NCBI RefSeq assembly: GCF_008039615.1
Contig: NZ_VDUZ01000021.1
Location: forward strand, 62,001-126,000
DNA: 64,000 bases
Direction of reading: 5' to 3'
Origin: Vineibacter terrae
GTDB lineage: Bacteria > Pseudomonadota > Alphaproteobacteria > Reyranellales > Reyranellaceae
In this document: piece by piece, positions 1 to 64,000 of the stretch
Numbering within the stretch: position 1 is the first letter of the stretch
Layout: each line of letters starts with the position of its first letter
Made by a program: the position numbers and the translations under genes
Notes under the pieces: generated by a model
What the model saw: only the letters and a program-made list of their open reading frames with translations
Databases searched by the model: none
Told to the model about the DNA's origin: nothing

Positions 1-846
1 GGCGCCAGCCTCAACCTGCTGACCATGAGCTTTGGCCATGCCTTGCCCAAGGTGCCGCTGATCCACGTCGATGCGGTGCGCGGCAATATCGGCCGCTGGC
101 AAGCCGCCGACCTCGCCGTGGTCGGCGACGCACGCCTGGCGGCCGAGGCCCTGCTCGAAGCCCTGCCGGCGGGCTCCAATGCCGAGCGGCCGTTCCACGC
201 CGAGGCGACCCGCCGGTTCCTTGCCGATTTCGACCCTGCCAAGGACTTCCAGCCCGCCAACACGCCGCGCACGCTCGATCATCGGTCACTGGGCGTCGCG
301 CTCGACCGGCTGCTGCCGCAGCAGCGCAACCTGGTCTACGACGCCGGCAACTTCCTCGGCATCGTGCCGTACCTGTCGGTGCCGAACCCCGGGCACTTCA
401 AGTTCACCAGCGATTTTGCGTCGATCGGCATGGGCTTCGGCACCGCGCTGGGCGTGGCGCGCGGCCGCCCCGACGAGACGACGGTGCTGGTGGTCGGCGA
501 CGGCGGCTTCCTGATGACCATGGGCGAGCTGGAGACCGTGGTGCGCGAGGACCTGCCGCTGGTCATTGTGCTGATGAACGACTGCGCCTACGGCGCCGAG
601 CTGCATTTCCTCAAGCTGCGCAACCTGCCGGTGGCGAAGTCGGTGTTCCCGGATGTCGACTTCGCGCCCATTGCCGAGGCTTTCGGCTTCCGCGCCGCGA
701 CCGTCCGCACGCTCGACGAGTTGCAGTCGCTGGCGTCGCTGCTGGCCAAGCCGGACGGACCGGTGTTCCTGGACTGCAAATTGAATGCCGCCGTGGCGGC
801 CCCGTTCATGAGCGAGGTCCACGAGCACGAGACGCGGCAGCGCTAG
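1..846 (+). CDS. ThDP-dependent enzyme, acetolactate-synthase-like, C-terminal part (5' truncated by window)
   Basis: The open frame enters from the left edge and ends at TAG 844-846, so only about the last 281 residues are visible. The C-terminal half shows a thiamine-diphosphate binding signature: VVGDGGF followed about 25 residues later by LMNDCAYGAE (the GDG...N motif that holds Mg-ThDP). The context resembles the acetolactate synthase/benzoylformate decarboxylase superfamily, which decarboxylates 2-oxo acids. The stretch before it looks like the central domain. The exact substrate cannot be assigned without the N-terminal domain. The next gene on this strand begins 2.5 kb away and the gap holds a group II intron. 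Confidence 0.8.
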   Translation, partial: GASLNLLTMSFGHALPKVPLIHVDAVRGNIGRWQAADLAVVGDARLAAEALLEALPAGSNAERPFHAEATRRFLADFDPAKDFQPANTPRTLDHRSLGVALDRLLPQQRNLVYDAGNFLGIVPYLSVPNPGHFKFTSDFASIGMGFGTALGVARGRPDETTVLVVGDGGFLMTMGELETVVREDLPLVIVLMNDCAYGAELHFLKLRNLPVAKSVFPDVDFAPIAEAFGFRAATVRTLDELQSLASLLAKPDGPVFLDCKLNAAVAAPFMSEVHEHETRQR

Positions 847-847
847 T

Positions 848-940
848 ACTTGGAATCGCTGGTCGCTGACACACCTGTCATCCCGAGCGCAGCGAGGGAT
901 CTCCTGCCAGCGACGGACGGTGCGCCATTCGCGGGAGATC
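848..940. repeat. Palindromic intergenic repeat, distal arm and loop (3' exon side of the intron)
   Basis: Bases 867-897 (TGACACACCTGTCATCCCGA...) are an almost exact inverted copy of 2968-2998. The similarity extends more loosely to 848-866 versus 2999-3017. Read on the minus strand, the sequence after the intron 3' end begins GATCTCC and the mirror arm carries GGAGATCCCTCGC. Removing the intron would therefore give one long hairpin with arms of about 30 bp and a loop of a few tens of bases. This looks like a REP-like dispersed palindrome that served as insertion site. A partial relative (CCATCCCGAGCGAGGCGAGG) lies near 50818. Confidence 0.7.
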
Positions 941-2968
941 GCCGGGTAGGTGGGGACGTTTCCGCCCCCACCCCCCACAGATCCGGACGTGCAGAATTAC
1001 CGCATCCGGTTCTTCGCGCTGGAGCTTCGCTCACGTGGTGTAGCGATGGATGATGCTGGGCCGTGGCAACGGCAGCCGCTTGAGCAGCTCGTTCATGTCA
1101 CTCCAGCAGAACGTACTTTCGTTGTCCCGCCGTGACAGCCACTTCTTCCAGACCCGCACGAGCTCATGCCCGTACCACCCCACCCGCCGGAAGTTTCCCG
1201 ACATGCCATAGTAGGCATAGTGGCCTCGCGCCATCTGTGTCAGATGGCGGTGCTGCTCCGTGATCGACCGATGCCGGTGACGCCGGCACCAGTCGTCCAC
1301 CGCAGCCAGCCCCCGCGCCAGCCGGCTTTTGGCCGTCTGCTGCCGCACCACGTCGTAGCCTCGCCGTGACTTGCCCCACACGTGGGTGAAGCCCAGGAAG
1401 TCGAACGTCGTGCCGCCCGTGCCCGGGTGGGTGTCCCCACCCGACCGGGGAGGCCGGAAGTCGACGAAGCGCGTCTTCTCAGGATGGAGCATCAGCCCAT
1501 ACTTCGCCACGCGCTTGCCCAGCACCGCCAGCACCCGCTCGGCGTCGCGGACCGCCGCGAACGCCATCACGAAGTCGTCGGCGTACCGGACCAGGGTGCT
1601 CGGACCGCGCATCCGGGGCCGCACCGCCTTGACGTACCACTCGTCCAGCACGTGGTGCAGGAAGATGTTGGCCAGCAACGGCGATACGACCCCGCCTTGC
1701 GGCGAGCCCTGCGTCGGGTGCTGCAGGAGCCCGTCTTCCAGGACCCCTGCCTTCAGCCACTTGTCGATCATCCGACGGATCACACCGTCCGTGACCCGCT
1801 GGTCGAGGAAGGCTCGCAGATGCGGGTGCGAGATCGTGTCGAAGTACTTGCGTATATCGACGTCCAGCACCCAGCGCAGTCTCCGGTCCATGCAGGCATT
1901 GCGCAGATCCTGCAGCGCCTGATGGGCCGAGCGCCCCGGTCGGAAGCCATACGAACAGTCCACAAAGTCCTGCTCGTAGACCGCCTCCAGCACCATGACG
2001 ATCGCCCGCTGCGCCACCTTGTCTTCCAGGGTCGGGATGCCCAGTGGCCGTTGCGTGCCGTCCGCCTTCGGGATGTACGTCCGTCGCACCGGCGGCGCCC
2101 GGTAGCGGCCCGACTTGATGCGCCCCAGCAGGTCCTCAAGGTTGGCCTGCAGGGTCGCCTCGTAGTCGGCCGCCACCACGCCGTCGATGCCCGGGGCGCC
2201 ATCCTTGCGCGTCAGCCGCCACGCCTCCAGCATCCACTCAAGGTCGATCACGTGATGCAGCGAGCTCAGCGCCACGCCGCGCTTGCTCCTCGCCAGATCG
2301 GCTATCCATTGTCGTTTCGTGGACAGGTTCGCCAGGCTCAGTGTCCCCTCCCGTGTTGCCCGCCAATGGCTCTCCATGCCGCGGCGCCTCCCTTCCCTCG
2401 GCCGGGTCCCGCCAAGCACGGTTCCCCAGCGTCATCAGTACTATGAAGGCGCTACGACGCCCCGCACCGCATCCCCGCTCGCTTATTGGGTTCGCTCGCA
2501 GGTACCACGCCGACCTCCTGTCTTCGTGCTCGCCGCAGCGCTCCCGCACGGCCGGAGGCGCCGCACGGGCCAGGACCTTTGTTTCGCCGGTGGTCCACAA
2601 TCCCGGCTCTCGTCGCGTGGACAATACGGGACCTCCCAGGTTCCCTGGCGACCCATCCTGTGCCTCTGCCCCGCTCCAGGACCCCGGTCGGACCGTCGCT
2701 CCTGGCCAATCACGCAGCGACGATGCTGCCCCCGCAGCGAGGACCACGAAGGCTCCGGCGATCAGAGCGATTTCGGGGCTTGCCACGGGGCTTCAGCACA
2801 CGCTGTCTACGCTTCAAGAGTACCCTCGCAGGTACCCAGGCAAGACTCGCTTCCGGCTGGCCGGCTCTCAGCCTCTACCGCGCGGGAGTCGAACCCGCTG
2901 GATCGCTTCAAAAGGTTTCAGGTCACTCACATGCCCTTCCTCCTTTCCAGGGCTTACCCTGGCGCTAC
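941..2968 (-). mobile_element. Group II intron (about 2.03 kb) with intact domains V and VI
   Basis: On the minus strand, downstream of the reverse-transcriptase gene, positions about 1013-980 fold as a domain V hairpin (GAACCGGATGCGG ... CACGTCCGGAT). This is followed by a G-rich domain VI stem closed by a GAAA loop at 957-960. A single unpaired A at 947 sits in the CCU-A-CCC strand, as expected for the branch point, and lies 7 nt from the inferred 3' end at 941. The 5' end is placed near 2968 (GTAGCG, close to the GUGYG consensus) because joining 2969 to 940 restores the repeat around it. About 550 nt of RNA domains lie upstream of the ORF. Boundaries are uncertain by 1-2 nt. Confidence 0.8.
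1031..2419 (-). CDS. ltrA: Group II intron reverse transcriptase/maturase
   Basis: The 462-residue protein contains the RT blocks in order: GIDGV, RTYIPKADGTQRPLGIP, SYGFRPGRSAHQAL, VLDVDIRKYFDTI, GSPQGGVVSPLLANI, the catalytic YADDF and FDFLGF. A C-terminal maturase (GIIM-like) region with YYGMSGNF follows. It would splice its host intron and reverse-transcribe it at new DNA targets. No C-terminal HNH endonuclease with paired cysteines is visible; the protein ends shortly after the maturase region. This fits a C-like lineage that uses hairpin or nicked targets. The frame is open throughout, so the protein may be active. A later ATG at 2377 (MESHW) could be the true start. Confidence 0.93.
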   Translation of the reverse strand: MLGGTRPREGRRRGMESHWRATREGTLSLANLSTKRQWIADLARSKRGVALSSLHHVIDLEWMLEAWRLTRKDGAPGIDGVVAADYEATLQANLEDLLGRIKSGRYRAPPVRRTYIPKADGTQRPLGIPTLEDKVAQRAIVMVLEAVYEQDFVDCSYGFRPGRSAHQALQDLRNACMDRRLRWVLDVDIRKYFDTISHPHLRAFLDQRVTDGVIRRMIDKWLKAGVLEDGLLQHPTQGSPQGGVVSPLLANIFLHHVLDEWYVKAVRPRMRGPSTLVRYADDFVMAFAAVRDAERVLAVLGKRVAKYGLMLHPEKTRFVDFRPPRSGGDTHPGTGGTTFDFLGFTHVWGKSRRGYDVVRQQTAKSRLARGLAAVDDWCRRHRHRSITEQHRHLTQMARGHYAYYGMSGNFRRVGWYGHELVRVWKKWLSRRDNESTFCWSDMNELLKRLPLPRPSIIHRYTT

Positions 2969-3017
2969 CTCGCTGCGCTCGGGATGACAGATGTGTCACC
3001 TACCCGCGATTCCAGGT
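2968..3017. repeat. Palindromic intergenic repeat, proximal arm (5' exon side of the intron)
   Basis: The sequence CCTCGCTGCGCTCGGGATGA and the bases following it, up to 2998, mirror 867-897 with one or two mismatches. Weaker matching continues to 3017 (GCGATTCCA versus 848-866). It forms the other half of the palindrome interrupted by the group II intron. Confidence 0.7.
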
Positions 3018-3365
3018 GTCGATCGGCACCGTGACACCACCTTCATGCACCGGCGCTGATGCAAGGATCTTGCGGTGTCGGCGCAAGCCTTGCCAGCGTC
3101 ACCGGCATTTCGCACACCGGCCCAGCGCGCACTCGGCGGGACATCGAACTCATTTCAGCCGCAGTTGTGATCGACGCAAAAGCCGCGGCAACCTTCGTGC
3201 CGTGGCAAGCCGGCCGTGCATCGATCCGACAGTGCCGACGACGCGGCACCGCACGGCGACTATTCCACAAAGCGACGGCGTGACGCGTTGAGTGACACCG
3301 GTGCCGTCGTTACCCCTCGGCATCATTCTCTCACAATTATTTCAAGCGGGACGCACAAAGTACGC
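3018..3365. other. Gene-free upstream region of the type I secretion cassette
   Basis: These 348 bases contain short open frames but none with a convincing ribosome binding site or recognisable product. The last 40 bases are AT-richer (CTCACAATTATTTCAAGC) and probably hold the promoter of the cassette. No clear -35/-10 pair is visible. Confidence 0.4.
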
Positions 3366-5828
3366 ATGAGTACCAACATGACCACGAGTGACCTCGGAGC
3401 AGCCATCACCGCCGCCATTCAGGACGGCCATGTCGCCCATCTCGATGGCGGCACCTATACGATCACGTCGCCGATCGTCGTCCGTGCCACCGACATCAAC
3501 CGAGGTGCGCTCGGCATCGACGGCCACGGCGCCACGCTTGTATCGCAGGTGACCAGCGGCGAGCCTCTTATTCAGATCGTCGCCGATGCCGGCGTGGATC
3601 TCCGCTACCTCACTCTGTCGAACTTCAAGATCGTGGGGAACGGCAGCGAGGGCAATGGCATCGAGATCGTCGCCGACGGCAACGACCGCTGGGTCTACAA
3701 CTGGTCCATCGACAACGTGACCGTGGAGCAGGTTGGCGGCTACGGCCTCGATGTGCAGGGCAGCGTGTTCGAGGGTGTCGTCTCCAATTCCTGGATGAAC
3801 GACAATGCCAAGGGTGGTGCTCACTTTGCGCACAGCGCCGACGACGGTCAGGTGAGCGCGCTGCGCTGGTTTGGCGGCGGCTTCAAGGACAATGGCGGCG
3901 ACGGCCTCACGCTCGACAATGGCGCCCGCGACATGAGCATCGACGGTGCTTCCTTCGTCGGCAACAATGGGGCGGGCATCAGCGCGCCATACGGCATCAC
4001 CTCCGTGAGCTCCAGCACGTTCGAGGACAATCATGGTCCCGGGGTGTGGTTCCAGAACTATGGCAACTTCTACGACGACAAATTCGTAACCTCCGGCCCG
4101 CAGACAGTCGGCATCAGCGGCTATCTGGCCGGCGGCGACACGATCAGCGCGACTCTTGTCGGCAACACCAGCACATACACAGGCGGGGGATCCGACCCGA
4201 CTGCGCTGGCCGACCTGCAGGGCAGCGGCGGGGTGTTCCTGTCGGCCGAGAGCGGCAAGATCGTCACCGGGCCGGCTGTCTCGGTGAACGATGCAGGCGC
4301 TGGCAACATGGCCGATGTGTCGGTCGACGCGCAGGGCGTGGTGTCGCCCATGCTGGCACCGGTCACCGCCGCCACAACGCAGAACAACGCGAGCAGCGAT
4401 GGCAGCAGCGCGCTGGAGGCGGCACTGGCCGAGGGGATCGCAGGCGGCATCATCGCCCACCTGACGGACGGGGCCTACACGGTCACTTCGCCGATCGTCA
4501 TCAACATCACCGACTCGAGCCAGACGGCCATAGGCGTCGACCTTGGCGGCGCCAAGATCGATTCGCAGATTACCGATGGCAGGCCGGTCATCGAGATCAT
4601 CGTCGCTCCCGGCGTGGACGTGAGCAACCTCACGCTGTCGAACTTCTCGGTCTTCGGCAACGGCAGCGAGGGAGACGGGATCAGGATCATCGCCGACGGC
4701 AGCGATCGTTCGATCCAGGACTTGCGCATCAGCAACGTCAACGTCGAGTACGTTGGCGGCATCGGCCTCGATGTCGTGGGCAACATCTCGCAGGGCACCG
4801 TGTTCAATTCATGGATGCACGGTGACGGCCAGGGTGGCGCGCGCTTCGCCAACAGCGCTGGCGGCGGCATTGTCAGCGGAATCGAATGGGTGGGCGGCGG
4901 CTTCCGCAAGAACGACGTCGCCGGCCTGATCGTCGACAACGGCGCGCATGACGTCGCTGTGAAGGGCGCATATTTCGTGGAAAACAGCGGTCCGGGCATC
5001 GCCGCGACATCCGGCATGACGTTGGTGCAGGGAAGCGGCTTCGAGAACAATCACGGGGCCGGCGCGATCGTTCACGGACCTGCAGCCTTCATTGATGACT
5101 CGTTCTCGACCTACGGCGTGCAGGAGGTCGGCGTGGGCGGCTTTCTGGACGGCGGGCAGATCACACTGACAGGCATCGGCAGTGAATACTACGGCGAGGG
5201 CACCGACCCGACGACGCTGGCCAATGTCCAGGGTGACGGCACGCTTGCGATCGCAAGTGGCGGCAACGTCGTGGTGGGGCCGAACGTGACGGTGACGGGT
5301 GGCGATCCGAGCAGAGCCGCGGCGACGGACGTGGCGCTTTCTGCAGGGCAGAGCGCGGTCGAAACCGACCACGCGCAGGCTCTGGTCGGAACGGTCGGCG
5401 ACGATGTCATCGAGGGCACCAGCGGCACCACCGAGATCATGGGCGGTGCCGGCGCCGACGTGCTGACCGGTGGTTCCAGCGGGACCACCTATGTCTACGG
5501 CACCGTGGACGATTCGACGGCAACGGCGCCCGACACGATCACCGGTTTCCAGCCGGGCTACGACAAGATCGATTTCACCAACATCGCGGGCATCAAAGCC
5601 ACTGATGGTGTGCCGCAGTTCCAGGGTGACATCACCGGCAGCGGCAGCGCGACGCTGGAGGCGCACAGTGTCGCGTATGTCGAGGCAGGCGGGAACACGC
5701 AAGTGCTCGTCAACACGACGGACACGCCCGAGACCGTGACTGCCACGGACACCCATGCGGCCGACATGAAGATCATGCTGCTGGGGGTGAATCTCGGTCT
5801 CGGCGCCAGCGATTTCCATCACGCATGA
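3366..5828 (+). CDS. Secreted tandem beta-helix protein with RTX-like C-terminus (type I secretion cargo)
   Basis: The 820-residue product starts at ATG 3366 (MSTNMTTSDLG). An open frame reaches back to 3216, but its codons there do not look protein-like. It holds two copies of a roughly 300-residue right-handed beta-helix domain (about residues 8-315 and 345-640). Shared landmarks are DGGTYTITSPIV/DGAYTVTSPIV, LTLSNF..GNGSEG, FNSWM/SNSWM and DPT.LA..QG. The tail has GTVGDDVIEG and one good RTX nonapeptide (GGAGADVLT), then a serralysin-like DTITGFQPGYDKIDF region and a terminal LGLGASDFHHA that resembles a type I secretion signal. There is no N-terminal signal peptide. Its stop overlaps the ABC exporter start (ATGA). 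Beta-helix folds bind or cleave polysaccharides in pectate lyases and alginate epimerases, but no catalytic motif is recognised here. Confidence 0.85.
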   Translation: MSTNMTTSDLGAAITAAIQDGHVAHLDGGTYTITSPIVVRATDINRGALGIDGHGATLVSQVTSGEPLIQIVADAGVDLRYLTLSNFKIVGNGSEGNGIEIVADGNDRWVYNWSIDNVTVEQVGGYGLDVQGSVFEGVVSNSWMNDNAKGGAHFAHSADDGQVSALRWFGGGFKDNGGDGLTLDNGARDMSIDGASFVGNNGAGISAPYGITSVSSSTFEDNHGPGVWFQNYGNFYDDKFVTSGPQTVGISGYLAGGDTISATLVGNTSTYTGGGSDPTALADLQGSGGVFLSAESGKIVTGPAVSVNDAGAGNMADVSVDAQGVVSPMLAPVTAATTQNNASSDGSSALEAALAEGIAGGIIAHLTDGAYTVTSPIVINITDSSQTAIGVDLGGAKIDSQITDGRPVIEIIVAPGVDVSNLTLSNFSVFGNGSEGDGIRIIADGSDRSIQDLRISNVNVEYVGGIGLDVVGNISQGTVFNSWMHGDGQGGARFANSAGGGIVSGIEWVGGGFRKNDVAGLIVDNGAHDVAVKGAYFVENSGPGIAATSGMTLVQGSGFENNHGAGAIVHGPAAFIDDSFSTYGVQEVGVGGFLDGGQITLTGIGSEYYGEGTDPTTLANVQGDGTLAIASGGNVVVGPNVTVTGGDPSRAAATDVALSAGQSAVETDHAQALVGTVGDDVIEGTSGTTEIMGGAGADVLTGGSSGTTYVYGTVDDSTATAPDTITGFQPGYDKIDFTNIAGIKATDGVPQFQGDITGSGSATLEAHSVAYVEAGGNTQVLVNTTDTPETVTATDTHAADMKIMLLGVNLGLGASDFHHA

Positions 5829-7516
5829 AGACAGAAATCGCACGTCTGGTGCGCAGCAGCAGCGGTCCCTACCTGGGGACCGCTGCTGCCTTCAGCCTGG
5901 CCATCAACCTGCTCTATTTGGCCGGTCCACTCTACATGCTGCAGCTTTATGACCGCGTAGTGCCCAGCAGCAGCGAGATCACGCTGCTGATGCTGACGCT
6001 TGTCTTGCTGCTGGCCTATCTGGCGCTGGCCGGCCTCGATGCCGTGCGGGCACGCGTGCTTACGCGCGTAAGCGTACGCCTCGACCGGCAGATAGCCCCA
6101 AAGGTCATGACGGCGATCATCGACGGTCGAGCAGGCGCAGGCGGGGCGCGCAGCGAGCTTCTGCGCGACTTCGACAGCGTGCGCCAGTTCCTTGGCGGCG
6201 CGGGCATCCATGCCATTTTCGACCTGCCCTGGGCGCCGCTTTATATCGTCGTCATCTTCATGCTGCATTGGGCGCTTGGCGCCTTCGCGCTGGGCTGCGC
6301 CCTTCTGCTGATCCTGTTGGCGCTGGTCAATGAATGGCTGATACGCGCCCCGCTGGCCGACGCCAACATCGCGGCAGCGCGCAACTACAGCTTCACCGAG
6401 ATGAGCCTGCGCAATCGCGATGCCATCCGCGCCATGGACATGACGGAGGGTCTGCTGCGGCGCTGGGGTCAGGACCGCGATCGCACGCTGGAGCGTCAGG
6501 TCGTGGCCTCCGATCGCGCGGCGGCGATGCAGAGCGGCGTGAAGTTCTTGCGGCTCTCCATGCAGTCCGTGATCCTGGGGCTCGGCGCGTGGCTAGTCAT
6601 CGAGCGCAATGTGACTGGCGGCGCGATGTTCGCGGCGAGCCTGCTGCTTGGCCGTGCCCTGCAGCCGGTCGAGCAGATCGTCGGCACCTGGCGCACGCTG
6701 GTCTCCGTGCGTAGCGCATGGCGACGCCTGAGCGATCTCTTCGCGGCCCGTGCCGTCAGCGCCCCGACCGTGTCGCTGCCCCGGCCAAGCGGACATCTTG
6801 CCGTCGAGGAGCTGAGCTTCGCGGTGGCGGGCACCCCCAAGCCGCTGCTGCGTGGCATCTCGTTCGCGCTTCAACCGGGCGAGGTGCTGGGCGTTATCGG
6901 CCCGTCGGGCGCCGGCAAGTCCACCTTGGCACGCCATCTTGTCGGCGTGCTGGCGCCGAGCGCCGGCGCGGTGCGGCTCGACGGCGCCGACGTCAGCGCC
7001 TGGGCACGCGGCACGCTGGGGCAGCATGTCGGCTACCTGCCGCAAGATATCGAGCTGTTCGCCGACACGGTCGCCGCCAACATCAATCGCTTCAAGCCGG
7101 GTGATGACGACGCGATTGTCCGCGCCGCGCGCATGGCGGGCGTGCATGAGCTGGTCCTGCGCCTGCGGCAGGGCTACGACACCCAGGTGGGAGAAGGCGG
7201 CGCGGTGCTTTCCGGTGGTTATCGCCAACGCCTAGCGCTGGCGCGCGCCGTCTACGGCGATCCGAGCCTGGTCGTTCTCGACGAGCCGAGCTCCAACCTC
7301 GATGCCGAGGGTGACGCGGCGCTCAGCCAGTGCATTCGCGAGCTCCGGCAACAGGGCACGACCGTCGTCCTCGTCTCCCACCGCCTGAGCACGGTCGGCC
7401 TTGCCGACAAGCTGCTGGTGCTCAAGGACGGCAAGGTCGAGCTGTTCGGCCCGGGCGCCGAGATCCTCGCGCGGCTGGCCCGCGGCCCGCAGCTTCAGGC
7501 CGTGAGGTCGGCGTGA
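5825..7516 (+). CDS. Type I secretion ABC transporter, PrtD/LapB-like permease-ATPase
   Basis: This is a 563-residue half transporter. An N-terminal membrane domain with hydrophobic helices (about residues 17-320) is fused to a nucleotide-binding domain. Walker A is GPSGAGKST (about residue 359), the signature is LSGGYRQRL (about 462, with Tyr replacing the usual Gln), Walker B with D-loop is VVLDEPSSNLD and the H-loop is VSHR. The size and lack of a peptidase domain fit the PrtD family, which drives export of RTX proteins across the inner membrane. It overlaps the cargo gene upstream and the fusion-protein gene downstream by 4 bp each, so all three are probably translated together. Confidence 0.93.
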   Translation: MKTEIARLVRSSSGPYLGTAAAFSLAINLLYLAGPLYMLQLYDRVVPSSSEITLLMLTLVLLLAYLALAGLDAVRARVLTRVSVRLDRQIAPKVMTAIIDGRAGAGGARSELLRDFDSVRQFLGGAGIHAIFDLPWAPLYIVVIFMLHWALGAFALGCALLLILLALVNEWLIRAPLADANIAAARNYSFTEMSLRNRDAIRAMDMTEGLLRRWGQDRDRTLERQVVASDRAAAMQSGVKFLRLSMQSVILGLGAWLVIERNVTGGAMFAASLLLGRALQPVEQIVGTWRTLVSVRSAWRRLSDLFAARAVSAPTVSLPRPSGHLAVEELSFAVAGTPKPLLRGISFALQPGEVLGVIGPSGAGKSTLARHLVGVLAPSAGAVRLDGADVSAWARGTLGQHVGYLPQDIELFADTVAANINRFKPGDDDAIVRAARMAGVHELVLRLRQGYDTQVGEGGAVLSGGYRQRLALARAVYGDPSLVVLDEPSSNLDAEGDAALSQCIRELRQQGTTVVLVSHRLSTVGLADKLLVLKDGKVELFGPGAEILARLARGPQLQAVRSA

Positions 7517-8820
7517 CGGCCATCAGCGACGTCCCGGACGATTCGGGCTTTCGGTCTGCTCTCGCCGGCTGGCTGATCATCGCCACATTCTTCGGCGGCC
7601 TGGGCGTGTGGGCCGGCACCGCGCCGCTCGATGGAGCGGTCGTCACCAGCGGCGTGGTGAAGGTCGACGGCAACCGCAAGAGCGTGCAGCATCTCGATGG
7701 CGGGATCGTCAAGGAGCTGCGCGTGAAGGAAGACGACCGCGTCAGGGCCGGAGATGTGCTGATCGTGCTCGACGATACACAGGCCAAGGCGGAGCTCGAT
7801 ATCCTCTACGAGCAGTACGTCGTCTTGCGCGCGACCGAGGTCCGCCTGCTGGCCGAATTGGCCGGAGAGCCGGAACTGGTCAAACCGCCGGAGCTGGCCG
7901 CCGGACAAGCCGGTTCTTACGCGACAAGAATCTGGGCCGGCCAGGTCCAGCAGTTCGAGACCCGGCGCGCCGCCATCGAGGGCCAGCGCAAGGTCATCGT
8001 CGAGAAGATCCACCAGCTTCAGTCGCAGATCGACGGTACGGAAGCACAGGTGAAGGCCTACGTCGAGCAGATCGAATCTGTGCGCGCCGAGGCCCAGAGC
8101 GTGGCGCCTCTGGTGGAGAAGATGCTCCTGCCACGCGCCCGGCTGCTGCAGCTCGAGCGTGCGGCGTTCGGCCTTGAAGGGCAGATCGCCGATGCGCGGG
8201 CCAATATCGCCCGCTTTCGACAGGCCATCGCCGAGCAGGAGCTGCAGAGCGCTCAGCTCGGCAACGATCGCATGGCCGAGGTCACCAAGGATCTGCGCGA
8301 CGTCCACGCCCGGCTGGCCGAGGTGCTCCCCAAGCGGACCAACGCCGAGGCTGTGCTGAGCCGCATGGAGATCCGCTCGCCCTATGCCGGCCGCGTCGTG
8401 GGTCTGAACGTGTTCTCGATCGGGGGCGTGATCCAGCGCGGCGAGAAGCTCCTCGATATCGTGCCCGATGAGGACGAGCTGACAATCGAGGCGCAGATCG
8501 CCGTCGAGGATATCAGCGACGTCCACCCGGGCGCCCGGGCCGAGCTGCATCTGACGTCCTACAAGCAGCGTACGACACCGGCCATCCACGGCGACGTGGT
8601 CCGTGTTTCCGCCGATCGGCTCACCGACCCGAAGACCGGCAACTCGTACTTCGTCGCTTCGATCCGTCCGGATGCGGCCGAGCTCGCCGGCCTGCCGCAC
8701 ATACGCTTTCAGCCCGGCATGCAGGCAACGGTGCTGATTCCGACCGAGAGCCGCACCGCCTTCGATTATGTCGTCGGGCCGCTGACGATGTCCTTCAGGC
8801 AGGCGTTCCGACAGAAATAG
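7513..8820 (+). CDS. Type I secretion periplasmic adaptor, HlyD/PrtE family
   Basis: The 435-residue adaptor starts at GTG 7513, which overlaps the exporter stop (GTGA). It has a short cytoplasmic tail, one transmembrane segment (LIIATFFGGLGVWAG), a biotinyl-lipoyl half motif (HLDGGIVKELRVKEDDRV) and a long alpha-helical hairpin rich in Glu/Gln (about residues 120-270). The second lipoyl half (IRSPYAGRVVGL) and a beta-barrel region follow. It would link the ABC exporter to an outer-membrane TolC-type channel. No TolC gene is present in this window, so the channel must be encoded elsewhere. Confidence 0.92.
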   Translation: MTAISDVPDDSGFRSALAGWLIIATFFGGLGVWAGTAPLDGAVVTSGVVKVDGNRKSVQHLDGGIVKELRVKEDDRVRAGDVLIVLDDTQAKAELDILYEQYVVLRATEVRLLAELAGEPELVKPPELAAGQAGSYATRIWAGQVQQFETRRAAIEGQRKVIVEKIHQLQSQIDGTEAQVKAYVEQIESVRAEAQSVAPLVEKMLLPRARLLQLERAAFGLEGQIADARANIARFRQAIAEQELQSAQLGNDRMAEVTKDLRDVHARLAEVLPKRTNAEAVLSRMEIRSPYAGRVVGLNVFSIGGVIQRGEKLLDIVPDEDELTIEAQIAVEDISDVHPGARAELHLTSYKQRTTPAIHGDVVRVSADRLTDPKTGNSYFVASIRPDAAELAGLPHIRFQPGMQATVLIPTESRTAFDYVVGPLTMSFRQAFRQK

Positions 8821-8936
8821 GGCTGCGCCTGAAAAGGGCGTAGACAGGGTCGCGGGTGTGGCCCGGCAAAAGCCTGCTTGCAATCCGGCCGATGATTGCG
8901 GCTGCAGTCGCGTCAGGCCGAGATGATGATCGCAGC

Positions 8937-10880
8937 TCACTTGATGTTGGGATCGAGCAGCTTCGCTTGCCTCATGTCGGCCTCGGCACCGGCAGTGTCG
9001 CCCGTCCGGCGCTTCAGCAGGCTGCGCCTGTAGTAGGCGGTGGCATCGCGCGGATCGACCTTGACCGCGACGTCGTAGTCGGCCAGCGCACGATCGAGAT
9101 CGCCGATCGCGGTATGGGCCTCGGCGCGCCTGGTATGGAAACCGAAGTTGTTGGGGGCTGACTGGATTGCGACGTCGTACTCGCGGATGGCCTGCTCGAA
9201 CTGCTTCCTGCCGGCGAAGATCAGTCCCCGCTTGTAGCGCGCCGCCGCATTGCCGGGGTCGAGCTTGATGGCCTGGTCGTAGTCGCGCAACGCCGGGTCC
9301 GTGTTGCCGGCCTGCAGGTGAATGTCACCGCGCCCGACCAGCAGGTCCGCATCGCGGCCATCGATGGCGATCGCCTGATTGTAGTCGGCAACCGCCCGCT
9401 CGATCTGCCCCTTGCTGGCGTAGGCCTTTGCCCGGTTCTCGTAGAATTGCGGATCGCCGGCCTCGAGCCGGATGGCGGCATCGAAGTCGCGGATCGCGGC
9501 ATCATGGTCACCCATGACACCGTAGGCGATGCCGCGATCGCTGTAGGCGCGCGCCCGATCCGACGATGGCTGCCCGTCCGACTGGATGAGCCTGGTGCAG
9601 GCCTGCACGACGACCGCCGACGTGTAGACGCGCTGCATGTTGGCGCACTGATCGCGCAACGCCATAGTGGCGGCGTCGACCGGCGCTTGCGCCGCCGACG
9701 TGCGCTCGCGCGGCGGCGCTGATGCCGTCTGCGATGCTGGCTTGACGGCCGCCCAGTTGGACCAGGCCAGATATCCGCCGCCAACCAGAAGCGCCACGGC
9801 TGCACATCCGACCGCCGCCCAAGCCGGCCAGCGGCGGCGCGGCGCATATGCCGGGTTGCTGGCGGCGGGCGGCGGGACGGCCGCCGGCGCCGTGGCCGAA
9901 GCCTGCCAGGCAGGCGACGCCTGGGACCGGGCTGGCGGCGCCGCGACCACTTCCCCTGTCAGCATGCGCCGCCATGCGGCGATGGTCTGTGGCCGGTCTT
10001 CCGGCTTCAGCACCAGCGCCGCATCGATCGCGGCCAGGAACGCAGGTGGGCAGCGTCCTTGCCCGGCATCGACGGCCGCGACCATCCGATCGCCCAGCAT
10101 GCGCTCGATGGCATTGGGCGGCGGCGCGCCCGTGATGCCGTGATAGAGCGTCGCGCCCAGCGCGTAGATGTCGGTCCACGGGCCCTGGCCGCTGGCGCTG
10201 GTCTGCTCGAACGGCGCGTAGCCGGGCGTGAAGATCACCGTCAGCGACTGCGTGCGATCATGCAGGGTGATGCGGGCGGCGCCGAAATCGATCAGCGTCG
10301 GCTGCCCGTCCGCGCCGACGATGACATTGCCCGGCTTGATGTCGCGATGCAGGAAGCCGTCGGCGTGCACACGCTCGAGGCCGTCGAGCAAGGGATGGAT
10401 CAGCCGTTCCAGGACGGCGAAGGGAAGACGCCGCTCGCGCTTGAGGATCGCGTCCAGCGGCTCGCCGTGGATCAACGCCATCACCATGTAGGCGGTGCCG
10501 TTGGCTTTCAGGAAGTCATGGACGGCAACGACGCCCCTCACCCCGCCCAGCCGTGCCAGTGTCCTGGCCTCGTTCAGAAAGCGGTCGCGGCCCCATGTGA
10601 AGTCGGCGGCGACCTGCGTCGAGCGCGGCAGCACGTGCTGATTGGTGTGGCGTTCGGCGAAATGGACCGGAAGATATTCCTTGAGCGCGACGTCGCGCGC
10701 CAGCTGTACGTCACGGGCACGATACGTGATGCCGAACCCGCCCCGCCCCAGCACCGAGACGATCTCGTAGCGGCCGACCCGCGCGCCGGCCGGCAGCGTG
10801 CCGAACGTGTCGATCGCGGTATCCCCGGCTTGCGCGTTGCGATCCATGCCCGGTCCGGCTGAATAGGTGTTCTGTGCCAC
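8937..10880 (-). CDS. Transmembrane Ser/Thr protein kinase with C-terminal TPR repeats (copy 1)
   Basis: The 647-residue protein is a Hanks-type kinase. It has a glycine loop GRGGFG (45-50), the ATP-anchoring Lys67 in ALKEYLP, catalytic HRDIKPGN (178-185) and DFG (198-200). A Pro/Ala linker, one membrane segment (about 354-376, AVALLVGGGYLAW) and a periplasmic array of about five TPRs (residues 420-640) follow. Such kinases relay extracytoplasmic or envelope signals, and TPRs bind partner proteins. All catalytic residues are present. Its gene starts 30 bp after the end of a paralogous kinase, and it converges on the type I secretion genes. Confidence 0.9.
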   Translation of the reverse strand: MAQNTYSAGPGMDRNAQAGDTAIDTFGTLPAGARVGRYEIVSVLGRGGFGITYRARDVQLARDVALKEYLPVHFAERHTNQHVLPRSTQVAADFTWGRDRFLNEARTLARLGGVRGVVAVHDFLKANGTAYMVMALIHGEPLDAILKRERRLPFAVLERLIHPLLDGLERVHADGFLHRDIKPGNVIVGADGQPTLIDFGAARITLHDRTQSLTVIFTPGYAPFEQTSASGQGPWTDIYALGATLYHGITGAPPPNAIERMLGDRMVAAVDAGQGRCPPAFLAAIDAALVLKPEDRPQTIAAWRRMLTGEVVAAPPARSQASPAWQASATAPAAVPPPAASNPAYAPRRRWPAWAAVGCAAVALLVGGGYLAWSNWAAVKPASQTASAPPRERTSAAQAPVDAATMALRDQCANMQRVYTSAVVVQACTRLIQSDGQPSSDRARAYSDRGIAYGVMGDHDAAIRDFDAAIRLEAGDPQFYENRAKAYASKGQIERAVADYNQAIAIDGRDADLLVGRGDIHLQAGNTDPALRDYDQAIKLDPGNAAARYKRGLIFAGRKQFEQAIREYDVAIQSAPNNFGFHTRRAEAHTAIGDLDRALADYDVAVKVDPRDATAYYRRSLLKRRTGDTAGAEADMRQAKLLDPNIK

Positions 10881-10910
10881 CTTGGTTGCCTCCGGCGGAT
10901 CCTGTCCGCC

Positions 10911-13112
10911 TCACTGGATCGTCGGGTTCAAGGCTTTGGCGCGGGCCATGTCGGCGTCGGCCCCTGCCTTGTCGCCCATGCGCAGCTTCACGCCGCTGCG
11001 ATTGAAGAACGAGTCGGCGTCGCGTGGATTGAGGCGGATGGCCTGGTCGAGATCGGCCAGCGCCAGGGGGTAGTCTCCCTTCAACGCATAGGCGCCGCCG
11101 CGGGCGGCAAAGTACGCGCTGCGCGTCGGGTTGAGCCGGATCGCCTGGCTGAACTCCAGGACGGCGTTCTGATAGTCGCGCTTCATCAGGTGGACCCGGC
11201 CGCGGTTGAAGAACGGGTCCGGCACCGTCGGGTTGCGCTGAGTCGCGAGGTTGTAGTCCTGCAGCGCCAGGTCGATGCGTCCGCGCTCGGCATTGGCGTT
11301 GCCGCGGCCGAGGATCGCATCGATGTTGCGCGGATCGAGGCGGATGGCGGTGTCGAAGTCGGCGATGGCGCGCTCGTACTGCTTCATGCGCAGATGCATG
11401 GTGCCGCGCGCCCGGATCAGCTCGGCACTGTCCGGATCGAGGGCGACCGCCTTGTCGAGATCGCGCAACGCCGCTACCGGCTCGCCCAGATCCCGGTAGG
11501 CGACGGCGCGGTTGGCATAGATGATGGCAACGACAGGCGGCTTGTCGCGGCTGAGCGTGATCAGCGTGGTGCATGCCACGACGACGTCGATCAGGGGGCG
11601 GCCCCGTGTGTTCGAGCACCATTCCTTCAGCTCGCCCGAGCCGATGCCGCCTTGCCGGGTGATTTCCTGTGTGATACGGCGGGCCGTGTCGTCGATGGCA
11701 CGCCGCACGGCATCGTTGGTGATCGCCGGATTGCCCGATCCGCCGGAGAAAGCCGCGCCGTTGCCGGGCAGCGGCGTGCCCTCCTCGCTACGACGCGGCG
11801 CCGGCGCATCCGTGCGCCGCGGCGCGTCGGCATACTGCACCGGCGGGCCGGCGGCGTGGCGCGCCGCCTCGCCCTGGGCCTCCCACACCATGTAGCCGAC
11901 CATCGCCACCAGGCTCAGGGACAGAACCCCGATCACGGGGACGATCAGCCAGAGCGGCGGGCCGCCGCGGGTGCCGCCAGGCGCCGGGCGGGCCACGACA
12001 TGCGGCGGCGGAGCAAAATCTGTATTGCCGGCCGCGTTCGGCATTGCCGGTGCTGCCGGCATGAGCGGTGCCACCATGGCGATCGCGCCTGCGCCCGGTA
12101 CCGGCATGATCCAGTTGGGCGTGAGGGCGCCGGCACGGGATGCCCTCGACGATGGCACGCCTGCCGCCGCCGGCGCGCCGGGCAACAGCATGCGCCGCCA
12201 GGCCGCGATCGTCTGCGGCCGCTGCTGCGGATGGATGGCGAGCGCGGCGTCGATGCCGGCAAGCAAGGGGGCCGGATACTGCCCGGCGCAAGCCTGGGTC
12301 GCCGACACCATCGTGTCGCGCACGGTGCGATCCTTGGCGTTGGGCGGCGGCGCGCCCGTGACAGCATGGTAGAGCGTGGCGCCCAAGGCGTAGATGTCGG
12401 TCCACGGCCCCTGATGCGCCGAGCTCGCCTGCTCGAGCGGCGCATAGCCCGGTGTGAAGACGGCCGTCATCGCCTGAGTATGATCCTGCAGCGCCAGGCG
12501 GGCCGTGCCGAAATCGATGAGGGTCGGCTGCCCCTGGGCATCGATCACGATGTTGGACGGCTTGATGTCGCGATGCAGGAAGCCCAGCGCATGCACGCGC
12601 TCCAGCCCCTCCAGGACCGACGACAGCCAGCGCTCGAGCATTGCCGGCGACAACCGCCGCTCGCGTCGCAGCAGCGCGTCCAGCGTCTCGCCTTTCACCA
12701 GCGCCATCACCATGTAGGCGGTGCCGTTGGCTTCAAGGAAGTCATGGACGGCGACGACGCCGCGCACGCTTTCGAGACGCGCCAGGGTCGTGGCCTCGGC
12801 ACGGAAGCGCTCGCGCCCCCATCGGAAGGTTTCCACCGTCTGGGTCGAGCGCGGCAGGACCGTGTGGTCGCCCTGCCGCACGGCGCAGGAGACCGGCAGA
12901 TACTCCTTGAGCGCGATATCACGCCCCAGCTGAGTGTCGCGCGCGTGGTACGTGATGCCGAAGCCGCCCTGGCCCAGCACGGCGATGATCTCATAGCGCC
13001 CGATGCGCGTGCCCGGCGGCAAGGCCGCCAGCCGCTCCATCGGCACGCCGCCCGCGCTCTGCGGGCCACTCGCCACTGTCGGGACGAATGCGGCGTTCTG
13101 GCTATGATTCAT
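10911..13112 (-). CDS. Transmembrane Ser/Thr protein kinase with C-terminal TPR repeats (copy 2)
   Basis: The 733-residue protein (ATG at 13112; an upstream in-frame ATG at 13148 would add 12 residues) is a clear paralogue of the next gene. Motifs are GQGGFG (47-52), Lys69 in ALKEYLP, HRDIKPSN (180-187) and DFG (200-202), and long identical stretches such as GPWTDIYALGATLYH are shared. A membrane segment (VPVIGVLSLSLVAMVGYMVW) separates the kinase from a long TPR array ending KALNPTIQ. The linker contains Ala/Pro-rich low complexity sequence. Together with copy 1 it is probably the product of a local duplication and both are likely co-transcribed. Confidence 0.9.
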   Translation of the reverse strand: MNHSQNAAFVPTVASGPQSAGGVPMERLAALPPGTRIGRYEIIAVLGQGGFGITYHARDTQLGRDIALKEYLPVSCAVRQGDHTVLPRSTQTVETFRWGRERFRAEATTLARLESVRGVVAVHDFLEANGTAYMVMALVKGETLDALLRRERRLSPAMLERWLSSVLEGLERVHALGFLHRDIKPSNIVIDAQGQPTLIDFGTARLALQDHTQAMTAVFTPGYAPLEQASSAHQGPWTDIYALGATLYHAVTGAPPPNAKDRTVRDTMVSATQACAGQYPAPLLAGIDAALAIHPQQRPQTIAAWRRMLLPGAPAAAGVPSSRASRAGALTPNWIMPVPGAGAIAMVAPLMPAAPAMPNAAGNTDFAPPPHVVARPAPGGTRGGPPLWLIVPVIGVLSLSLVAMVGYMVWEAQGEAARHAAGPPVQYADAPRRTDAPAPRRSEEGTPLPGNGAAFSGGSGNPAITNDAVRRAIDDTARRITQEITRQGGIGSGELKEWCSNTRGRPLIDVVVACTTLITLSRDKPPVVAIIYANRAVAYRDLGEPVAALRDLDKAVALDPDSAELIRARGTMHLRMKQYERAIADFDTAIRLDPRNIDAILGRGNANAERGRIDLALQDYNLATQRNPTVPDPFFNRGRVHLMKRDYQNAVLEFSQAIRLNPTRSAYFAARGGAYALKGDYPLALADLDQAIRLNPRDADSFFNRSGVKLRMGDKAGADADMARAKALNPTIQ

Positions 13113-13439
13113 CGACGATGCGCTTTGCCTCGCTATCCCGCCACGCACGCTATCGTCAGCCGGCGGCAGAATTTTGACGCAATTGGCCCGCGTTCAAAAA
13201 CGCCGGGACGTCGTGCTTCCATACAAGAGACACGTTCCCGCTTCAGGTCCGGGAGTCAAGCGTAGCTGCATCAACAGTGATCAAAATATGAGTCTGCAGA
13301 ATCATTTCACGCTGTCGGCATCCATGGCGCCAATGGAATCGATGATGTCATGAAAAGGGAGGTCGCTGAGGCTTTCGCTCCTGTTGCGCAGCCGCGATTT
13401 CACATCGTCGGCACGACCGGGATCATCTGAGCGTGGCCG

Positions 13440-13701
13440 ATAACGAAAAGATCTTCGGACGATCGATGCGGCATCAGATCCTGGACGTGGGCGGCTGGCG
13501 ACTTGTGATGTGGCAGGCCGATTCGTTGATCCGGTGGCCCCACGACTTGTTCTGACGGAAGCAGATGTGCTCTGGCTTGCCGGTATCGTGCGTGCGGCCG
13601 ATCGTCCACTCGCCATCATGAGCCATGTGCCGATCTCCGAATCGCAATTGCGTCGGCAGAAAGTTGAACAGTTGCTCGCGACAAAGCAGGGCTCACCATG
13701 A
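13440..13701 (+). pseudogene. Frameshifted remnant of an unidentified protein (possibly metallophosphoesterase-like)
   Basis: Two overlapping frames read like one coding region broken near 13530. The first gives RHQILDVGGWRLVMWQADSL and the second gives APRLVLTEADVLWLAGI followed by RAADRPLAIMSHVPIS. The W-L...ADRP...SHVP pattern recalls calcineurin-type phosphoesterases, but this identification is weak. The second frame ends at TGA 13699-13701, which overlaps the ATG of the following ABC fragment (ATGA). The two were therefore once neighbours in an operon. Confidence 0.45.
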
Positions 13702-13845
13702 CGCCGCTGCTCGCGGTCGACAGACTCTCGGTCGAGTTTCGCAATCGGTGCAGCGCGACACGTGTGGTTGACGATGTGAGCCTCGACACAATGCCCGGCG
13801 AGACCGTCGCAATCGTCGGCGAATCCGGCTCGGGCAAGTCTGTGA
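13698..13845 (+). pseudogene. Truncated peptide-type ABC transporter ATPase (DppD/OppD-like), N-terminal 49 codons
   Basis: The frame begins [16 protein letters not shown] and reaches the Walker A motif [10 protein letters not shown], a typical start of the dipeptide/oligopeptide ABC ATPase. The similarity stops dead just after Walker A at about 13845, where sequence of a different origin follows. The rest of the ATPase is missing. Confidence 0.75.
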
Positions 13846-13956
13846 CCGGACCTCAATCCGATCGAGCAGGTCTTTTCCAAACTCAAGGCGATCCTGCGCT
13901 CAGCCATCAGGGCCGGGAGGAAAGGCGACCAAGGCGACCTAACCTGTCTGGGATGA
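13846..13956 (+). pseudogene. IS630-family transposase C-terminal remnant
   Basis: In the frame starting at 13846 the sequence encodes [20 protein letters not shown] and ends at TGA 13954-13956. PDLNPIE...FSKLK is the hallmark around the last catalytic Glu of IS630/Tc1-type DDE transposases. Only about 36 codons remain and no inverted repeats are visible. It directly abuts the broken ABC ATPase, so a past insertion followed by deletion is likely. Confidence 0.75.
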
Positions 13957-14060
13957 TTCACGAATTCGTCTTAGCCGGGGTTCGTTCTGCGACCGGAAGA
14001 CCCCGCCGGTCGGGGCACGCTCCCTGTGCCGGAGCGCTGGAGAAGAGTTAGCGCGTCTGG

Positions 14061-14151
<91 letters not shown>

Positions 14152-14186
14152 ACGACGCGTCGCGGGGCGGTGCCCCCGACGGCGGC

Positions 14187-14217
14187 GCAAACTATACTCC
14201 CGGCGGGGCTTTGCCAA
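14187..14217 (-). promoter_or_regulatory. Candidate promoter of tRNA-Ser
   Basis: On the minus strand TTGGCA (14217-14212) is followed after 15 nt by TATAGT (14196-14191), or after 17 nt by TAGTTT. This lies about 35 nt before the mature tRNA 5' end. The hexamers are good but the spacing is slightly short for the best -10 match. Confidence 0.4.
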
Positions 14218-14334
14218 CTGCCGGAAAACGCCATTGTACGAGGGGAAACTGGTTATGCCGGCTTTTATCCGGGCCGGCCGGCTGCTAGCGTCGGCCAATC
14301 CTCAGGTGACAAACGGCGGCGGGAGGGCCGATTG

Positions 14335-14676
14335 ATGGCGGTCTTGCGGGGGCTCGGCTGGCTATTGCTCCTTATCACGGCGGTGGTCGGGGTCTACGAG
14401 GTCGCCGAATATGTCGACAACGGCGAGCACGCCCTGACCGCCCTGGGCGAATTGTGGTTCAAGGTCCACGCGTCCAGCCTCAACCTGGCGCAGGCGGTGG
14501 TCCAGCGCTACCTGCATGAGGCGGTCTGGGACTATGCCGTCCGGCCCGTGCTGCTGCAGCCGGCGCTGCTGGTGTTCGGCGGCGCCGCCCTGTTCTGCCT
14601 GGTCGTGGGCAACATCTTCCGCCGCCGCGGGGAGAGCAGCACCGGCGGCCCTCGCCGGCGCCGGCGGCGGCGCTGA
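14335..14676 (+). CDS. Small membrane protein of unknown function
   Basis: The 113-residue protein starts at ATG 14335 behind a good Shine-Dalgarno (GGGAGGG). It has two hydrophobic segments: an N-terminal one (LGWLLLLITAVVGVYEVA) and another at about residues 78-98 (PALLVFGGAALFCLVVGNIF). The C-terminus is strongly basic (GGPRRRRRRR). The tail is probably cytoplasmic. I do not recognise a named family. It stands alone between tRNA-Ser and purU, and the purU gene converges on it. Confidence 0.7.
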   Translation: MAVLRGLGWLLLLITAVVGVYEVAEYVDNGEHALTALGELWFKVHASSLNLAQAVVQRYLHEAVWDYAVRPVLLQPALLVFGGAALFCLVVGNIFRRRGESSTGGPRRRRRRR

Positions 14677-14697
14677 CGGGCTCGGCCGGCCGGCCCG

Positions 14698-15561
14698 TCA
14701 ATCGGTGAAGACGACGGTCTTCCGCCCGTTCAGGATCACCCGGTCCTCGAGATGGTGCAGCACCGCGCGCGCCAGCACGCGGCGCTCGATATCGCGCCCC
14801 TTGCGCACCAGGTCGTCGGGCGTGTCGCGGTGCGAGATGCGCTCGACATCCTGCTCGACGATGGGACCTTCATCGAGGTTGGCGGTGACATAGTGGGCCG
14901 TGGCGCCGATCAGCTTGACCCCGCGCGCATGCGCCTGGTGATAGGGTCGTGCCCCCTTGAAGCCGGGCAGGAATGAATGGTGGATGTTGATGCAGCGCCC
15001 GAGCAGCTTCGCCGAGAGGCCGTCCGACAGGATCTGCATATAGCGCGCCAGCACGACCAGGTCCGTCTGCGTTTCCTGGATCAGCTGCCACAGGCGTGCC
15101 TCCTGCTCCATCTTGGTCTGCGGCGTCACCGGCAGATGGTGGAAGGGCAGGTCGCCCAGATCGTTCGACGTGATGCTGCCGCGGTCGTGGTTCGAGACGA
15201 CCGCCGTGACCGTCATCGGCAGCTCGCCGATGCGCCAGCGATAGAGCAGGTCCGCCAGGCAATGGTCGAACCTCGAGACCAGCAGCATGACCCGCTTGCG
15301 GGCCTGGCTCTCACGGATCGTGAGCTCCATGCCGAAGCGCTTGCCCAGGTCGCCCAGCGCCGCCGCGATGGCCGCGTGGCCGCGGCTCTCCTCCAGCCGG
15401 TTGAAGACGACGCGCATGAAGAAGCGCCCGGATTCGACGTCGTCGAATTGCTGCGCATCGAGGATGTTGCAGCCGGCCTCGAACAACAGGGTCGAGACCG
15501 CGGCGACGATGCCCGGACGGTTCGGGCACGCCAGGGTGAGGATGGCTGTACGTTCAGGCAT
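14698..15561 (-). CDS. purU: Formyltetrahydrofolate deformylase
   Basis: The enzyme hydrolyses 10-formyl-THF to formate and THF and balances the one-carbon pool. The N-terminus is an ACT-like domain ([15 protein letters not shown]) and the C-terminus is a formyltransferase fold with HHSFLPGF and the downstream TAHYV motif. Starting at ATG 15561 (MPERTAIL) gives 287 residues, the usual family length. An upstream in-frame ATG at 15597 would add 12. The gene lies just downstream of lepA on the same strand. Confidence 0.93.
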
Positions 15562-15613
15562 GACGTTCGTGGCGGGCGTGGAGGCCGGCCGGGGCACGAT
15601 ACCCCGGCCCGCT

Positions 15614-17413
15614 TCAGCTGCCCGTCTTCAGGGCGGCGAGGAACGCCGATTGCGGGATCTCGACATTGCCGATCTGCCGCATGCGCTTCTTGCCCTTCTT
15701 CTGCTTCTCCAGCAGCTTCCTTTTGCGTGAGATGTCGCCGCCGTAGCACTTGGCCAGCACGTCCTTGCGCAAGGCGCTGATGGTCTCGCGCGCGATGACG
15801 CGCCCACCGATGGCGGCCTGGATCGCGATCTTGAAGAGCTGCTTGGGGATCAGGTCCTTCAGCCGCTCGCACAACGTCCGCCCGCGGCTTTCGGCGTGGC
15901 TGCGATGCACGATGATCGACAGCGCATCGACGGTTTCGCCGTTGACCAGGATCGTGACCTTGACCAGGTCGCCCTCCTCGTAGCCCGCCATCTCGTAGTC
16001 GAAGCTGGCATAGCCGCGCGTCACCGACTTCAGCCGGTCGTAGAAGTCGAACACCACCTCGTTGAGCGGCAGGCGGTAGACCACCATCGCACGCGTGCCG
16101 GCATAGGTGAGGTCGACCTGCACGCCGCGGCGCTCCTGGCACAGCGACAGCACCGGGCCGAGATACTCGTCGGGCACGATGATCGTGGCCTTGATCCAGG
16201 GCTCGGCCACCGTTTCGATCTGAGCCGGGTCGGGATAGTCGGTCGGGTTGTGCAGCTCGATCGCCTCGCCGTTGGTCATCGTGATGCGATAGACCACCGA
16301 GGGTGCCGTGGTGACGAGGTCGAGGTCGAACTCGCGCTCCAGGCGCTCCTGCACGATCTCAAGATGCAGCAGCCCCAGGAAGCCGCAGCGGAAGCCGAAG
16401 CCCAGCGCGGCGCTGCTCTCGGGCTCGAAGTGGAAGCTGGCGTCGTTGAGCCGCAGCTTGGCCAGCGAATCGCGCAGGTTCTCGTAGTCGCTGGCGTCGA
16501 CCGGGAACAGGCCGCAGAACACCACCGGCACCGACGGCTTGAAGCCGGGCAGCGGATAATCGGCCGGCCGCCGCTCCTCGGTGATGGTGTCGCCGACCTT
16601 GCAGTCCGAGATGGTCTTGATGCCGGCAATGATGAAGCCGATGTCGCCCGGGCCCAGCTCCGCGACGTCGCTGGGCTTGGGCCGGAAGACGCCGACCTTG
16701 TCGATGTCGTAGGCGGCGCCGGTCGACATCATGCGGATCTTCATGCCCTTCCTCAGCACGCCGTCGCGCACGCGCACGAGGGTGACGACGCCGAGATACG
16801 GATCGTACCAGCTGTCGACCAGCAGGGCCTTCAGCGGCGCGGCGCGGTCGCCGCTGGGCGGCGGCAGGCGCTCAACCAGGGCTTCGAGCACGTCGTCGAT
16901 CCCCAGTCCGGTCTTGGCCGAGATCGGGATCGCGTTCGAGGCGTCGAGCCCGACGACGTCCTCGATCTCCTTCTTGACGCGCTCCGGATCGGCTGCCGGC
17001 AGGTCGATCTTGTTGAGCACCGGGATCAGCTCGTGGCCGGCCTCGATCGCGTGATAGGCGTTGGCCAGCGTCTGGGCCTCGACGCCCTGGCTCGCGTCCA
17101 CCACCAGCAGCGAGCCTTCACAGGCGGCCAGGGATCGACTCACCTCGTAGGCGAAGTCGACATGGCCCGGCGTGTCCATCAGGTTCAGCACGTAGCGCTG
17201 GCCGTTCCTGGCCGTGTAGTCCAGCCGCACGGTCTGCGCCTTGATGGTGATGCCGCGCTCGCGCTCGATGTCCATGCTGTCCAGCAGCTGATCATGGAAC
17301 TCGCGCGCCTCGATCGCTCCACAGCGCTGGATCAGGCGGTCGGCCAAGGTCGACTTGCCGTGGTCGATATGGGCCACGATCGAGAAATTGCGGATCTGCG
17401 AGAGCTCGGTCAT
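15614..17413 (-). CDS. lepA: Elongation factor 4 (back-translocating GTPase LepA)
   Basis: The 599-residue translational GTPase starts at ATG 17413 ([22 protein letters not shown]), matching the family length. The G1 motif AHIDHGKST, switch [16 protein letters not shown] and NKIDLPAAD are present, followed by the LepA-specific C-terminal domain ending [17 protein letters not shown]. It acts on stalled or mis-translocated ribosomes. The open frame continues upstream to 17617, but that part is not conserved-looking. Confidence 0.97.
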
Positions 17414-17582
17414 GGCCGGCGGCGGTTCCAAAGCACGGGAAAGCGGTCCGGGTAGATAGAGGCCAGGGACGCACGGCGCAACGGCTTCGCGACAGGTTCC
17501 GCCCCTTGTCTCTAACATATTGATATTCATGACGTTTTTGAGGCATAGATCGGCCTCGCCCCACTCTGGCCGGGAACCCGCC

Positions 17583-19118
17583 ATGGCTGCGCGCCGCAAT
17601 GTCCTGTTCATTGTCATCGATCAATGGCGCGCCGAGGCGCTTGGCGCGGCCGGCAATCCGGTCCTCAAGACCCCGCACCTGGACCGGCTCGCGGCCGACG
17701 GCGTGCTCTGCACCAGGCATTTCGTGCAGGCGGCGCCGTGCGGCCCGTCACGCGCCGCGCTGCTGACGGGGACCTACCAGCATAACAACGGCGTCATGCG
17801 CAACGGCACGCCGCTGTCGCTGCGGTTCACCAACCTGGCCCTGGAAAGCCGCAAGCGCGGCTACGAGCCGGCGCTGTTCGGCTACACCGACACCACCGTC
17901 GACCCGAGCGGCCGCGATCCGGCCGATCCGGCGCTCACCACCTACGAATCGCCGCTGCCGGGATTCGCGGTCGAGCTGCTGCTGCCATCCCTGCCGCTGC
18001 CCTGGATCGCCCATCTGCAGGCCAAGGGCTACGACGTGCCCGTCGACATGGACGTGATCTACAGCCCGGCTTCGCAGCCCGAGGACCGCGGGCCGACCTG
18101 GGCGCCGGCGCGCTATGCCGCCGAGCACAGCCTGGCAGCATTCCAGACCGACCGCGTGCTCGACTACATCGCCGTGCGCCGCGACCGGCCATGGTTCGTC
18201 CACGTGGCGTATCTCAGCCCGCATCCGCCGTTCATCGCGCCGCTTCCCTATCACGACCTCTACGATCCGGCCGCGATGCCGGCGCCCAACCGCGCGCCGA
18301 CTCCTGCCGACGCCGCACGACAGCACGCGCTGCTGGCGCACTATCTGGACAAGCAGCAGCAGGCGGACTTCTTCGTGACCGGCCGCGGACGGGTAAGCGA
18401 TCTCAGCGATGCCGACCTGGCGCAGCTGCGCGCGACCTACTACGGCATGGTCACGGCGGTCGACGCCCAGCTCGGCCGGCTGACGGAAGCGCTCAAGGCC
18501 TGGGGGCTGTACGACGACACCCTGATCGTCGTGACCTCCGACCACGGCGAGATGCTGGGTGACCACTGGATGCTGGGCAAGCAAGGCTATTTCGATGAAG
18601 CCTTCCACGTACCCCTGATCGTGCGCGATCCGCTGCCGGCCGCCGATGCCGGCCGCGGGCGGCGGCTCGACCGCTTCACCGAAGCCGTCGACGTGATGCC
18701 GACGATCCTGGAGTGGCTGGATCTGGCCGTGCCACGCCAGTGCGACGGCCGATCACTGCTGCCTTTGGCGCATGGCCGCGACGCGCCGGACTGGCGGCGC
18801 GAGGCGCACTGGGAGTTCGACTTCCGCGGCCTGGGACGGCACGACGCCGAAGCCGCCCTGGGGCTGCCCATGGACGCCTGCTCCCTCGCCGTGATCCGCG
18901 ACGAGGCCTATAAGTACGTGCACTTCGCCGCGCTGCCGCCGCTCTTCTTCGATCTCGCCGCCGACCCGCATTGCCTCAACGACCTGTCGCGCGATCCCGC
19001 CGTGGCGCCGCTGATGCTGACCTACGCCCAGAAGATGCTCTCCTGGCGCATCCTCTCCAGCGCCCGCGACCTCACCGGCATGACGATATCGCCGCAGGGG
19101 CTGATCGCACGGGGATAG
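17583..19118 (+). CDS. Sulfatase / phosphonate monoester hydrolase family protein
   Basis: The 511-residue protein starts [18 protein letters not shown], giving the first metal ligand at Asp13. The core motif [11 protein letters not shown] (Cys53) is the C-x-P-S-R site where Cys is converted to formylglycine, and [11 protein letters not shown] supplies further metal ligands. The size and the CGPSR context resemble bacterial phosphonate monoester hydrolases more than polysaccharide sulfatases, so the substrate may be a sulfate, phosphonate or phosphodiester. No signal peptide is seen, which suggests a cytoplasmic enzyme. It needs a formylglycine-generating enzyme from elsewhere. It is divergent from lepA. 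Confidence 0.85.
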
Positions 19119-19126
19119 CGTCCGTC

Positions 19127-21526
19127 CTACCCCCGCAGCGCACCGCCGGTCTGCCTGGCGACCTGGGCCACCACCTTCTGCGAGACGGCCTCGATCTCCT
19201 CGTCGGTGAGCGTCTTGTCGGTGGGCTGGATCGTGACCGACAGCGCCACCGACTTCTTGCCGTCGGGAACACCTTTGCCGGCATAGACGTCGAACACCTG
19301 CGCTGCCGTAATCATCGCCCGGTCAGCGCCGCGCGCGGCGCGCACCAGCGCGTCGGCGGCGATCGTACCGTCGACGATGAAGGCGAAATCGCGCTCCAGC
19401 GGCTGGAACGGCGACAGCTTCAACGGCGGACGCGCCTTGCTGGGCCGCGCCTTGACGGGTGGCACGGCGTCGAGGAGGACCTCGAACGCAGTCGCCGGAC
19501 CGCGCAGGTCGAGCTTCGTCAGGACGTCGGGGTGCACCTCCCCGAACCAGGCCAGCGGCTGGTTGCCCAGCAGCAGCGCGCCCGAGCGCCCGGGGTGATA
19601 CCAGGCCGGCGCCTTGGGCTGCGCCGCGAGATTGTCGAGCGGCGCCCCGACGGCGGCCAGCACGGCCAGCGCATCGGCCTTGGCGTCATAGGTGTCGACC
19701 GCACGTTCGGGCCCGGTCCAGCCACGCGGCTGGCCCTTGCCATAGCGTACCCCGGCCGCCACCGTCCGCTGGCCGGCCGGCGTCGCATCCTTGTATTGCG
19801 GCCCAACCTCGAACAGCGCCGGATCCTTCAGCCCGCGCGCCTCGTTGCGGCCGCAGGCCTGCAGCAGGTTGGGCAGGATCGACGGCCGCATCACGTCGAG
19901 CTCCGACGCGATCGGGTTGACGACCCGCAGGTCATCGCCGACGCCGCCAAACAGGTCGGCCAGCACCGAGTGGGTGAATGACGACGTCACCGCCTCACAA
20001 AGGCCGCGCACCGCCAGCGCCCGGCGCGCGGTGGGCACGCGGCGCTGCTCGGGGGTGCGCACCGGCCGCGATGTCGCGGTCAGGTGCGGCATGGAGACCG
20101 CCGCGACATTGTCATAGCCGTGCACGCGCACGACCTCCTCGACGAGGTCGGCCTCGCCGACGACGTCGGGGCGCCAGGACGGCACGGCCACGGACCACGG
20201 CCCGTCGCCGGAAGGTCCGAACCCGAGCTTGCGCAGGATGTCGAGCTGTGCCGCTTCAGGCACGTCGACACCGCCCAGGGTGCGGGCGCGATCGGGACGC
20301 AGCGGGTAGCTGCGCTGCCAGGCCGGCACGGCGCCGCTGGAAACCACCTCGCTGGTCTCACCGCCGCACAGCTCGAGGATCAGCCGGGCCGCGACCTCGG
20401 CGCCCCACCACACCGATTCGGGATCGATGCCGCGCTCGAAACGATAGCGCGCGTCGGACTGGATGCCGAGCTTGCGGCCGGTGGCCGAGACCGAGATCGG
20501 GTCGAAGTAGGCAACCTCCAGGAAGACGTTCGTGGTCGTCGCCGACACACCCGTATCCTCGCCGCCCATGATGCCGCCGATGCCGTGCACCGCCGTGCTG
20601 CCGGCGATCACGGCCATGGTCTCGTCGAGCGTGTAGGTGCGGCCATCGAGCGCCAGGATCGTCTCGCCGGCTCGGGCCTGGCGCATCACCAGATCGCCGG
20701 CCACCTTGTCGGCATCGAAGACATGCAATGGCCGGTTGAGGTCGAACGTCACCAGGTTGGTGATATCGACCAGCGCCGAGATCGGACGCAGGCCGATGGC
20801 GCGCAGCCGCTGCTGCAGCCATGCCGGGCTGGGACCGTTCTTCACGTTGCGGAAATGGCGGCCGACCACGACCGGGCACGCCACGCCCGGCTTCACGTCA
20901 TAACCGTGCGTCCAGCGCATCGGGCTCCTGTAGGCACCGGGAACCTTGGCGACATCCGGTGCCTTGCGCCGGCCCATGCCGGCGGCTTCCAGGTCACGGG
21001 CGATGCCGATCACGCCCAGCGCATCGGCGCGGTTGGGCGTCACCTTGATCTCGATCACCGGGTCGTCGACACCCAGCACCTGCGCCGCCGGCAGGCCGAT
21101 GGGCGTGTCGGCCGGCAGGTCGATGATGCCGGTGTGATCCTCCGACAGCAGAAGCTCGCGCTCCGAGCACAGCATGCCGTTGCTGTCGACGCCGCGGATC
21201 TTGCTCGGCTTCAGGTCGAGCCCCGTGCCGGGAATATGCGTGCCCGAAGGCGCGAACACGCCCTTCATGCCGGTGCGGGCGTTGGGGGCGCCGCAAACGA
21301 CCTGCACGACGCCGCTGCCGGTGTCGACTGTGCAGACCCGCAGCTTGTCGGCATTGGGATGCTGCACGGCCTCCACGACATGGGCCGTGATGAACCCGGC
21401 GAGCCTGGCGGCGCGATCGTCGAGCTGCTCGACCTCGAGCCCCAGCGCGGTGAGCTTGTTGGCGATCTCGGACACCGATGCCTGGGTGTCGAGATGCTCC
21501 TTGAGCCAGGAGAAGGTGAATTTCAT
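19127..21526 (-). CDS. pheT: Phenylalanine--tRNA ligase beta subunit
   Basis: The 799-residue subunit starts MKFTFSWLKEHLDT at ATG 21526. It contains the N-terminal tRNA-binding OB fold (VCTVDTGSGVVQVVCGAPN), the B3/B4 editing region (GIGGIMGGEDTGV), the B5 domain and a C-terminal ferredoxin-fold anticodon-binding domain (DGKKSVALSVTIQP). It pairs with pheS to charge tRNA-Phe and edits Tyr-tRNA. pheS lies 118 bp upstream on the same strand. An in-frame ATG at 21583 would give an unconserved extension. Confidence 0.97.
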   Translation of the reverse strand: MKFTFSWLKEHLDTQASVSEIANKLTALGLEVEQLDDRAARLAGFITAHVVEAVQHPNADKLRVCTVDTGSGVVQVVCGAPNARTGMKGVFAPSGTHIPGTGLDLKPSKIRGVDSNGMLCSERELLLSEDHTGIIDLPADTPIGLPAAQVLGVDDPVIEIKVTPNRADALGVIGIARDLEAAGMGRRKAPDVAKVPGAYRSPMRWTHGYDVKPGVACPVVVGRHFRNVKNGPSPAWLQQRLRAIGLRPISALVDITNLVTFDLNRPLHVFDADKVAGDLVMRQARAGETILALDGRTYTLDETMAVIAGSTAVHGIGGIMGGEDTGVSATTTNVFLEVAYFDPISVSATGRKLGIQSDARYRFERGIDPESVWWGAEVAARLILELCGGETSEVVSSGAVPAWQRSYPLRPDRARTLGGVDVPEAAQLDILRKLGFGPSGDGPWSVAVPSWRPDVVGEADLVEEVVRVHGYDNVAAVSMPHLTATSRPVRTPEQRRVPTARRALAVRGLCEAVTSSFTHSVLADLFGGVGDDLRVVNPIASELDVMRPSILPNLLQACGRNEARGLKDPALFEVGPQYKDATPAGQRTVAAGVRYGKGQPRGWTGPERAVDTYDAKADALAVLAAVGAPLDNLAAQPKAPAWYHPGRSGALLLGNQPLAWFGEVHPDVLTKLDLRGPATAFEVLLDAVPPVKARPSKARPPLKLSPFQPLERDFAFIVDGTIAADALVRAARGADRAMITAAQVFDVYAGKGVPDGKKSVALSVTIQPTDKTLTDEEIEAVSQKVVAQVARQTGGALRG

Positions 21527-21644
21527 CGGCTGGCCCCTGTCATTCCTCTTTGGACCGCGCGCATCGGCGCGCAGCGCCGACAAGGGTTCGCTCTCCGCTC
21601 CGCTGCGAGCGAATGCGGGCGTGGACGCCCACGATCCGACATGT
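21527..21644. other. pheS-pheT spacer with palindromic sequence
   Basis: The 118 bp gap is unusually long for pheST. It contains GTTCGCTC...GAGCGAAT (7-8 bp stem, 21577-21613), GGGCGTGGACGCCC and a GCGCGC-rich palindrome. These may be a dispersed repeat or an attenuator-like element; no ORF is supported. Confidence 0.4.
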
Positions 21645-22757
21645 TCATCGGCTGAGCCCTCCGGTCAGGCTCGGGACGTCGAGCGCGGAGAAGCCGTAAT
21701 GGCGCAGCCAGCGCAGGTCGGACTCGAAGAAGGTGCGCAGGTCGGGAATGCCGTACTTCAGCATCGCCACGCGTTCGATGCCCATGCCGAAGGCGAAACC
21801 CTGGTAGACCTCGGGGTCCAGGCCGCAATGGCGCAGCACATTGGGATGCACCATGCCGCTGCCCAGGATCTCGAGCCAGCTGTCGCCGGCGCCGATCCGC
21901 AGCTCGCCGCCTTTCCACGAGCAGCCGATATCGACCTCGGCCGACGGCTCGGTGAAGGGGAAGTAGGACGGACGGAAGCGCACCGGCACGTCGTCAACCT
22001 CGAAGAAGGCGCGGCAGAAATCCGTCAGGCAGCCCTTGAGGTGGCCCATATGCGTGGCGCGGTCGATCACCAGGCCTTCGACCTGGGCGAACATCGGCGT
22101 GTGGGTCTGGTCGCTGTCGGTGCGGAAGGTACGGCCGGGCACGATCACGCGCAGCGCGCCGCCATCGGCGAGCCGCTTCTGCACGGTCTTGTCCAGCATG
22201 GTGCGCACCTGCACGGGCGAGGTGTGGGTGCGCAGCACCATCGGCATGCCGTCAGCACGCGGCGGCAGGAAGAACGTGTCCTGCATCTGCCGCGCCGGAT
22301 GATCGGGCGGGAAGTTCAGGGCCTCGAAGTTGTGCCAGTCGTCCTCGATGTCGGGGCCTTCGGCCCACACGAACCCCATCTCGCCGAAGATGGCGCAGAT
22401 CTCGTCGATGGTCTGGCCGATCGGGTGCAACGTCCCCGCGCGCTCCGGCCGCACCGGCAGGCTGATGTCGAGACGTTCGGCCTCCAGGCGCGCCGCGAGC
22501 GCCGTGCTGTCGATCTGCACCTTGCGGGCATCGAGCGCGGCGGCGATCTCGTCCTTCAGCGCGTTCACTGTCTGGCCGAACGCCTTGCGCGCGTCGGGCG
22601 GCAGGGTTCCCAGGGTCTTCATCAGGCCCGTGACGCGGCCGTTGCGGCCCAGCGCCGCCACGCGCGCGGCGTCGAGCGCGCGAGCGTCCAGCGCCGCGGC
22701 CACCGCCGCCAGCGTCTCGGACCGGATCGTCGACAGCTCGTCCATCGTCGTCCCCAT
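21645..22757 (-). CDS. pheS: Phenylalanine--tRNA ligase alpha subunit
   Basis: The 370-residue class II synthetase subunit contains the catalytic blocks [31 protein letters not shown] and the C-terminal [21 protein letters not shown] motif 3. An N-terminal coiled coil (about 1-90) binds tRNA-Phe. An in-frame ATG at 22745 ([10 protein letters not shown]) could be the real start, giving 366 residues. It is followed by pheT and preceded by rplT on the same strand. Confidence 0.96.
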
Positions 22758-22778
22758 GATTTATCCCAAAACGCGCAA

Positions 22779-22812
22779 AGGGAAGCCCGGTCGCCCGCGA
22801 CTTCCCTTTTCA
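22779..22812 (-). terminator. Terminator between rplT and pheS
   Basis: AAGGGAAG and CTTCCCTT face each other around a GC-rich loop, followed by T residues in both directions. It sits after the rplT stop and before pheS, so it may end or attenuate the rpmI-rplT transcript. Confidence 0.55.
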
Positions 22813-22848
22813 CTGCTTTCGTCCGCCGGCTCGCGCCGGACGGCCGGA

Positions 22849-23205
22849 TTACTTCAGGGCGGCCTGGGCTTGTTCGACCAGGGCCCTAAACGCCGCCGGC
22901 TCGCGCGCCGCGAGATCGGCCATCACCTTGCGGTCGATCTCGATGCCGGCCTTGGCGATGCCGTTGACGAACGCCGAGTAGGTCATGCCGTGCTCGCGCA
23001 CGGCTGCGTTGATACGCTGGATCCACAGCGCCCGGAAATTGCGCTTCTTGGCGCGCCGGTCGCGATAGGCGTATTGGAGACCCTTCTCGACCTTCTCCAG
23101 CGCCGTGCGATAGGTGTTGTGGGCGCGGCCCCGGTAGCCCTTGGCGAGCTTGAGGACCTTTTTGTGGCGGGCGTGGCTGGTGACACCCCGTTTGACGCGG
23201 GCCAT
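22849..23205 (-). CDS. rplT: 50S ribosomal protein L20
   Basis: The 118-residue basic protein starts [20 protein letters not shown] and contains the conserved [17 protein letters not shown] region. It binds 23S rRNA early in 50S assembly and commonly represses its own operon. It follows rpmI by 14 bp. Confidence 0.98.
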
Positions 23206-23219
23206 GGTTCAGCGCTCCG

Positions 23220-23420
23220 TCACGCGTTGGGCAGGAAGTATTGCTTGATCTTGCGCGCATCGCCCTCGGCAGCGATCACGGTGCCGGTGGCCTGGCGCAG
23301 GAAGCGATTGGTGCGCTTGCGCATGCCGTGACGCTTGCCCGCCACGGGGATCTTGACCTTGCCCGAGGCGGTGAGCCGGAACCGTTTCTTGGCTCCGCTC
23401 TTGGTCTTCATTTTGGGCAT
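23220..23420 (-). CDS. rpmI: 50S ribosomal protein L35
   Basis: The 66-residue protein has the standard L35 pattern: [14 protein letters not shown], then [12 protein letters not shown] and the C-terminal [10 protein letters not shown] Shine-Dalgarno (AGAGGA) precedes the ATG at 23420. infC, usually immediately upstream, is absent here and lies at 49464. Confidence 0.98.
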
Positions 23421-23686
23421 TTCATCCTCTTTTCAAAGACTTAGCGCCCACCAAGAGCGCTATCGACGAAACGTCGTCGGGATGTTTCCGAGCCGCCATG
23501 GCATGCCCTTTACGCCAGGCCACCCGAAAGGAGGCCGGGTTATACAGACCACCGCCGGTCAAGGCAAGCGAGCGCATGGTCGCGCGAACAGGCCTTGAAC
23601 GCACACTCAGCAAGGCCCACATGCCCTTCACGCGGAGATGCCTACGGGGTCCTCGCCAGACCGCTCGCTCGCCAGAGGAGGGTGCC

Positions 23687-24142
23687 GTGAACAGAGTATC
23701 GATGTTCAGTTCGCCGTTTCTGCTGGGATTCGAGCAGCTTGAGCGGTCGCTGGACCGGCTGGCAAAGAGCGGCAGCGATGGCTATCCGCCCTATAATATC
23801 GAGAAGATCGGTGAAGCCGGGTTGCGTATCACCTTGGCGGTGGCCGGGTTCAGCGAAGGCGACCTGACGATCGAGGTCGTGGAAAATCAGCTTTCAGTGC
23901 GCGGCAAGCAGCAGGAGGATCCCGAGCGGGTCTACCTGCATCGCGGGATCGCCGGGCGGCAGTTCCATCGCACCTTCATGCTGGCCGACGGCATCGAGGT
24001 GACCGGCGCCAAGCTGGAGAACGGCCTGCTCGCCATCGACCTGGCGCGGCCCTCGGTCGAGCCGAAGGTGAAGACCATCCGGATCGACACGGCCCCGTCC
24101 GCGAAGACGGCGCGCGGCAAGACCATCGACGTCACGGGCTGA
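23687..24142 (+). CDS. Small heat-shock protein, Hsp20/IbpA family
   Basis: The 151-residue chaperone starts at GTG 23687 after a strong Shine-Dalgarno (GAGGAGGG). The N-terminal PFLLGFEQLERSLDRL segment is followed by YPPYNIEK and an alpha-crystallin domain (about residues 35-125, with FSEGDLTIEVVENQL and GIAGRQFHRTFMLADG). IbpA-type proteins hold unfolded proteins for refolding by other chaperones. A DUF1150 gene follows after 30 bp, the usual alphaproteobacterial partner. The Shine-Dalgarno can pair with TCCTC at 23650-23654. Confidence 0.93.
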   Translation: MNRVSMFSSPFLLGFEQLERSLDRLAKSGSDGYPPYNIEKIGEAGLRITLAVAGFSEGDLTIEVVENQLSVRGKQQEDPERVYLHRGIAGRQFHRTFMLADGIEVTGAKLENGLLAIDLARPSVEPKVKTIRIDTAPSAKTARGKTIDVTG

Positions 24143-24172
24143 ATGCCCACGGGTTCGTCACAGGAGGACCCC

Positions 24173-24397
24173 ATGCTCGCAGCAACATCCTCACCCCTCA
24201 AGACGCTGTCCGCCGCCGAGTTCGCATCCCTCGGACTGGAGCAGGTGGCGTATATCCGGCCCGTGACGCTGCCCGATGGTAAGCACGCCATCGGCGTATT
24301 CGCCGCCGACGGCCGACCTCTGGCCGGCGCCCCCAACATCGAAGTCGCCCAGGCGCTGGTGCGGCAGAACGAGCTGGAGCCGGCCCTGGTGCACTGA
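24173..24397 (+). CDS. DUF1150 family protein
   Basis: The 74-residue protein starts MLAATSSPLKTLSAAEFASL behind AGGAGG. Family-typical segments are GLEQVAYIRPV and the C-terminal ALVRQNELEPALVH. The function is unknown. DUF1150 genes usually follow hsp20 in alphaproteobacteria, as here, suggesting a role tied to heat or protein stress. An in-frame ATG at 24143 would add ten residues but has a poorer binding site. Confidence 0.85.
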   Translation: MLAATSSPLKTLSAAEFASLGLEQVAYIRPVTLPDGKHAIGVFAADGRPLAGAPNIEVAQALVRQNELEPALVH

Positions 24398-24420
24398 GCC
24401 CATCCCTTCCTTCATTGACA

Positions 24421-24454
24421 ATGACGGCGCGTCGGGCCTCCGACGCGCCGTCAT
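24421..24454. terminator. Strong hairpin terminator between convergent genes
   Basis: ATGACGGCGCGTCGG (24421-24435) and CCGACGCGCCGTCAT (24440-24454) form a perfect 15-bp stem with a GCCT loop. It separates the hsp20-DUF1150 unit from the converging beta-propeller gene and can serve both. Confidence 0.8.
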
Positions 24455-24474
24455 GCTGTTTGCCGTACCCCTGA

Positions 24475-25944
24475 TCACCTGGATTGGATCTGGACCGGCG
24501 TGCCGGGCTGGGCGGCTGTGCCCGGGGCGATCACCAGGTACCGTCGCGGCGTCGCCCCCATGTCATGGACAACCTGCCGGATCGGTCCCAGCGCATTGAC
24601 GATCGCCGATCCCGCAGGATTGGTGGTGAACGCCGCCAGGGGCTCGAGCGGACCACTGCCGTCGGGCTTGCTTGCCAGGGCCAGCACATAGGGACGCTTG
24701 GGCTCGAGGCCGGTGACCGACGCCTGCAGCACCTGCAGCAACCCCTGATCGAACAGGGAGACGCTGGTCGGTGCCTTCGATGCGTCGGCTCCGCTGCCGC
24801 GTGCCGACGGCACGAGCGCCAGATGCGCGGCCTGGCCGGCGATCCCGAGCGGCTCGATCCCCTTGAGGCCATCCCCCTCGGGAACCGCGCCCGGCACATA
24901 GACCACCGCCTGCGGCGCCTGACCGACCGGAATGGTCGCAACCACCGCGTTGCTCAACGTGTCGATAGCGGCGAGCCGGTCATCGTTCTCCAGCCCGACA
25001 TAAATCCGCGTGCCGTCGCCGGACGGCCAGAGCCCGTGCGGCAGCTTGCCGACCGCGATCGTCGACACCTTGGAGAAGTCGCTGGTGCGGAACACCTGCA
25101 CCTCGTTGAGGCCGCCGACCGTGACATAGGCAAAGGTGCCGTTGGCGTTGCGGGCGAAGTTGACGTGGTTCGTGATCGGGCCGATGTCGATCGTCTTGAG
25201 CACGGCGAAAGGCGGCCGCGCGTCGAACGCCACGACCTTGCCGACATCCTTGAGGGTGAACCACACCTGGGTCCCGTCCGGCGTCGCTGCAATGTCGGGG
25301 CAGAACGAACTGGGTTGCGGGATCCGTCCGACGATCTGGTGATCGGCGACGGAGATCACGACGGTCTCGGGATTGAACGACGAGCAGACATAGCCGTACT
25401 TGCCGTCGGGCGAGAAGATCTGCATGCCCGGGCCACCGGGCACGACGATGCGGCTCTTCTCCTCGTAGGTCGTGCCGTCGAGGACCGCGATGTAGTTCTC
25501 ACCGCGCACCGTCACCCAGACCTCCTTGCCGTCGGGCGTGAAGAACGCTTCGTGTGGTGAGCGGCCAACATAGGTGACCCGCTTGACGGCGTTGGTCGCG
25601 GTGTCGATGAAGGTCACCGAGTTCGAGCCGATCGAGACGACGGCAAGCGTGCGATGGTCGGGCGAGAAGCCCATGCCATGCACCAGCAGCTGCCCACGAT
25701 AGAGCGGACTGAGATTGCCCGGTGCGGGATCCCCCAGCCGGATGACGCCGAGCAGCTTGTTGTCGGCGGGGTCGGTGACGGAGACAGTGTTGGAGAACTG
25801 CTCCGCAGCATAGACGCGATCGCGATGGCTGATGGGAACGTCCGGGGCGGATGCCGCGCCAGGGACCTGTCCGGCCCATGCGCCTGGCAGAGTGGCGACG
25901 GCCGTTGCGGCCAGCAATGCGGCTCGAATGACACGATGCTTCAC
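24475..25944 (-). CDS. Exported YVTN-type beta-propeller protein
   Basis: The 489-residue protein begins with a signal peptide (MKHRVIRAALLAATAVA... cleaved near AWA-GQ). It then shows repeated blades of the YVTN/YncE type, with strands such as VYAAEQFSNTVSVTDPADNK, VWVTVRGENYIAVLDG, GYVCSSFNPETVVISV and AYVTVGGLNEVQVF. The last 120 residues look like a separate domain. Such proteins are periplasmic and of unclear function; no haem-binding CxxCH is present. Its ATG follows the stop of the DUF305 gene directly, so the two are co-expressed. Confidence 0.85.
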   Translation of the reverse strand: MKHRVIRAALLAATAVATLPGAWAGQVPGAASAPDVPISHRDRVYAAEQFSNTVSVTDPADNKLLGVIRLGDPAPGNLSPLYRGQLLVHGMGFSPDHRTLAVVSIGSNSVTFIDTATNAVKRVTYVGRSPHEAFFTPDGKEVWVTVRGENYIAVLDGTTYEEKSRIVVPGGPGMQIFSPDGKYGYVCSSFNPETVVISVADHQIVGRIPQPSSFCPDIAATPDGTQVWFTLKDVGKVVAFDARPPFAVLKTIDIGPITNHVNFARNANGTFAYVTVGGLNEVQVFRTSDFSKVSTIAVGKLPHGLWPSGDGTRIYVGLENDDRLAAIDTLSNAVVATIPVGQAPQAVVYVPGAVPEGDGLKGIEPLGIAGQAAHLALVPSARGSGADASKAPTSVSLFDQGLLQVLQASVTGLEPKRPYVLALASKPDGSGPLEPLAAFTTNPAGSAIVNALGPIRQVVHDMGATPRRYLVIAPGTAAQPGTPVQIQSR

Positions 25945-25945
25945 G

Positions 25946-26341
25946 TCAGTGCTCCCGGTGTGTGGGCTGCGGGGATGACGGTGCGGGGAGCGGCGTCTGG
26001 CCGATCGCCAGGCGCATCGCCGCGATCTCCTGCTGCTGCGTCACGATGATCTCCTGCGCGATGCGCCTGATCTGCTCGTTGCGGCCGTAGCGCAGCACCG
26101 CCTGCGCCATGTCGATGGCGCCTTGATGATGCGGCACCATCATCGCGACGAAATCGGCATCGACATCGCCCGACGGCTTGATGTCCATTGCCGCCATCAT
26201 CTTGGCCATGGCGGCGTTGTTCGCGGCAAGGAATGGCGAATCATCCGGGCTTGCAGCGACCGCGCCTGCCGTGCCCATGAGCGCGAGCGCCAACAGCGCC
26301 ATCCTCGGGCGCCATGGCGAGTGGAAAACGCGAATCATCAT
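25946..26341 (-). CDS. DUF305 family exported protein
   Basis: The 131-residue protein starts at ATG 26341 (MMIRVFHSPW) behind TGGAGG. It has a signal peptide (ALLALALMGTAGAVAA-SPD) and the family core DFVAMMVPHHQGAIDMAQ, where the paired His and Met residues suggest metal binding. DUF305 proteins are often found near copper-handling genes. It ends one base before the beta-propeller gene. A role of the pair in periplasmic metal handling is a guess. Confidence 0.88.
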   Translation of the reverse strand: MMIRVFHSPWRPRMALLALALMGTAGAVAASPDDSPFLAANNAAMAKMMAAMDIKPSGDVDADFVAMMVPHHQGAIDMAQAVLRYGRNEQIRRIAQEIIVTQQQEIAAMRLAIGQTPLPAPSSPQPTHREH

Positions 26342-26493
26342 GCCTCCAGAATTGCCGTGACGGCAGCGACGCGACTGCCATGACGGCAGCGCGCGTCGCC
26401 TGCGCCGAATGTGAAGCGCTGGACGCATGTGCCAACTCACAACCGTCCACGACGACGTGAGCCACGATGTGGATAAGTTATCTATTGTGCCTT

Positions 26494-26522
26494 GGTTTCC
26501 AGACCTGCCGGCCAGGAAAACC
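26494..26522 (-). terminator. Terminator-like hairpin after ptsN
   Basis: GGTTTCC...GGAAAACC encloses an inner CCTG/CAGG stem. On the minus strand it lies just past the ptsN stop at 26536. No long T run follows. Confidence 0.4.
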
Positions 26523-26535
26523 GGGCAGCGCCGGC

Positions 26536-27000
26536 CTATGCGGCGCGCGACTTCTGCGGCTCGACCAGGAGGGCGTAAAGCGCGTCGGCACGATCGGTGG
26601 CGCGCAGCTTCTCGACCAGCACGCGATCGCGCAGCGCGCGGGAGACACGGGACAACGCCTTGAGGTGATCCGCACCGGCGCTTTCCGGCGCCAGCAGCAC
26701 GAACATCAGGTCCACCGGCCGGGCGTCGATCGCCTCGAAATCGATCGGCGCCGCCAGCCGCGCGAACACGCCATAGAGGCGCCCAAGGCCTGACATCTTG
26801 CCATGCGGTATGGCAATGCCGCCGCCAAGCCCGGTCGACCCCAGCCGCTCGCGCTCCAGCAGGACATCGAAGATTGTCCGCTCGTGCAAGCCGGTCACGG
26901 TCGCGGCACGCTGCGCCACCTCAAGCAGCGCCTGCTTCTTGCTGCTCGCACGCATGTCGGCGATCACAGCGTCCGGCCCGAGGATGTCCGCTAGTTCCAT
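26536..27000 (-). CDS. ptsN: Nitrogen-type PTS enzyme IIA (EIIANtr)
   Basis: The 154-residue EIIA domain carries the phosphorylatable His in GGGIAIPHGKM, with GSTGLG upstream and LMFVLLAPE downstream. EIIANtr accepts phosphate through PtsO/PtsP and regulates potassium transport, nitrogen and carbon metabolism by protein contacts rather than by sugar uptake. It follows hpf and lies near rpoN, the standard order in proteobacteria. Confidence 0.95.
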   Translation of the reverse strand: MELADILGPDAVIADMRASSKKQALLEVAQRAATVTGLHERTIFDVLLERERLGSTGLGGGIAIPHGKMSGLGRLYGVFARLAAPIDFEAIDARPVDLMFVLLAPESAGADHLKALSRVSRALRDRVLVEKLRATDRADALYALLVEPQKSRAA

Positions 27001-27044
27001 CGTGGCATGCCTTATTTGAGTTGCTTGGCGGTGCAGCGCGACAG

Positions 27045-27623
27045 TCAGGAGGCCGGCGTATTCTGTGGATCGACCCAGCCGATGTTTCCGTCCGGCCGGC
27101 GGTAGACCATGTTGAGCAAGCCATTGGCCCTATTGCGGAACATCAAGGCCGGCAGTTGCCCCAGATCGAGCTGCATCACAGCTTCGCCGACGGTCAGGGT
27201 CCGCAAGCTGGTCTGCATCTCGGCGATGACCACAGGATCATGCCCGGCGGCTTCGTCGGCCGTTTCATGCTCGGCATCGATGACCGACTGCCGGGCAAGC
27301 GTTTCCTCCGCGTCACGCACGGTCCGCGCGCTGTGATCGCGCAGCCGCCGCTTGTGCCGCCGCAATCGCTTGGCGGCATGGTCGCATGCCGCATCGAAGG
27401 CGATATACGGGTCGGTGGCAGCACCATGGCTTTGAACCATGATATTGCGACCCACATGCACAATGATATCGGAACGAAACTCGTGCGCATGCCGCGAGAA
27501 CGTCACCGTCCCTTCGAGGGCCCCGTCGAAATACTTGGCCACGGCCGATGCGAGCGCGTTCTGCACATGACTACGCAACGCATCGCCGATATCGATTTGC
27601 TTGCCGCTGACCGTAAGGTTCAT
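27045..27623 (-). CDS. hpf: Ribosome hibernation promoting factor, long form
   Basis: The 192-residue protein starts MNLTVSGKQIDIGDALRSHV (an in-frame ATG at 27629 is also possible). The N-terminal S30AE domain contains VTFSRHAHEFRSDI and FDAACDHAAKRLRRHKRRLRD. A linker and the C-terminal dimerisation domain (LTVGEAVMQLDLGQLPALMFRN) follow. The long form drives 100S ribosome dimer formation in stationary phase. It sits between rpoN and ptsN. Confidence 0.94.
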   Translation of the reverse strand: MNLTVSGKQIDIGDALRSHVQNALASAVAKYFDGALEGTVTFSRHAHEFRSDIIVHVGRNIMVQSHGAATDPYIAFDAACDHAAKRLRRHKRRLRDHSARTVRDAEETLARQSVIDAEHETADEAAGHDPVVIAEMQTSLRTLTVGEAVMQLDLGQLPALMFRNRANGLLNMVYRRPDGNIGWVDPQNTPAS

Positions 27624-27675
27624 CGCCATTTTTGCGTCCACTGACAAAAAGCCGGCCAGGGCGCTGGATGAGGCC

Positions 27676-27704
27676 ACCATATGGACCGGTCCCCAGCGAG
27701 TCAA
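27676..27704 (-). promoter_or_regulatory. Candidate sigma-70-type promoter of hpf-ptsN
   Basis: On the minus strand TTGACT (27704-27699) is separated by exactly 17 nt from TATGGT (27681-27676). Transcription would start near 27669, about 40 nt before the hpf start codon. Confidence 0.5.
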
Positions 27705-27781
27705 GCAAACCCCAACCACATGATTTTATTGGAAAAATTACCGAAACCCGCACCTCAATCCGGGCTATGCACAGCAATCGC

Positions 27782-29317
27782 TCACAAAGCCGCAGCCTGA
27801 ATGGCCATCCCGGCGCCCGAGAGCGACTTCTCACGCCGCCGCTGAACCGATGACGGGATCCGCATCGCCTCCCGATACTTCGCGACCGTGCGCCGCGCAA
27901 TCTCGATTCCTTCGCCGCGCAGCAGCTCGACCAGCCGGTCGTCGGACAAGGTTGCATGCGGCGGCTCGCCGTCGATCAGCCGCCGCATGCGCGAGCGCAC
28001 CGCCTCCGCCGAGACGGCCTCAGCCCCCGAGGCCGCCGACACCGAGCTGGTGAAGAAGTACTTCAGCTCGAACAGGCCACGGGGCGTGGCGATGAACTTG
28101 TTGGATGTGACGCGGCTGACCGTGCTCTCGTGCAGGCCGGTGGCGATGGCGACGTCGCGCAGCACCAAGGGCCGCAGGGCCGACACGCCGTGGCGAAAGA
28201 ATCCTTCCTGCTGCAGCGCAATCTCGCGCGCCACCTTCAGGATGGTGTTGGCGCGCTGATCAAGGGCCTTGACCAGCCAGTTCGCCGTCTGCCAACGCTC
28301 GGCGATGAACTCGCGTGCCTCCTTCGTGCGTGCGTCACGACTCAGGGTCGTGTGGTAGCGCCGATCCGCCAGCACGCGCGGCAACGCGTCGGTGTTCAGC
28401 TCGACCTCCCAGACCTCACCCTGCTCGGCGTGACGCACGCGGCGCAGATGCACGTCGGGGATCACGGCCCGAACCGGCTCATGATTGAAGCGCAAGCCGG
28501 GCTTGGGATCAAGCGCACGGATCTCGCCGATCATGGCCGCCAGATCCTCGGCATCGACACCGCATCGCCGCAGCAGCCCCGACAGGTCGCGCCGTGCCAG
28601 CAGGTCGAGATTGTCGAGCAGCGCCTGCATGGCCGGATCGAGGCGATCGCGATCGGCGAGCTGCGCCGACAGGCACTCGATCAGCGTCCGGCTGAACATG
28701 CCGGGCGGATCGAGCTGCCGAAGCCGCGCACGCACTGCCTCCAGGCGTGCCGGATCGACACCGAGCGCCGCGGCGATGCCATCGGCGTCGGCGGCCAGGT
28801 ACCCGCTCGGCTCGAGCGCCTCGACGAGGCGCACAGCGATCATGCGATCGATGGGATCGAGGATCTCGGCGGAGATCTGCGCCAGCACGTGACGCTGCAG
28901 CGACATCTCGCCTTCGGCGATCCGCGCCATCGCGTCCGGCAATCCTTCGCCATCGGCGCGTCCGGCCGCGCGCGAGGCCATGCCATCGCCGCCGCGGTCG
29001 GCATATTCGCCCGACCAACGCTCGTCGGCCTCGCCCAGGGCGGCAGCGCCTTCGGCCAGGGTATCGGCGGTATCGGTGCTGTGGGCCGGGGACGGCTCGA
29101 CGGCGGGCTCCGGCACGGCCGGCGCGTCGTCCTCGCGTGGCGACTCGGCGAGCAGCGGATTGGTCTCCAGCTCGCGCTCGACATAGTTCGCCAGCTCGAT
29201 CTGCGACAGCTGAAGCAGCTTGATCGCCTGCTGCAGCTGCGGCGTCATCACCAGCGTCTGCCGCTGCCCCAGCTGCAGGCGCGGCGCCAGCCCCATCATG
29301 CGCGGCCCCGCCGCCAT
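27782..29317 (-). CDS. rpoN: RNA polymerase sigma-54 factor
   Basis: The 511-residue protein has the N-terminal activator-interacting region I (LQLGQRQTLVMTPQLQQAIKLLQLS), an acidic region II, the core-binding domain and DNA-binding domain. The diagnostic RpoN box (ARRTVAKYREAMRIPSSVQRR) is at the C-terminus. It reads -24/-12 promoters with enhancer-binding proteins. The ATG overlaps the lptB stop by one base, so the genes are coupled. Confidence 0.97.
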   Translation of the reverse strand: MAAGPRMMGLAPRLQLGQRQTLVMTPQLQQAIKLLQLSQIELANYVERELETNPLLAESPREDDAPAVPEPAVEPSPAHSTDTADTLAEGAAALGEADERWSGEYADRGGDGMASRAAGRADGEGLPDAMARIAEGEMSLQRHVLAQISAEILDPIDRMIAVRLVEALEPSGYLAADADGIAAALGVDPARLEAVRARLRQLDPPGMFSRTLIECLSAQLADRDRLDPAMQALLDNLDLLARRDLSGLLRRCGVDAEDLAAMIGEIRALDPKPGLRFNHEPVRAVIPDVHLRRVRHAEQGEVWEVELNTDALPRVLADRRYHTTLSRDARTKEAREFIAERWQTANWLVKALDQRANTILKVAREIALQQEGFFRHGVSALRPLVLRDVAIATGLHESTVSRVTSNKFIATPRGLFELKYFFTSSVSAASGAEAVSAEAVRSRMRRLIDGEPPHATLSDDRLVELLRGEGIEIARRTVAKYREAMRIPSSVQRRREKSLSGAGMAIQAAAL

Positions 29318-30120
29318 CAGAGGGTGAACCGCCGGCCGAGATAGACCCGCTGCACCTCTTCGTTGGCAACGATCTCGGACGGGCGGCCCTCGATCAGGAC
29401 CTGTCCGGCATGCATGATGTAGCCGCGGTCGATGATGTCCAAGGTCTCGCGCACCTTGTGATCCGTGATCAACACGCCGATCCCACGGTCACGAAGCTGC
29501 GTCACCATCTCGCGGATTTCCTCGACGGCGATCGGATCCACGCCCGCCAGCGGCTCATCGAGCAGGATGAAGTGCGGCCGTGACGCCAGCGCGCGGGCGA
29601 TCTCGACACGCCGCCGCTCGCCGCCGGACAACGCCATCGCCGGCGCGTTGCGCAGGTGCTCGACGTTGAATTCTTCGAGCAGCGCGTCGACGGTATTTTC
29701 GCGTATACGGCGGTCGGGCTCGACGAGCTCGAGGACGGCACGGATATTATCCGCGACGCTCATGGAGCGGAAGACCGAGGCTTCTTGCGGCAGATAGCCG
29801 ATGCCAAGCCGGGCGCGGCGGAACATCGGCAGCCGCGTGATGTCGCGGCCATCCAGCGTGACGCGGCCATCGTCCGCCTGCACCAGTCCGCAGACCATGT
29901 AGAACGTGGTGGTCTTGCCGGCGCCGTTGGGGCCCAGCAAGCCGACGGCCTCGCCCCGCTGCAGCGTGATCGACACGTCGCGCACGACCGGCCGGTTGTT
30001 GTAGGTCTTGCACAGCCCGTGCGCCTGCAGGCCGCTATCCGTCGACACCAGCCGCGGCCCCGAGCGCTGGGCTGATGCTGTCGATGATCCGGGTTTCCAA
30101 CGTCCGCTACGGCTCGACAT
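29317..30120 (-). CDS. lptB: LPS export ABC ATPase LptB
   Basis: The 267-residue ATPase has Walker A GPNGAGKTTTFYM, Q-loop YLPQEASVF, signature ALSGGERRRVEIARAL, Walker B FILLDEPLAGVDP and switch ITDHKV. These match LptB, which powers LPS extraction from the inner membrane with LptFG. The first 25 or so residues are a variable extension, so the start may be further in. It lies between lptA and rpoN in the classical order. Confidence 0.96.
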   Translation of the reverse strand: MSSRSGRWKPGSSTASAQRSGPRLVSTDSGLQAHGLCKTYNNRPVVRDVSITLQRGEAVGLLGPNGAGKTTTFYMVCGLVQADDGRVTLDGRDITRLPMFRRARLGIGYLPQEASVFRSMSVADNIRAVLELVEPDRRIRENTVDALLEEFNVEHLRNAPAMALSGGERRRVEIARALASRPHFILLDEPLAGVDPIAVEEIREMVTQLRDRGIGVLITDHKVRETLDIIDRGYIMHAGQVLIEGRPSEIVANEEVQRVYLGRRFTL

Positions 30121-30149
30121 CGGGCTTCTTCCACCTACTCAGAAGCGTT

Positions 30150-31133
30150 TCAACGCTGCCGCTTGGGCTGTGCGGCGGTTGGCGCGCCGCCGTTCTTGGG
30201 CTGCGCCCCGGCCGGCGCGCCGCTGTTCTTGTCGTCACATTCCGGCGCACCGGGACGATCGGTCGGCTTGGTGTCAGGCGTGGCAGCGTCCTTGTTGGGC
30301 TCGATCAAGGCCACGACCCGGCCACCGCTGCCGCTGTTGCTGCCGGCGGAGACCACCCGCGTGTAGCCGGTGCGCGTGTTCATCTCGACGGTCTCGCCGT
30401 TCACCTGCTCACGGCCGCGGGTCATGCGCACGTTGCCGGTCAGCACGGCCGTTCCGGTGTTGGGATCGTAGAGCGCCTTGTCGGCATGGGCATAGCCCTG
30501 GCATGACGCGATGTAGACCTTGCCGTAGGCCTCGATCCGCGCAACGCGCTGCTTGCCGCGGCTGCCGCCCTGGGGATCGGGCTGGCTGCCGTCCTTGGGC
30601 TCGAAATACGCCACGACCTGGTCGGCGCGCATTTCATCGCTGCCGCGGATCACGACGACGTTGCCGCGCGCCACGGCCATGTGCCTGTCGTCCCAGTACT
30701 CGAAGCTGTCGCGCGCCGTCAGCTTGCTGTCGGGGCTGACCAGCGACAGGTTGCGGCCGGTCAGGCGGGCGACCTTGTTGTCGTTGTCGTAGATGCCGCG
30801 GTCGCCGGTCATCACGTTGTCGCCACTGGTGATCCGCACCGAGCCCTCGGCGTCGACACGGTAGATGTCGCTCTTGGACGTCCCTTCGCCGCGGTGATAG
30901 GCCATGATGCGGTCGGCCTCGATCATGCGGTCGCCGCGGGTGACCTTGGCATTGCCGCGCGCGATGTAGACATGGGAGTTCTTGTCCCACTCGATGCCCT
31001 GATCGGCGGAGATCTCCGTCTGGCTCTTGTCGCCGCCCTTGTCGTCGGCGGCAGGCTTGGGCGATTTCTGGGCCAGCGCCGGCAGCGACGCCGCCAGGAG
31101 CGCCACGCACAGCCAGGGACCGAGGCGGCGCAT
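30150..31133 (-). CDS. lptA: LPS transport periplasmic protein LptA (OstA-like)
   Basis: The 327-residue protein starts at ATG 31133 (MRRLGPWLCVALLAASLPALAQ) after AGGAGG, giving a clear signal peptide. OstA-type beta-jellyroll repeats follow (AKVTRGDRMIEADRIMAYH, GSVRITSGDNVMTGDRG, NLSLVSPDSKLTARDSFEY, GNVVVIRGSDEMRADQVVAY). LptA bridges the periplasm and carries LPS. The protein is longer than the enterobacterial one (about 185 residues), with extra repeats and a Pro/Ala-rich tail, which is common in alphaproteobacteria. Confidence 0.93.
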   Translation of the reverse strand: MRRLGPWLCVALLAASLPALAQKSPKPAADDKGGDKSQTEISADQGIEWDKNSHVYIARGNAKVTRGDRMIEADRIMAYHRGEGTSKSDIYRVDAEGSVRITSGDNVMTGDRGIYDNDNKVARLTGRNLSLVSPDSKLTARDSFEYWDDRHMAVARGNVVVIRGSDEMRADQVVAYFEPKDGSQPDPQGGSRGKQRVARIEAYGKVYIASCQGYAHADKALYDPNTGTAVLTGNVRMTRGREQVNGETVEMNTRTGYTRVVSAGSNSGSGGRVVALIEPNKDAATPDTKPTDRPGAPECDDKNSGAPAGAQPKNGGAPTAAQPKRQR

Positions 31134-31134
31134 C

Positions 31135-31863
31135 TCAGCCTCCTGATGACGGTGTGTCGGCGGGTGGCGCTTCCGGCTCGGACGTGTCGTCATGCCCCCT
31201 CAGCACGATGCGCGAGCGCCCGGTGAAGACGATGCGATCGCCGCGCTCGCTGGCATGGAAGCCCTCGGCCTCGACCTGTCCATCCGGACCATGCCCACGC
31301 ACCGGACTGTCGCCGAAGGCCGCGCTGGCCTCGAGATCCACCCGGGCCCGGTCGGTGGTCACGGTGTAGCCCTTGTCCTGGAACACGGTCACGTTGCCGG
31401 AAAGGTCGAGCATGCGCAGCTGCTGGTCGTACTTGCCGGTGTCGGCCGTGAGGGCGATCCAGCGGCTTTTCTTGTCGAGGATGTCGGCCTTGGGCTGGAA
31501 CAGGTCATAGACCTTCTCGTCCCGCGACTTCTGGATCGCGTAGTCCGCCGTCACCGTATAGGGCCGATGGTTGTTGTCATTGCCCGCGAAATGCGGCCGG
31601 TCCATGCGCATATATATGCCGCGGTTGGTCTCGAGCGGCATGTCGCGCACAAGGATGCCGGTGGTCTCGCTGAACATCGGCACGATGACGCCGGCCAGGA
31701 CGACGGCCAGCGCCACCAGCGGCAGCAGGATCCGGATGTGGTCGGCATAGCGCGCGATCCACGGCTCGCTGCTCTCGCGCTTCAGCCCGATGAACTCATC
31801 CAGGCGCGAGCCGCGCTTGCCTTCCTTGCCCTGCGGCAGCGGCATGTCGGATGCGGATGCCAT
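31135..31863 (-). CDS. lptC: LPS export protein LptC
   Basis: The 242-residue protein has a cytoplasmic N-terminus, one membrane anchor (ILLPLVALAVVLAGVIVPMF) and a periplasmic LptC beta-jellyroll (YTVTADYAIQKSRDEKVYDL, DILDKKSRWIALTADTG, LDLSGNVTVFQDKGYTVTTD). It hands LPS from LptBFG to LptA. Its end and the lptA start are adjacent, consistent with an operon. Confidence 0.92.
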   Translation of the reverse strand: MASASDMPLPQGKEGKRGSRLDEFIGLKRESSEPWIARYADHIRILLPLVALAVVLAGVIVPMFSETTGILVRDMPLETNRGIYMRMDRPHFAGNDNNHRPYTVTADYAIQKSRDEKVYDLFQPKADILDKKSRWIALTADTGKYDQQLRMLDLSGNVTVFQDKGYTVTTDRARVDLEASAAFGDSPVRGHGPDGQVEAEGFHASERGDRIVFTGRSRIVLRGHDDTSEPEAPPADTPSSGG

Positions 31864-31866
31864 GGC

Positions 31867-32877
31867 TCACGCCACTCCCGCCCGCAGGCAGTCGTGCACA
31901 TGCACGAGGCCGACGAGCCGGTCGTCGGCGACGACGAACAGGCTCGTGATCCCCTTGCCCGTCTCGTTCATGATCCGCACCGCCTCCGCCGCCAACGCCT
32001 CGGCCGCGATGGTCTTGGGCCGGGTCGTCATGATCTCGCTGGCTGTCTGGCTCAGGAGTCCGGCATTCATGTGGCGGCGCAAGTCGCCGTCGGTGACGAT
32101 GCCCAGGAGCCGCCGCTGTGGATCGACAACGGCAACGCAACCGAAGCTCTTGGCGCTCATCTCGATCAGCGCCTCCGCCATGGACGTGTCGGGCGCCACC
32201 ACCGGCAGCTCGGTCCCGACATGCATCAGATCGCCGACCTTGATCAGCCGCTGGCCCAGGCGGCCGCCGGGATGGAAGTCGCCGAACCGCGACGGCGTGA
32301 AGCCCTTGCGCTCCAGCAAGGCGATCGCGATGGCATCGCCCAAGGCAAGCGTCATGGTCGTCGACGTGGTCGGCGCCAGCCCCATGGGACAGGCCTCCGG
32401 CACGCCGGGAAGAACCAGGGCCACATCCGCCGCCTGCGCCAGGTTGCTGCCGCCGCCGCCGGTGATCGCCACCAGCCGGATGCCGAAGCGCTTCACGTAC
32501 CAGAGCAGCCCCGCCAGCTCGGCGGTCTCGCCGGAGTTCGACAGCGCGAGCACCACGTCGCCCGTCGCGATCATGCCAAGATCGCCGTGCGAGGCTTCGG
32601 CCGGGTGGACGAAATAGGCCGGCGCGCCGGTCGACGCCAAGGTCGCGGCAATCTTGCGCCCGACATGGCCGCTCTTGCCCATTCCGGACACGATGATGCG
32701 GTCACCCTGCTCCAGGACATCGAGCGCCCGGCCGAACTCGTCGCCCAACGAAGCCTGCAGCGCCTGCAGCCCTGCGACCTCGGTCGCCAGGACACGGCGC
32801 GCGCTCGCAGCATCCGCCGCGTGGCTGGCGCCGGGGGGAGGTTGACTGGTCTGGGTCGTACGCGACGCACTCTTCAT
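31867..32877 (-). CDS. kdsD: Arabinose-5-phosphate isomerase, KpsF/GutQ (KdsD) family
   Basis: The 336-residue enzyme interconverts ribulose-5-phosphate and arabinose-5-phosphate, the first step to Kdo. An N-terminal SIS domain (GMGKSGHVGRKIAATLASTG, ALSNSGETAELAGLL) is followed by two CBS repeats (LPVVAPDTSMAEALIEM, and a second ending AVRIMNETGKGITSLFVV). The position upstream of lptC links Kdo synthesis to LPS export. Confidence 0.94.
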   Translation of the reverse strand: MKSASRTTQTSQPPPGASHAADAASARRVLATEVAGLQALQASLGDEFGRALDVLEQGDRIIVSGMGKSGHVGRKIAATLASTGAPAYFVHPAEASHGDLGMIATGDVVLALSNSGETAELAGLLWYVKRFGIRLVAITGGGGSNLAQAADVALVLPGVPEACPMGLAPTTSTTMTLALGDAIAIALLERKGFTPSRFGDFHPGGRLGQRLIKVGDLMHVGTELPVVAPDTSMAEALIEMSAKSFGCVAVVDPQRRLLGIVTDGDLRRHMNAGLLSQTASEIMTTRPKTIAAEALAAEAVRIMNETGKGITSLFVVADDRLVGLVHVHDCLRAGVA

Positions 32878-32991
32878 GGATGAGAATATTACGCGCGCCC
32901 GACATGCTCCCGCAAAGCAAAAAGCGCGCCAAAACGCCGCTGCCTGTCAAAAATAATTTGAATTTAGGTTGCCGGCCGCGACAATGCGCGG

Positions 32992-33603
32992 TCAATGCGC
33001 AAAAATATCGACGTCGGGCCAGCCTTCCAAGTCAAGCGCCGCCCGGTGGGGGATGAAGCGGAACGCCGCCTCCGCCAGCTCCCGGCGCTCCTCGCGATCG
33101 AGCAGGATGTCGAGCCTGGCCTTCAGCTTGTGCAGGTGCAGGACGTCCGATGCGGCGTAGGCAAGCTGCTCGTCGGTCAGGGTTTCGGCGCCCCAATCCG
33201 ACGATTGCTGCTGCTTGGAAAGCTCGACCCCCACCAGCTCCTTGACCAGGTCCTTGAGGCCGAACCGGTCAGTGTAGGTGCGCACCAGGCGGGCCGCGAT
33301 CTTGGTGCAGTAGATCGGCGTGGCCATGACGCCCAGGTAGTGGCGCATCACAGCGACGTCGAAACGGGCGTAGTGGAACAGCTTGAGGCAGGCCGGATCG
33401 GCAAGCAGCGCCTTCAGGCGCGGCGCGTCGTACTGGCCCCGCGCGAACTGCACCAGATGGGCGTTGCCGTCGCCCGACGAAAGCTGCGCCAGGCACAACC
33501 GGTCGCGATGCGGATTGAGCCCCATCGTCTCGGTATCGATGGCCACGACCGGACCAAGGTCGAGGCCCTCCGGCAGGTCGCCCTTATGAAGGTGGATGGC
33601 CAT
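32992..33603 (-). CDS. RNase D-like 3'-5' exonuclease
   Basis: The 203-residue protein is a DEDD exonuclease domain without HRDC domains. Exo I is VAIDTETMGLNPHRDRLCLAQ, Exo II lies in LFHYARFDVAVMRHYLG, and Exo III is QLAYAASDVLHLHKL. It probably trims structured RNAs. Short single-domain RNase D homologues next to kdsD are typical in this class of bacteria. Confidence 0.9.
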   Translation of the reverse strand: MAIHLHKGDLPEGLDLGPVVAIDTETMGLNPHRDRLCLAQLSSGDGNAHLVQFARGQYDAPRLKALLADPACLKLFHYARFDVAVMRHYLGVMATPIYCTKIAARLVRTYTDRFGLKDLVKELVGVELSKQQQSSDWGAETLTDEQLAYAASDVLHLHKLKARLDILLDREERRELAEAAFRFIPHRAALDLEGWPDVDIFAH

Positions 33604-33636
33604 GGTGCTCCGGCAAGCAGACTCCCCAAACGCAGA

Positions 33637-33658
33637 GCGCCGTCCCGAAGGACGGCGC
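33637..33658 (-). terminator. tRNA-Leu terminator
   Basis: A perfect 9-bp stem, GCGCCGTCC / GGACGGCGC, encloses a UUCG loop on the minus strand. It lies immediately after the 3' end of tRNA-Leu. Confidence 0.7.
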
Positions 33659-33664
33659 GCCGAA

Positions 33665-33751
33665 TGGTGCCCTGGAGAAGACTCGAACTTCCACGCCCGT
33701 TAAGGCACTAGAACCTGAATCTAGCGCGTCTACCAATTCCGCCACCAGGGC
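33665..33751 (-). tRNA. tRNA-Leu (anticodon CAG)
   Basis: On the minus strand the sequence runs GCCCTGGTGGCGGAATTGG ... CTAGATTCAGGTTCTAG ... AGTTCGAGTCTTC ... CCAGGGCACCA. The acceptor stem is perfect, the anticodon CAG reads CUG (the commonest Leu codon in GC-rich genomes), and a long variable arm and encoded CCA are present. Confidence 0.96.
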
Positions 33752-33780
33752 ACTATCCGTCCGGCGAGCGAACGGCGGGA

Positions 33781-33809
33781 CACCTAAAGCCCACGCATCG
33801 CGATGTCAA
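33781..33809 (-). promoter_or_regulatory. Candidate promoter of tRNA-Leu
   Basis: On the minus strand TTGACA (33809-33804) and TAGGTG (33786-33781) are 17 nt apart. The predicted start near 33774 is about 23 nt before the mature tRNA. The -35 box is a perfect consensus; the -10 is weak. Confidence 0.5.
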
Positions 33810-33899
33810 CAACTGCAGTCATGGGAGTTCCTCTTTCCCCGACTGGTCAGGCTGTACTATACGCCCTGGGGCCACGATCAGGGCAGGGTGCACGGGCGC

Positions 33900-34853
33900 A
33901 TGGATATCAGGCAGGTCACGGTTTTCGGCGGCACAGGCTTCATCGGGCGCTACGTCGTGCGGGCGCTGGCGGCGCGCGGCATGCGTATCCGCGTCGCAGT
34001 GCGCCGCCCGGAGCTGGCCGACTTCACCCGGATCGCCGGCGATGTCGGCCAGGTCATGGCGGTGCAGGCCAACCTCCGGTTTCCGGCCTCGGTGGCCGCG
34101 GCCGTGGCCGGCAGCGACGCCGTGGTCAATGCCGTCGGCATCCCCTACGAGCGCGGCCGGCAACGCTACAAGGCCGTGCATGCCGACGGCGCCCGCCACA
34201 TCGCCGAAGCGTCGGCCAAGGCCGGCGCGCAGCGCCTGATCCACATCTCGGGAATCGGCGCGCAGCAGCCGCGCACGGGCAACGCGTTCGTCGAGTCCAA
34301 GGCGCAGGCCGAGCACGAGATGAACCGGGCTTTCCCGGGCGTCACCATCCTGCGCCCCAGCGTCGTGTTCGGCCCCGAGGACAGGTTCTTCAACCGCCTG
34401 GCGTCCGCCGCCCAGATGGCGCCGTTCATGCCGGTCTTCGGTGACGGCCTGGCGAAGTTCCAACCCGTCTTTGTCGGCGATGTCGCCGACGCGGTGGCGC
34501 ACGCCGTCGTCGACCGGACGACCGCTTTCGGCGCGTACGAGCTCGGCGGACCACGGGTCTACACCTACCGCGAGCTGGTCGAGCTGACGCTGAGGATCAC
34601 CCAGCGCCAGCGCCGCTTGATTTCGCTGCCCGTCTGGCCGGCCAAGATCGGCGCATTCTTCGCCGAGTTCCTGCCGGTGCCGCCGATCACGCGCGACCAG
34701 ATCGACCTGATGATCCGTGACAATGTCACCACGCCGGGCCGGCCGGGCCTGTCCGAGCTCGGCATCACGCCGCATTCGGCCGAGGCGATCCTGCCCATGT
34801 ACCTCGATCGCTATCGCGTGTCCGGCCGCTACGACCTGACCGCGCCGGTGTAG
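33900..34853 (+). CDS. NDUFA9-like NAD(P)-binding protein (complex I-associated SDR)
   Basis: The 317-residue atypical short-chain dehydrogenase has a Rossmann motif VTFGGTGFIGRYVV-like at its start, VNAVGIPYERGRQRY, and LRPSVVFGPEDRFFNRL. These match the NDUFA9/complex I 39-kDa subunit family of alphaproteobacteria, which stabilises complex I or binds a nucleotide. The ATG at 33900 is chosen for the AGGG upstream; a GTG at 33888 could add four residues. No complex I genes are in the window. Confidence 0.85.
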   Translation: MDIRQVTVFGGTGFIGRYVVRALAARGMRIRVAVRRPELADFTRIAGDVGQVMAVQANLRFPASVAAAVAGSDAVVNAVGIPYERGRQRYKAVHADGARHIAEASAKAGAQRLIHISGIGAQQPRTGNAFVESKAQAEHEMNRAFPGVTILRPSVVFGPEDRFFNRLASAAQMAPFMPVFGDGLAKFQPVFVGDVADAVAHAVVDRTTAFGAYELGGPRVYTYRELVELTLRITQRQRRLISLPVWPAKIGAFFAEFLPVPPITRDQIDLMIRDNVTTPGRPGLSELGITPHSAEAILPMYLDRYRVSGRYDLTAPV

Positions 34854-34887
34854 CGCGCCATCCCCCGCCTCGGCGAGGCCGGCCAGG

Positions 34888-35709
34888 TCACTTCGGCTTT
34901 TCCGCAGGCTTGCGTGGTGCCGGCGGCGGCGCTGACGCCGAGGGCGGCGGCCCCAGCGGCGCTGCAAGGCCAGCGCGAGCCTGGGCCGCCTGCTGGCTGC
35001 TGTCGGATACAAGGCTCAACACCTTGCGCAGGTCGGCGTCGCTGCCGTTTCTGTCCCGCAGCGCCCGCCGGGCCATGCCCCGCTCCAGCAAGGCGTCGGA
35101 GGCATTGGAATTGGCGCGCAGCGCAGCGTCCGCGTCAGTGACCGCGGCCTTGAAATTGCCGAGCTGGCGCCAGGCCGCGGCGCGCAGAACCAGAGCATCG
35201 CCGCGGCCTGGCGACAGGGCCAAAGCATGCGTGAGGTCGGATACCGCTTCGCGATAGGCGCCGACAGCGGCATAGGTGATGCTGCGGTCGATCCAGATCT
35301 CGGGGTTCTGCGAGTTGAGCAGGATTGCCGCATTCTGCGCCGCCAGCGCCTGCTCGCCCAGGCGCGCCGCCTGGTAGGCCTGGCCGGCCTGGGCGAAAAT
35401 CTCGGCCCGCAGCGCATTGCTCTGGCCGGTCATCTCGCGGGCCAGCGTCTCCAGCTGCTTGCCGGCCTCGACGTGGTCGCCCAGCTCGAAGAGCGCGATG
35501 GCGCGGCAATGCCGGGCCCCTGCCCCGCCGCCCGCGCTCTCCCACGCCCGTGCGATCTCGATGCCGCGCTTGGGATCGGCGCGTGCGGTCGCCATGCAGT
35601 CGGCATAGCGCCGCGCCGGGTCGGTGGATGGCGATTGCGCCAGGCCGGCGGCCCAAGGCGTCGCGACGGCACCACACAGCACCGCCGCGACCAGCAAGAT
35701 ACGTGTCAT
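34888..35709 (-). CDS. Exported TPR protein
   Basis: The 273-residue protein starts MTRILLVAAVLCGAVATPWA with a signal peptide ending near GLAQ. TPR-like helical pairs follow (about residues 90-230, for example NPEIWIDRSITYAAVGAY and NASDALLERGMARRALRDR). The tail is Pro/Ala-rich and ends KPAEKPK. It is probably a periplasmic scaffold; no partner is evident. It is divergent from the SDR gene that follows. Confidence 0.75.
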   Translation of the reverse strand: MTRILLVAAVLCGAVATPWAAGLAQSPSTDPARRYADCMATARADPKRGIEIARAWESAGGGAGARHCRAIALFELGDHVEAGKQLETLAREMTGQSNALRAEIFAQAGQAYQAARLGEQALAAQNAAILLNSQNPEIWIDRSITYAAVGAYREAVSDLTHALALSPGRGDALVLRAAAWRQLGNFKAAVTDADAALRANSNASDALLERGMARRALRDRNGSDADLRKVLSLVSDSSQQAAQARAGLAAPLGPPPSASAPPPAPRKPAEKPK

Positions 35710-35767
35710 ACGGCTACACTTGCGCCAGCGCCGGCGACAGCGCAAGCAGCGAACGACAGGCAGCAGC

Positions 35768-36664
35768 ATGGACGCGATCCGCCTCTTCATATTCGGCTTC
35801 GGCGACACGGCGCAGCAGCTTGCGCACAAGGCGCGCCCTCGCGGCTGCACGGCCATCGGGACGGTGCGGTCGGCCGACAAGCTGCAGACCCTTCGCGCCG
35901 ACGGCCACGAGGCGCTGCGCTTCGGATCAGACGCGCCGCTTCGCGACCCCGCGCTTGCCTTCGCCGGCATCACGCACCTGCTGTGCTCCATCCCTCCCGA
36001 TGCGGCCGGCGATCCGGCGCTGACGGCACATGCCGAGGACCTGGCGCGGCATGCGCCCGGACTGCGCTGGATCGGCTACCTGAGCACAACCGGCGTCTAC
36101 GGCGATCACGGCGGCGCCTGGATCGACGAATCCACGCCTGCGGCGCCGACCAGCGACCGGGCGCGCCGGCGCCTCACCGCCGAACGACAATGGCTGGATC
36201 TGGGTGCCCGCCTGGCGGTCGCCACCCACATCTTCCGACTGCCCGGCATCTACGGCCCCGGGCGCAGCGCCCTGGACCAGGTCCGCGCCGGAACGGCACG
36301 GCGCATCGCGCGCGCCGGGCAGGTGTTCTCGCGCATCCATATCGCGGACATCGCCGCCACCGTGCTGGCATCGATGCAGCAGCCACGCCCGGGGGCGATC
36401 TACAACGTCGCCGACGACGAGCCTTCGCCGCAAGCCGATGTCGTGGCCTTCGCCTGCACGCTGCTGGGCGTGCCGCCGCCGCCCCTGGTCGACTACGCTG
36501 CCATCGAGGCGAGCCTGTCGCCGATGGCCCGCTCGTTCTATGCCGAGAGCCGGCGCGTGCGGAACACGCTGATCAAGCGCGAGCTGGGGGTCGCGCTGGC
36601 CTTCCCCAGCTATCGCGAAGGACTGCGTGCCATCCTCGCCGACGAGCAGGACCGATCGCGATAG
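35768..36664 (+). CDS. SDR-type NAD(P)-binding protein (YeeZ-like)
   Basis: The 298-residue protein starts MDAIRLFIFGFGDTAQQLAH, with a Rossmann-like FGFGDTA loop in place of GxxGxxG. It shows GYLSTTGVYGDHGGAWIDE, HIFRLPGIYGPGRS and IYNVADDEPS, typical of extended SDR proteins such as YeeZ. A nucleotide-sugar or small-molecule substrate is possible. The start is placed at ATG 35768 because the upstream open frame is not conserved-looking. Confidence 0.8.
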   Translation: MDAIRLFIFGFGDTAQQLAHKARPRGCTAIGTVRSADKLQTLRADGHEALRFGSDAPLRDPALAFAGITHLLCSIPPDAAGDPALTAHAEDLARHAPGLRWIGYLSTTGVYGDHGGAWIDESTPAAPTSDRARRRLTAERQWLDLGARLAVATHIFRLPGIYGPGRSALDQVRAGTARRIARAGQVFSRIHIADIAATVLASMQQPRPGAIYNVADDEPSPQADVVAFACTLLGVPPPPLVDYAAIEASLSPMARSFYAESRRVRNTLIKRELGVALAFPSYREGLRAILADEQDRSR

Positions 36665-36671
36665 CGAGGCG

Positions 36672-37433
36672 TCAGCGCCCGCACATCGCCGCCACCACCG
36701 CGAGCAGGCGGGCGATGTCGGCCGGCGTCGAGAGCCGGTGGTCGCCGTCCTTGGTGAAGGTGGCGGCGACATCCGGGGCCTCGATATGGCTCAGCAGACG
36801 CTGCGACAGCACCCATGGCACGTCGGGATCCTTGAGGCCATGGAAGAGATGCACCGGCCCGGCGATGCGCAGCGGCGTGCGCAGGACGAGATGCTGGCGG
36901 CCTTCCTCGATCAACTGCCATGTCAGGACATCAGGCTCGTCGGAATAGCGGCTGGGACGCCGCAGCTCGCCGTCGCGCTGCAGCTTCGCCCGCGCCTCGG
37001 GCGACAGGTTGGCCAGCATCAGATCCTCGGTGAAGTCGGGCGCCGCAGCGATGCCGATCCATCCGGTCACGCGCGCCGGACGCTCGCGGGCGGCCAGCAG
37101 CGACAGCCAGCCACCCATGCTCGAGCCGATCAGCACCAGCGGCCCGGCCGTCAGCGTGTCGATCACCGTCAGCGCGTCGTCGAGCCATCGGCCGATGGTG
37201 CCGTCGCGGAAATCCCCCGACGACCGGCCATGCGCGAAATAGTCGAAACGCACGAAGCCTTGCCCGGCACGCCGCGCCCAGGCATCGAGCGCCATCGCCT
37301 TGGTGCCGGTCATGTCGGAGCGAAAGCCGCCGAAGAACACAACCGTCGGATTGCAGCCCTGCACCTGATGGTATGCAATTGTCGCACCGTCGGGCCGTGA
37401 TAAGGTGCGCGGGCTTGCAGGGTCGACTGACAT
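36672..37433 (-). CDS. Alpha/beta hydrolase
   Basis: The 253-residue hydrolase starts MSVDPASPRTLSRPDG. It has the oxyanion region VVFFGGFRSDM, the DYFAHGRSSG loop, nucleophile elbow IGSSMGGWLSLL (Ser near residue 105), Asp in HGLKDPDVPW and His in TKDGDHRLS. This resembles ABHD10/ABHD11-type esterases and thioesterases. The substrate is unknown. It is divergent from the glycosyltransferase gene next door. Confidence 0.85.
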   Translation of the reverse strand: MSVDPASPRTLSRPDGATIAYHQVQGCNPTVVFFGGFRSDMTGTKAMALDAWARRAGQGFVRFDYFAHGRSSGDFRDGTIGRWLDDALTVIDTLTAGPLVLIGSSMGGWLSLLAARERPARVTGWIGIAAAPDFTEDLMLANLSPEARAKLQRDGELRRPSRYSDEPDVLTWQLIEEGRQHLVLRTPLRIAGPVHLFHGLKDPDVPWVLSQRLLSHIEAPDVAATFTKDGDHRLSTPADIARLLAVVAAMCGR

Positions 37434-37473
37434 CAAGAACGGTTCCTTGTAGCTTCGGCGCGTTGGCGCCATC

Positions 37474-38652
37474 ATGACGATGACCGACGCTAGCACCTTG
37501 CCCATCGCCGACGCGAGCCGCCTCCCCACCGTCCTGCAGATCGTCCCGGCATTGGCCGGCGGCGGCATCGCCCGCGCCGCCGTGGATACCGCGGCCGCCC
37601 TGGTCGCTTCAGGTGCTCGCGCGGTGATCGCGTCGCCGCCCGGCCCCATGCTGGGCGAGCTGCGCCGCCTGAAGGTGGCGCATATCGCATTGCCGCCCGA
37701 CCGTGACAGCCTGCTTCAGGCGCTGGGGAATGTCCGCCGGCTGCGCCGGTCGATCGCGGACCATGGCGTCGACATCGTGCATTCGCGCTCGCGTGCCGCG
37801 GCATGGACGGCCCGGCAGCTGGCGCGGTCGTCCAATCTCGTGTTCGTGGCGAGCGCGCATTGGCCGGACCGCGGCGAACGGTGGTCCGCCCGCCGCATGG
37901 AGGCGGCGCAGGCGCAGGCCGATGCCGTGATCGCCGTCTCGGACTTCGTGGCGCAAAGCGCCACGGCCAACCGCCATGCCGGCACCGGCCGTGTCGTCAC
38001 CATTCCCAGCGGCATCAACCTCGACCACTTCAACCCCGCGACGGTGCGTGCCGAACGCCTGATCAAGCTCGCCGCGCAGTGGCGGCTGCCGGATGACCGC
38101 CGGATCATCCTGTTTCCCGCCCGGCTGGATGGCGACCGTGGCCAGACCCGCCTGATCGATGCCATCAAGCATCTCGGCCGGCGCGATATCTATTGCCTGC
38201 TGCTGGGCGCGCTAGCGACGCCGACCGCCTTCGAGGGCGATTTGAAACGCTACATCGAGGCCCGCGACCTCGGCGGCATCGTCGGGATCACAGCCTTCTG
38301 CGACGACATGCCGGCGGCCTACATGCTGTCCGACGTGGTCGTCGTGGGCGGCCAGGGCCAGGGGTTCAGCCGCGCATCGATCGAGGCCCAGGCCATGAGC
38401 CGCCCGGTGGTCTGCGATGCCGACAGCGGCGCCGTCGAAGGCATCGTGCCCGGCGAGACCGGCTGGGCCGCTCCGGCCGGCGCCCCGGCGGCGCTCGCCC
38501 AGGCGCTCGATCACGCGCTGCGGCTGACGGCGGACGAACGCGCCAGCCTGTCGCATCGCGCCCAGCGCCATGTCCGCACGTTGTTTTCAGTCGACACGAT
38601 GTGTCGGCGCACGCTTGCCCTCTATGCCGAGCTCATGGGCCGCGCGGTGTGA
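37474..38652 (+). CDS. Glycosyltransferase, GT4 family
   Basis: The 392-residue GT-B enzyme has a glycine-rich N-terminal acceptor domain (IVPALAGGGIARAAVDTA), VHSRSRAAAW, the interdomain IPSGINLDHFNP and a donor domain with EAQAMSRPVVCDADSGAVEGI. These are usual marks of retaining GT4 enzymes. It probably builds an envelope glycan or lipid; the acceptor and sugar are unknown. An alternative ATG lies two codons later. Confidence 0.88.
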   Translation: MTMTDASTLPIADASRLPTVLQIVPALAGGGIARAAVDTAAALVASGARAVIASPPGPMLGELRRLKVAHIALPPDRDSLLQALGNVRRLRRSIADHGVDIVHSRSRAAAWTARQLARSSNLVFVASAHWPDRGERWSARRMEAAQAQADAVIAVSDFVAQSATANRHAGTGRVVTIPSGINLDHFNPATVRAERLIKLAAQWRLPDDRRIILFPARLDGDRGQTRLIDAIKHLGRRDIYCLLLGALATPTAFEGDLKRYIEARDLGGIVGITAFCDDMPAAYMLSDVVVVGGQGQGFSRASIEAQAMSRPVVCDADSGAVEGIVPGETGWAAPAGAPAALAQALDHALRLTADERASLSHRAQRHVRTLFSVDTMCRRTLALYAELMGRAV

Positions 38653-38659
38653 GAGGAGC

Positions 38660-39634
38660 TCAGAGCCAGTCGACGCTCTCGACGAAGAGGTAGGGCTCGC
38701 TGGTCGGCGTGAACAGCAGCGTCGCCGGCCAGTCGCCGTCATTGACGAGCTTGACGATGAGATCGCGGATGACGCTGCGCGCCGCATCCGAAGCGCGTGT
38801 CGGCGGCGGCTTGACGGGGCGCACCAGGACGATGTTGCGCAAGGGCGTCGGGTTGACCAGCTCGACGGCCCAGAACTCGCCGCGCCTGATCTCGTCGCGC
38901 ACGGCGGCGCCCGGCAGGACGGTGACGCCGAACTCCAGCCGCACGAGATCCTTGATCGCGGTCACGGCATCGACCTGGAAATTGACCGTCAGCTCGATCC
39001 CGAGCTTGGCGGCGACCTCCTCGATCAGCAGGCGGATGCCGTGGTCGCGGCCGGGCAGGATGAGCGGCAGCGATGCCAGGCGGGCCGTCTTCACCGCCGG
39101 GGCATTGCCGAAACGCCGACGGCCGGCGCCGACCAGGTAGAGCTTCTCCGACAGCAGCCGCTCGACGCCCAGGGCCGAGTTCGTGCCCGCCTCGGCCACC
39201 AGCGCGAGATCGATTCGCGACTCCTGCACCTCGGCCAGCAGGCGGCTCGGCACGCCATCGACGATCCGCAACGTGATGCTGGGATACCGGTTCTTGAGCT
39301 GCATCAGCAGCGGGGCCGCGAAGAACGCCGCGATGCTGGCCGGCAGGCCCAGGGTGACGTTGCCGGCCGGGTTGGCGGCAAAGCTGCGGATCTCCTGCAC
39401 CGCGCTTTCGAACTGGCCGAGGATCGACCGGGCCCGGTTGAACAGCAGCTCGCCGCATTCGGTCGGCGTCACGCCGCGCTTCTTGCGGACCAGGAGCAGG
39501 ACACCCAGCTCATGCTCCAGGTTGGCGATATGCAGGCTCAGCGCCGACTGCGCGACACGCAGGTCGGCGGCCGCGCGCGAGATGCTGCCGGTCTCCACGA
39601 TGCGCACGAAATAGCGGAGCTGCTTGGCATCCAT
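38660..39634 (-). CDS. LysR-family transcriptional regulator
   Basis: The 324-residue regulator has a winged helix-turn-helix N-terminus (LRYFVRIVETGSISRAAADL, VAQSALSLHIANLEHELGV) and a periplasmic-binding-protein-like effector domain (NVTLGLPASIAAFF, LPLILPGRDHGIRLL). It is the last gene of a minus-strand series encoding a reductase, a flavin oxidoreductase and an ABC transporter. It probably regulates them, or is expressed with them. Confidence 0.92.
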   Translation of the reverse strand: MDAKQLRYFVRIVETGSISRAAADLRVAQSALSLHIANLEHELGVLLLVRKKRGVTPTECGELLFNRARSILGQFESAVQEIRSFAANPAGNVTLGLPASIAAFFAAPLLMQLKNRYPSITLRIVDGVPSRLLAEVQESRIDLALVAEAGTNSALGVERLLSEKLYLVGAGRRRFGNAPAVKTARLASLPLILPGRDHGIRLLIEEVAAKLGIELTVNFQVDAVTAIKDLVRLEFGVTVLPGAAVRDEIRRGEFWAVELVNPTPLRNIVLVRPVKPPPTRASDAARSVIRDLIVKLVNDGDWPATLLFTPTSEPYLFVESVDWL

Positions 39635-39765
39635 GTAGGCGCGGCCAGCGGGCTATCGCGTGCGGCGCACGACGACGGCGCGACATCGTCTGCCGCCACG
39701 CCAGGGATGGCAGGGAAGCCATCGGCGGGCGGCGCACGCAAGCACGGCTCGGCAGCACGGCGCCG

Positions 39766-40815
39766 TCATGGGATGATCCGCTCAGCGCGGAAGCGACCCA
39801 GCGTCTCGATGATGCGGTCCTCGCTGTCGAACGTCCTGGTGAAGCCGTGACGGAAGCGCTTGCCGTCGGACAGGATGACATCCCAGTCGGTGTGGAGGAT
39901 GAAATCGCCGAACGCCCAGTTCGCCATGGAGTCGTAGCTGTAGGGCCGCAAGCCATGGCGCTGCACCGCCCGGTCCCAGACCGGCGCCTTGTCGCGCATG
40001 GCCGTGGCCAGGGTCAGCGTCAGCGGGTGGCCCGTGTCCATGCCGAAGAAATCGGCCAGACGCGGCCACAGGCTCGACCATCGGAACGTGTCGCCGTTGG
40101 TGATGTTGAACGCCTCGTTGCCACAGCTCGGCTCGGTCGCCGCCCACACGGTGGCCTCGGCCAGCAGCTCGGCGTCGGTCATCTGCGTGAGGGCATGATA
40201 CGCTCCCGGCTTGCCGGGAAAGCGCAGCGGCTGGCCAAGCTCGCGCAGCACCGCGGCGTAGACCCCCAGCACGAGCAGCAGATTCAACGGATTGCCGACC
40301 GCGAAGCCGCCCACGGCCTCCGGCCGCAGCGCCGACCATGTCCAGGCCTTGCCTTTCACGCGGTCGCGCAGGAAGTCCTCCTGGTCGTAATAGAAGTTCG
40401 GCGTCATGTAGCGCGGGTCGGTCTCCTTGGCCGGCGTCTTGAACGCGCCGAGATGCCGCCCATAGGCCTTGCCGCCCTGCATCAGCACGATCCGCTGCAG
40501 GCTCGGCGCCTGCGGCTCGACGACCTCGACCGGATTGACCAGCAGCGCCAGGTTGCGCTCGACGTTCTCCGCATGGATGCCGCCATCCAGCCCGGCATAG
40601 AAGATGTGGGTGATGTCGCCGAGATCGCCCAGCTTCGCCGCCGTGTCGGCGCGATCCAGCAGATCGGCCGAGATGAACCGCGCCCGGCTTTCGAAGTCGG
40701 GCGACCGCCGCGAGACGGCGACGGTCTCCCAATCCGGCAGCCCGGAGAGATGCTGCACCAGGCGGCGCCCGATCACGCCGAGGCCGCCGATCACCAGAGC
40801 CTTCTTGCTTGCCAT
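39766..40815 (-). CDS. PRISE-type SDR reductase
   Basis: The 349-residue protein starts MASKKALVIGGLGVIGRRLV, with a Rossmann GGLGVIGR. It carries SRRSPDF, QGGKAYGRHLG, NFYYDQEDFL and WSALRPEAVGGF, which match the progesterone 5-beta-reductase/iridoid-synthase-like (PRISE) extended SDRs. Those enzymes reduce activated C=C bonds of enones with NADPH. The YDQED motif supplies the active-site Tyr. It follows the flavin oxidoreductase by 29 bp, which suggests consecutive steps of one pathway. Confidence 0.85.
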   Translation of the reverse strand: MASKKALVIGGLGVIGRRLVQHLSGLPDWETVAVSRRSPDFESRARFISADLLDRADTAAKLGDLGDITHIFYAGLDGGIHAENVERNLALLVNPVEVVEPQAPSLQRIVLMQGGKAYGRHLGAFKTPAKETDPRYMTPNFYYDQEDFLRDRVKGKAWTWSALRPEAVGGFAVGNPLNLLLVLGVYAAVLRELGQPLRFPGKPGAYHALTQMTDAELLAEATVWAATEPSCGNEAFNITNGDTFRWSSLWPRLADFFGMDTGHPLTLTLATAMRDKAPVWDRAVQRHGLRPYSYDSMANWAFGDFILHTDWDVILSDGKRFRHGFTRTFDSEDRIIETLGRFRAERIIP

Positions 40816-40844
40816 GTCGTTTCCCTTCCGAGCCTGATGGCGGC

Positions 40845-41972
40845 CTACTCGGCCGCCTGCAACGCGCCCAGATGCTGGCGCAGCCGCGGCATCACCTGCT
40901 CGGCCAGCAGGGTCATCGACCGCTTGTGAAGATCGGGCTTGTCCCAGTCCTTGTGCGTGAGCAGCAGCGTGCCGAAGAAGCCGACCTCGTCGACCAGGGC
41001 GACAAGCTGGTCCAGAACCCGCTTCGGACTGCCGTGGATCACCATCCAGTCGATGCATTGCGGGATGGTGACGGCATCGTCGGGGATGCTCTCGTCCGGC
41101 TTGAATATCTTCAGCAGCTTGTAGGTGCCCAGGTTGTCGCGCAGATAGGCGTAGTACCAGCCGACGCTGCTCTTCTCGTTGGCGAGGTAGTCGGCGGCTT
41201 CCTTGTCGGTCTCGGTGACGAGGATGCTGCGCGCGAGCCGCCAGTTGGCGCGGTCGGCACGGCGGTTGGACGCCTTGGCGCCGGCGCAGTACTGATCCCA
41301 GTGGCTCTTGGCATGGCCGACCGGCATGAAGTTCGCCGACACCAGACCCCAGCCGCGCTCGCCGGCCAGGCGGGCCGTCAGCGACCCCGGGCTCATGGCC
41401 GACACGGCCAGCGGCGGGAACGGCTTCTGATAGGGCTTCAGCATCGGCCCGATGCCCAGGCGCGGCTGATAAGAGCTGTCGATGGTGATGTCCCAGTACT
41501 TGCCCGGTATGCGGTAGGGCGGATCGGAGCTCCAGATGCGGTGGATGATCTCGATCGCCTCGACCATCATCTCGGAGCGGTTCTTGTCGGTGACCTTGAA
41601 CAGCTCGAAGTCGGAGCCCAGGCCGCCCGGCCCGACCCCCATGATGAAGCGGCCCTCGCTCAGATGGTCGAACATGGCGCAGTTGCCGGCGACCTGCGCC
41701 GGGTGATGCTGCGGCAGGTTGATCACGCTGGTGCCGAACTTGATCGTCCTGGTGACCGAGATCAGGGTGGCCATGAACTGCAGGGGATCGGGAATCGGCT
41801 CGGTGGCGGCGCTGTAGTGCTCGCCGACCCAGGCTTCGCTGAAGCCGAGCTTCTCGGCGAGCAGGATCGCCTCGCGGTCCTCCTGCAGCACCTTGGTGTA
41901 GTTCCGCTGCGGGTCGTGCAGCGGCATCATGAACAGGCCCAGCTTCATATCCGCTCTCTTCGCGGCCACCAT
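40845..41972 (-). CDS. Luciferase-like (LLM) flavin-dependent oxidoreductase
   Basis: The 375-residue protein has the TIM-barrel pattern of bacterial luciferase-like monooxygenases: MPLHDPQRNYTKVLQEDREA, GFSEAWVGEHYSA, FGTSVINLPQHHPAQVAGN, LSEGRFIMGVGPGGLGSDF. Reduced FMN is used to oxidise an organic substrate, often a ketone or aromatic. The start at 41972 has AAGGAGG six bases upstream; ATG 41948 (MKLGLF) is an alternative. It lies 56 bp after the permease gene. Confidence 0.88.
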   Translation of the reverse strand: MVAAKRADMKLGLFMMPLHDPQRNYTKVLQEDREAILLAEKLGFSEAWVGEHYSAATEPIPDPLQFMATLISVTRTIKFGTSVINLPQHHPAQVAGNCAMFDHLSEGRFIMGVGPGGLGSDFELFKVTDKNRSEMMVEAIEIIHRIWSSDPPYRIPGKYWDITIDSSYQPRLGIGPMLKPYQKPFPPLAVSAMSPGSLTARLAGERGWGLVSANFMPVGHAKSHWDQYCAGAKASNRRADRANWRLARSILVTETDKEAADYLANEKSSVGWYYAYLRDNLGTYKLLKIFKPDESIPDDAVTIPQCIDWMVIHGSPKRVLDQLVALVDEVGFFGTLLLTHKDWDKPDLHKRSMTLLAEQVMPRLRQHLGALQAAE

Positions 41973-42028
41973 GGCCATCCTCCTTGCACTCTTTGCCCGT
42001 GATGAAATCGTCGCGGGATCGTGTCGAT

Positions 42029-44038
42029 CTAGCGTCCCGGCGCGGCGCCGCGGCCGTGCAGCAGCAGCATGGCGATGATGACGGCGCCGTAGATGATCTG
42101 GCGGCTCGCTTCCGGAATCTGCATGACGGCGAGCACGCTGGAGATGAGGCTGATGACCAGCACACCGACCGCCGTGCCCAGATAGGTGCCGCGGCCGCCC
42201 AGGATGTGCGTGCCGCCCAGCACGACGGCGGCGATGGCGGGCAGCAGGTAGTCGTTGCCCATGCCCTGGTAGGATTGGTCGAGACGGCCGGCCAGCAGGA
42301 TGCCGCCGAGCGCGCTGCAGACGCCGCTGAAGACGAAGGCCAGGCAGATCACCCGGCTGGTGCGGATGCCGGACAGGTAGCTCGCGACCTCGCGGTTGCC
42401 GGTGGCGAAGATCGCGCGGCCCACCGCCGAGCGGCGCAGCACCACGGCCACGCCGACGCCCAGCAACAGCCAGACCCACAGCACGTTGGGGACGCCCAGC
42501 ACCGAGCTGTCGCGGCCCAGCCAGCGCATCAGACCCGAGGCTTTCGTCTGGGGCGCGAAGCCGCCGGTGTAGACGACCGCCAGGCCCAGCAGGACCGCAT
42601 TGGTCGCGAGCGTGAGGATCATCGACGGCAGACGCACGTAGCCGACACCGATGCCGTTGAACAGGCCGACCACGACGCCGACCATGAGGCCGGCGGGAAT
42701 GGCGAACGGCGCCCAGGCCTCACCCAGCCCGACGACCGCCGTGGACACCATCGCCGCTGCCGTCATCGCCCATGGAATGGACAGGTCGATCTGGCCGAGC
42801 AGGATCACCACCATGGCGCCGGTCGCGACGATGCCCAGGAACGAGGCGATGCGCAGCTGCTGCACCAGGTATTTCACCGACGCGAAGTCGGGCAGGTAGA
42901 TGCTGCCGATCAGGATGATCGCCACCACCGCGATGCACGAGACCAGCACCGGGTTGTCGATCCCCTTCACGAACTGGCGCGCCCCGACCTGCTCGCGGGT
43001 CACGTCCTGGGTGCTGATGAGGTCGAGGCGGTTCTTGATCTGCAGGAACCGGGCAGCGCCGATGCTGATGGCGGCCAGGAGCACCAGGCCTTCGTAGAGC
43101 GGCTGCGTCAGGGGCGAGACGCCGGTGAAGAAGAGCACGCCCGTGATCGTCCGCAGCGCATAGGCGCCGAAGATCGATCCGATGGCGCCGCCGGTGCCGC
43201 CCAGCAGCGATGTGCCGCCGATCACGACGGCCGCGATGGAGCGCAGCGTGTAGTCGCCGCTGATATGCGCATCGCCGCTCAGGGTCTGGAACGCGAGGAA
43301 CAGGCCGCCGATCGACGCGAAGAAGCCGCTCAGCGCGTAGGCCGCGATCTTGGCGCGCTCGACGTTCAGGCCCGACATGTAGGCGGCGTTCTCGGACGAG
43401 CCGGCGGCATAACAGCCACGCCCGAACATCGAGCGCTTGAAGGCGAGCCAGATGCCGGAAGCGGCGAGCAGCAGCAGGAGCACGACCGGGACGCCCAGGA
43501 TGGTGCCGGTCATGATGTCGCCGAGATCGGCATCGATCTCGCCGCCGGGCACGGGCCGCAGCAGATAGGCCACGCCGGTGAAAGCCGCGCCGGTCGCCAG
43601 CGTGGCGATGATCGGCTGCAGCCGGCCGTACACGACGATGAGGCCGTTCAGCGCGCCGCAGGCGGCGCCTGTCGCCAGGACCAGCAGGACGCCCAGCGCC
43701 ACCTGCACGGGCGATCCGTTCACGACATTGGACGCCAGGCAATTGGTCAGCGCCAGGATGGCGCCCACCGATAGATCCAGCCCGCCCGTCAGCACCGGCA
43801 CCGTCTGGGCCATGGCGACGAAGGCGAGCGCCGCGCCCTCGTTGGCGGCGGTCTGGAAGACAAGCGGCTGGAAGCCGCGCGGGTGCAGCAGGTTGAAGAC
43901 CAGGAACAGGACGATGAACAGGCCGAGCGCGCCCAGCTGGCCGGCGTTGTGCCGCAGCCAGATGCCGGCGTGACGGCTTTGCGCTGTCGTCCGCTCCAAG
44001 CCCGGCGCCGTGGTGGGGTTCAGGGTGTTCTCGCTCAC
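42029..44038 (-). CDS. Fused double permease of a sugar-type (CUT2) ABC transporter
   Basis: The 669-residue membrane protein is about twice the length of RbsC-type permeases. Two halves (about residues 25-330 and 340-669) each contain the family pattern. Examples are GGLDLSVGAILAL and GQIDLSIPWAMTA for the start of the conserved loop, and SIAAVVIGGTSLLGGTGGAIG and AIAAVVLGGTHILGGRGTYLG near the end. The usual transporter would use two separate permease subunits; here both are in one chain, which may form a heterodimer-like pore. The ATPase gene lies 12 bp upstream. Confidence 0.9.
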   Translation of the reverse strand: MSENTLNPTTAPGLERTTAQSRHAGIWLRHNAGQLGALGLFIVLFLVFNLLHPRGFQPLVFQTAANEGAALAFVAMAQTVPVLTGGLDLSVGAILALTNCLASNVVNGSPVQVALGVLLVLATGAACGALNGLIVVYGRLQPIIATLATGAAFTGVAYLLRPVPGGEIDADLGDIMTGTILGVPVVLLLLLAASGIWLAFKRSMFGRGCYAAGSSENAAYMSGLNVERAKIAAYALSGFFASIGGLFLAFQTLSGDAHISGDYTLRSIAAVVIGGTSLLGGTGGAIGSIFGAYALRTITGVLFFTGVSPLTQPLYEGLVLLAAISIGAARFLQIKNRLDLISTQDVTREQVGARQFVKGIDNPVLVSCIAVVAIILIGSIYLPDFASVKYLVQQLRIASFLGIVATGAMVVILLGQIDLSIPWAMTAAAMVSTAVVGLGEAWAPFAIPAGLMVGVVVGLFNGIGVGYVRLPSMILTLATNAVLLGLAVVYTGGFAPQTKASGLMRWLGRDSSVLGVPNVLWVWLLLGVGVAVVLRRSAVGRAIFATGNREVASYLSGIRTSRVICLAFVFSGVCSALGGILLAGRLDQSYQGMGNDYLLPAIAAVVLGGTHILGGRGTYLGTAVGVLVISLISSVLAVMQIPEASRQIIYGAVIIAMLLLHGRGAAPGR

Positions 44039-44050
44039 CGCGGGGCTCTT

Positions 44051-45625
44051 TCAGTGCACGGCGTCGGTCTGCAGGCTGAGCGATGCGGCCACGATGTTGG
44101 CTTCGGTCATCGCCTCGCCGGTCAGGACACGCACGACACGGCCCTGGTAGAGGATCGCGATACGATCGGACATCCCGATCAGCTCGTCGTAGTCGGTGCT
44201 GTAGAACAGGATGCCGGCGCCGGCATCCGCGAGGCGGCGCACGATGCGATACAGCTCCTCCTTGGCGCCGACATCGATGCCGCGGGTCGGGTCCATCAGC
44301 AGGATGACGCGTGGCTCGGTCATCAGCCACTTCGCCAGCACGACCTTCTGCTGGTTGCCGCCCGACAGGCTGCCGACCGGACTGTCGAGTGTCTCCGTCT
44401 TGATCCGCAGCGCCTGCGCCGCCTCGGACACCAGCTTGGTTTCGGTGGCGTGATTGATCAGCAGGCCGCGCGAGACACGGCCGAGCGCCGCCAGGGTCAT
44501 GTTCTCCCGCACCGACATGGCCATCACCAGGCCTTCGGTCTTGCGGTCCTCCGGCACCAGGGCCATCTGCAGCCCGGCCGCGCACGCCGCCGCCGGGCCG
44601 TTGATGGCGATCGGCCGGCCGTCGAGCGTCACGCCGCCGGTCATCTCGCGCAACACGCCGAACAGGCCCAGCAGCAGCTCGCGCTGACCCTGGCCGTCGA
44701 GGCCGCCCAGGCCCACGATCTCGCCGCGACCGACCGACAGGGTGATGTCCGACAGCCGGTCGGTCCATGACAGCTTGTCGACCGCCAGCACCGTCGGACG
44801 ATCCGCCACCGGCGCCGGCTTGGCGGGATAGACCTGGGTGATCTCGCGGCCGATCATCATCTGCACGATCGCATCGTGGCCATGCTCGCCGCTGCGGAAG
44901 CTCGCGATGCGGCAGCCGCTGCGGAAGACGGTGCAGGTATCGGCGAGATCCTCGATCTCGTGCATACGATGCGAGATGTAGAGAATGGAAAGGCCGCGTC
45001 GACGCAGGTCGCGCACGATCTTGTAGACCCGCTGGGCATCGGCGGCGGTCAGCGCCGAGGTCGCCTCATCGAGCACCAGGATGCGCGGGTCGCGTCCCAG
45101 CGCCTTGGCGATCTCGATCAGCTGGCGGCGCGACAGCGGCAGATCCTTCACGTGCAGGCGCGGATTGATGTCCTCGCAGCCGATCGATGCCAGCAGCGCT
45201 TCCGTGCGGCGGATCTGGGCCCGCACGTCAATGAGGCCGAGCCGGCGCGGCGCGTCGGTGATGCAGATGTTGTCGGCGACCGACAGGTCCGGGATCAGCG
45301 ACAGCTCCTGGAACACGCAGGCGATGCCGTGGCGGATCGCATCGCGCGGCGTCTGGAATGCCGTCTCCTGGCCGCCCAGCGCGAGATGCCCGGTGTCTGG
45401 GCGTATGGCGCCGCCGATCACCTTGATCAGGGTGCTCTTGCCGGCGCCATTCTCGCCGAGGATGGCATGGATCGAATGCGTCGACGCCGCGAAGTCGACC
45501 GCGTCGAGCGCGAGCACGCCGCCGAATCGCTTCGACACGCCGGACAAGGCGAGGAGCGGCGTCGATGCGTCCACCCCCTCCCGCGATCCGGCGCTGGCGC
45601 GCGCATGCAATGCGTCGGAACTCAT
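44051..45625 (-). CDS. Sugar-type ABC transporter ATPase, two ATPase domains (RbsA/MglA-like)
   Basis: The 524-residue protein starts MSSDALHARASAGSRE at 45625. The first ATPase domain has GENGAGKSTLIK, LPLSRRQLIEIAKAL and LDEATSALT. The second has a degenerate Walker A (LGGLDGQGQREL) with LSGGNQQKVVLAKWL and LMDPTRGIDVGAKEE. This arrangement is characteristic of CUT2 transporters (ribose, galactose, xylose and related). It follows the binding-protein gene and precedes the fused permease. Confidence 0.94.
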   Translation of the reverse strand: MSSDALHARASAGSREGVDASTPLLALSGVSKRFGGVLALDAVDFAASTHSIHAILGENGAGKSTLIKVIGGAIRPDTGHLALGGQETAFQTPRDAIRHGIACVFQELSLIPDLSVADNICITDAPRRLGLIDVRAQIRRTEALLASIGCEDINPRLHVKDLPLSRRQLIEIAKALGRDPRILVLDEATSALTAADAQRVYKIVRDLRRRGLSILYISHRMHEIEDLADTCTVFRSGCRIASFRSGEHGHDAIVQMMIGREITQVYPAKPAPVADRPTVLAVDKLSWTDRLSDITLSVGRGEIVGLGGLDGQGQRELLLGLFGVLREMTGGVTLDGRPIAINGPAAACAAGLQMALVPEDRKTEGLVMAMSVRENMTLAALGRVSRGLLINHATETKLVSEAAQALRIKTETLDSPVGSLSGGNQQKVVLAKWLMTEPRVILLMDPTRGIDVGAKEELYRIVRRLADAGAGILFYSTDYDELIGMSDRIAILYQGRVVRVLTGEAMTEANIVAASLSLQTDAVH

Positions 45626-45775
45626 GCTCACAGGCGCAAACCTTGGTAACCAACTCGCCCCATCCTTGAGGAGCAGCCTGCAGAACCGTGCCCGAAGGGC
45701 GTGCAGCCCGAGGCGGCTGCAGCCCATGCTCCGGAACGGCCGCCGCGCGGCTCCTCATGACGAGGAGACCGGACG

Positions 45776-46897
45776 CTAGTTGTTGTCAGGCGTCTGCTTC
45801 AGCAGCTCTTCTATCGGCAGCACGACGTCGCATTCCTTGAAGTCGGCGCCGGCCTGGAAATTATCGGGCAGCTTCGAGGAATAGTTGGCGCCGTCCTTGA
45901 GGTCCTTCGAGTAGAGGGTCGGCACCGGCAGCCCGACATGCTGCGGCAGCTTCTTGCCCTGCAGCAGCCCGATGAGCCCCTTCATCGCGACCACCGACAG
46001 CGCCGGCGATTGCACGCGGGCGATGCTGGTCCAGTCGTTCTGGTTGATGATGCGCAGCGAGCCGTTCTCGCCGGCGCCGCCCACGGGCACCTTCGGATGC
46101 TTGGCGTCGAGCAGCGCGTTCATCAGGCCGGTCGTGCCATGCTGTGTGACGAAGCCGATGAACTGCCCGTGCGTCGCGATGGCATCGGACACCACCCGCT
46201 GCACCGTGCCGTCGTCCCAGTTGCCGACGACGCTCACGATCTCGATCCCCGGCTTCTTGCCGAAGACGTTATGGAAGCCGATGGAGCGGTCGCGATCGAC
46301 CGAGTTGCCGGGCAGGCCGCGGATTTCCAGGACCTTGCCGGTCTTGGTCTTGAGGTTGTCGAAAACGAACTGGGACTTGACCTGCTCGAAGTCGATCTGC
46401 GGCTCGTTGACCAGCATGATGTCGGTGCTGTCGACGACGTTGTCGAACGACACCAGCAGCGTGCCGGCACGCCGGGCACGCGCGATCGTCGGGCCGAAGG
46501 ACGTCGGGTTGACCGCGATGAAGATGATGCCGTCGTAGCCGGCAGCGACGAGGTTATCGATCGCGGCGATCTGCGTGGCCACGTCGGTGCCCGTGCTGAT
46601 GATCTTCAACTCTTTGAAGTTCTTGGCATTTTCCGGTCGCGCCGCCCATGCCTTGAGGCTCTGGATCATCTGGATGCGCCAGCTGTTGCCGACGAAGCCG
46701 TTGACCAGCGCCAGGCGATACGGCCCTGGCTTCGCCGGATACGACAGCGTCTTCGTCGTGCCCGGCATCGGCTTGAAGCATTGCGGCTCGAACGCCTCCT
46801 GGGCGCTGGCCGATGTGGCGCCACCGAAGAGAAGCGCGCCGCCGAAAGCCGCGAGCATTCCCGCTCGGAATAAATGGGACCGAGTCAGCCTCGTCAT
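45776..46897 (-). CDS. Periplasmic binding protein of the CUT2-type ABC transporter
   Basis: The 373-residue protein starts MTRLTRSHLFRAGMLAAFGG with a signal peptide ending near ASA-QEA. The start at 46897 sits six bases after GGAGGAGG. The RbsB-like core shows ALVNGFVGNSWRIQMIQSLK, NLVAAGYDGIIFIAVNPTS and the ligand-domain hinge around VPVGGAGENGSLRI. It is larger than RbsB (about 300 residues), with an extra Cys-containing N-terminal segment (QCFKPMPG) and a C-terminal extension with another Cys. The ligand is unknown; similar proteins bind sugars, AI-2 and nucleosides. Confidence 0.9.
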   Translation of the reverse strand: MTRLTRSHLFRAGMLAAFGGALLFGGATSASAQEAFEPQCFKPMPGTTKTLSYPAKPGPYRLALVNGFVGNSWRIQMIQSLKAWAARPENAKNFKELKIISTGTDVATQIAAIDNLVAAGYDGIIFIAVNPTSFGPTIARARRAGTLLVSFDNVVDSTDIMLVNEPQIDFEQVKSQFVFDNLKTKTGKVLEIRGLPGNSVDRDRSIGFHNVFGKKPGIEIVSVVGNWDDGTVQRVVSDAIATHGQFIGFVTQHGTTGLMNALLDAKHPKVPVGGAGENGSLRIINQNDWTSIARVQSPALSVVAMKGLIGLLQGKKLPQHVGLPVPTLYSKDLKDGANYSSKLPDNFQAGADFKECDVVLPIEELLKQTPDNN

Positions 46898-47419
46898 GAG
46901 CATCCTCCTCCGAACGTTTCGTTCATTGCCGCTTCGCACGCCGGCTTGTTCAACTATGTCGCAGAGGAAGCAGGAGCGAAAATACATATATCTCCGGATT
47001 ATCGATCTAATTTTTAGATATCTGATATGACGATGCCTCGACATGTGCGATCGCTTCCCTGCATCCATGCCGCGTATGGTTCGACGATCTCGCACGCGGT
47101 GATGCGCCGGGCGAAGGCTGGACCGGACCGTGTCCACCCCGGCCAAATGGGCCGATGCTTGCACGCCGACTGCTACGCCTTGACAGAGCACGACCCTGAA
47201 AGTACCTGTTCGGCATGATTCAGCGCCCTGCGCCGCATGATGCCCGCCAAGCGGGTATTCGAACTTCTCACGACCGAACTTGAGGCGGCCGGGCGCTTTC
47301 TCCTGCGCGGGATGGCCCCCCGGCCCCAGGTGTCCCTGCAGCAGCCACGGACGATGGATGCTGCGGCGCCCGGACCTGTTCGGCCGGCGCGGTTGTTCTC
47401 CGAATTCGAGCCTGTACCC
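46898..47419. other. Divergent control region between the ABC operon and thrS
   Basis: About 520 bases without a supported gene. The part at 46975-47035 is strikingly AT-rich for this genome (ACATATATCTCC, CGATCTAATTTTTAGATATC) and holds the inverted repeat ATCTAA-TTT-TTAGAT (47005-47019), a possible operator. The rest (47040-47419) is an open thrS leader in the reading frame of thrS but lacks family similarity. Confidence 0.5.
47005..47019. promoter_or_regulatory. Candidate operator (inverted repeat in AT-rich tract)
   Basis: ATCTAA and TTAGAT are perfect inverted copies around TTT. The site is about 110 bp upstream of the binding-protein gene, and a second palindromic fragment (GATATCTGATATG) follows. 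A LacI- or LysR-type regulator could bind, but no direct evidence exists. Confidence 0.35.
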
Positions 47420-49363
47420 ATGATCAATATTTCCCTGCCGGACGGCAGCGTCCGGTCTTTCGAGCGTCCCGTGACGGGTGCCGAGCTTGCCGCCGGCATC
47501 GGCGCCGGCCTGGCCAAGGCTGCCCTGGCGATCAAGGTGGATGGCGAGATGCGTGATCTGGCGCGTCCGATCGACAAGGACGCCAGGGTTGCCATCGTCA
47601 CGGCCAAGGATCCCGATGCGCTCGAGCTGCTGCGCCACGACGCGGCCCACGTGCTGGCGCAGGCCGTGCAGGAGCTCTATCCGGGCACGCAGATCACGTT
47701 CGGTCCGGCAACGGAAAGCGGCTTCTACTACGATTTCGCGCGTGCCGAGCCGTTCACGCCCGAGGATTTCGAGAAGATCGAGAAGCGGATGGCGGAGATC
47801 GTCGACCGCGACCTGCCGATCGAGCGCGAGGTCTGGGACCGGGCCAGGCTCAAGAAGCACTTCCTGGAGCACGGCGAGACGTTCAAGGCCGAATGGTCCG
47901 ACGAGCTGCCCGCCGGTGAAGAGATCACGGTGTACCGCCAGGGCACGTGGCTGGACATGTGCAAGGGCCCCCACCTGCCGTCGACAGGCAAGCTGGGCAA
48001 GGCCTTCAAGCTGATGCGGGTGTCGGGGGCCTATTGGCGCGGCGATGCCAGGAATGCGCAGCTCCAGCGCGTCTACGGCACGGCCTTTTTCGACCGCAAG
48101 CAGCTCGACGCCTACCTGACGCAGCTCGAGGAGGCTGAGCGGCGCGACCATCGCAAGATCGGCAAGGAGATGGGCCTGTTCCATCAGCAGGAAGAGGCCG
48201 CCGGCATGGTGTTCTGGCACCCCAAGGGCTGGACGCTGTGGCGTGTCCTCGAGGACTACCTGCGACGGCGCCTGGACGAGGCAGGCTATCTCGAGGTCAA
48301 GACGCCCCAGCTCGTCGACCGACGCCTGTGGGAGGCGTCCGGCCACTGGGCCAAGTTTCGCGAGAACATGTATCTCTCGGAGAACGAGGAAGGCCTGCGC
48401 GCGTTCATGGACAACCAGGCCCAGCGTATCTTCGCGCTGAAACCCATGAACTGCCCCTGCCACGTGCAGATCTTCAACCAGGGCCTCAAGAGCTACCGCG
48501 ACCTGCCGTTGCGGCTGGCCGAGTTCGGCTCGTGCCACCGCTTCGAGCCGTCCGGCGCCCTGCACGGCATCATGCGGGTGCGCAACTTCACGCAGGACGA
48601 CGCGCACATCTTCTGCACCGAGGACCAGATCAAGGACGAGACGATCCGGTTCTGCGAGCTGCTGCGCCGCGTCTACGGCGACATGGGCTTCCCTGACTTC
48701 TTCGTGAAGTTCTCCGACCGGCCGCCGGTCCGCGTCGGCAGCGACGACGTATGGGACCAAGCCGAGAACGCCTTGAAGGAAGCGTCGCTGGCTGCCGGCC
48801 TGCAGTACCAGATCAATCCCGGCGAAGGTGCGTTCTACGGACCCAAGCTGGAGTTCGTGCTGCGTGACGCCATCGGCCGGGACTGGCAGTGCGGCACGCT
48901 GCAGGTCGACTTCCAGGTGCCCGGCCTGCTCGGCGCGAACTACGTGGCCGAGGACAGCTCGCGCCGGACACCGGTGATGCTGCACCGCGCAATCTTCGGC
49001 TCGTTCGAACGCTTCATCGGCATCCTGATCGAGCATTATGTGGGACGGTTCCCGCTCTGGATGTCGCCGACGCAAGCGGTGGTATGCACGATCGTGAACG
49101 ATGCCGATGCCTATGCCGGCGAGGTCGCATCAGCCCTTGCGGCCGCAGGGCTGCGGGTCGAGACGGACCGGCGCAACGAGAAGATCAACTACAAGGTCCG
49201 CGAGCACTCGCTGGCCAAGACGCCGGCGCTGATCGCCGTGGGCAAGCGGGACGTCGAGAATCGCACGGTCGCGATCCGCCGCCTGGGCTCGGAAAAGCAG
49301 GAAACCCTTGCGCTGGACGAGGCTGTCCATAGATTGTTGGAGGAAGCGCGTCCGCCACGTTAG
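47420..49363 (+). CDS. thrS: Threonine--tRNA ligase
   Basis: The 647-residue class II synthetase starts [17 protein letters not shown] (TGS domain). An editing domain follows with the metal-binding [17 protein letters not shown], then CKGPHL and a catalytic core with [43 protein letters not shown] and [14 protein letters not shown]. The C-terminal anticodon domain begins at [10 protein letters not shown]. The frame is open upstream to 47237, but the conserved family start fits 47420. It is followed by infC after 100 bp, as in many proteobacteria. Confidence 0.97.
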
Positions 49364-49463
49364 ACGGTGCGCCGCAGCATAAAGTCGGGTGGGGTCCGGT
49401 CGGCCCTGCCCGCGTCCCGCCACCCGCGGCCCTGCCGCGGGGGCATCAACACAGGAGACGACG

Positions 49464-50000
49464 ATAGCCAGACCGATGCAGCAATCCGCGCCCACCCGCG
49501 AGGGTCCGCGCGTGAATCGCGAGATCCGGGCCTACAATGTCCGGCTGATCAGCGAGACTGGCGACATGATAGGGGTGCTCGACACCCGGGAAGCCATCGA
49601 AATGGCGATGGAAGCCGGCTTGGACCTGATCGAGATCTCGCCCAATGCCGATCCGCCGGTGTGCAAGATCGGGGATTTCGGCAAGTTCAAGTACGAGATG
49701 CAGAAGAAGGCCAACGAGGCCCGCAAGAAGCAGAAAGTCATCGAGGTCAAGGAAATCAAGCTGCGCCCCGGCATTGACGACCACGACTACGATGTGAAGA
49801 TGCGTCAGATGCGGACCTTTCTCGGGGAAGGCGACAAGGTGAAAGTCACGTTGCGCTTCCGTGGCCGCGAGATGGCGCACCAGGATCTGGGCATGAAGGT
49901 GCTTGAACGCGTGCGCGACGACACGGCCGACCTGTCGAAGATCGAGCAGTTTCCCAAGCTGGAAGGCCGCCAGATGGTGATGGTGCTCGCCTCGAAGTAG
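49464..50000 (+). CDS. infC: Translation initiation factor IF-3 (probable AUA start)
   Basis: The protein has the IF-3 N domain ([32 protein letters not shown]), the lysine-rich linker ([15 protein letters not shown]) and the C domain ([36 protein letters not shown]). An AGGAG Shine-Dalgarno at 49453-49457 is placed six bases before ATA 49464. The first in-frame ATG (49476) is 18 bases away and too far. IF-3 rejects non-AUG/GUG/UUG starts, so an AUA start allows the protein to limit its own synthesis, as known for AUU in Escherichia coli. Length is 178 residues with the ATA start. Confidence 0.93.
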
Positions 50001-50006
50001 GAGAGC

Positions 50007-50795
50007 ATGGCCGATTTCCATGTCGATCTGCCGGACCGACGGATCCGCGCCCGTTGGATCAGCCGGGACGGCAGCTCGTCGCGCCCGACATTCGTCTTCC
50101 TGCATGAGGGCCTGGGCTGCGTGGAGATGTGGCGGGATTTCCCGGCGCGGCTGTGCACCCACACCGGCTCCCGCGGACTGGCGTATGACCGCACCGGCTA
50201 TGGCCAATCCTCACCATGGCCGGCCGCCCCCGGCCTGCGCTACATGGAGATCGAAGCCGATGATGTCCTGCCCCGCCTGCTCGCCGCGGTCGGGATCACG
50301 GATTGCATCCTCGTGGGCCACAGCGATGGCGGCACGATCGCGCTGAATTACGCCGCGACCAACCCGGCGCCGCTGCACGGCGTGGTGACGCTGGCGGCCC
50401 ACGCGATCAACGAGCCGGTCTGTGTCGCCAGCATCGTCACGGCCAAGGCGGCGTTCGAGACCGGCGATCTGCGCGCCCGCCTGGCGCGCTACCACGGCAG
50501 CAATGTCGATGGTGCGTTCCGGCTGTGGAGCGACGCCTGGCTGGCGCCGGGCTTCGAGCCGATGGATGCCGCCGGACGGCTGCCGGGCGTCGAGATCCCG
50601 GTGCAGGCGATTCAGGGCGAAGACGATGAGTATGGCAGCGAGCTGCAGCTCGGCATCATCGCCGGCAAGGTGTCCGGCTACTGCGAGACGCGCCTGATCC
50701 CCGATTGCGGCCACAGCCCGCACCTGCAGCAGCCCGACCGGGTGATCACGGAAATCGCCCGCTTCATCGGCCCGCTGGGCAGCGAAGGCATGTGA
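50007..50795 (+). CDS. Alpha/beta hydrolase
   Basis: The 262-residue enzyme has the fold signatures FVFLHEGLGCVEMW (oxyanion hole), YDRTGYGQSS, nucleophile elbow LVGHSDGGTIALNY (Ser near residue 105), an Asp in IQGEDDEYG and His in PDCGHSPHLQQPD. It starts six bases after the infC stop, so it may be read through from the infC transcript. The substrate is unknown. Confidence 0.87.
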   Translation: MADFHVDLPDRRIRARWISRDGSSSRPTFVFLHEGLGCVEMWRDFPARLCTHTGSRGLAYDRTGYGQSSPWPAAPGLRYMEIEADDVLPRLLAAVGITDCILVGHSDGGTIALNYAATNPAPLHGVVTLAAHAINEPVCVASIVTAKAAFETGDLRARLARYHGSNVDGAFRLWSDAWLAPGFEPMDAAGRLPGVEIPVQAIQGEDDEYGSELQLGIIAGKVSGYCETRLIPDCGHSPHLQQPDRVITEIARFIGPLGSEGM

Positions 50796-50844
50796 GCGCA
50801 TTCAGACATCCGCGCTGCCATCCCGAGCGAGGCGAGGCTGGCGA

Positions 50845-51882
50845 TCAACGCAAGCGCTTGAGCTCGGCGGCCGCCGCCCAGTTGGCGAAATGGGTAATGC
50901 CGCAACGCGCCTGGGTCAGGCGCAGCAGCTCCCGGGCGCGGGCCTGATTACCCTGCCGCACTGTGTCCATGGCCATGAAGTAGGACGCCAGGCAGCGCCC
51001 GTCGGACTGCCGCGCGTCCTTGTCCGTTTCGGCAGCGATCTCCAGCTCCCCGACGGTGAGGCGCCCGGCCAGGAAACGGGCGATCGGCGCCGGCCAGGCC
51101 TCAGGCTCGCCGTAGCTGCGCAGATCCGACGTCAGCAACCCGCGCGCATCGCGGCGCAGCTTCACATTGTTGGCGTAGCGCCACAGCACCAGATGGATCG
51201 GCCGCGACACCGACGAGCCTGTCTGCAACAGATAATCCAGGTCGCCGACCGCTTCCTTGTAGTTACCGTTGGTGTAATAGGCCTGCGCCCGCAGCCGGCG
51301 CACCACGTCGCTGGTATCGGCGTTCAGGTTGAAGTCGGCCAGGGCCAGCGCGTAGTCGCCCTGCATCATCCGCGCCTGGCCCCGGGTCGTGATCAACGGC
51401 GCATAGCCCGGCTGGTCCTGCAGGGCACGGTCGACGAGGTCGATGGCGGGCTGGGTCCGGCCGGACGCCGCCATGTCGCGGGCCCGGCTCGCCAGCAGGT
51501 CGTACTTCAATGTCGGGTCGGTCCGCAGCGCCCGCTCGATGTCACGATCGGCCTGGGCCTGGTTGCCGGAGGTCAGATTGAGCATGGCGCGGTGCATCAG
51601 GAGGCTGCCGCGCTCCTTGGCGGACAGCTCCCTGCGCTCCAGCTCGCGATCCACGGCGGCCACGGAATTGATGGCGCCGACCAGGCCATGCGGCAGCGGG
51701 TTGGGCGGGCCGTCAGCGCCGCCCTCCTGCCGATTGAAATCCCGCGCCATCGGGTCCCAGTCACGGTCCATCGGCACGCCGGTCTGCGCGGCCAGCGGCG
51801 CGGCCAGCGCCGCGGCCAGCGCCGCGACCATCGTCGCCACACCAAGCCCGAGGAGGAAACCGCGCATGCCCTGGTTCTCCAT
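50845..51882 (-). CDS. Exported TPR-rich protein of unknown function
   Basis: The 345-residue product starts MENQGMRGFLLGLG (an inner ATG at 51867 is also possible). The signal peptide is Ala-rich, with a short DNA repeat encoding ALAAALAAPLAAQ (51784-51830). The body consists of TPR-like helices (NLTSGNQAQADRDIERAL, GYAPLITTRGQARMMQGDY). No enzymatic motif is present. It is divergent from acnA and converges on the hydrolase gene. Confidence 0.72.
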   Translation of the reverse strand: MENQGMRGFLLGLGVATMVAALAAALAAPLAAQTGVPMDRDWDPMARDFNRQEGGADGPPNPLPHGLVGAINSVAAVDRELERRELSAKERGSLLMHRAMLNLTSGNQAQADRDIERALRTDPTLKYDLLASRARDMAASGRTQPAIDLVDRALQDQPGYAPLITTRGQARMMQGDYALALADFNLNADTSDVVRRLRAQAYYTNGNYKEAVGDLDYLLQTGSSVSRPIHLVLWRYANNVKLRRDARGLLTSDLRSYGEPEAWPAPIARFLAGRLTVGELEIAAETDKDARQSDGRCLASYFMAMDTVRQGNQARARELLRLTQARCGITHFANWAAAAELKRLR

Positions 51883-52039
51883 ATCTCGACCCGGAGGGCA
51901 GACCAGCGGCGATGGACCCATCGGGCCGCACGAACCTGCCCATCCAGCATACAACGCGAGCACACGCCGATCGTATCCGGTCAGGCCTGCTCTAGCGCGT
52001 CACAAGCGCGCGTGAAACAACGAACTGATTTGACGGATT

Positions 52040-52056
52040 GCCCCTCCCGGAGGGGC
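52040..52056. terminator. Small GC hairpin upstream of acnA
   Basis: GCCCCTC-CCG-GAGGGGC forms a 7-bp stem followed by CTATTTT on the plus strand. Both flanking genes point away from it, so it is more likely a REP-like palindrome or leader hairpin than a true terminator. Confidence 0.35.
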
Positions 52057-52116
52057 GGCCTATTTTCACGCTAACATTCCGCTGCCCCCGACGATGCACC
52101 CCAGGAGAGACGGACA

Positions 52117-54810
<2,694 letters not shown>

Positions 54811-54861
54811 GGAGCGGCGGCTCGATCACCGATGCCACATCGCTGGCACGATGTATCCTGT

Positions 54862-54884
54862 GCCTTCCCCCGGAGGGGGAAGGC
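54862..54884 (+). terminator. Hairpin downstream of acnA
   Basis: GCCTTCCCC and GGGGAAGGC form a 9-bp stem with a five-base loop, 52 bp after the acnA stop. The hairpin resembles the CCCTCCCGGAGGG palindrome upstream of the gene, so both may be dispersed repeats. Confidence 0.5.
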
Positions 54885-54891
54885 CTAGCAC

Positions 54892-56040
54892 ATGGCTGAA
54901 GCCCCGCCACAGCCAGCACGACATGCCTGTTCGGGCTATGCCGGCCTGGCTGTGGTGGTTCCCGACCTGGCGGCATCCGTGGCGTTCCACCGCCGCTGGC
55001 TGCCGCTGCTGGGCTTCCGCCGCATCGGCAGCGATGCGGACGGCGCCTTGTTCATGCGCCGCTACGACCACCTGATGCTGCGCCAGGCGATCGACGGGCG
55101 CCCGCCGACGGGTGGCATCACTATCGCGCTCCATGCCGACAGCCGCACGCAGGTGGACGCGATCCATGCGCAGCTCCTCGCCCTGGGCGCCGAAGCGCTC
55201 AGCCCGCCACAGGAGCAAGCCTATTTCGCGCCGGGCTACTATGCCTGTGGCGTGCGAACCCCGGACGGGCTGCGTTTCGACATCGTGCATCGCTGGCCGG
55301 ACCTGCCGGAGATCGCCGGGACCGAGCTGGTCCGCCTGCCGGGCGCCGACGGCATGACCCTGGGCGGCTATCTGTTCAAGCCGGAAGCGGGGCAACCGCC
55401 CCATCCGGCGCTCGTCCTGCTGCACGGCTTCGGGCGCGACGCCTGGACGGAGCGGCACCTGGCCGAGCTCGCGGCAGCCTCGGGCTACAAGGTGCTGGTG
55501 CTGGCCCTGCGGGGCTGGCTCGGGTCCGACGGCGACAGCGACCAGGGCCTGCGGCAACCCGACGACGTTGTGGCGGCGATCGACTGGCTGCGGCGGCTGC
55601 CGTCGGTGGACCCCAGCCGCATCGGCCTGATCGGCTCCTCCATGGGCGGGCAGATCGCATTGCTCACCGCGGCACGGCACCCGCCGATCCGCTGCGTGGC
55701 CGCGCTGTTCCCGCCGACCGACCTGGAGCACTGGTACACCGCCAATCCCCATATGCAACCCTACCTGGACGACCTGGCGGACGCCGAGGGCTTGCAGCTG
55801 CGTTCTCCCATCCATCACGTAGGCGATATCGACGTACCCGTGCTGCTGCTGCATGGCGACGCCGATGAGAACGTCCCGCTCGACCAGAGCCTGCGCATGA
55901 CCGAAATGTTGCGCGAAGCCGGCAAGGAAGCCGATCTGCTGATCGTCTCGGGCGCGAGCCACTTTTTCTCGGTGCGCGAGAACGCGATTGCGCGGCAGCG
56001 TCTGTTTGCCTTCCTGCGCCAGCACCTCAGCCGGCGCTGA
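54892..56040 (+). CDS. VOC (glyoxalase-fold) domain fused to an alpha/beta hydrolase
   Basis: The 382-residue protein is a two-domain fusion. Residues about 12-128 form a VOC/glyoxalase fold (AGLAVVVPDLAASVAFHRRW, GGITIALHADSRTQVDAI, GYYACGVRTPDGLRFDIVHR). Residues about 135-380 form a dienelactone-hydrolase/prolyl-oligopeptidase-like hydrolase with LLHGFGRDAW, nucleophile GLIGSSMGGQIA (Ser 249), Asp in LLHGDADENVPL and His in SGASHFFS. Fusion suggests that one compound is first bound or isomerised, then hydrolysed. I do not know a characterised enzyme of this architecture. Confidence 0.85.
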   Translation: MAEAPPQPARHACSGYAGLAVVVPDLAASVAFHRRWLPLLGFRRIGSDADGALFMRRYDHLMLRQAIDGRPPTGGITIALHADSRTQVDAIHAQLLALGAEALSPPQEQAYFAPGYYACGVRTPDGLRFDIVHRWPDLPEIAGTELVRLPGADGMTLGGYLFKPEAGQPPHPALVLLHGFGRDAWTERHLAELAAASGYKVLVLALRGWLGSDGDSDQGLRQPDDVVAAIDWLRRLPSVDPSRIGLIGSSMGGQIALLTAARHPPIRCVAALFPPTDLEHWYTANPHMQPYLDDLADAEGLQLRSPIHHVGDIDVPVLLLHGDADENVPLDQSLRMTEMLREAGKEADLLIVSGASHFFSVRENAIARQRLFAFLRQHLSRR

Positions 56041-56268
56041 CGGAGCCATGCGGCAACGCCCATGCACGCATGCGCGACTGCTCAAATTTTCGGCTGGCGC
56101 TCTGGTCCGCTGACAAAAGGCTGACGAAAGATGGCCACGGGGTGACGCACGGGTCGCTGGCGAGGGAGAATCGGGTGGCGGCGAGGCTAAGTTCTGCTAA
56201 ATCACACATGAGTTTTATGCGAGGGAAAAGCTGCCTGGCACAATGGGCGGCATCCGGGAGGACTCTAC
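56041..56268. other. Upstream region of the TRAP operon
   Basis: These 228 bases hold no supported ORF. A moderately AT-rich stretch (AAGTTCTGCTAAATCACACA to TTTTATGCG, 56187-56222) may contain the promoter; no convincing -35/-10 pair is identified. Confidence 0.35.
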
Positions 56269-56811
56269 GTGAGATTGCTGCTTGGTTTCAGCGCGTTCGT
56301 TGACGGGCTCAACGAGCGTCTCGGCAGGATTTGTGACTGGCTCGTCCTGCTGGCCTGCGTCGTGAGCGCCGGCAATGCGATGGTGCGGTATGCCTATGAT
56401 ACCAGCTCCAACGCCTGGCTCGAGATCCAATGGTACATGTTCGCCGTCATCGTCATGTTCGGCGCCTCGTACACCCTGAAGAAGAATGAGCACGTGCGGG
56501 TCGACATCGTCTACATGATGTTGAGCGAGCGTCAGCAGATCTGGGTCGACATCATCGGCATCATCCTTTTCCTGATGCCCGCCTGTGTCCTGCTCGGCTG
56601 GCTCTCCTGGCCGTTCTTCCTGCAGGCCTACGCGGTTGACGAGCATTCGAGCAATGCCGGTGGCTTGCTGCGCTGGCCGATCAAGCTTGTCATGCCTGTC
56701 GGCTTCGCGCTCCTGGCGTTGCAGGGATTGTCCGAGCTGATCAAGCGGGTCGCCGCGCTCGAGGGCCTGAAGGTCGCACTGGAAACGAAATACGAGAGGC
56801 CAGTGCAATGA
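56269..56811 (+). CDS. dctQ: TRAP transporter small permease (DctQ family)
   Basis: The 180-residue membrane protein starts at GTG 56269 after GGGAGGA. It has four hydrophobic helices and the family motif region WLEIQWYMFAVIVMFGASYTL with KKNEHVRVDIVY. DctQ is the small subunit of a tripartite, Na+-coupled carboxylate-type importer. Its stop overlaps the dctM start (ATGA). Confidence 0.93.
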   Translation: MRLLLGFSAFVDGLNERLGRICDWLVLLACVVSAGNAMVRYAYDTSSNAWLEIQWYMFAVIVMFGASYTLKKNEHVRVDIVYMMLSERQQIWVDIIGIILFLMPACVLLGWLSWPFFLQAYAVDEHSSNAGGLLRWPIKLVMPVGFALLALQGLSELIKRVAALEGLKVALETKYERPVQ

Positions 56812-58412
56812 CCCTCCTGGAGCTGATGCCGCCGCTGATGTTCGGCGGCCTCGTGGTTTTCATGTTGTTCGGCTACCCGGTGAGCTTCTCGCTCGCTGCG
56901 GTCGGGCTGTTCTTCGGGTTCATCTCGATCAACCTCGGCTATTTCGACCTGAACTTCCTGCAGGCCATCCCTGGCCGCGTGTTCGGCAGCATTCTGTCCA
57001 ACGAGCTCCTCCTGGCGATCCCCTTCTTCACTTTCATGGGGGCGATCCTCGAGAAGTGCGGCCTGGCCGAGGACATGCTCGAGTCGATGGGCCAGCTGTT
57101 CGGGCCGGTGCGTGGTGGCCTCGGCTATTCGGTCATCATCGTCGGCTTCATCCTGGGCGCCATCACCGGCACCGTGGCCGCGCAGGTGATTGCCATGGCG
57201 CTGATCACGCTGCCGGTCATGCTGCGCTACAAATACGACATGCGCTATGCCACGGGCGTGTTGGCTGCCTCCGGCACCATCACGCAGCTCGTGCCGCCGT
57301 CGCTGGTCCTGGTCGTGCTCGCCGACCAGCTCGGACGTTCGGTCGGCGACATGTACCTGGGCGCCTGGGGACCGTCGCTGCTGCAGATCGCCCTGTTCGC
57401 GGCATATACCTTCTACCTCAGCGTCGTGCACCCCTCGCGGGTGCCGCCCATCCCGCGCACGCTGACCGGCTGGCCGCTGGTGGTCAAAAGCATGTGGGGC
57501 ATCATACCGGCAGCGGTGCTGATCTTTCTCGTGCTGGGCACCATCATGCTTGGGCTCGCGACGCCCACGGAAGCAGGCGCCATGGGCACGATCGGCTCGA
57601 TCGTGCTTGCGGTTGTGCGCAACGCCCCGCTGACCCGCTTCGACAAGTGGACCTTCGGCGCCGGGATCGCTGCGGCCCTGGTCGGCAGCGCCATCGGCAT
57701 GGTGGCTTTCAAGTCGATCCCGTTCAAGATCGCCTTCACCGTCATGTTCGCAGCCATCATCTGGCTATGCTGGCGGGCCTGGACAACCGTGGAGCTGCGA
57801 ACGCTCATCATCCAGGCCTTCCAGGCGACGATGCGGATCACCGCAATGGTCGCCTTCATCCTGGTCGGCGCGACTTGCTTCTCGATCACCTTCCAGGGCG
57901 TGGATGGCGGCATCTGGGTGGAACACCTGATGTCATCGCTTCCCGGGGGTGTCTGGGGCTTCCTGATCGTCGTCAACCTGTTCGTGTTCTTCCTGGCCTT
58001 CTTCCTCGACTTCTTCGAGATCGCCTTCATCATCGTGCCGATGCTGTCGCCGGTGGCGCAGAAGCTGCTGACCCCGGTCGTCGGCCCCGACGCAGCGCTG
58101 ATCTGGTTCGGCGTGATGCTGTGCGTCAACGTGCAGACGTCGTTCATGCATCCGCCTTTCGGCTTCGCGCTGTTCTATCTGCGCAGCGTCGCGCCGAAAG
58201 AGGTCAAGAGCTCCGACATCTACTGGGGATCCATTCCCTGGGTCCTGTTGCAGCTGATCATGGTGGTGCTCGTCATCGCGTTCCCGTCGACGGTCACGGC
58301 GTTCCTTGACAAGCCATCCGGTATCGATCCCAACAAGGTCAAGATCGAGATCCAGTCGCCTCAGGAGGAAGACAGTCCGCCACCGATCGTCATTCCGCCC
58401 GCCAAGAACTGA
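56808..58412 (+). CDS. dctM: TRAP transporter large permease (DctM family)
   Basis: The 534-residue protein has about 12-14 hydrophobic segments with DctM hallmarks: LLAIPFFTFMGAILEKCGLAED, ITGTVAAQVIAMALITLPVM, GTITQLVPPSLVLVVLADQL and EAGAMGTIGSIVLAV. A long C-terminal tail (QEEDSPPPIVIPPAKN) is unusual but uncharged in part. It is longer than typical (about 430 residues) because of an internal insert after the first half. It works with the DctP proteins encoded downstream on the other strand. Confidence 0.94.
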   Translation: MTLLELMPPLMFGGLVVFMLFGYPVSFSLAAVGLFFGFISINLGYFDLNFLQAIPGRVFGSILSNELLLAIPFFTFMGAILEKCGLAEDMLESMGQLFGPVRGGLGYSVIIVGFILGAITGTVAAQVIAMALITLPVMLRYKYDMRYATGVLAASGTITQLVPPSLVLVVLADQLGRSVGDMYLGAWGPSLLQIALFAAYTFYLSVVHPSRVPPIPRTLTGWPLVVKSMWGIIPAAVLIFLVLGTIMLGLATPTEAGAMGTIGSIVLAVVRNAPLTRFDKWTFGAGIAAALVGSAIGMVAFKSIPFKIAFTVMFAAIIWLCWRAWTTVELRTLIIQAFQATMRITAMVAFILVGATCFSITFQGVDGGIWVEHLMSSLPGGVWGFLIVVNLFVFFLAFFLDFFEIAFIIVPMLSPVAQKLLTPVVGPDAALIWFGVMLCVNVQTSFMHPPFGFALFYLRSVAPKEVKSSDIYWGSIPWVLLQLIMVVLVIAFPSTVTAFLDKPSGIDPNKVKIEIQSPQEEDSPPPIVIPPAKN

Positions 58413-58443
58413 GCCTTGATTGCGTCACCAGCGGCATGACGAA

Positions 58444-58470
58444 CGAGGCCCCGCCGATGGCGGGGCCTCG
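58444..58470. terminator. Bidirectional terminator between dctM and dctP1
   Basis: CGAGGCCCCGCC and GGCGGGGCCTCG form a perfect 12-bp stem with a GAT loop. It separates the convergent dctM and first binding-protein gene. Confidence 0.8.
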
Positions 58471-58491
58471 CTCGCTTGGTCGCAAGGGATG

Positions 58492-59592
58492 TCAGCGCCC
58501 CTTCGCGGCCATCGTGAAGTTGAAATTGTCGAACGTGTTCTCCGCCACCCGGAACCACAGATTCTGGTCGGCGCGGAACGCCTTGAGGTGCTCGTAGACC
58601 TTCTTGAAGGTCGGGTTCTTCTCGGAGATCTCGTCGTAGGTCGCAAAGGTCGCGTCGAAGCACGCTTCCATCACCGGCCGCGGAAACGCCTTCAGCGACG
58701 TGCCGCTCGCCGCCAGCCGCTTCAGCGCCGCCGGGTTGCCGGCATCGTACTTCGGCACCATCCAGGCCGTGACCGCATCCGCCGCGGTCTCGACCATGCG
58801 CTTGTAGGCCGCCGGCAGCGCTTCCCAGGCCTTGATGTTGACGTACAGCGAGCCGACCGAGGCGCCCTCCCACCAGCCGGGGTAGTAGTAGTACTTCGCC
58901 ACCTTGTTGAAGCCGAGCTTCTCGTCGTCGTACGGCCCGACCCATTCGCAGGCGTCGATCGTGCCCTTCTCCAAGGCGGGATAGATGTCGCCGCCAGCGA
59001 TCTGCTGCGGCACCACGCCCAGCTTGGTGAGGATCTGGCCCGCGAAGCCGCCGACCCGGAACTTCAGCCCCTTCAGATCCTCGACCGTGTTGATCTCCTT
59101 GCGGAACCAGCCGCCCATCTGGCAGCCCGTGCCGCCGAAGGTGAAGCTGATGAGGTTGTAGGTCTTGTAGAAGTCCTGCAGCAGCGCATGTCCGCCGCCA
59201 TGGTACAGCCAGGCGTAGTACTGGCGCTGGTTGATGCTGAACGGCAGGCCGGTCTCGAAGACAAAGGTCGGATCCTTGCCGAAGTAGTAGTAGGCCGCCG
59301 TCTGGCCGCACTCGACCGTGGCGTTCTGCACGGCGTCGACCACCTGCAGGCCCGGGACGATCTCGCCAGATGCAAAGGTGCGGATCTGGAACTTGTTGTC
59401 CGACATGTCCGCCACGGCCTTGGCGAAATGCTCGGCGCCGCCGAAAAGCGTATCGAGGCTCTTGGGAAAGCTCGACGTCAGGCGCCACTTCACCTCGGGC
59501 ATCGATTGCGCGATCGCCGGCGCCGCGAGCGCGGTACCGGCAACGCCGACCGCGCCCGCACCGGCACGTTTGACGAATTTGCGACGGTTCAT
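58492..59592 (-). CDS. dctP: TRAP transporter substrate-binding protein, paralogue 1
   Basis: The 366-residue receptor starts MNRRKFVKRAGAGAVGVAG, with a twin-arginine motif for folded export. The mature part has the DctP pattern: [38 protein letters not shown], the FRIGG-like [18 protein letters not shown] and [19 protein letters not shown]. It carries the conserved Arg of the carboxylate-binding site. It is a close paralogue of the next two genes. It is read toward the terminator at 58444-58470. Confidence 0.94.
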   Translation of the reverse strand: MNRRKFVKRAGAGAVGVAGTALAAPAIAQSMPEVKWRLTSSFPKSLDTLFGGAEHFAKAVADMSDNKFQIRTFASGEIVPGLQVVDAVQNATVECGQTAAYYYFGKDPTFVFETGLPFSINQRQYYAWLYHGGGHALLQDFYKTYNLISFTFGGTGCQMGGWFRKEINTVEDLKGLKFRVGGFAGQILTKLGVVPQQIAGGDIYPALEKGTIDACEWVGPYDDEKLGFNKVAKYYYYPGWWEGASVGSLYVNIKAWEALPAAYKRMVETAADAVTAWMVPKYDAGNPAALKRLAASGTSLKAFPRPVMEACFDATFATYDEISEKNPTFKKVYEHLKAFRADQNLWFRVAENTFDNFNFTMAAKGR

Positions 59593-59719
59593 TTGGACAT
59601 CTCCTCCTACGGGCCGCTCGCCCCCTTGTCCGGCGCGGTTGCATCCGGCCGGTTTTGACACCGCCATTCTCGCATAGCGGTACACGGCGGAAAAACGGAT
59701 TCTCCCCCACCGCAAAAAG

Positions 59720-59747
59720 AACGGCCCGCCGAAGCCGGCGGGCCGTT
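59720..59747 (-). terminator. Terminator after dctP2
   Basis: AACGGCCCGCC and GGCGGGCCGTT form a perfect 11-bp stem with a six-base loop, just past the stop of the second binding-protein gene and before the start of the first. Confidence 0.8.
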
Positions 59748-59766
59748 GGATGTCCAGAGAAGGTCG

Positions 59767-60861
59767 TTACTTGACGGTCTGCGACGCCGCGAACGCGAAG
59801 TTCTCGTAGGTCAGCTCGGCGACGCGGAACCACAGGAACTGCTCGTCGCGAAACGCGCGCCAGGGATCGTAGACCTTCTTGAACTTCTCGTTCTTGGCTG
59901 CGATCTCGTCGTAGATCTCATGCGTGGCCTTCCACGCCGCCGCCATGATCTCGCGCGACAACGGCCGCAGCTGCGCACCGGCAGCCACCAGGCGACGCAG
60001 CGCCTGCGGGTTCACGGCGTCGTAGCGCGCGGTGGTGTCGAGGTTGACCTCGGCGCCCGCCGTTTCCAGCACGTGCTGATAGAAGGGCGGCAGGCCTTCC
60101 CACAGCGTCTTGCCGACCATGATCGAGAGCTGGGCGCCGCCCTCCCAGAAGCCCGGGTAGTAGTAGTACGGCGCCACCTTCACGAAGCCGAGCTTCTCGT
60201 CGTCATAGGGGCCGACCCATTCGGCGGCATCGATCGTGCCGCGCTCGAGCGCCGCGAAGATGTCGCCGCCGGCGATCTGCTGCGGAATCGCGCCCAGCTT
60301 GGCCCAGATCTGCCCGCCCATGCCGGCAATGCGGAACTTGAAGCCCTTCACGTCGTCGAGCGTCTTGATCTCCTTGCGGAACCAGCCGCCCATCTGCGTG
60401 CCGGTGTTGCCGGCGGGAATCGGCACGACGTTGTACGACGCCATGAACTCACGCATGAGCTGCAGGCCGCCACCATGGTTCATCCACGCGTTCTGCTGGC
60501 GCGCCGTCAGGCCGAACGGCACGCCGGTATCGAACGCGAAGGTCGGGTCCTTGCCCACGAAATAGTAGGATGCCGTGTGCGCCATCTCGATGGTGCTGTT
60601 CTGCACGGCATCGAGATTCTGCAGCGCCGGCACGATCTCGCCCGGCGCAAAGACGCGGATCTGGAACTTGTTGTCGGTCAGCTGCGCGACGCGCTTGGCG
60701 AAGCTCTCGGCACCACCGAACAGGGTGTCGAGGCTCTTGGGAAAGCTCGAGGACATCCGCCACTTCAGCTCCGGCAACCCCTGCGCGATCGCCGGCGCCG
60801 CCAATGCGCCGGCCGCGACGGCGCCAACCGCCGTGGTGCTCAGAAATTTGCGTCTGTCCAT
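59767..60861 (-). CDS. dctP: TRAP transporter substrate-binding protein, paralogue 2
   Basis: The 364-residue receptor starts MDRRKFLSTTAVGAVAAGAL, with RR for Tat export. It matches its neighbours along its whole length ([57 protein letters not shown]) but lacks the Cys near the binding cleft seen in copy 1 (DACEWV versus DAAEWV). The differences suggest a different ligand preference. Confidence 0.94.
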   Translation of the reverse strand: MDRRKFLSTTAVGAVAAGALAAPAIAQGLPELKWRMSSSFPKSLDTLFGGAESFAKRVAQLTDNKFQIRVFAPGEIVPALQNLDAVQNSTIEMAHTASYYFVGKDPTFAFDTGVPFGLTARQQNAWMNHGGGLQLMREFMASYNVVPIPAGNTGTQMGGWFRKEIKTLDDVKGFKFRIAGMGGQIWAKLGAIPQQIAGGDIFAALERGTIDAAEWVGPYDDEKLGFVKVAPYYYYPGFWEGGAQLSIMVGKTLWEGLPPFYQHVLETAGAEVNLDTTARYDAVNPQALRRLVAAGAQLRPLSREIMAAAWKATHEIYDEIAAKNEKFKKVYDPWRAFRDEQFLWFRVAELTYENFAFAASQTVK

Positions 60862-60897
60862 TTCGCTTTCTCCTGGGATTGATGCCGGCCAGACATG

Positions 60898-60923
60898 ACA
60901 AGCCCCGCCGAAGCGGGGCTTGT
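60898..60923 (-). terminator. Terminator after dctP3
   Basis: ACAAGCCCCGC and GCGGGGCTTGT form a perfect 11-bp stem with a CGAA loop (UUCG on the minus strand), 20 bp after the dctP3 stop. Confidence 0.8.
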
Positions 60924-60943
60924 AGCCTTGTTGTGACCGGATG

Positions 60944-62951
<2,008 letters not shown>

Positions 62952-63058
62952 GGCGTACGTCCCTCGTGATGCGATGAGGTCCGATTTGTCGCATGCCCGG
63001 CACACCGTCGCGACTCTTGCTTGAAAAAGCAGATTCATTGCCCTGAAGTTACTCAGTC

Positions 63059-63116
63059 ATGCATCAGAAACATGCATCTTGCAGCTAATGCATTGCTGCG
63101 ATGCAGCATGATGCAT
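63059..63116. promoter_or_regulatory. Cluster of ATGCAT motifs (possible operator array)
   Basis: Exact ATGCAT palindromes occur at 63059-63064, 63072-63077, 63088-63093 and 63111-63116, with a variant ATGCAG at 63101-63106. The spacing is 10-16 bp. It lies between the divergent SDR gene (62951) and a small-protein gene (63230). Such a cluster is far above chance in this GC-rich sequence and suggests binding sites of a regulator. Confidence 0.55.
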
Positions 63117-63229
63117 GGCATGTCAGGCTGACTGACCCATATTGTGATCATAGCTGGTAGCTCAACAATAGAAGAAGGCTCCCGGCGACCGGGAGGAGCG
63201 CTCTGACCTCGAGCTGTTGGAGGTTGGAT

Positions 63230-63445
63230 ATGCTCCGCGAAGACACACTCAGAACCATCCAGGCCGCAATCGCCCGAGGCGAGCCGGCCAGACCGACGCC
63301 CGACGCCGTCCGCGCGGTCGCGTCCGAGGCTCATCGCTTGCGCACCCTGACCGTGCGCCAGGCGTTCGCGGCCCTCGCTTCCCTTTTCCGTAGCCATGAC
63401 CTCGTCGTGCCGCCCGGCAAGATCGACGTCGTGCGCGGCCACTGA
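63230..63445 (+). CDS. Small protein of unknown function
   Basis: The 71-residue protein starts MLREDTLRTIQAAIARGEPA at ATG 63230, six bases after GGAGG. It is basic and mostly helical in appearance, with no membrane segment or known motif. A DUF1127 gene follows after 27 bp, and the pair may be an operon responding to stress or nutrient change, as DUF1127 genes often do. Confidence 0.65.
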   Translation: MLREDTLRTIQAAIARGEPARPTPDAVRAVASEAHRLRTLTVRQAFAALASLFRSHDLVVPPGKIDVVRGH

Positions 63446-63472
63446 TCTGCGGCTTTTGCCCAGGAGCCTACC

Positions 63473-63688
63473 ATGACCCTCGTCACCACTCTGCCCGATA
63501 CCGGCAAGAGAACGGCATCCCGGCGGCAGGCGCCGTCGCTGTCGCTGACCGACACCCTGCGCCTGTGGCGCCGGCGGGCGCGCGAGCGCGCCGAGCTGGC
63601 CCGCTTCACCGACCGTGAGCTGCACGACATCGGCATCGGCGCGTCGGACGCACTGCATGAGATCAACAAGCCGGTATGGCGAGCCTGA
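63473..63688 (+). CDS. DUF1127 domain protein
   Basis: The 71-residue protein carries a C-terminal DUF1127 motif: RRARERAELARFTDRELHDI followed by GIGASDALHEI. This short Arg-rich domain is common in alphaproteobacteria, and some members bind RNA and affect phosphate or nitrogen metabolism and stress responses. It follows AGGAG closely. Confidence 0.88.
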   Translation: MTLVTTLPDTGKRTASRRQAPSLSLTDTLRLWRRRARERAELARFTDRELHDIGIGASDALHEINKPVWRA

Positions 63689-63721
63689 TCCAGGCTGCCA
63701 GCTCATAGCGGGGGTGGGGAG

Positions 63722-64000
63722 ATTGCGTGTCGGCGATATCGAGAACCTTTTGAGACCGCGCCGGCACGCAATCCGCTCACGCCCGCGCTGATCGCCGTCC
63801 TGGCGGCGCTGTCGGCGTTCGCGCCCCTGTCGATCGACATGTACCTGCCGGCCATGTCGAGCGATTTCCGGGTCGCGCACGCCGACACGCAGCTCACCCT
63901 GACCTACCCCCACATCGCCGGCACGGCCTCATCGCTGCTGGGCGTGATCCAGTTCGGCACCGGCGCCGTGTTCGGCACCCTGGTCGGACACCTGCTCGAT
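63722..64000 (+). pseudogene. MFS drug-efflux transporter (Bcr/CflA type), internally deleted and truncated by window end
   Basis: The frame encodes the first transmembrane region of a Bcr/CflA transporter (ALIAVLAALSAFAPLSIDMY, then LPAM). About 15-20 residues later it switches to the sequence expected near helices 10-11 (YPHIAGTASSLLGVIQFGTG). Some 290 codons of the middle of the protein are missing at about 63900. No ATG, GTG or TTG start precedes it in frame after the stop at 63686-63688. Both facts indicate a non-functional remnant. The far end lies outside the window. Confidence 0.7.

Follow-up and report, generated by a model that had tools for sequence, protein, structure and literature searches.

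A group II intron interrupts one arm of a long palindromic repeat in the alphaproteobacterium Vineibacter terrae, and the locus raises the question of whether the intron landed there by chance or homes to the repeat. We analysed a stretch of 64,000 nucleotides (hereafter the window; contig NZ_VDUZ01000021.1, positions 62,001 to 126,000), in which the intron lies between the genes for a TPP enzyme (25-846) and a beta-helix/RTX-like protein (3216-5828). A scan of 800-3300 revealed neither a sigma-70-like promoter nor a terminator. Further along, the region 3216-7516 holds the beta-helix protein, which has a serralysin-type C terminus, and then an ABC transporter-like ORF (5825-7516, judged by eye); the two look like a type I secretion pair.

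Intron boundaries within an inverted repeat pair

The intron spans 2027 nt on the minus strand (Table 1) and has the parts by which a group II intron is defined: domain I (RF02005), domains V/VI (RF00029), and, within domain IV, an RT/maturase that matches the NCBIfam model TIGR04416 above its cut-off (355 bits). The intron ORF is endonuclease-less: Pfam gives RVT_1 only, the NCBIfam match stops at residue 431, and no D/En region was found in the 462 aa. For comparison, we retrieved 80 loci with the window RT and aligned the first 360 nt of the window intron with those of 45 of these loci, the remaining ones having no recognised 5' end. Pairing of the EBS1 loop with the exon sets the register that places the intron 5' end at T2967 (TAGCG), and a common 3' motif places the 3' end at C941. 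Among the 61 of 81 introns whose domain V was compared (window 941-1014 included), this domain begins with GAAC instead of GAGC in 42, including relatives inserted into IS66 genes (see below); we take this to be the catalytic-triad position.

The two arms that flank the intron (867-897 and 2968-2998) are inverted copies of each other at 30 of 31 positions, so the near-exact symmetry pointed out in a first-pass annotation of this DNA was real. Excision of 941-2967 joins the flanks into GCGAGGGATCTCC, identical to the intact arm. The same annotation had proposed that deleting 941-2968 restores the repeat; the restoration holds, but that deletion is one base too long and gives GCGAGGATCTCC, one G short. 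The joined flanks also match an intact paralogous repeat pair (L226) over 90 nt. Together with the exact restoration, this match confirms that the intron landed in one arm of a REP-like inverted pair. An empty orthologous REP was not found: a genus mate (G074) has the upstream TPP gene (87%, window 1-841), with no significant similarity past that gene.

Table 1. Coordinates of the intron, its guide sequences, and the repeat that it interrupts
Feature	Position in window	Strand	Evidence
Intact REP unit of inverted pair	877..904	+	identical to the search pattern (779 matches in the genome)
Inner spacer and 3'-exon remainder of interrupted unit	905..940	.	joined flanks match L226 (G000:C81), 90 nt
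IBS3 (G), first 3'-exon base	940..940	-	pairing with EBS3
Group II intron	941..2967	-	5' TAGCGCC...CTACCCGGC 3'; 46 aligned 5' ends, EBS1 pairing register, exact repeat restoration
Domains V-VI and intron 3' end	941..1014	-	RF00029, 40.3 bits vs cut-off 40
Intron-encoded RT/maturase	1031..2419	-	462 aa, YADD intact, endonuclease domain not found
Part of ribozyme domain I including exon-binding loops	2672..2891	-	RF02005, 99.1 bits
EBS3 (C)	2679..2679	-	complements first 3'-exon base, 88% of 34 introns vs 41% shuffled
EBS1 CCTCGC	2737..2742	-	6/6 pairs with IBS1; strongest 5'-exon covariation, 43 introns
EBS2 CGCTC	2765..2769	-	5/5 pairs with IBS2; second covariation signal
IBS1 GCGAGG, 5'-exon end, in repeat core	2968..2973	-	pairing register
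IBS2 GAGCG, in repeat core	2976..2980	-	pairing with EBS2
Interrupted REP unit, 5'-exon side	2968..2998	-	30/31 identical to 867-897

Far from being unique to this locus, the repeat is dispersed throughout the genome. Allowing up to three mismatches, the pattern GTCATCCCGAGCGCAGCGAGGGATCTCC matches the 8.76-Mb genome 397 + 382 times vs 0 + 0 for a reversed-pattern control, i.e., 779 units, a count that includes the interrupted arm itself (3 mismatches). At 28 bp each, these units make up ~0.25% of the genome, and 30 loci fetched from the repeat search contained 17 distinct inverted pairs with inner spacers of 25-32 nt. The window repeat starts with (C/T)GTC-AT and forms inverted pairs. It has the features of CGTC-tagged REPs (CGTC/TGTC at the terminus, a stem that begins with AT, high copy number, mostly inverted dimers), an assignment that follows the definition in the text of PMC3733652, in the part available to us, and not the consensus figures of that paper. 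The same part describes a CGTC and a GTAG superfamily of REPs, the former as being without a dedicated transposase.

The many genomic targets foreseen in the first-pass annotation thus exist as potential sites, whereas only one full intron copy occupies any of them. One copy against 779 units suggests that homing is rare, recent, or repressed in this genome. A second group II RT encoded there (L034, G000:C7:190719-191567) has one stop, is only distantly similar to the window RT, and, as far as seen, does not lie in a REP.

Exon-binding guides and the hairpin alternative

To locate the guides, the first 360 intron nt were scanned against the 5' exon in 43 introns, 3 of the 46 having been dropped for short flanks. 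The best signal came from EBS1 against exon positions -6 to -1 (on average 5.49 of 6 bases paired vs 2.41 with shuffled exons), and the next independent one from EBS2 against positions -13 to -8 (3.84 vs 2.08). Kinship inflates these means, as many introns share the IS66 target; a full six-pair EBS1 is found in 36 of 43 introns and, in a count that is independent of kinship, in 24 of 30 distinct IBS1/EBS1 combinations. EBS3 is a single base at intron position 289, assessed in 34 of the 46 introns (Table 1). A 6-bp EBS1, an EBS2, and an EBS3 that pairs with the first 3'-exon base are the features of group IIB, and the window intron forms 6, 5, and 1 such pairs. Hence, exon recognition is of the IIB type, and each of the three window elements fits the core of the repeat. 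By chance, GAGCGNNGCGAGGG would be expected 0.07 times per 64 kb, or ~10 times in the genome by scaling; set against 779 REP units, this suggests that most guide-fitting sites would be REPs.

Alternatively, the intron might read the shape of the REP hairpin with little sequence pairing, as class C introns do at terminators and attC sites, an analogy that had also been drawn in the first-pass annotation. Targets are indeed palindromic for the window intron and for two relatives described below (L111 and L069), and palindromic sequence abuts the insertion site in L064, L077, and L082. The 5' exons of L077 and L082 are alike and palindromic; a combined pattern, which was badly set, gave 0 matches in two genomes, own loci included. 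The best PDB matches of the window RT are chains labelled retron-type RT or group II RT (5hhl and 7uim), ahead of GsI-IIC, and we take 5hhl and 7uim to be class C as well. The pairing data point the other way: an EBS1 of ~6 bp covaries with its exon, and so do EBS2 and EBS3, while the available part of PMC7923331 gives IIC introns an IBS1 of 3-4 bp, no EBS2, and insertion after a hairpin. The window intron has none of these three features, and its insertion point lies inside the 3' strand of the stem, not after the stem. We also compared the folding energy of the final 32 nt of the 5' exon with that of neighbouring windows in 41 introns; the rest of the 46 whose 5' end is known were dropped because their upstream sequence was short or contained N. 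Across these 41 sites, hairpin stability was not above the local background: the 28 non-IS66 sites had a mean rank of 0.545 (KS p 0.55) and the 13 IS66 sites a mean rank of 0.66. Single sites (L077, L082, and L083) rank low in this test, and a hairpin effect may operate in a subset of sites. Overall, we consider shape recognition unlikely for the window intron, and the IIC analogy is not supported by the comparison; a IIB intron would thus use palindromic repeats without the IIC-type hairpin rule.

Insertions in relatives and the case for homing

A match between guides and target is a property of any group II intron that homes, so the lone window copy is no proof of preference. We also examined 75 genomes of the same family. 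DNA matches to the intron, mostly short pieces, occur in 17 of the 75, and junction-pattern searches located true intron junctions in only two, the genome of the window itself (G000) and G048, which belongs to another genus; the remaining hits carry 1-2 mismatches and are about as frequent as those of unrelated sequence. The 5' junction pattern had 0 matches in viral contigs. G048 has three intron ends (two 3' and one 5'), all at contig ends and each at the same site within the corresponding repeat (CAGCGAAG/TAGCG, CGGC/GATCTC, and CGGC/GACCTC, with the slash marking the junction). Over the paired repeat, one of the two 3' exons is the reverse complement of the other, which places the insertions in opposite arms of two copies, and, judging from these ends, at least two insertions are needed. 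The ends have diverged from the window intron (156/201 and 79/90 identical). The G048 assembly retains only the RT C terminus of the intron, the intron body including the EBS elements being absent, and its 365 kb contain 6 matches to the core at 2 mismatches or fewer, vs 0 for the reversed control, some of the 6 being the intron sites themselves.

These relatives bear directly on two further readings. A single chance landing in a REP that is no homing site is consistent with the presence of only one full copy in the genome and with the more distant relatives, which lie in IS66 genes and at unrelated sites, but the repeats cover only ~0.25% of the genome, and at least two independent G048 insertions share the position; we regard such a landing as very unlikely. 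Even less credible, to our mind, is passive carriage, in which REP pairs would have been copied along with an intron that inserted once: REPs are dispersed, so a carrier could have spread, but the insertions in G048 differ in the arm of the composite repeat that they occupy, and the REP that holds the window copy is a different sequence variant.

With an intron, an exact junction, a target family, three pairings, and at least two same-position insertions in another genus, all directly observed, we consider it very probable that this is a mobile, endonuclease-less IIB-type intron whose EBS2, EBS1, and EBS3 fit the core GAGCG-NN-GCGAGG/G of a high-copy REP and that it was inserted there by reverse splicing. 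The idea of a dispersed repeat as homing site, put forward in the first-pass annotation, is supported both by the fit of the guides to the core and by the G048 relatives at the same repeat position in at least two copies. According to the accessible part of PMC8914252, RmInt1 and other introns that lack an endonuclease insert into single-stranded DNA at the replication fork. By analogy, the guide RNA would pair with unfolded or single-stranded REP DNA, probably at replication forks, reverse splicing would place the intron in the core, and the nascent strand at the fork may serve as primer. Splicing and retrohoming are predicted to be functional. Our claim is that the intron uses CGTC REPs; the spreading of REPs by the intron is no part of it.

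Intron copies at unrelated sites, which would argue against a repeat-specific intron, were found only for the more distant relatives, many of which lie in IS66 genes or at unrelated sites. Of the introns whose ends read CCAGC or CCAAC, 13 were tested, and all 13 are in antisense orientation to a W.H-type motif (WAHARRK or similar), which we take to denote IS66 transposase. On Bradyrhizobium plasmids, relatives overlap genes that carry an IS66 transposase annotation; one intron (L072) was assigned to the IS66 group on the strength of its near-identity with L107/L108 rather than of its own 5' exon. Two other relatives lie in palindromes that carry GTAG at one end. L111 (Bradyrhizobium sp. 139), whose RT is read in two frames, is located at the end of a GTAG-tagged palindrome with 62 + 62 copies in its genome (control, 0 + 0); its EBS1 pairs at 6/6 positions and its EBS2 weakly (2/6). 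The site of L069 (Bradyrhizobium), between ACCCAT and CCTAC, is a variant of the palindrome ATGGGTTTCGCNNNGCTCWACCCAT, which has 10 copies in the genome of L069 and 22 in G075. We also noted a 63-nt 5' remnant of an L111-like intron (L212 and L233, the latter at G075:C93:39400-40000) that comes after GCAATCCGG outside the repeat, in sequence that looks coding; there, IBS1 may suffice.

An RT tree of the window and 62 of the 80 loci (those left out are mostly from L120 on) groups L111, L069, and L071 together (support 100), L071 having too little 5' flank for a site comparison, and places the window with the IS66 introns L066/L103 (support 83). Separate placement of the window suggests that REP use may have arisen more than once. 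The RT of L134 has the highest identity (81% over 239 columns), but its match stops after residue 247, where other sequence follows. The 3' end of the L081 intron runs straight into an intron 5' end (CTCGGC, then TAGCGACAGG), which may reflect a circular form, copies in tandem, or an artefact of assembly. The introns of L106/L118, from MAGs assigned to different phyla, and those of L083/L137, also from separate MAGs, are nearly identical within each pair, which suggests recent transfer or binning errors.

More broadly, REPs may be a stable homing niche of this IIB-type lineage, a proposal to which we give about even chances. The REP position would have been kept while the core drifted (GCGAGG here, GCGAAG in G048), with EBS1 predicted to follow, and sister introns would have moved separately to other REP families (L111 to a GTAG-type repeat with 124 copies, L069 to another GTAG-type repeat). 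If so, each host gives tens to hundreds of gene-free sites.

Relation to known systems

RmInt1 and other class D/IIB3 introns, as described in the part of PMC8914252 at hand, share with the window intron the absence of an endonuclease domain, pairing by EBS1, EBS2, and EBS3, and a multicopy mobile target. The target of RmInt1 is an insertion sequence (ISRm2011-2), whereas the window intron occupies a short palindromic repeat, and the likeness is one of pairing, whichever the ORF class of the window intron may be (D, E, F, or g1-g4 in the scheme of PMC3552965). The IS66-targeting relatives (e.g., L063, L067, L107, and those on Bradyrhizobium plasmids) belong to the same lineage and have homologous EBS positions, but occupy IS66 transposase genes, in the WAHARRK region and in antisense orientation. 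The IIC introns found at terminators and attC sites are likewise endonuclease-less and have inverted-repeat targets; they use a short IBS1 and a hairpin with no EBS2 (PMC7923331, as far as available), whereas the window intron shows the full linear pairing.

On the side of the repeats, the window REP is CGTC-like and those of L111 and L069 are GTAG repeats in terms of the superfamilies in the accessible text of PMC3733652, where the word intron occurs 0 times. The available part of a review (PMC4424553) names three target specificities of group II introns: homing sites, terminators, and attC. The open-licence literature searched contained no case of a REP that serves as homing site and for which all three guides have been identified, and a sequence-string search of papers gave 0 matches. 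With known guides and hundreds of empty, near-identical sites in one genome, it would become testable why the intron stays single-copy. The closest precedent is the group II intron of Pseudomonas putida KT2440, with 2 of 9 copies at REPs (table in Tobes and Pareja 2006, PMC1525189, seen in part); the REP association is alike, a likeness by description, as the source passage gives neither junction nor guide pairing. A group II intron at REPs is thus already known. The match of guides to REP described here would connect retrotransposing introns with REPs, both of them common in bacterial genomes, by a readable code.

Follow-up and report, generated by a model that had tools for sequence, protein, structure and literature searches.

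The divergent locus and its ATGCAT cluster

The window (the whole stretch of DNA analysed here, 64,000 nucleotides of the Vineibacter terrae contig NZ_VDUZ01000021.1, positions 62,001 to 126,000) carries near its 3' end a divergent locus. An SDR gene of the PRK06125 subfamily lies on the minus strand (62175-62951), and on the plus strand a small ORF of 71 aa (63230-63445) is followed by a gene for a 71-aa DUF1127 protein (63473-63688; PF06568, E 5.9e-11), so the flanking genes are those that the preliminary description had named. No Pfam or NCBIfam family was found for the small ORF, which gave matches in 4 of the 41 genomes searched (the window's own counted), all of the same genus. Downstream of the DUF1127 gene a Bcr/CflA-type MFS gene (63740-64000 onward; L005) appears internally deleted, where two related genomes (G003 and G001) have a long open frame. 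Genomes are denoted here by G-numbers, G000 being the genome of the window, and the loci compared by L-numbers.

Between the divergent genes, four exact ATGCAT palindromes were confirmed at 63059-63064, 63072-63077, 63088-63093 and 63111-63116 (numbered 1 to 4 below), and the variant noted alongside them was found to be ATGCAG at 63101-63106. The described spacing range of 10-16 bp is correct, but "regular" is only loosely apt since the steps from word to word are 13, 16, 13 and 10 bp. In a background sample of 859,624 bases of the window's genome, in which the contigs carrying phaR and one phasin gene (C18 and C91) were deliberately included, ATGCAT occurs 88 times, or about once per 9.8 kb, in good agreement with the earlier estimate of roughly one per 10 kb or more. 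The cluster count that had been suggested as a check revealed no second pair of ATGCAT words within 58 bp in this sample, and a Poisson estimate from the sampled density gives about 3e-4 four-copy windows expected genome-wide; the cluster is therefore real and not the product of chance. Genome-wide, ATGCATN{4,10}ATGCAT was found in four places, two of them belonging to the cluster at 63059-63116, the third within a 334-aa frame (L003) and the fourth (L004) 5' of a frame that by eye is resolvase-like. Over the whole window ATGCAT is rarer than in shuffled sequence (9 observed vs 18.95 expected), so that only its local clustering is unusual.

Conserved blocks, predicted promoter and leader

Orthologous loci were located by DUF1127 searches of 31 family genomes and by matching the 5' leader pattern GGGAGGRGCGCTCTRACC with at most 1 mismatch. 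The divergent locus was found in 7 of 75 family genomes: G000 to G003 (genus g1), G007 and G011 (g5) and G004 (g2). An SDR frame occupies the corresponding position in each of the other six loci, and the small ORF has matches in G001-G003 and syntenic counterparts in G004, G007 and G011. Among 385 genomes drawn from the class the leader pattern was present in two, G000 and G003 themselves.

Reading the alignment of the seven loci by eye, ATGCAT no. 1 was exact in four (ATGCA in six), no. 2 (63072) in two and no. 3 in three, with the ATGCAG variant kept in five; no. 4 (63111-63116, plus strand) was kept in one and is probably incidental. What is conserved is a unit of two different blocks and not a plain array of ATGCAT. 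Block A, CAGTCATGCANNNGAAAC (63054-63071, plus strand), contains ATGCAT no. 1, shows the T-N11-A spacing of LysR-type sites at 63060-63072, and is exact in G000, G002, G007 and G011, with one change in G001 and G003; it is absent from G004. The same four genomes have an exact block B, GCATTGSTGCGATGCAGCA, which in the other three varies around a core of TG-GCG-T-CA--A. The distance from A to B is constant at 44 bp in all six loci that have block A, and block B and an invariant C[CT]ATAT are 39 bp apart, or 40 in G004. The preliminary description had proposed an operator array between divergent genes, to be refuted if the cluster were absent from near relatives or widespread with no link to promoters. 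The regularity of ATGCAT is indeed mostly absent from relatives and the ATGCAT words are not equal operators, but the underlying blocks are present, conserved at fixed spacing and directly 5' of a conserved -10.

The predicted promoter (63115-63143, plus strand) has a weak -35, ATGGCA (63115-63120), a 17-bp spacer and a -10 of CATATT (63138-63143), with a start assumed at about 63150. Read by eye, the alignment shows C[CT]ATAT, like the TG within the -35, unchanged in 7/7 loci. A sigma-70 scan of the locus found no promoter site, the only terminator-like site at the locus is on the minus strand, and a search of the locus with Rfam gave 11 matches, all under the family cut-offs and mostly to miRNA models.

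The leader, GGGAGGRGCGCTCTRACC...TGGAGGTTRG..ATGC, is near-invariant (L124-L130) and occurs in 7 of 75 family genomes, in one place each, this locus. Within it a hairpin (63195-63236, plus strand), similar in fold in 7/7 loci, is predicted to mask the Shine-Dalgarno sequence and the start codon. Of its alignment cells 93.2% are paired, vs at most 48.5% when the structure is slid; ten of its 15 pairs are invariant, two vary one-sidedly, three depart only by unpaired cells and none changes two-sidedly. In its 141-nt context the hairpin is no more stable than shuffles. As control shuffles reach every measure and the folding is ordinary beside them, the hairpin is rejected for now as a proven RNA switch. 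Also rejected was the idea that the direct repeat CATGCATC-N5-CATGCATC defines a regulon: among the matches listed, G000 and G002 alone have the exact form, each at this locus, and forms with up to 3 mismatches are scattered.

Matches to the LsrB/VtlR box and the PhaR operator

The published LsrB box is GCAT-N3-TG-N3-T, and in the NfeR1 promoter TGCA-N6-GCAT forms a T-N11-A site at which point mutations abolish LsrB binding (available text of PMC10746234 and PMC8844928). Positions 63080-63102 of the plus strand match both elements exactly as a combined TGCA-N6-GCAT-N3-TG-N3-T, which contains ATGCAT no. 3 and has its T-N11-A at 63080-63092. TGCA-N6-GCAT is exact at 63080-63093; the full TGCA is found only in G000 of the seven loci, and the T-N11-A in six by reading of the alignment. 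GCAT-N3-TG-N3-T, exact at 63090-63102, is present in five of the seven, G001 departing from it at two positions and G004 lacking the LsrB box as well as block A. In the whole genome of the window the combined pattern occurs 4 times. A control Rhizobium genome has 10, two of which lie at most 60 bp 5' of ar14 (NfeR1 family) and ar15 (AbcR family), which are published LsrB targets (PMC10746234, PMC8844928, available text) and so make these sites a positive control for the pattern. Measured from the assumed start, the T-N11-A lies at about -70 to -58 and the GCAT element at about -60 to -48, beside the -72 to -60 given for NfeR1 and the -61 to -49 given for AbcR1 in the available published text.

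A candidate lsrB gene was located through its trxB neighbour. A LysR-type gene follows trxB in all four family genomes tested (G000, G002, G003 and G007), as in Rhizobiales, and the product in G000 has 49-50% overall identity (72-77% over the first 65 residues) to three rhizobial copies, scoring 322 bits vs 116 for the next LysR protein of the same genome. Two genomes that carry the DUF1127 locus yielded no LsrB orthologue: in G001, whose assembly is 87% complete, a 32% match was all that appeared, and in G011, 91% complete, nothing matched at 1e-30. G005 and G009 have LsrB but not the DUF1127 locus. LsrB has been called unique to Rhizobiales, where, as far as the available published text goes, it is always in an operon with trxB. 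Since NCBI taxonomy places Reyranellaceae within Hyphomicrobiales, its presence in this family widens that statement and does not break it. The four Reyranellaceae copies (L220-L223) have no cysteine, against four in the Rhizobium copy and one each in the two other rhizobial copies; thiol redox sensing by the Reyranellaceae protein is therefore unlikely, its effector domain lacking the cysteines expected of such a sensor.

The likeness to the S. meliloti NfeR1 (ar14) and AbcR1 promoters, as these are given in the available text, thus takes in TGCA-N6-GCAT, GCAT-N3-TG-N3-T, the T-N11-A, a near-equal distance to the start and a CTATAT-type -10. Unlike the S. meliloti LsrB promoters so described, the one in the window has a protein-coding target, the small-ORF/DUF1127 operon, and a box that overlaps a PhaR-type palindrome; S. 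meliloti NfeR1 is instead co-regulated by NtrC (PMC10746234, PMC8844928, available text). In Brucella, VtlR activates DUF1127 genes, and the window shares with that system both a VtlR/LsrB orthologue and a DUF1127 target, its sequence matching the VtlR box CAATGCAGCCATGCA at 12 of 15 positions (available part of PMC12595884); matches of 12/15 are not rare, with 12 and 17, by orientation, in 822,900 bases. The available part of PMC12595884 mentions no PhaR site for the VtlR-activated DUF1127 genes.

The PhaR-type palindrome, CATTGCTGCGATGCAGCATGA (63091-63111, core TGCGATGCA at 63097-63105), lies within block B and contains the ATGCAG variant. The operator consensus of S. meliloti PhaR (AniA) is WNWD2NYGCRNYGCRNH2WNW (available text of PMC12542648), to which the palindrome fits at 20 of 21 positions by eye, likewise standing near the -35; its target here is DUF1127, a word absent from the main text of that source. 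A matrix was built from the 16 S. meliloti sites of promoters marked 'Efficient' in the table of PMC12542648, leaving out four exoH sites and the mirror entry acyP; deriving it from S. meliloti avoids the circularity of using phasin boxes that resemble block B. By this matrix 63091-63111 ranks 6th of the 859,624 sampled positions, behind one site before a phaA-like gene, two before a phaB-like gene and two before phasin genes, and outside the deliberately included contigs C18 and C91 only one phasin site outscores it. Per 278 bp, such a match has a chance probability of about 6.5e-6 under a Markov model, which produced 3 hits over 118.8 million positions, and of 1.3e-4 when the intergenic composition is used. 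In each of the seven orthologous intergenic regions the best matrix site is block B (scores 13.0 to 24.0), and the core YGCRNYGCR with AT-rich arms is found in six, with one mismatch in G004.

The gene for PhaR (PF07879) is present in 4/4 genomes of the genus, and the phaA-like (acetyl-CoA acyltransferase, TIGR01930) and phaB-like (acetoacetyl-CoA reductase, TIGR01829) assignments are both over cut-off. Strong PhaR-type boxes resembling block B were found in 9 of the 11 phasin upstream regions of the genus, and no PhaR-type site in the other two (L009 and L019). Strong boxes also lie 5' of the phaA-like and phaB-like genes of the window's genome (L149, 13663, 15195 and 15226), and weaker matches elsewhere in the window at 48975 (score 16.0) and 49362 (score 14.9).

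The putative composite operator in other genomes and its interpretation

Genome contigs were scanned for a 19-bp core, GCATTGSTGCGATGCARCA, which includes the PhaR core, giving 49 stretches, among which the window's own genome may be absent. A home-made HMM placed a DUF1127 gene at most 900 bp away in six of these (L172, L185, L189, L193, L199 and L216), with support from Pfam for L185, L189, L199 and L216. Four more loci have short DUF1127-like proteins (L173, L175, L205 and L219), of which only that of L173 is a DUF1127 by Pfam, the others being assigned by similarity to it, and two (L203 and L217) precede ar14. In all 12 of these loci the gene lies on the same side of the directional motif. 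Matches linked to PHB were found at phasin genes (L186, L190, L200, L210 and L213, the last just below the Pfam cut-off) and at a thiolase gene (L171), with the gene on either side of the motif, as a palindrome allows. No family was found for the neighbour of L201. The remaining loci adjoin other or unassigned genes. This tally of contexts is partial, since the Pfam scan took in 23 complete neighbouring proteins from the 49 loci. In two Rhizobium-type genomes the ar14 (NfeR1) promoter (L203 at 6965-7151, L217; L263) was observed to resemble the window's DUF1127 operator closely.

The half-site ATGC 11 bp 5' of GCAT, which is outside the search pattern, was present in 12 of the 49 loci (p 1e-18 vs an expectation of 1/256, the loci not all being independent). 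It showed no association with the six HMM-called DUF1127 loci (2/6 vs 10/43, p 0.63); after the post hoc addition of the four DUF1127-like and two ar14 loci, several of them close relatives, it did (8/12 vs 4/37, p 3.7e-4). A second PhaR-like palindrome exactly 20 bp downstream of the composite site was found at L173, L175, L205, L219 and L215 (scores 27.4, 11.5, 19.4, 20.0 and 14.5), and none in the Reyranellaceae loci; the five comprise four Mesorhizobium/Aminobacter DUF1127-like promoters and one alphaproteobacterial MAG (L215).

The 31 family genomes gave 145 DUF1127 matches, of which 69 were scanned over 400 bp upstream, the orthologous loci L108, L115 and L120 included. The g1-type leader was found in 0 of these 69 upstream windows, and GCAT-N3-TG-N3-T in four (L061, L063 and the orthologous L108 and L115). 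PhaR-core matches at about -285 of eight DUF1127 genes of genus g3 were discarded, lying by eye inside a LysR-like frame.

The locus is probably an LsrB-activated, PhaR-gated promoter of the small-ORF/DUF1127 operon, a reading built on conservation, motif matches and the presence of both regulator genes. The LysR-type regulator orthologous to LsrB and VtlR would bind 63080-63102, and block A, with its T-N11-A about 20 bp centre to centre from the LsrB box, is perhaps the other part of a LysR tetramer footprint. The simplest account is that this promoter, whose -10 is good but whose -35 is poor, depends on LsrB as activator through a box shared in part with a PhaR operator. PhaR is a repressor that releases DNA on binding polyhydroxybutyrate. 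It may occupy the palindrome at 63091-63111 and, since this overlaps the LsrB box and lies just 5' of the -35, would act by competing with LsrB or by obstructing RNA polymerase. In this scheme the operon would be expressed when LsrB is active and a carbon store is present.

LsrB/VtlR control of DUF1127 genes is already reported in Brucella (available part of PMC12595884), so the putative PhaR input is the new part. That input is also more open to dispute than the LsrB one, since the palindrome might instead be taken for an LsrB half-site. In such an account LsrB acts alone: the ladder of ATGCA/TGCAT half-sites in block A and at 63080, 63090 and 63101, recurring every 7-13 bp, would be a single LysR-type tetramer footprint, with the palindrome as the activation half-site and its right half as a possible further contact. 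The NfeR1 precedent argues for LsrB, the same composite standing 5' of ar14 in Rhizobium and the S. meliloti NfeR1 promoter having, in the available text, a published LsrB site, as does the role of VtlR as an activator of DUF1127 genes (PMC12595884, available part). In G004, however, the palindrome (score 17.6) stands alone, with neither LsrB box nor block A, which argues for PhaR; the right arm of the palindrome is conserved though it is outside the published LsrB consensus; and LsrB does not explain the second palindrome 20 bp downstream in the four Mesorhizobium/Aminobacter loci and L215. We regard control by LsrB without PhaR as rather unlikely.

The converse, that PhaR acts alone, would have the LsrB match arise incidentally from the TGC-rich PhaR sequence and would leave block A to an unrelated regulator; it can point to the PhaR match as the strongest single statistic and the one best kept across the seven loci. 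It is nevertheless improbable, as the TGC half-site 5' of GCAT is not part of the palindrome and yet persists as T-N11-A in six of those loci, and ATGC recurs at the half-site place among the 49 stretches far beyond its 1/256 expectation. That the cluster is a functionless accident is suggested by the lineage-specific occurrence of ATGCAT nos. 2 and 4, but given the density of the word and the conservation of the blocks at fixed spacing we give this very little credence. Hardest to credit is an NsrR-type nitric oxide operator, with which the cluster shares the ATGCAT core, because an NsrR dyad pairs AANATGCATTT half-sites with ATGCAT starts 11 bp apart, a step seen nowhere in the cluster, and the genomic site that has this spacing (L004) sits before the resolvase-like frame.

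The preferred reading, joint control by LsrB and PhaR, may extend beyond this locus: we suggest, tentatively and at somewhat less than even confidence, that DUF1127 genes and the NfeR1 sRNA share an ancient switch, an overlapping LsrB-PhaR operator, in Hyphomicrobiales, Reyranellaceae included, and in some Rhodospirillales. Among open-licence PubMed Central papers, LsrB and PhaR searched as whole words gave no co-mention, and DUF1127 was co-mentioned with PHB or PhaR only in a Rhodovulum taxonomy paper. If the suggestion is true, the small DUF1127 proteins and the NfeR1 sRNA would respond to the polyhydroxybutyrate store in addition to LsrB, and DUF1127 would gain a role in carbon-storage physiology. 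Little is understood of the DUF1127 proteins, widespread though they are, and a second input that senses PHB would suggest when and why they are made.
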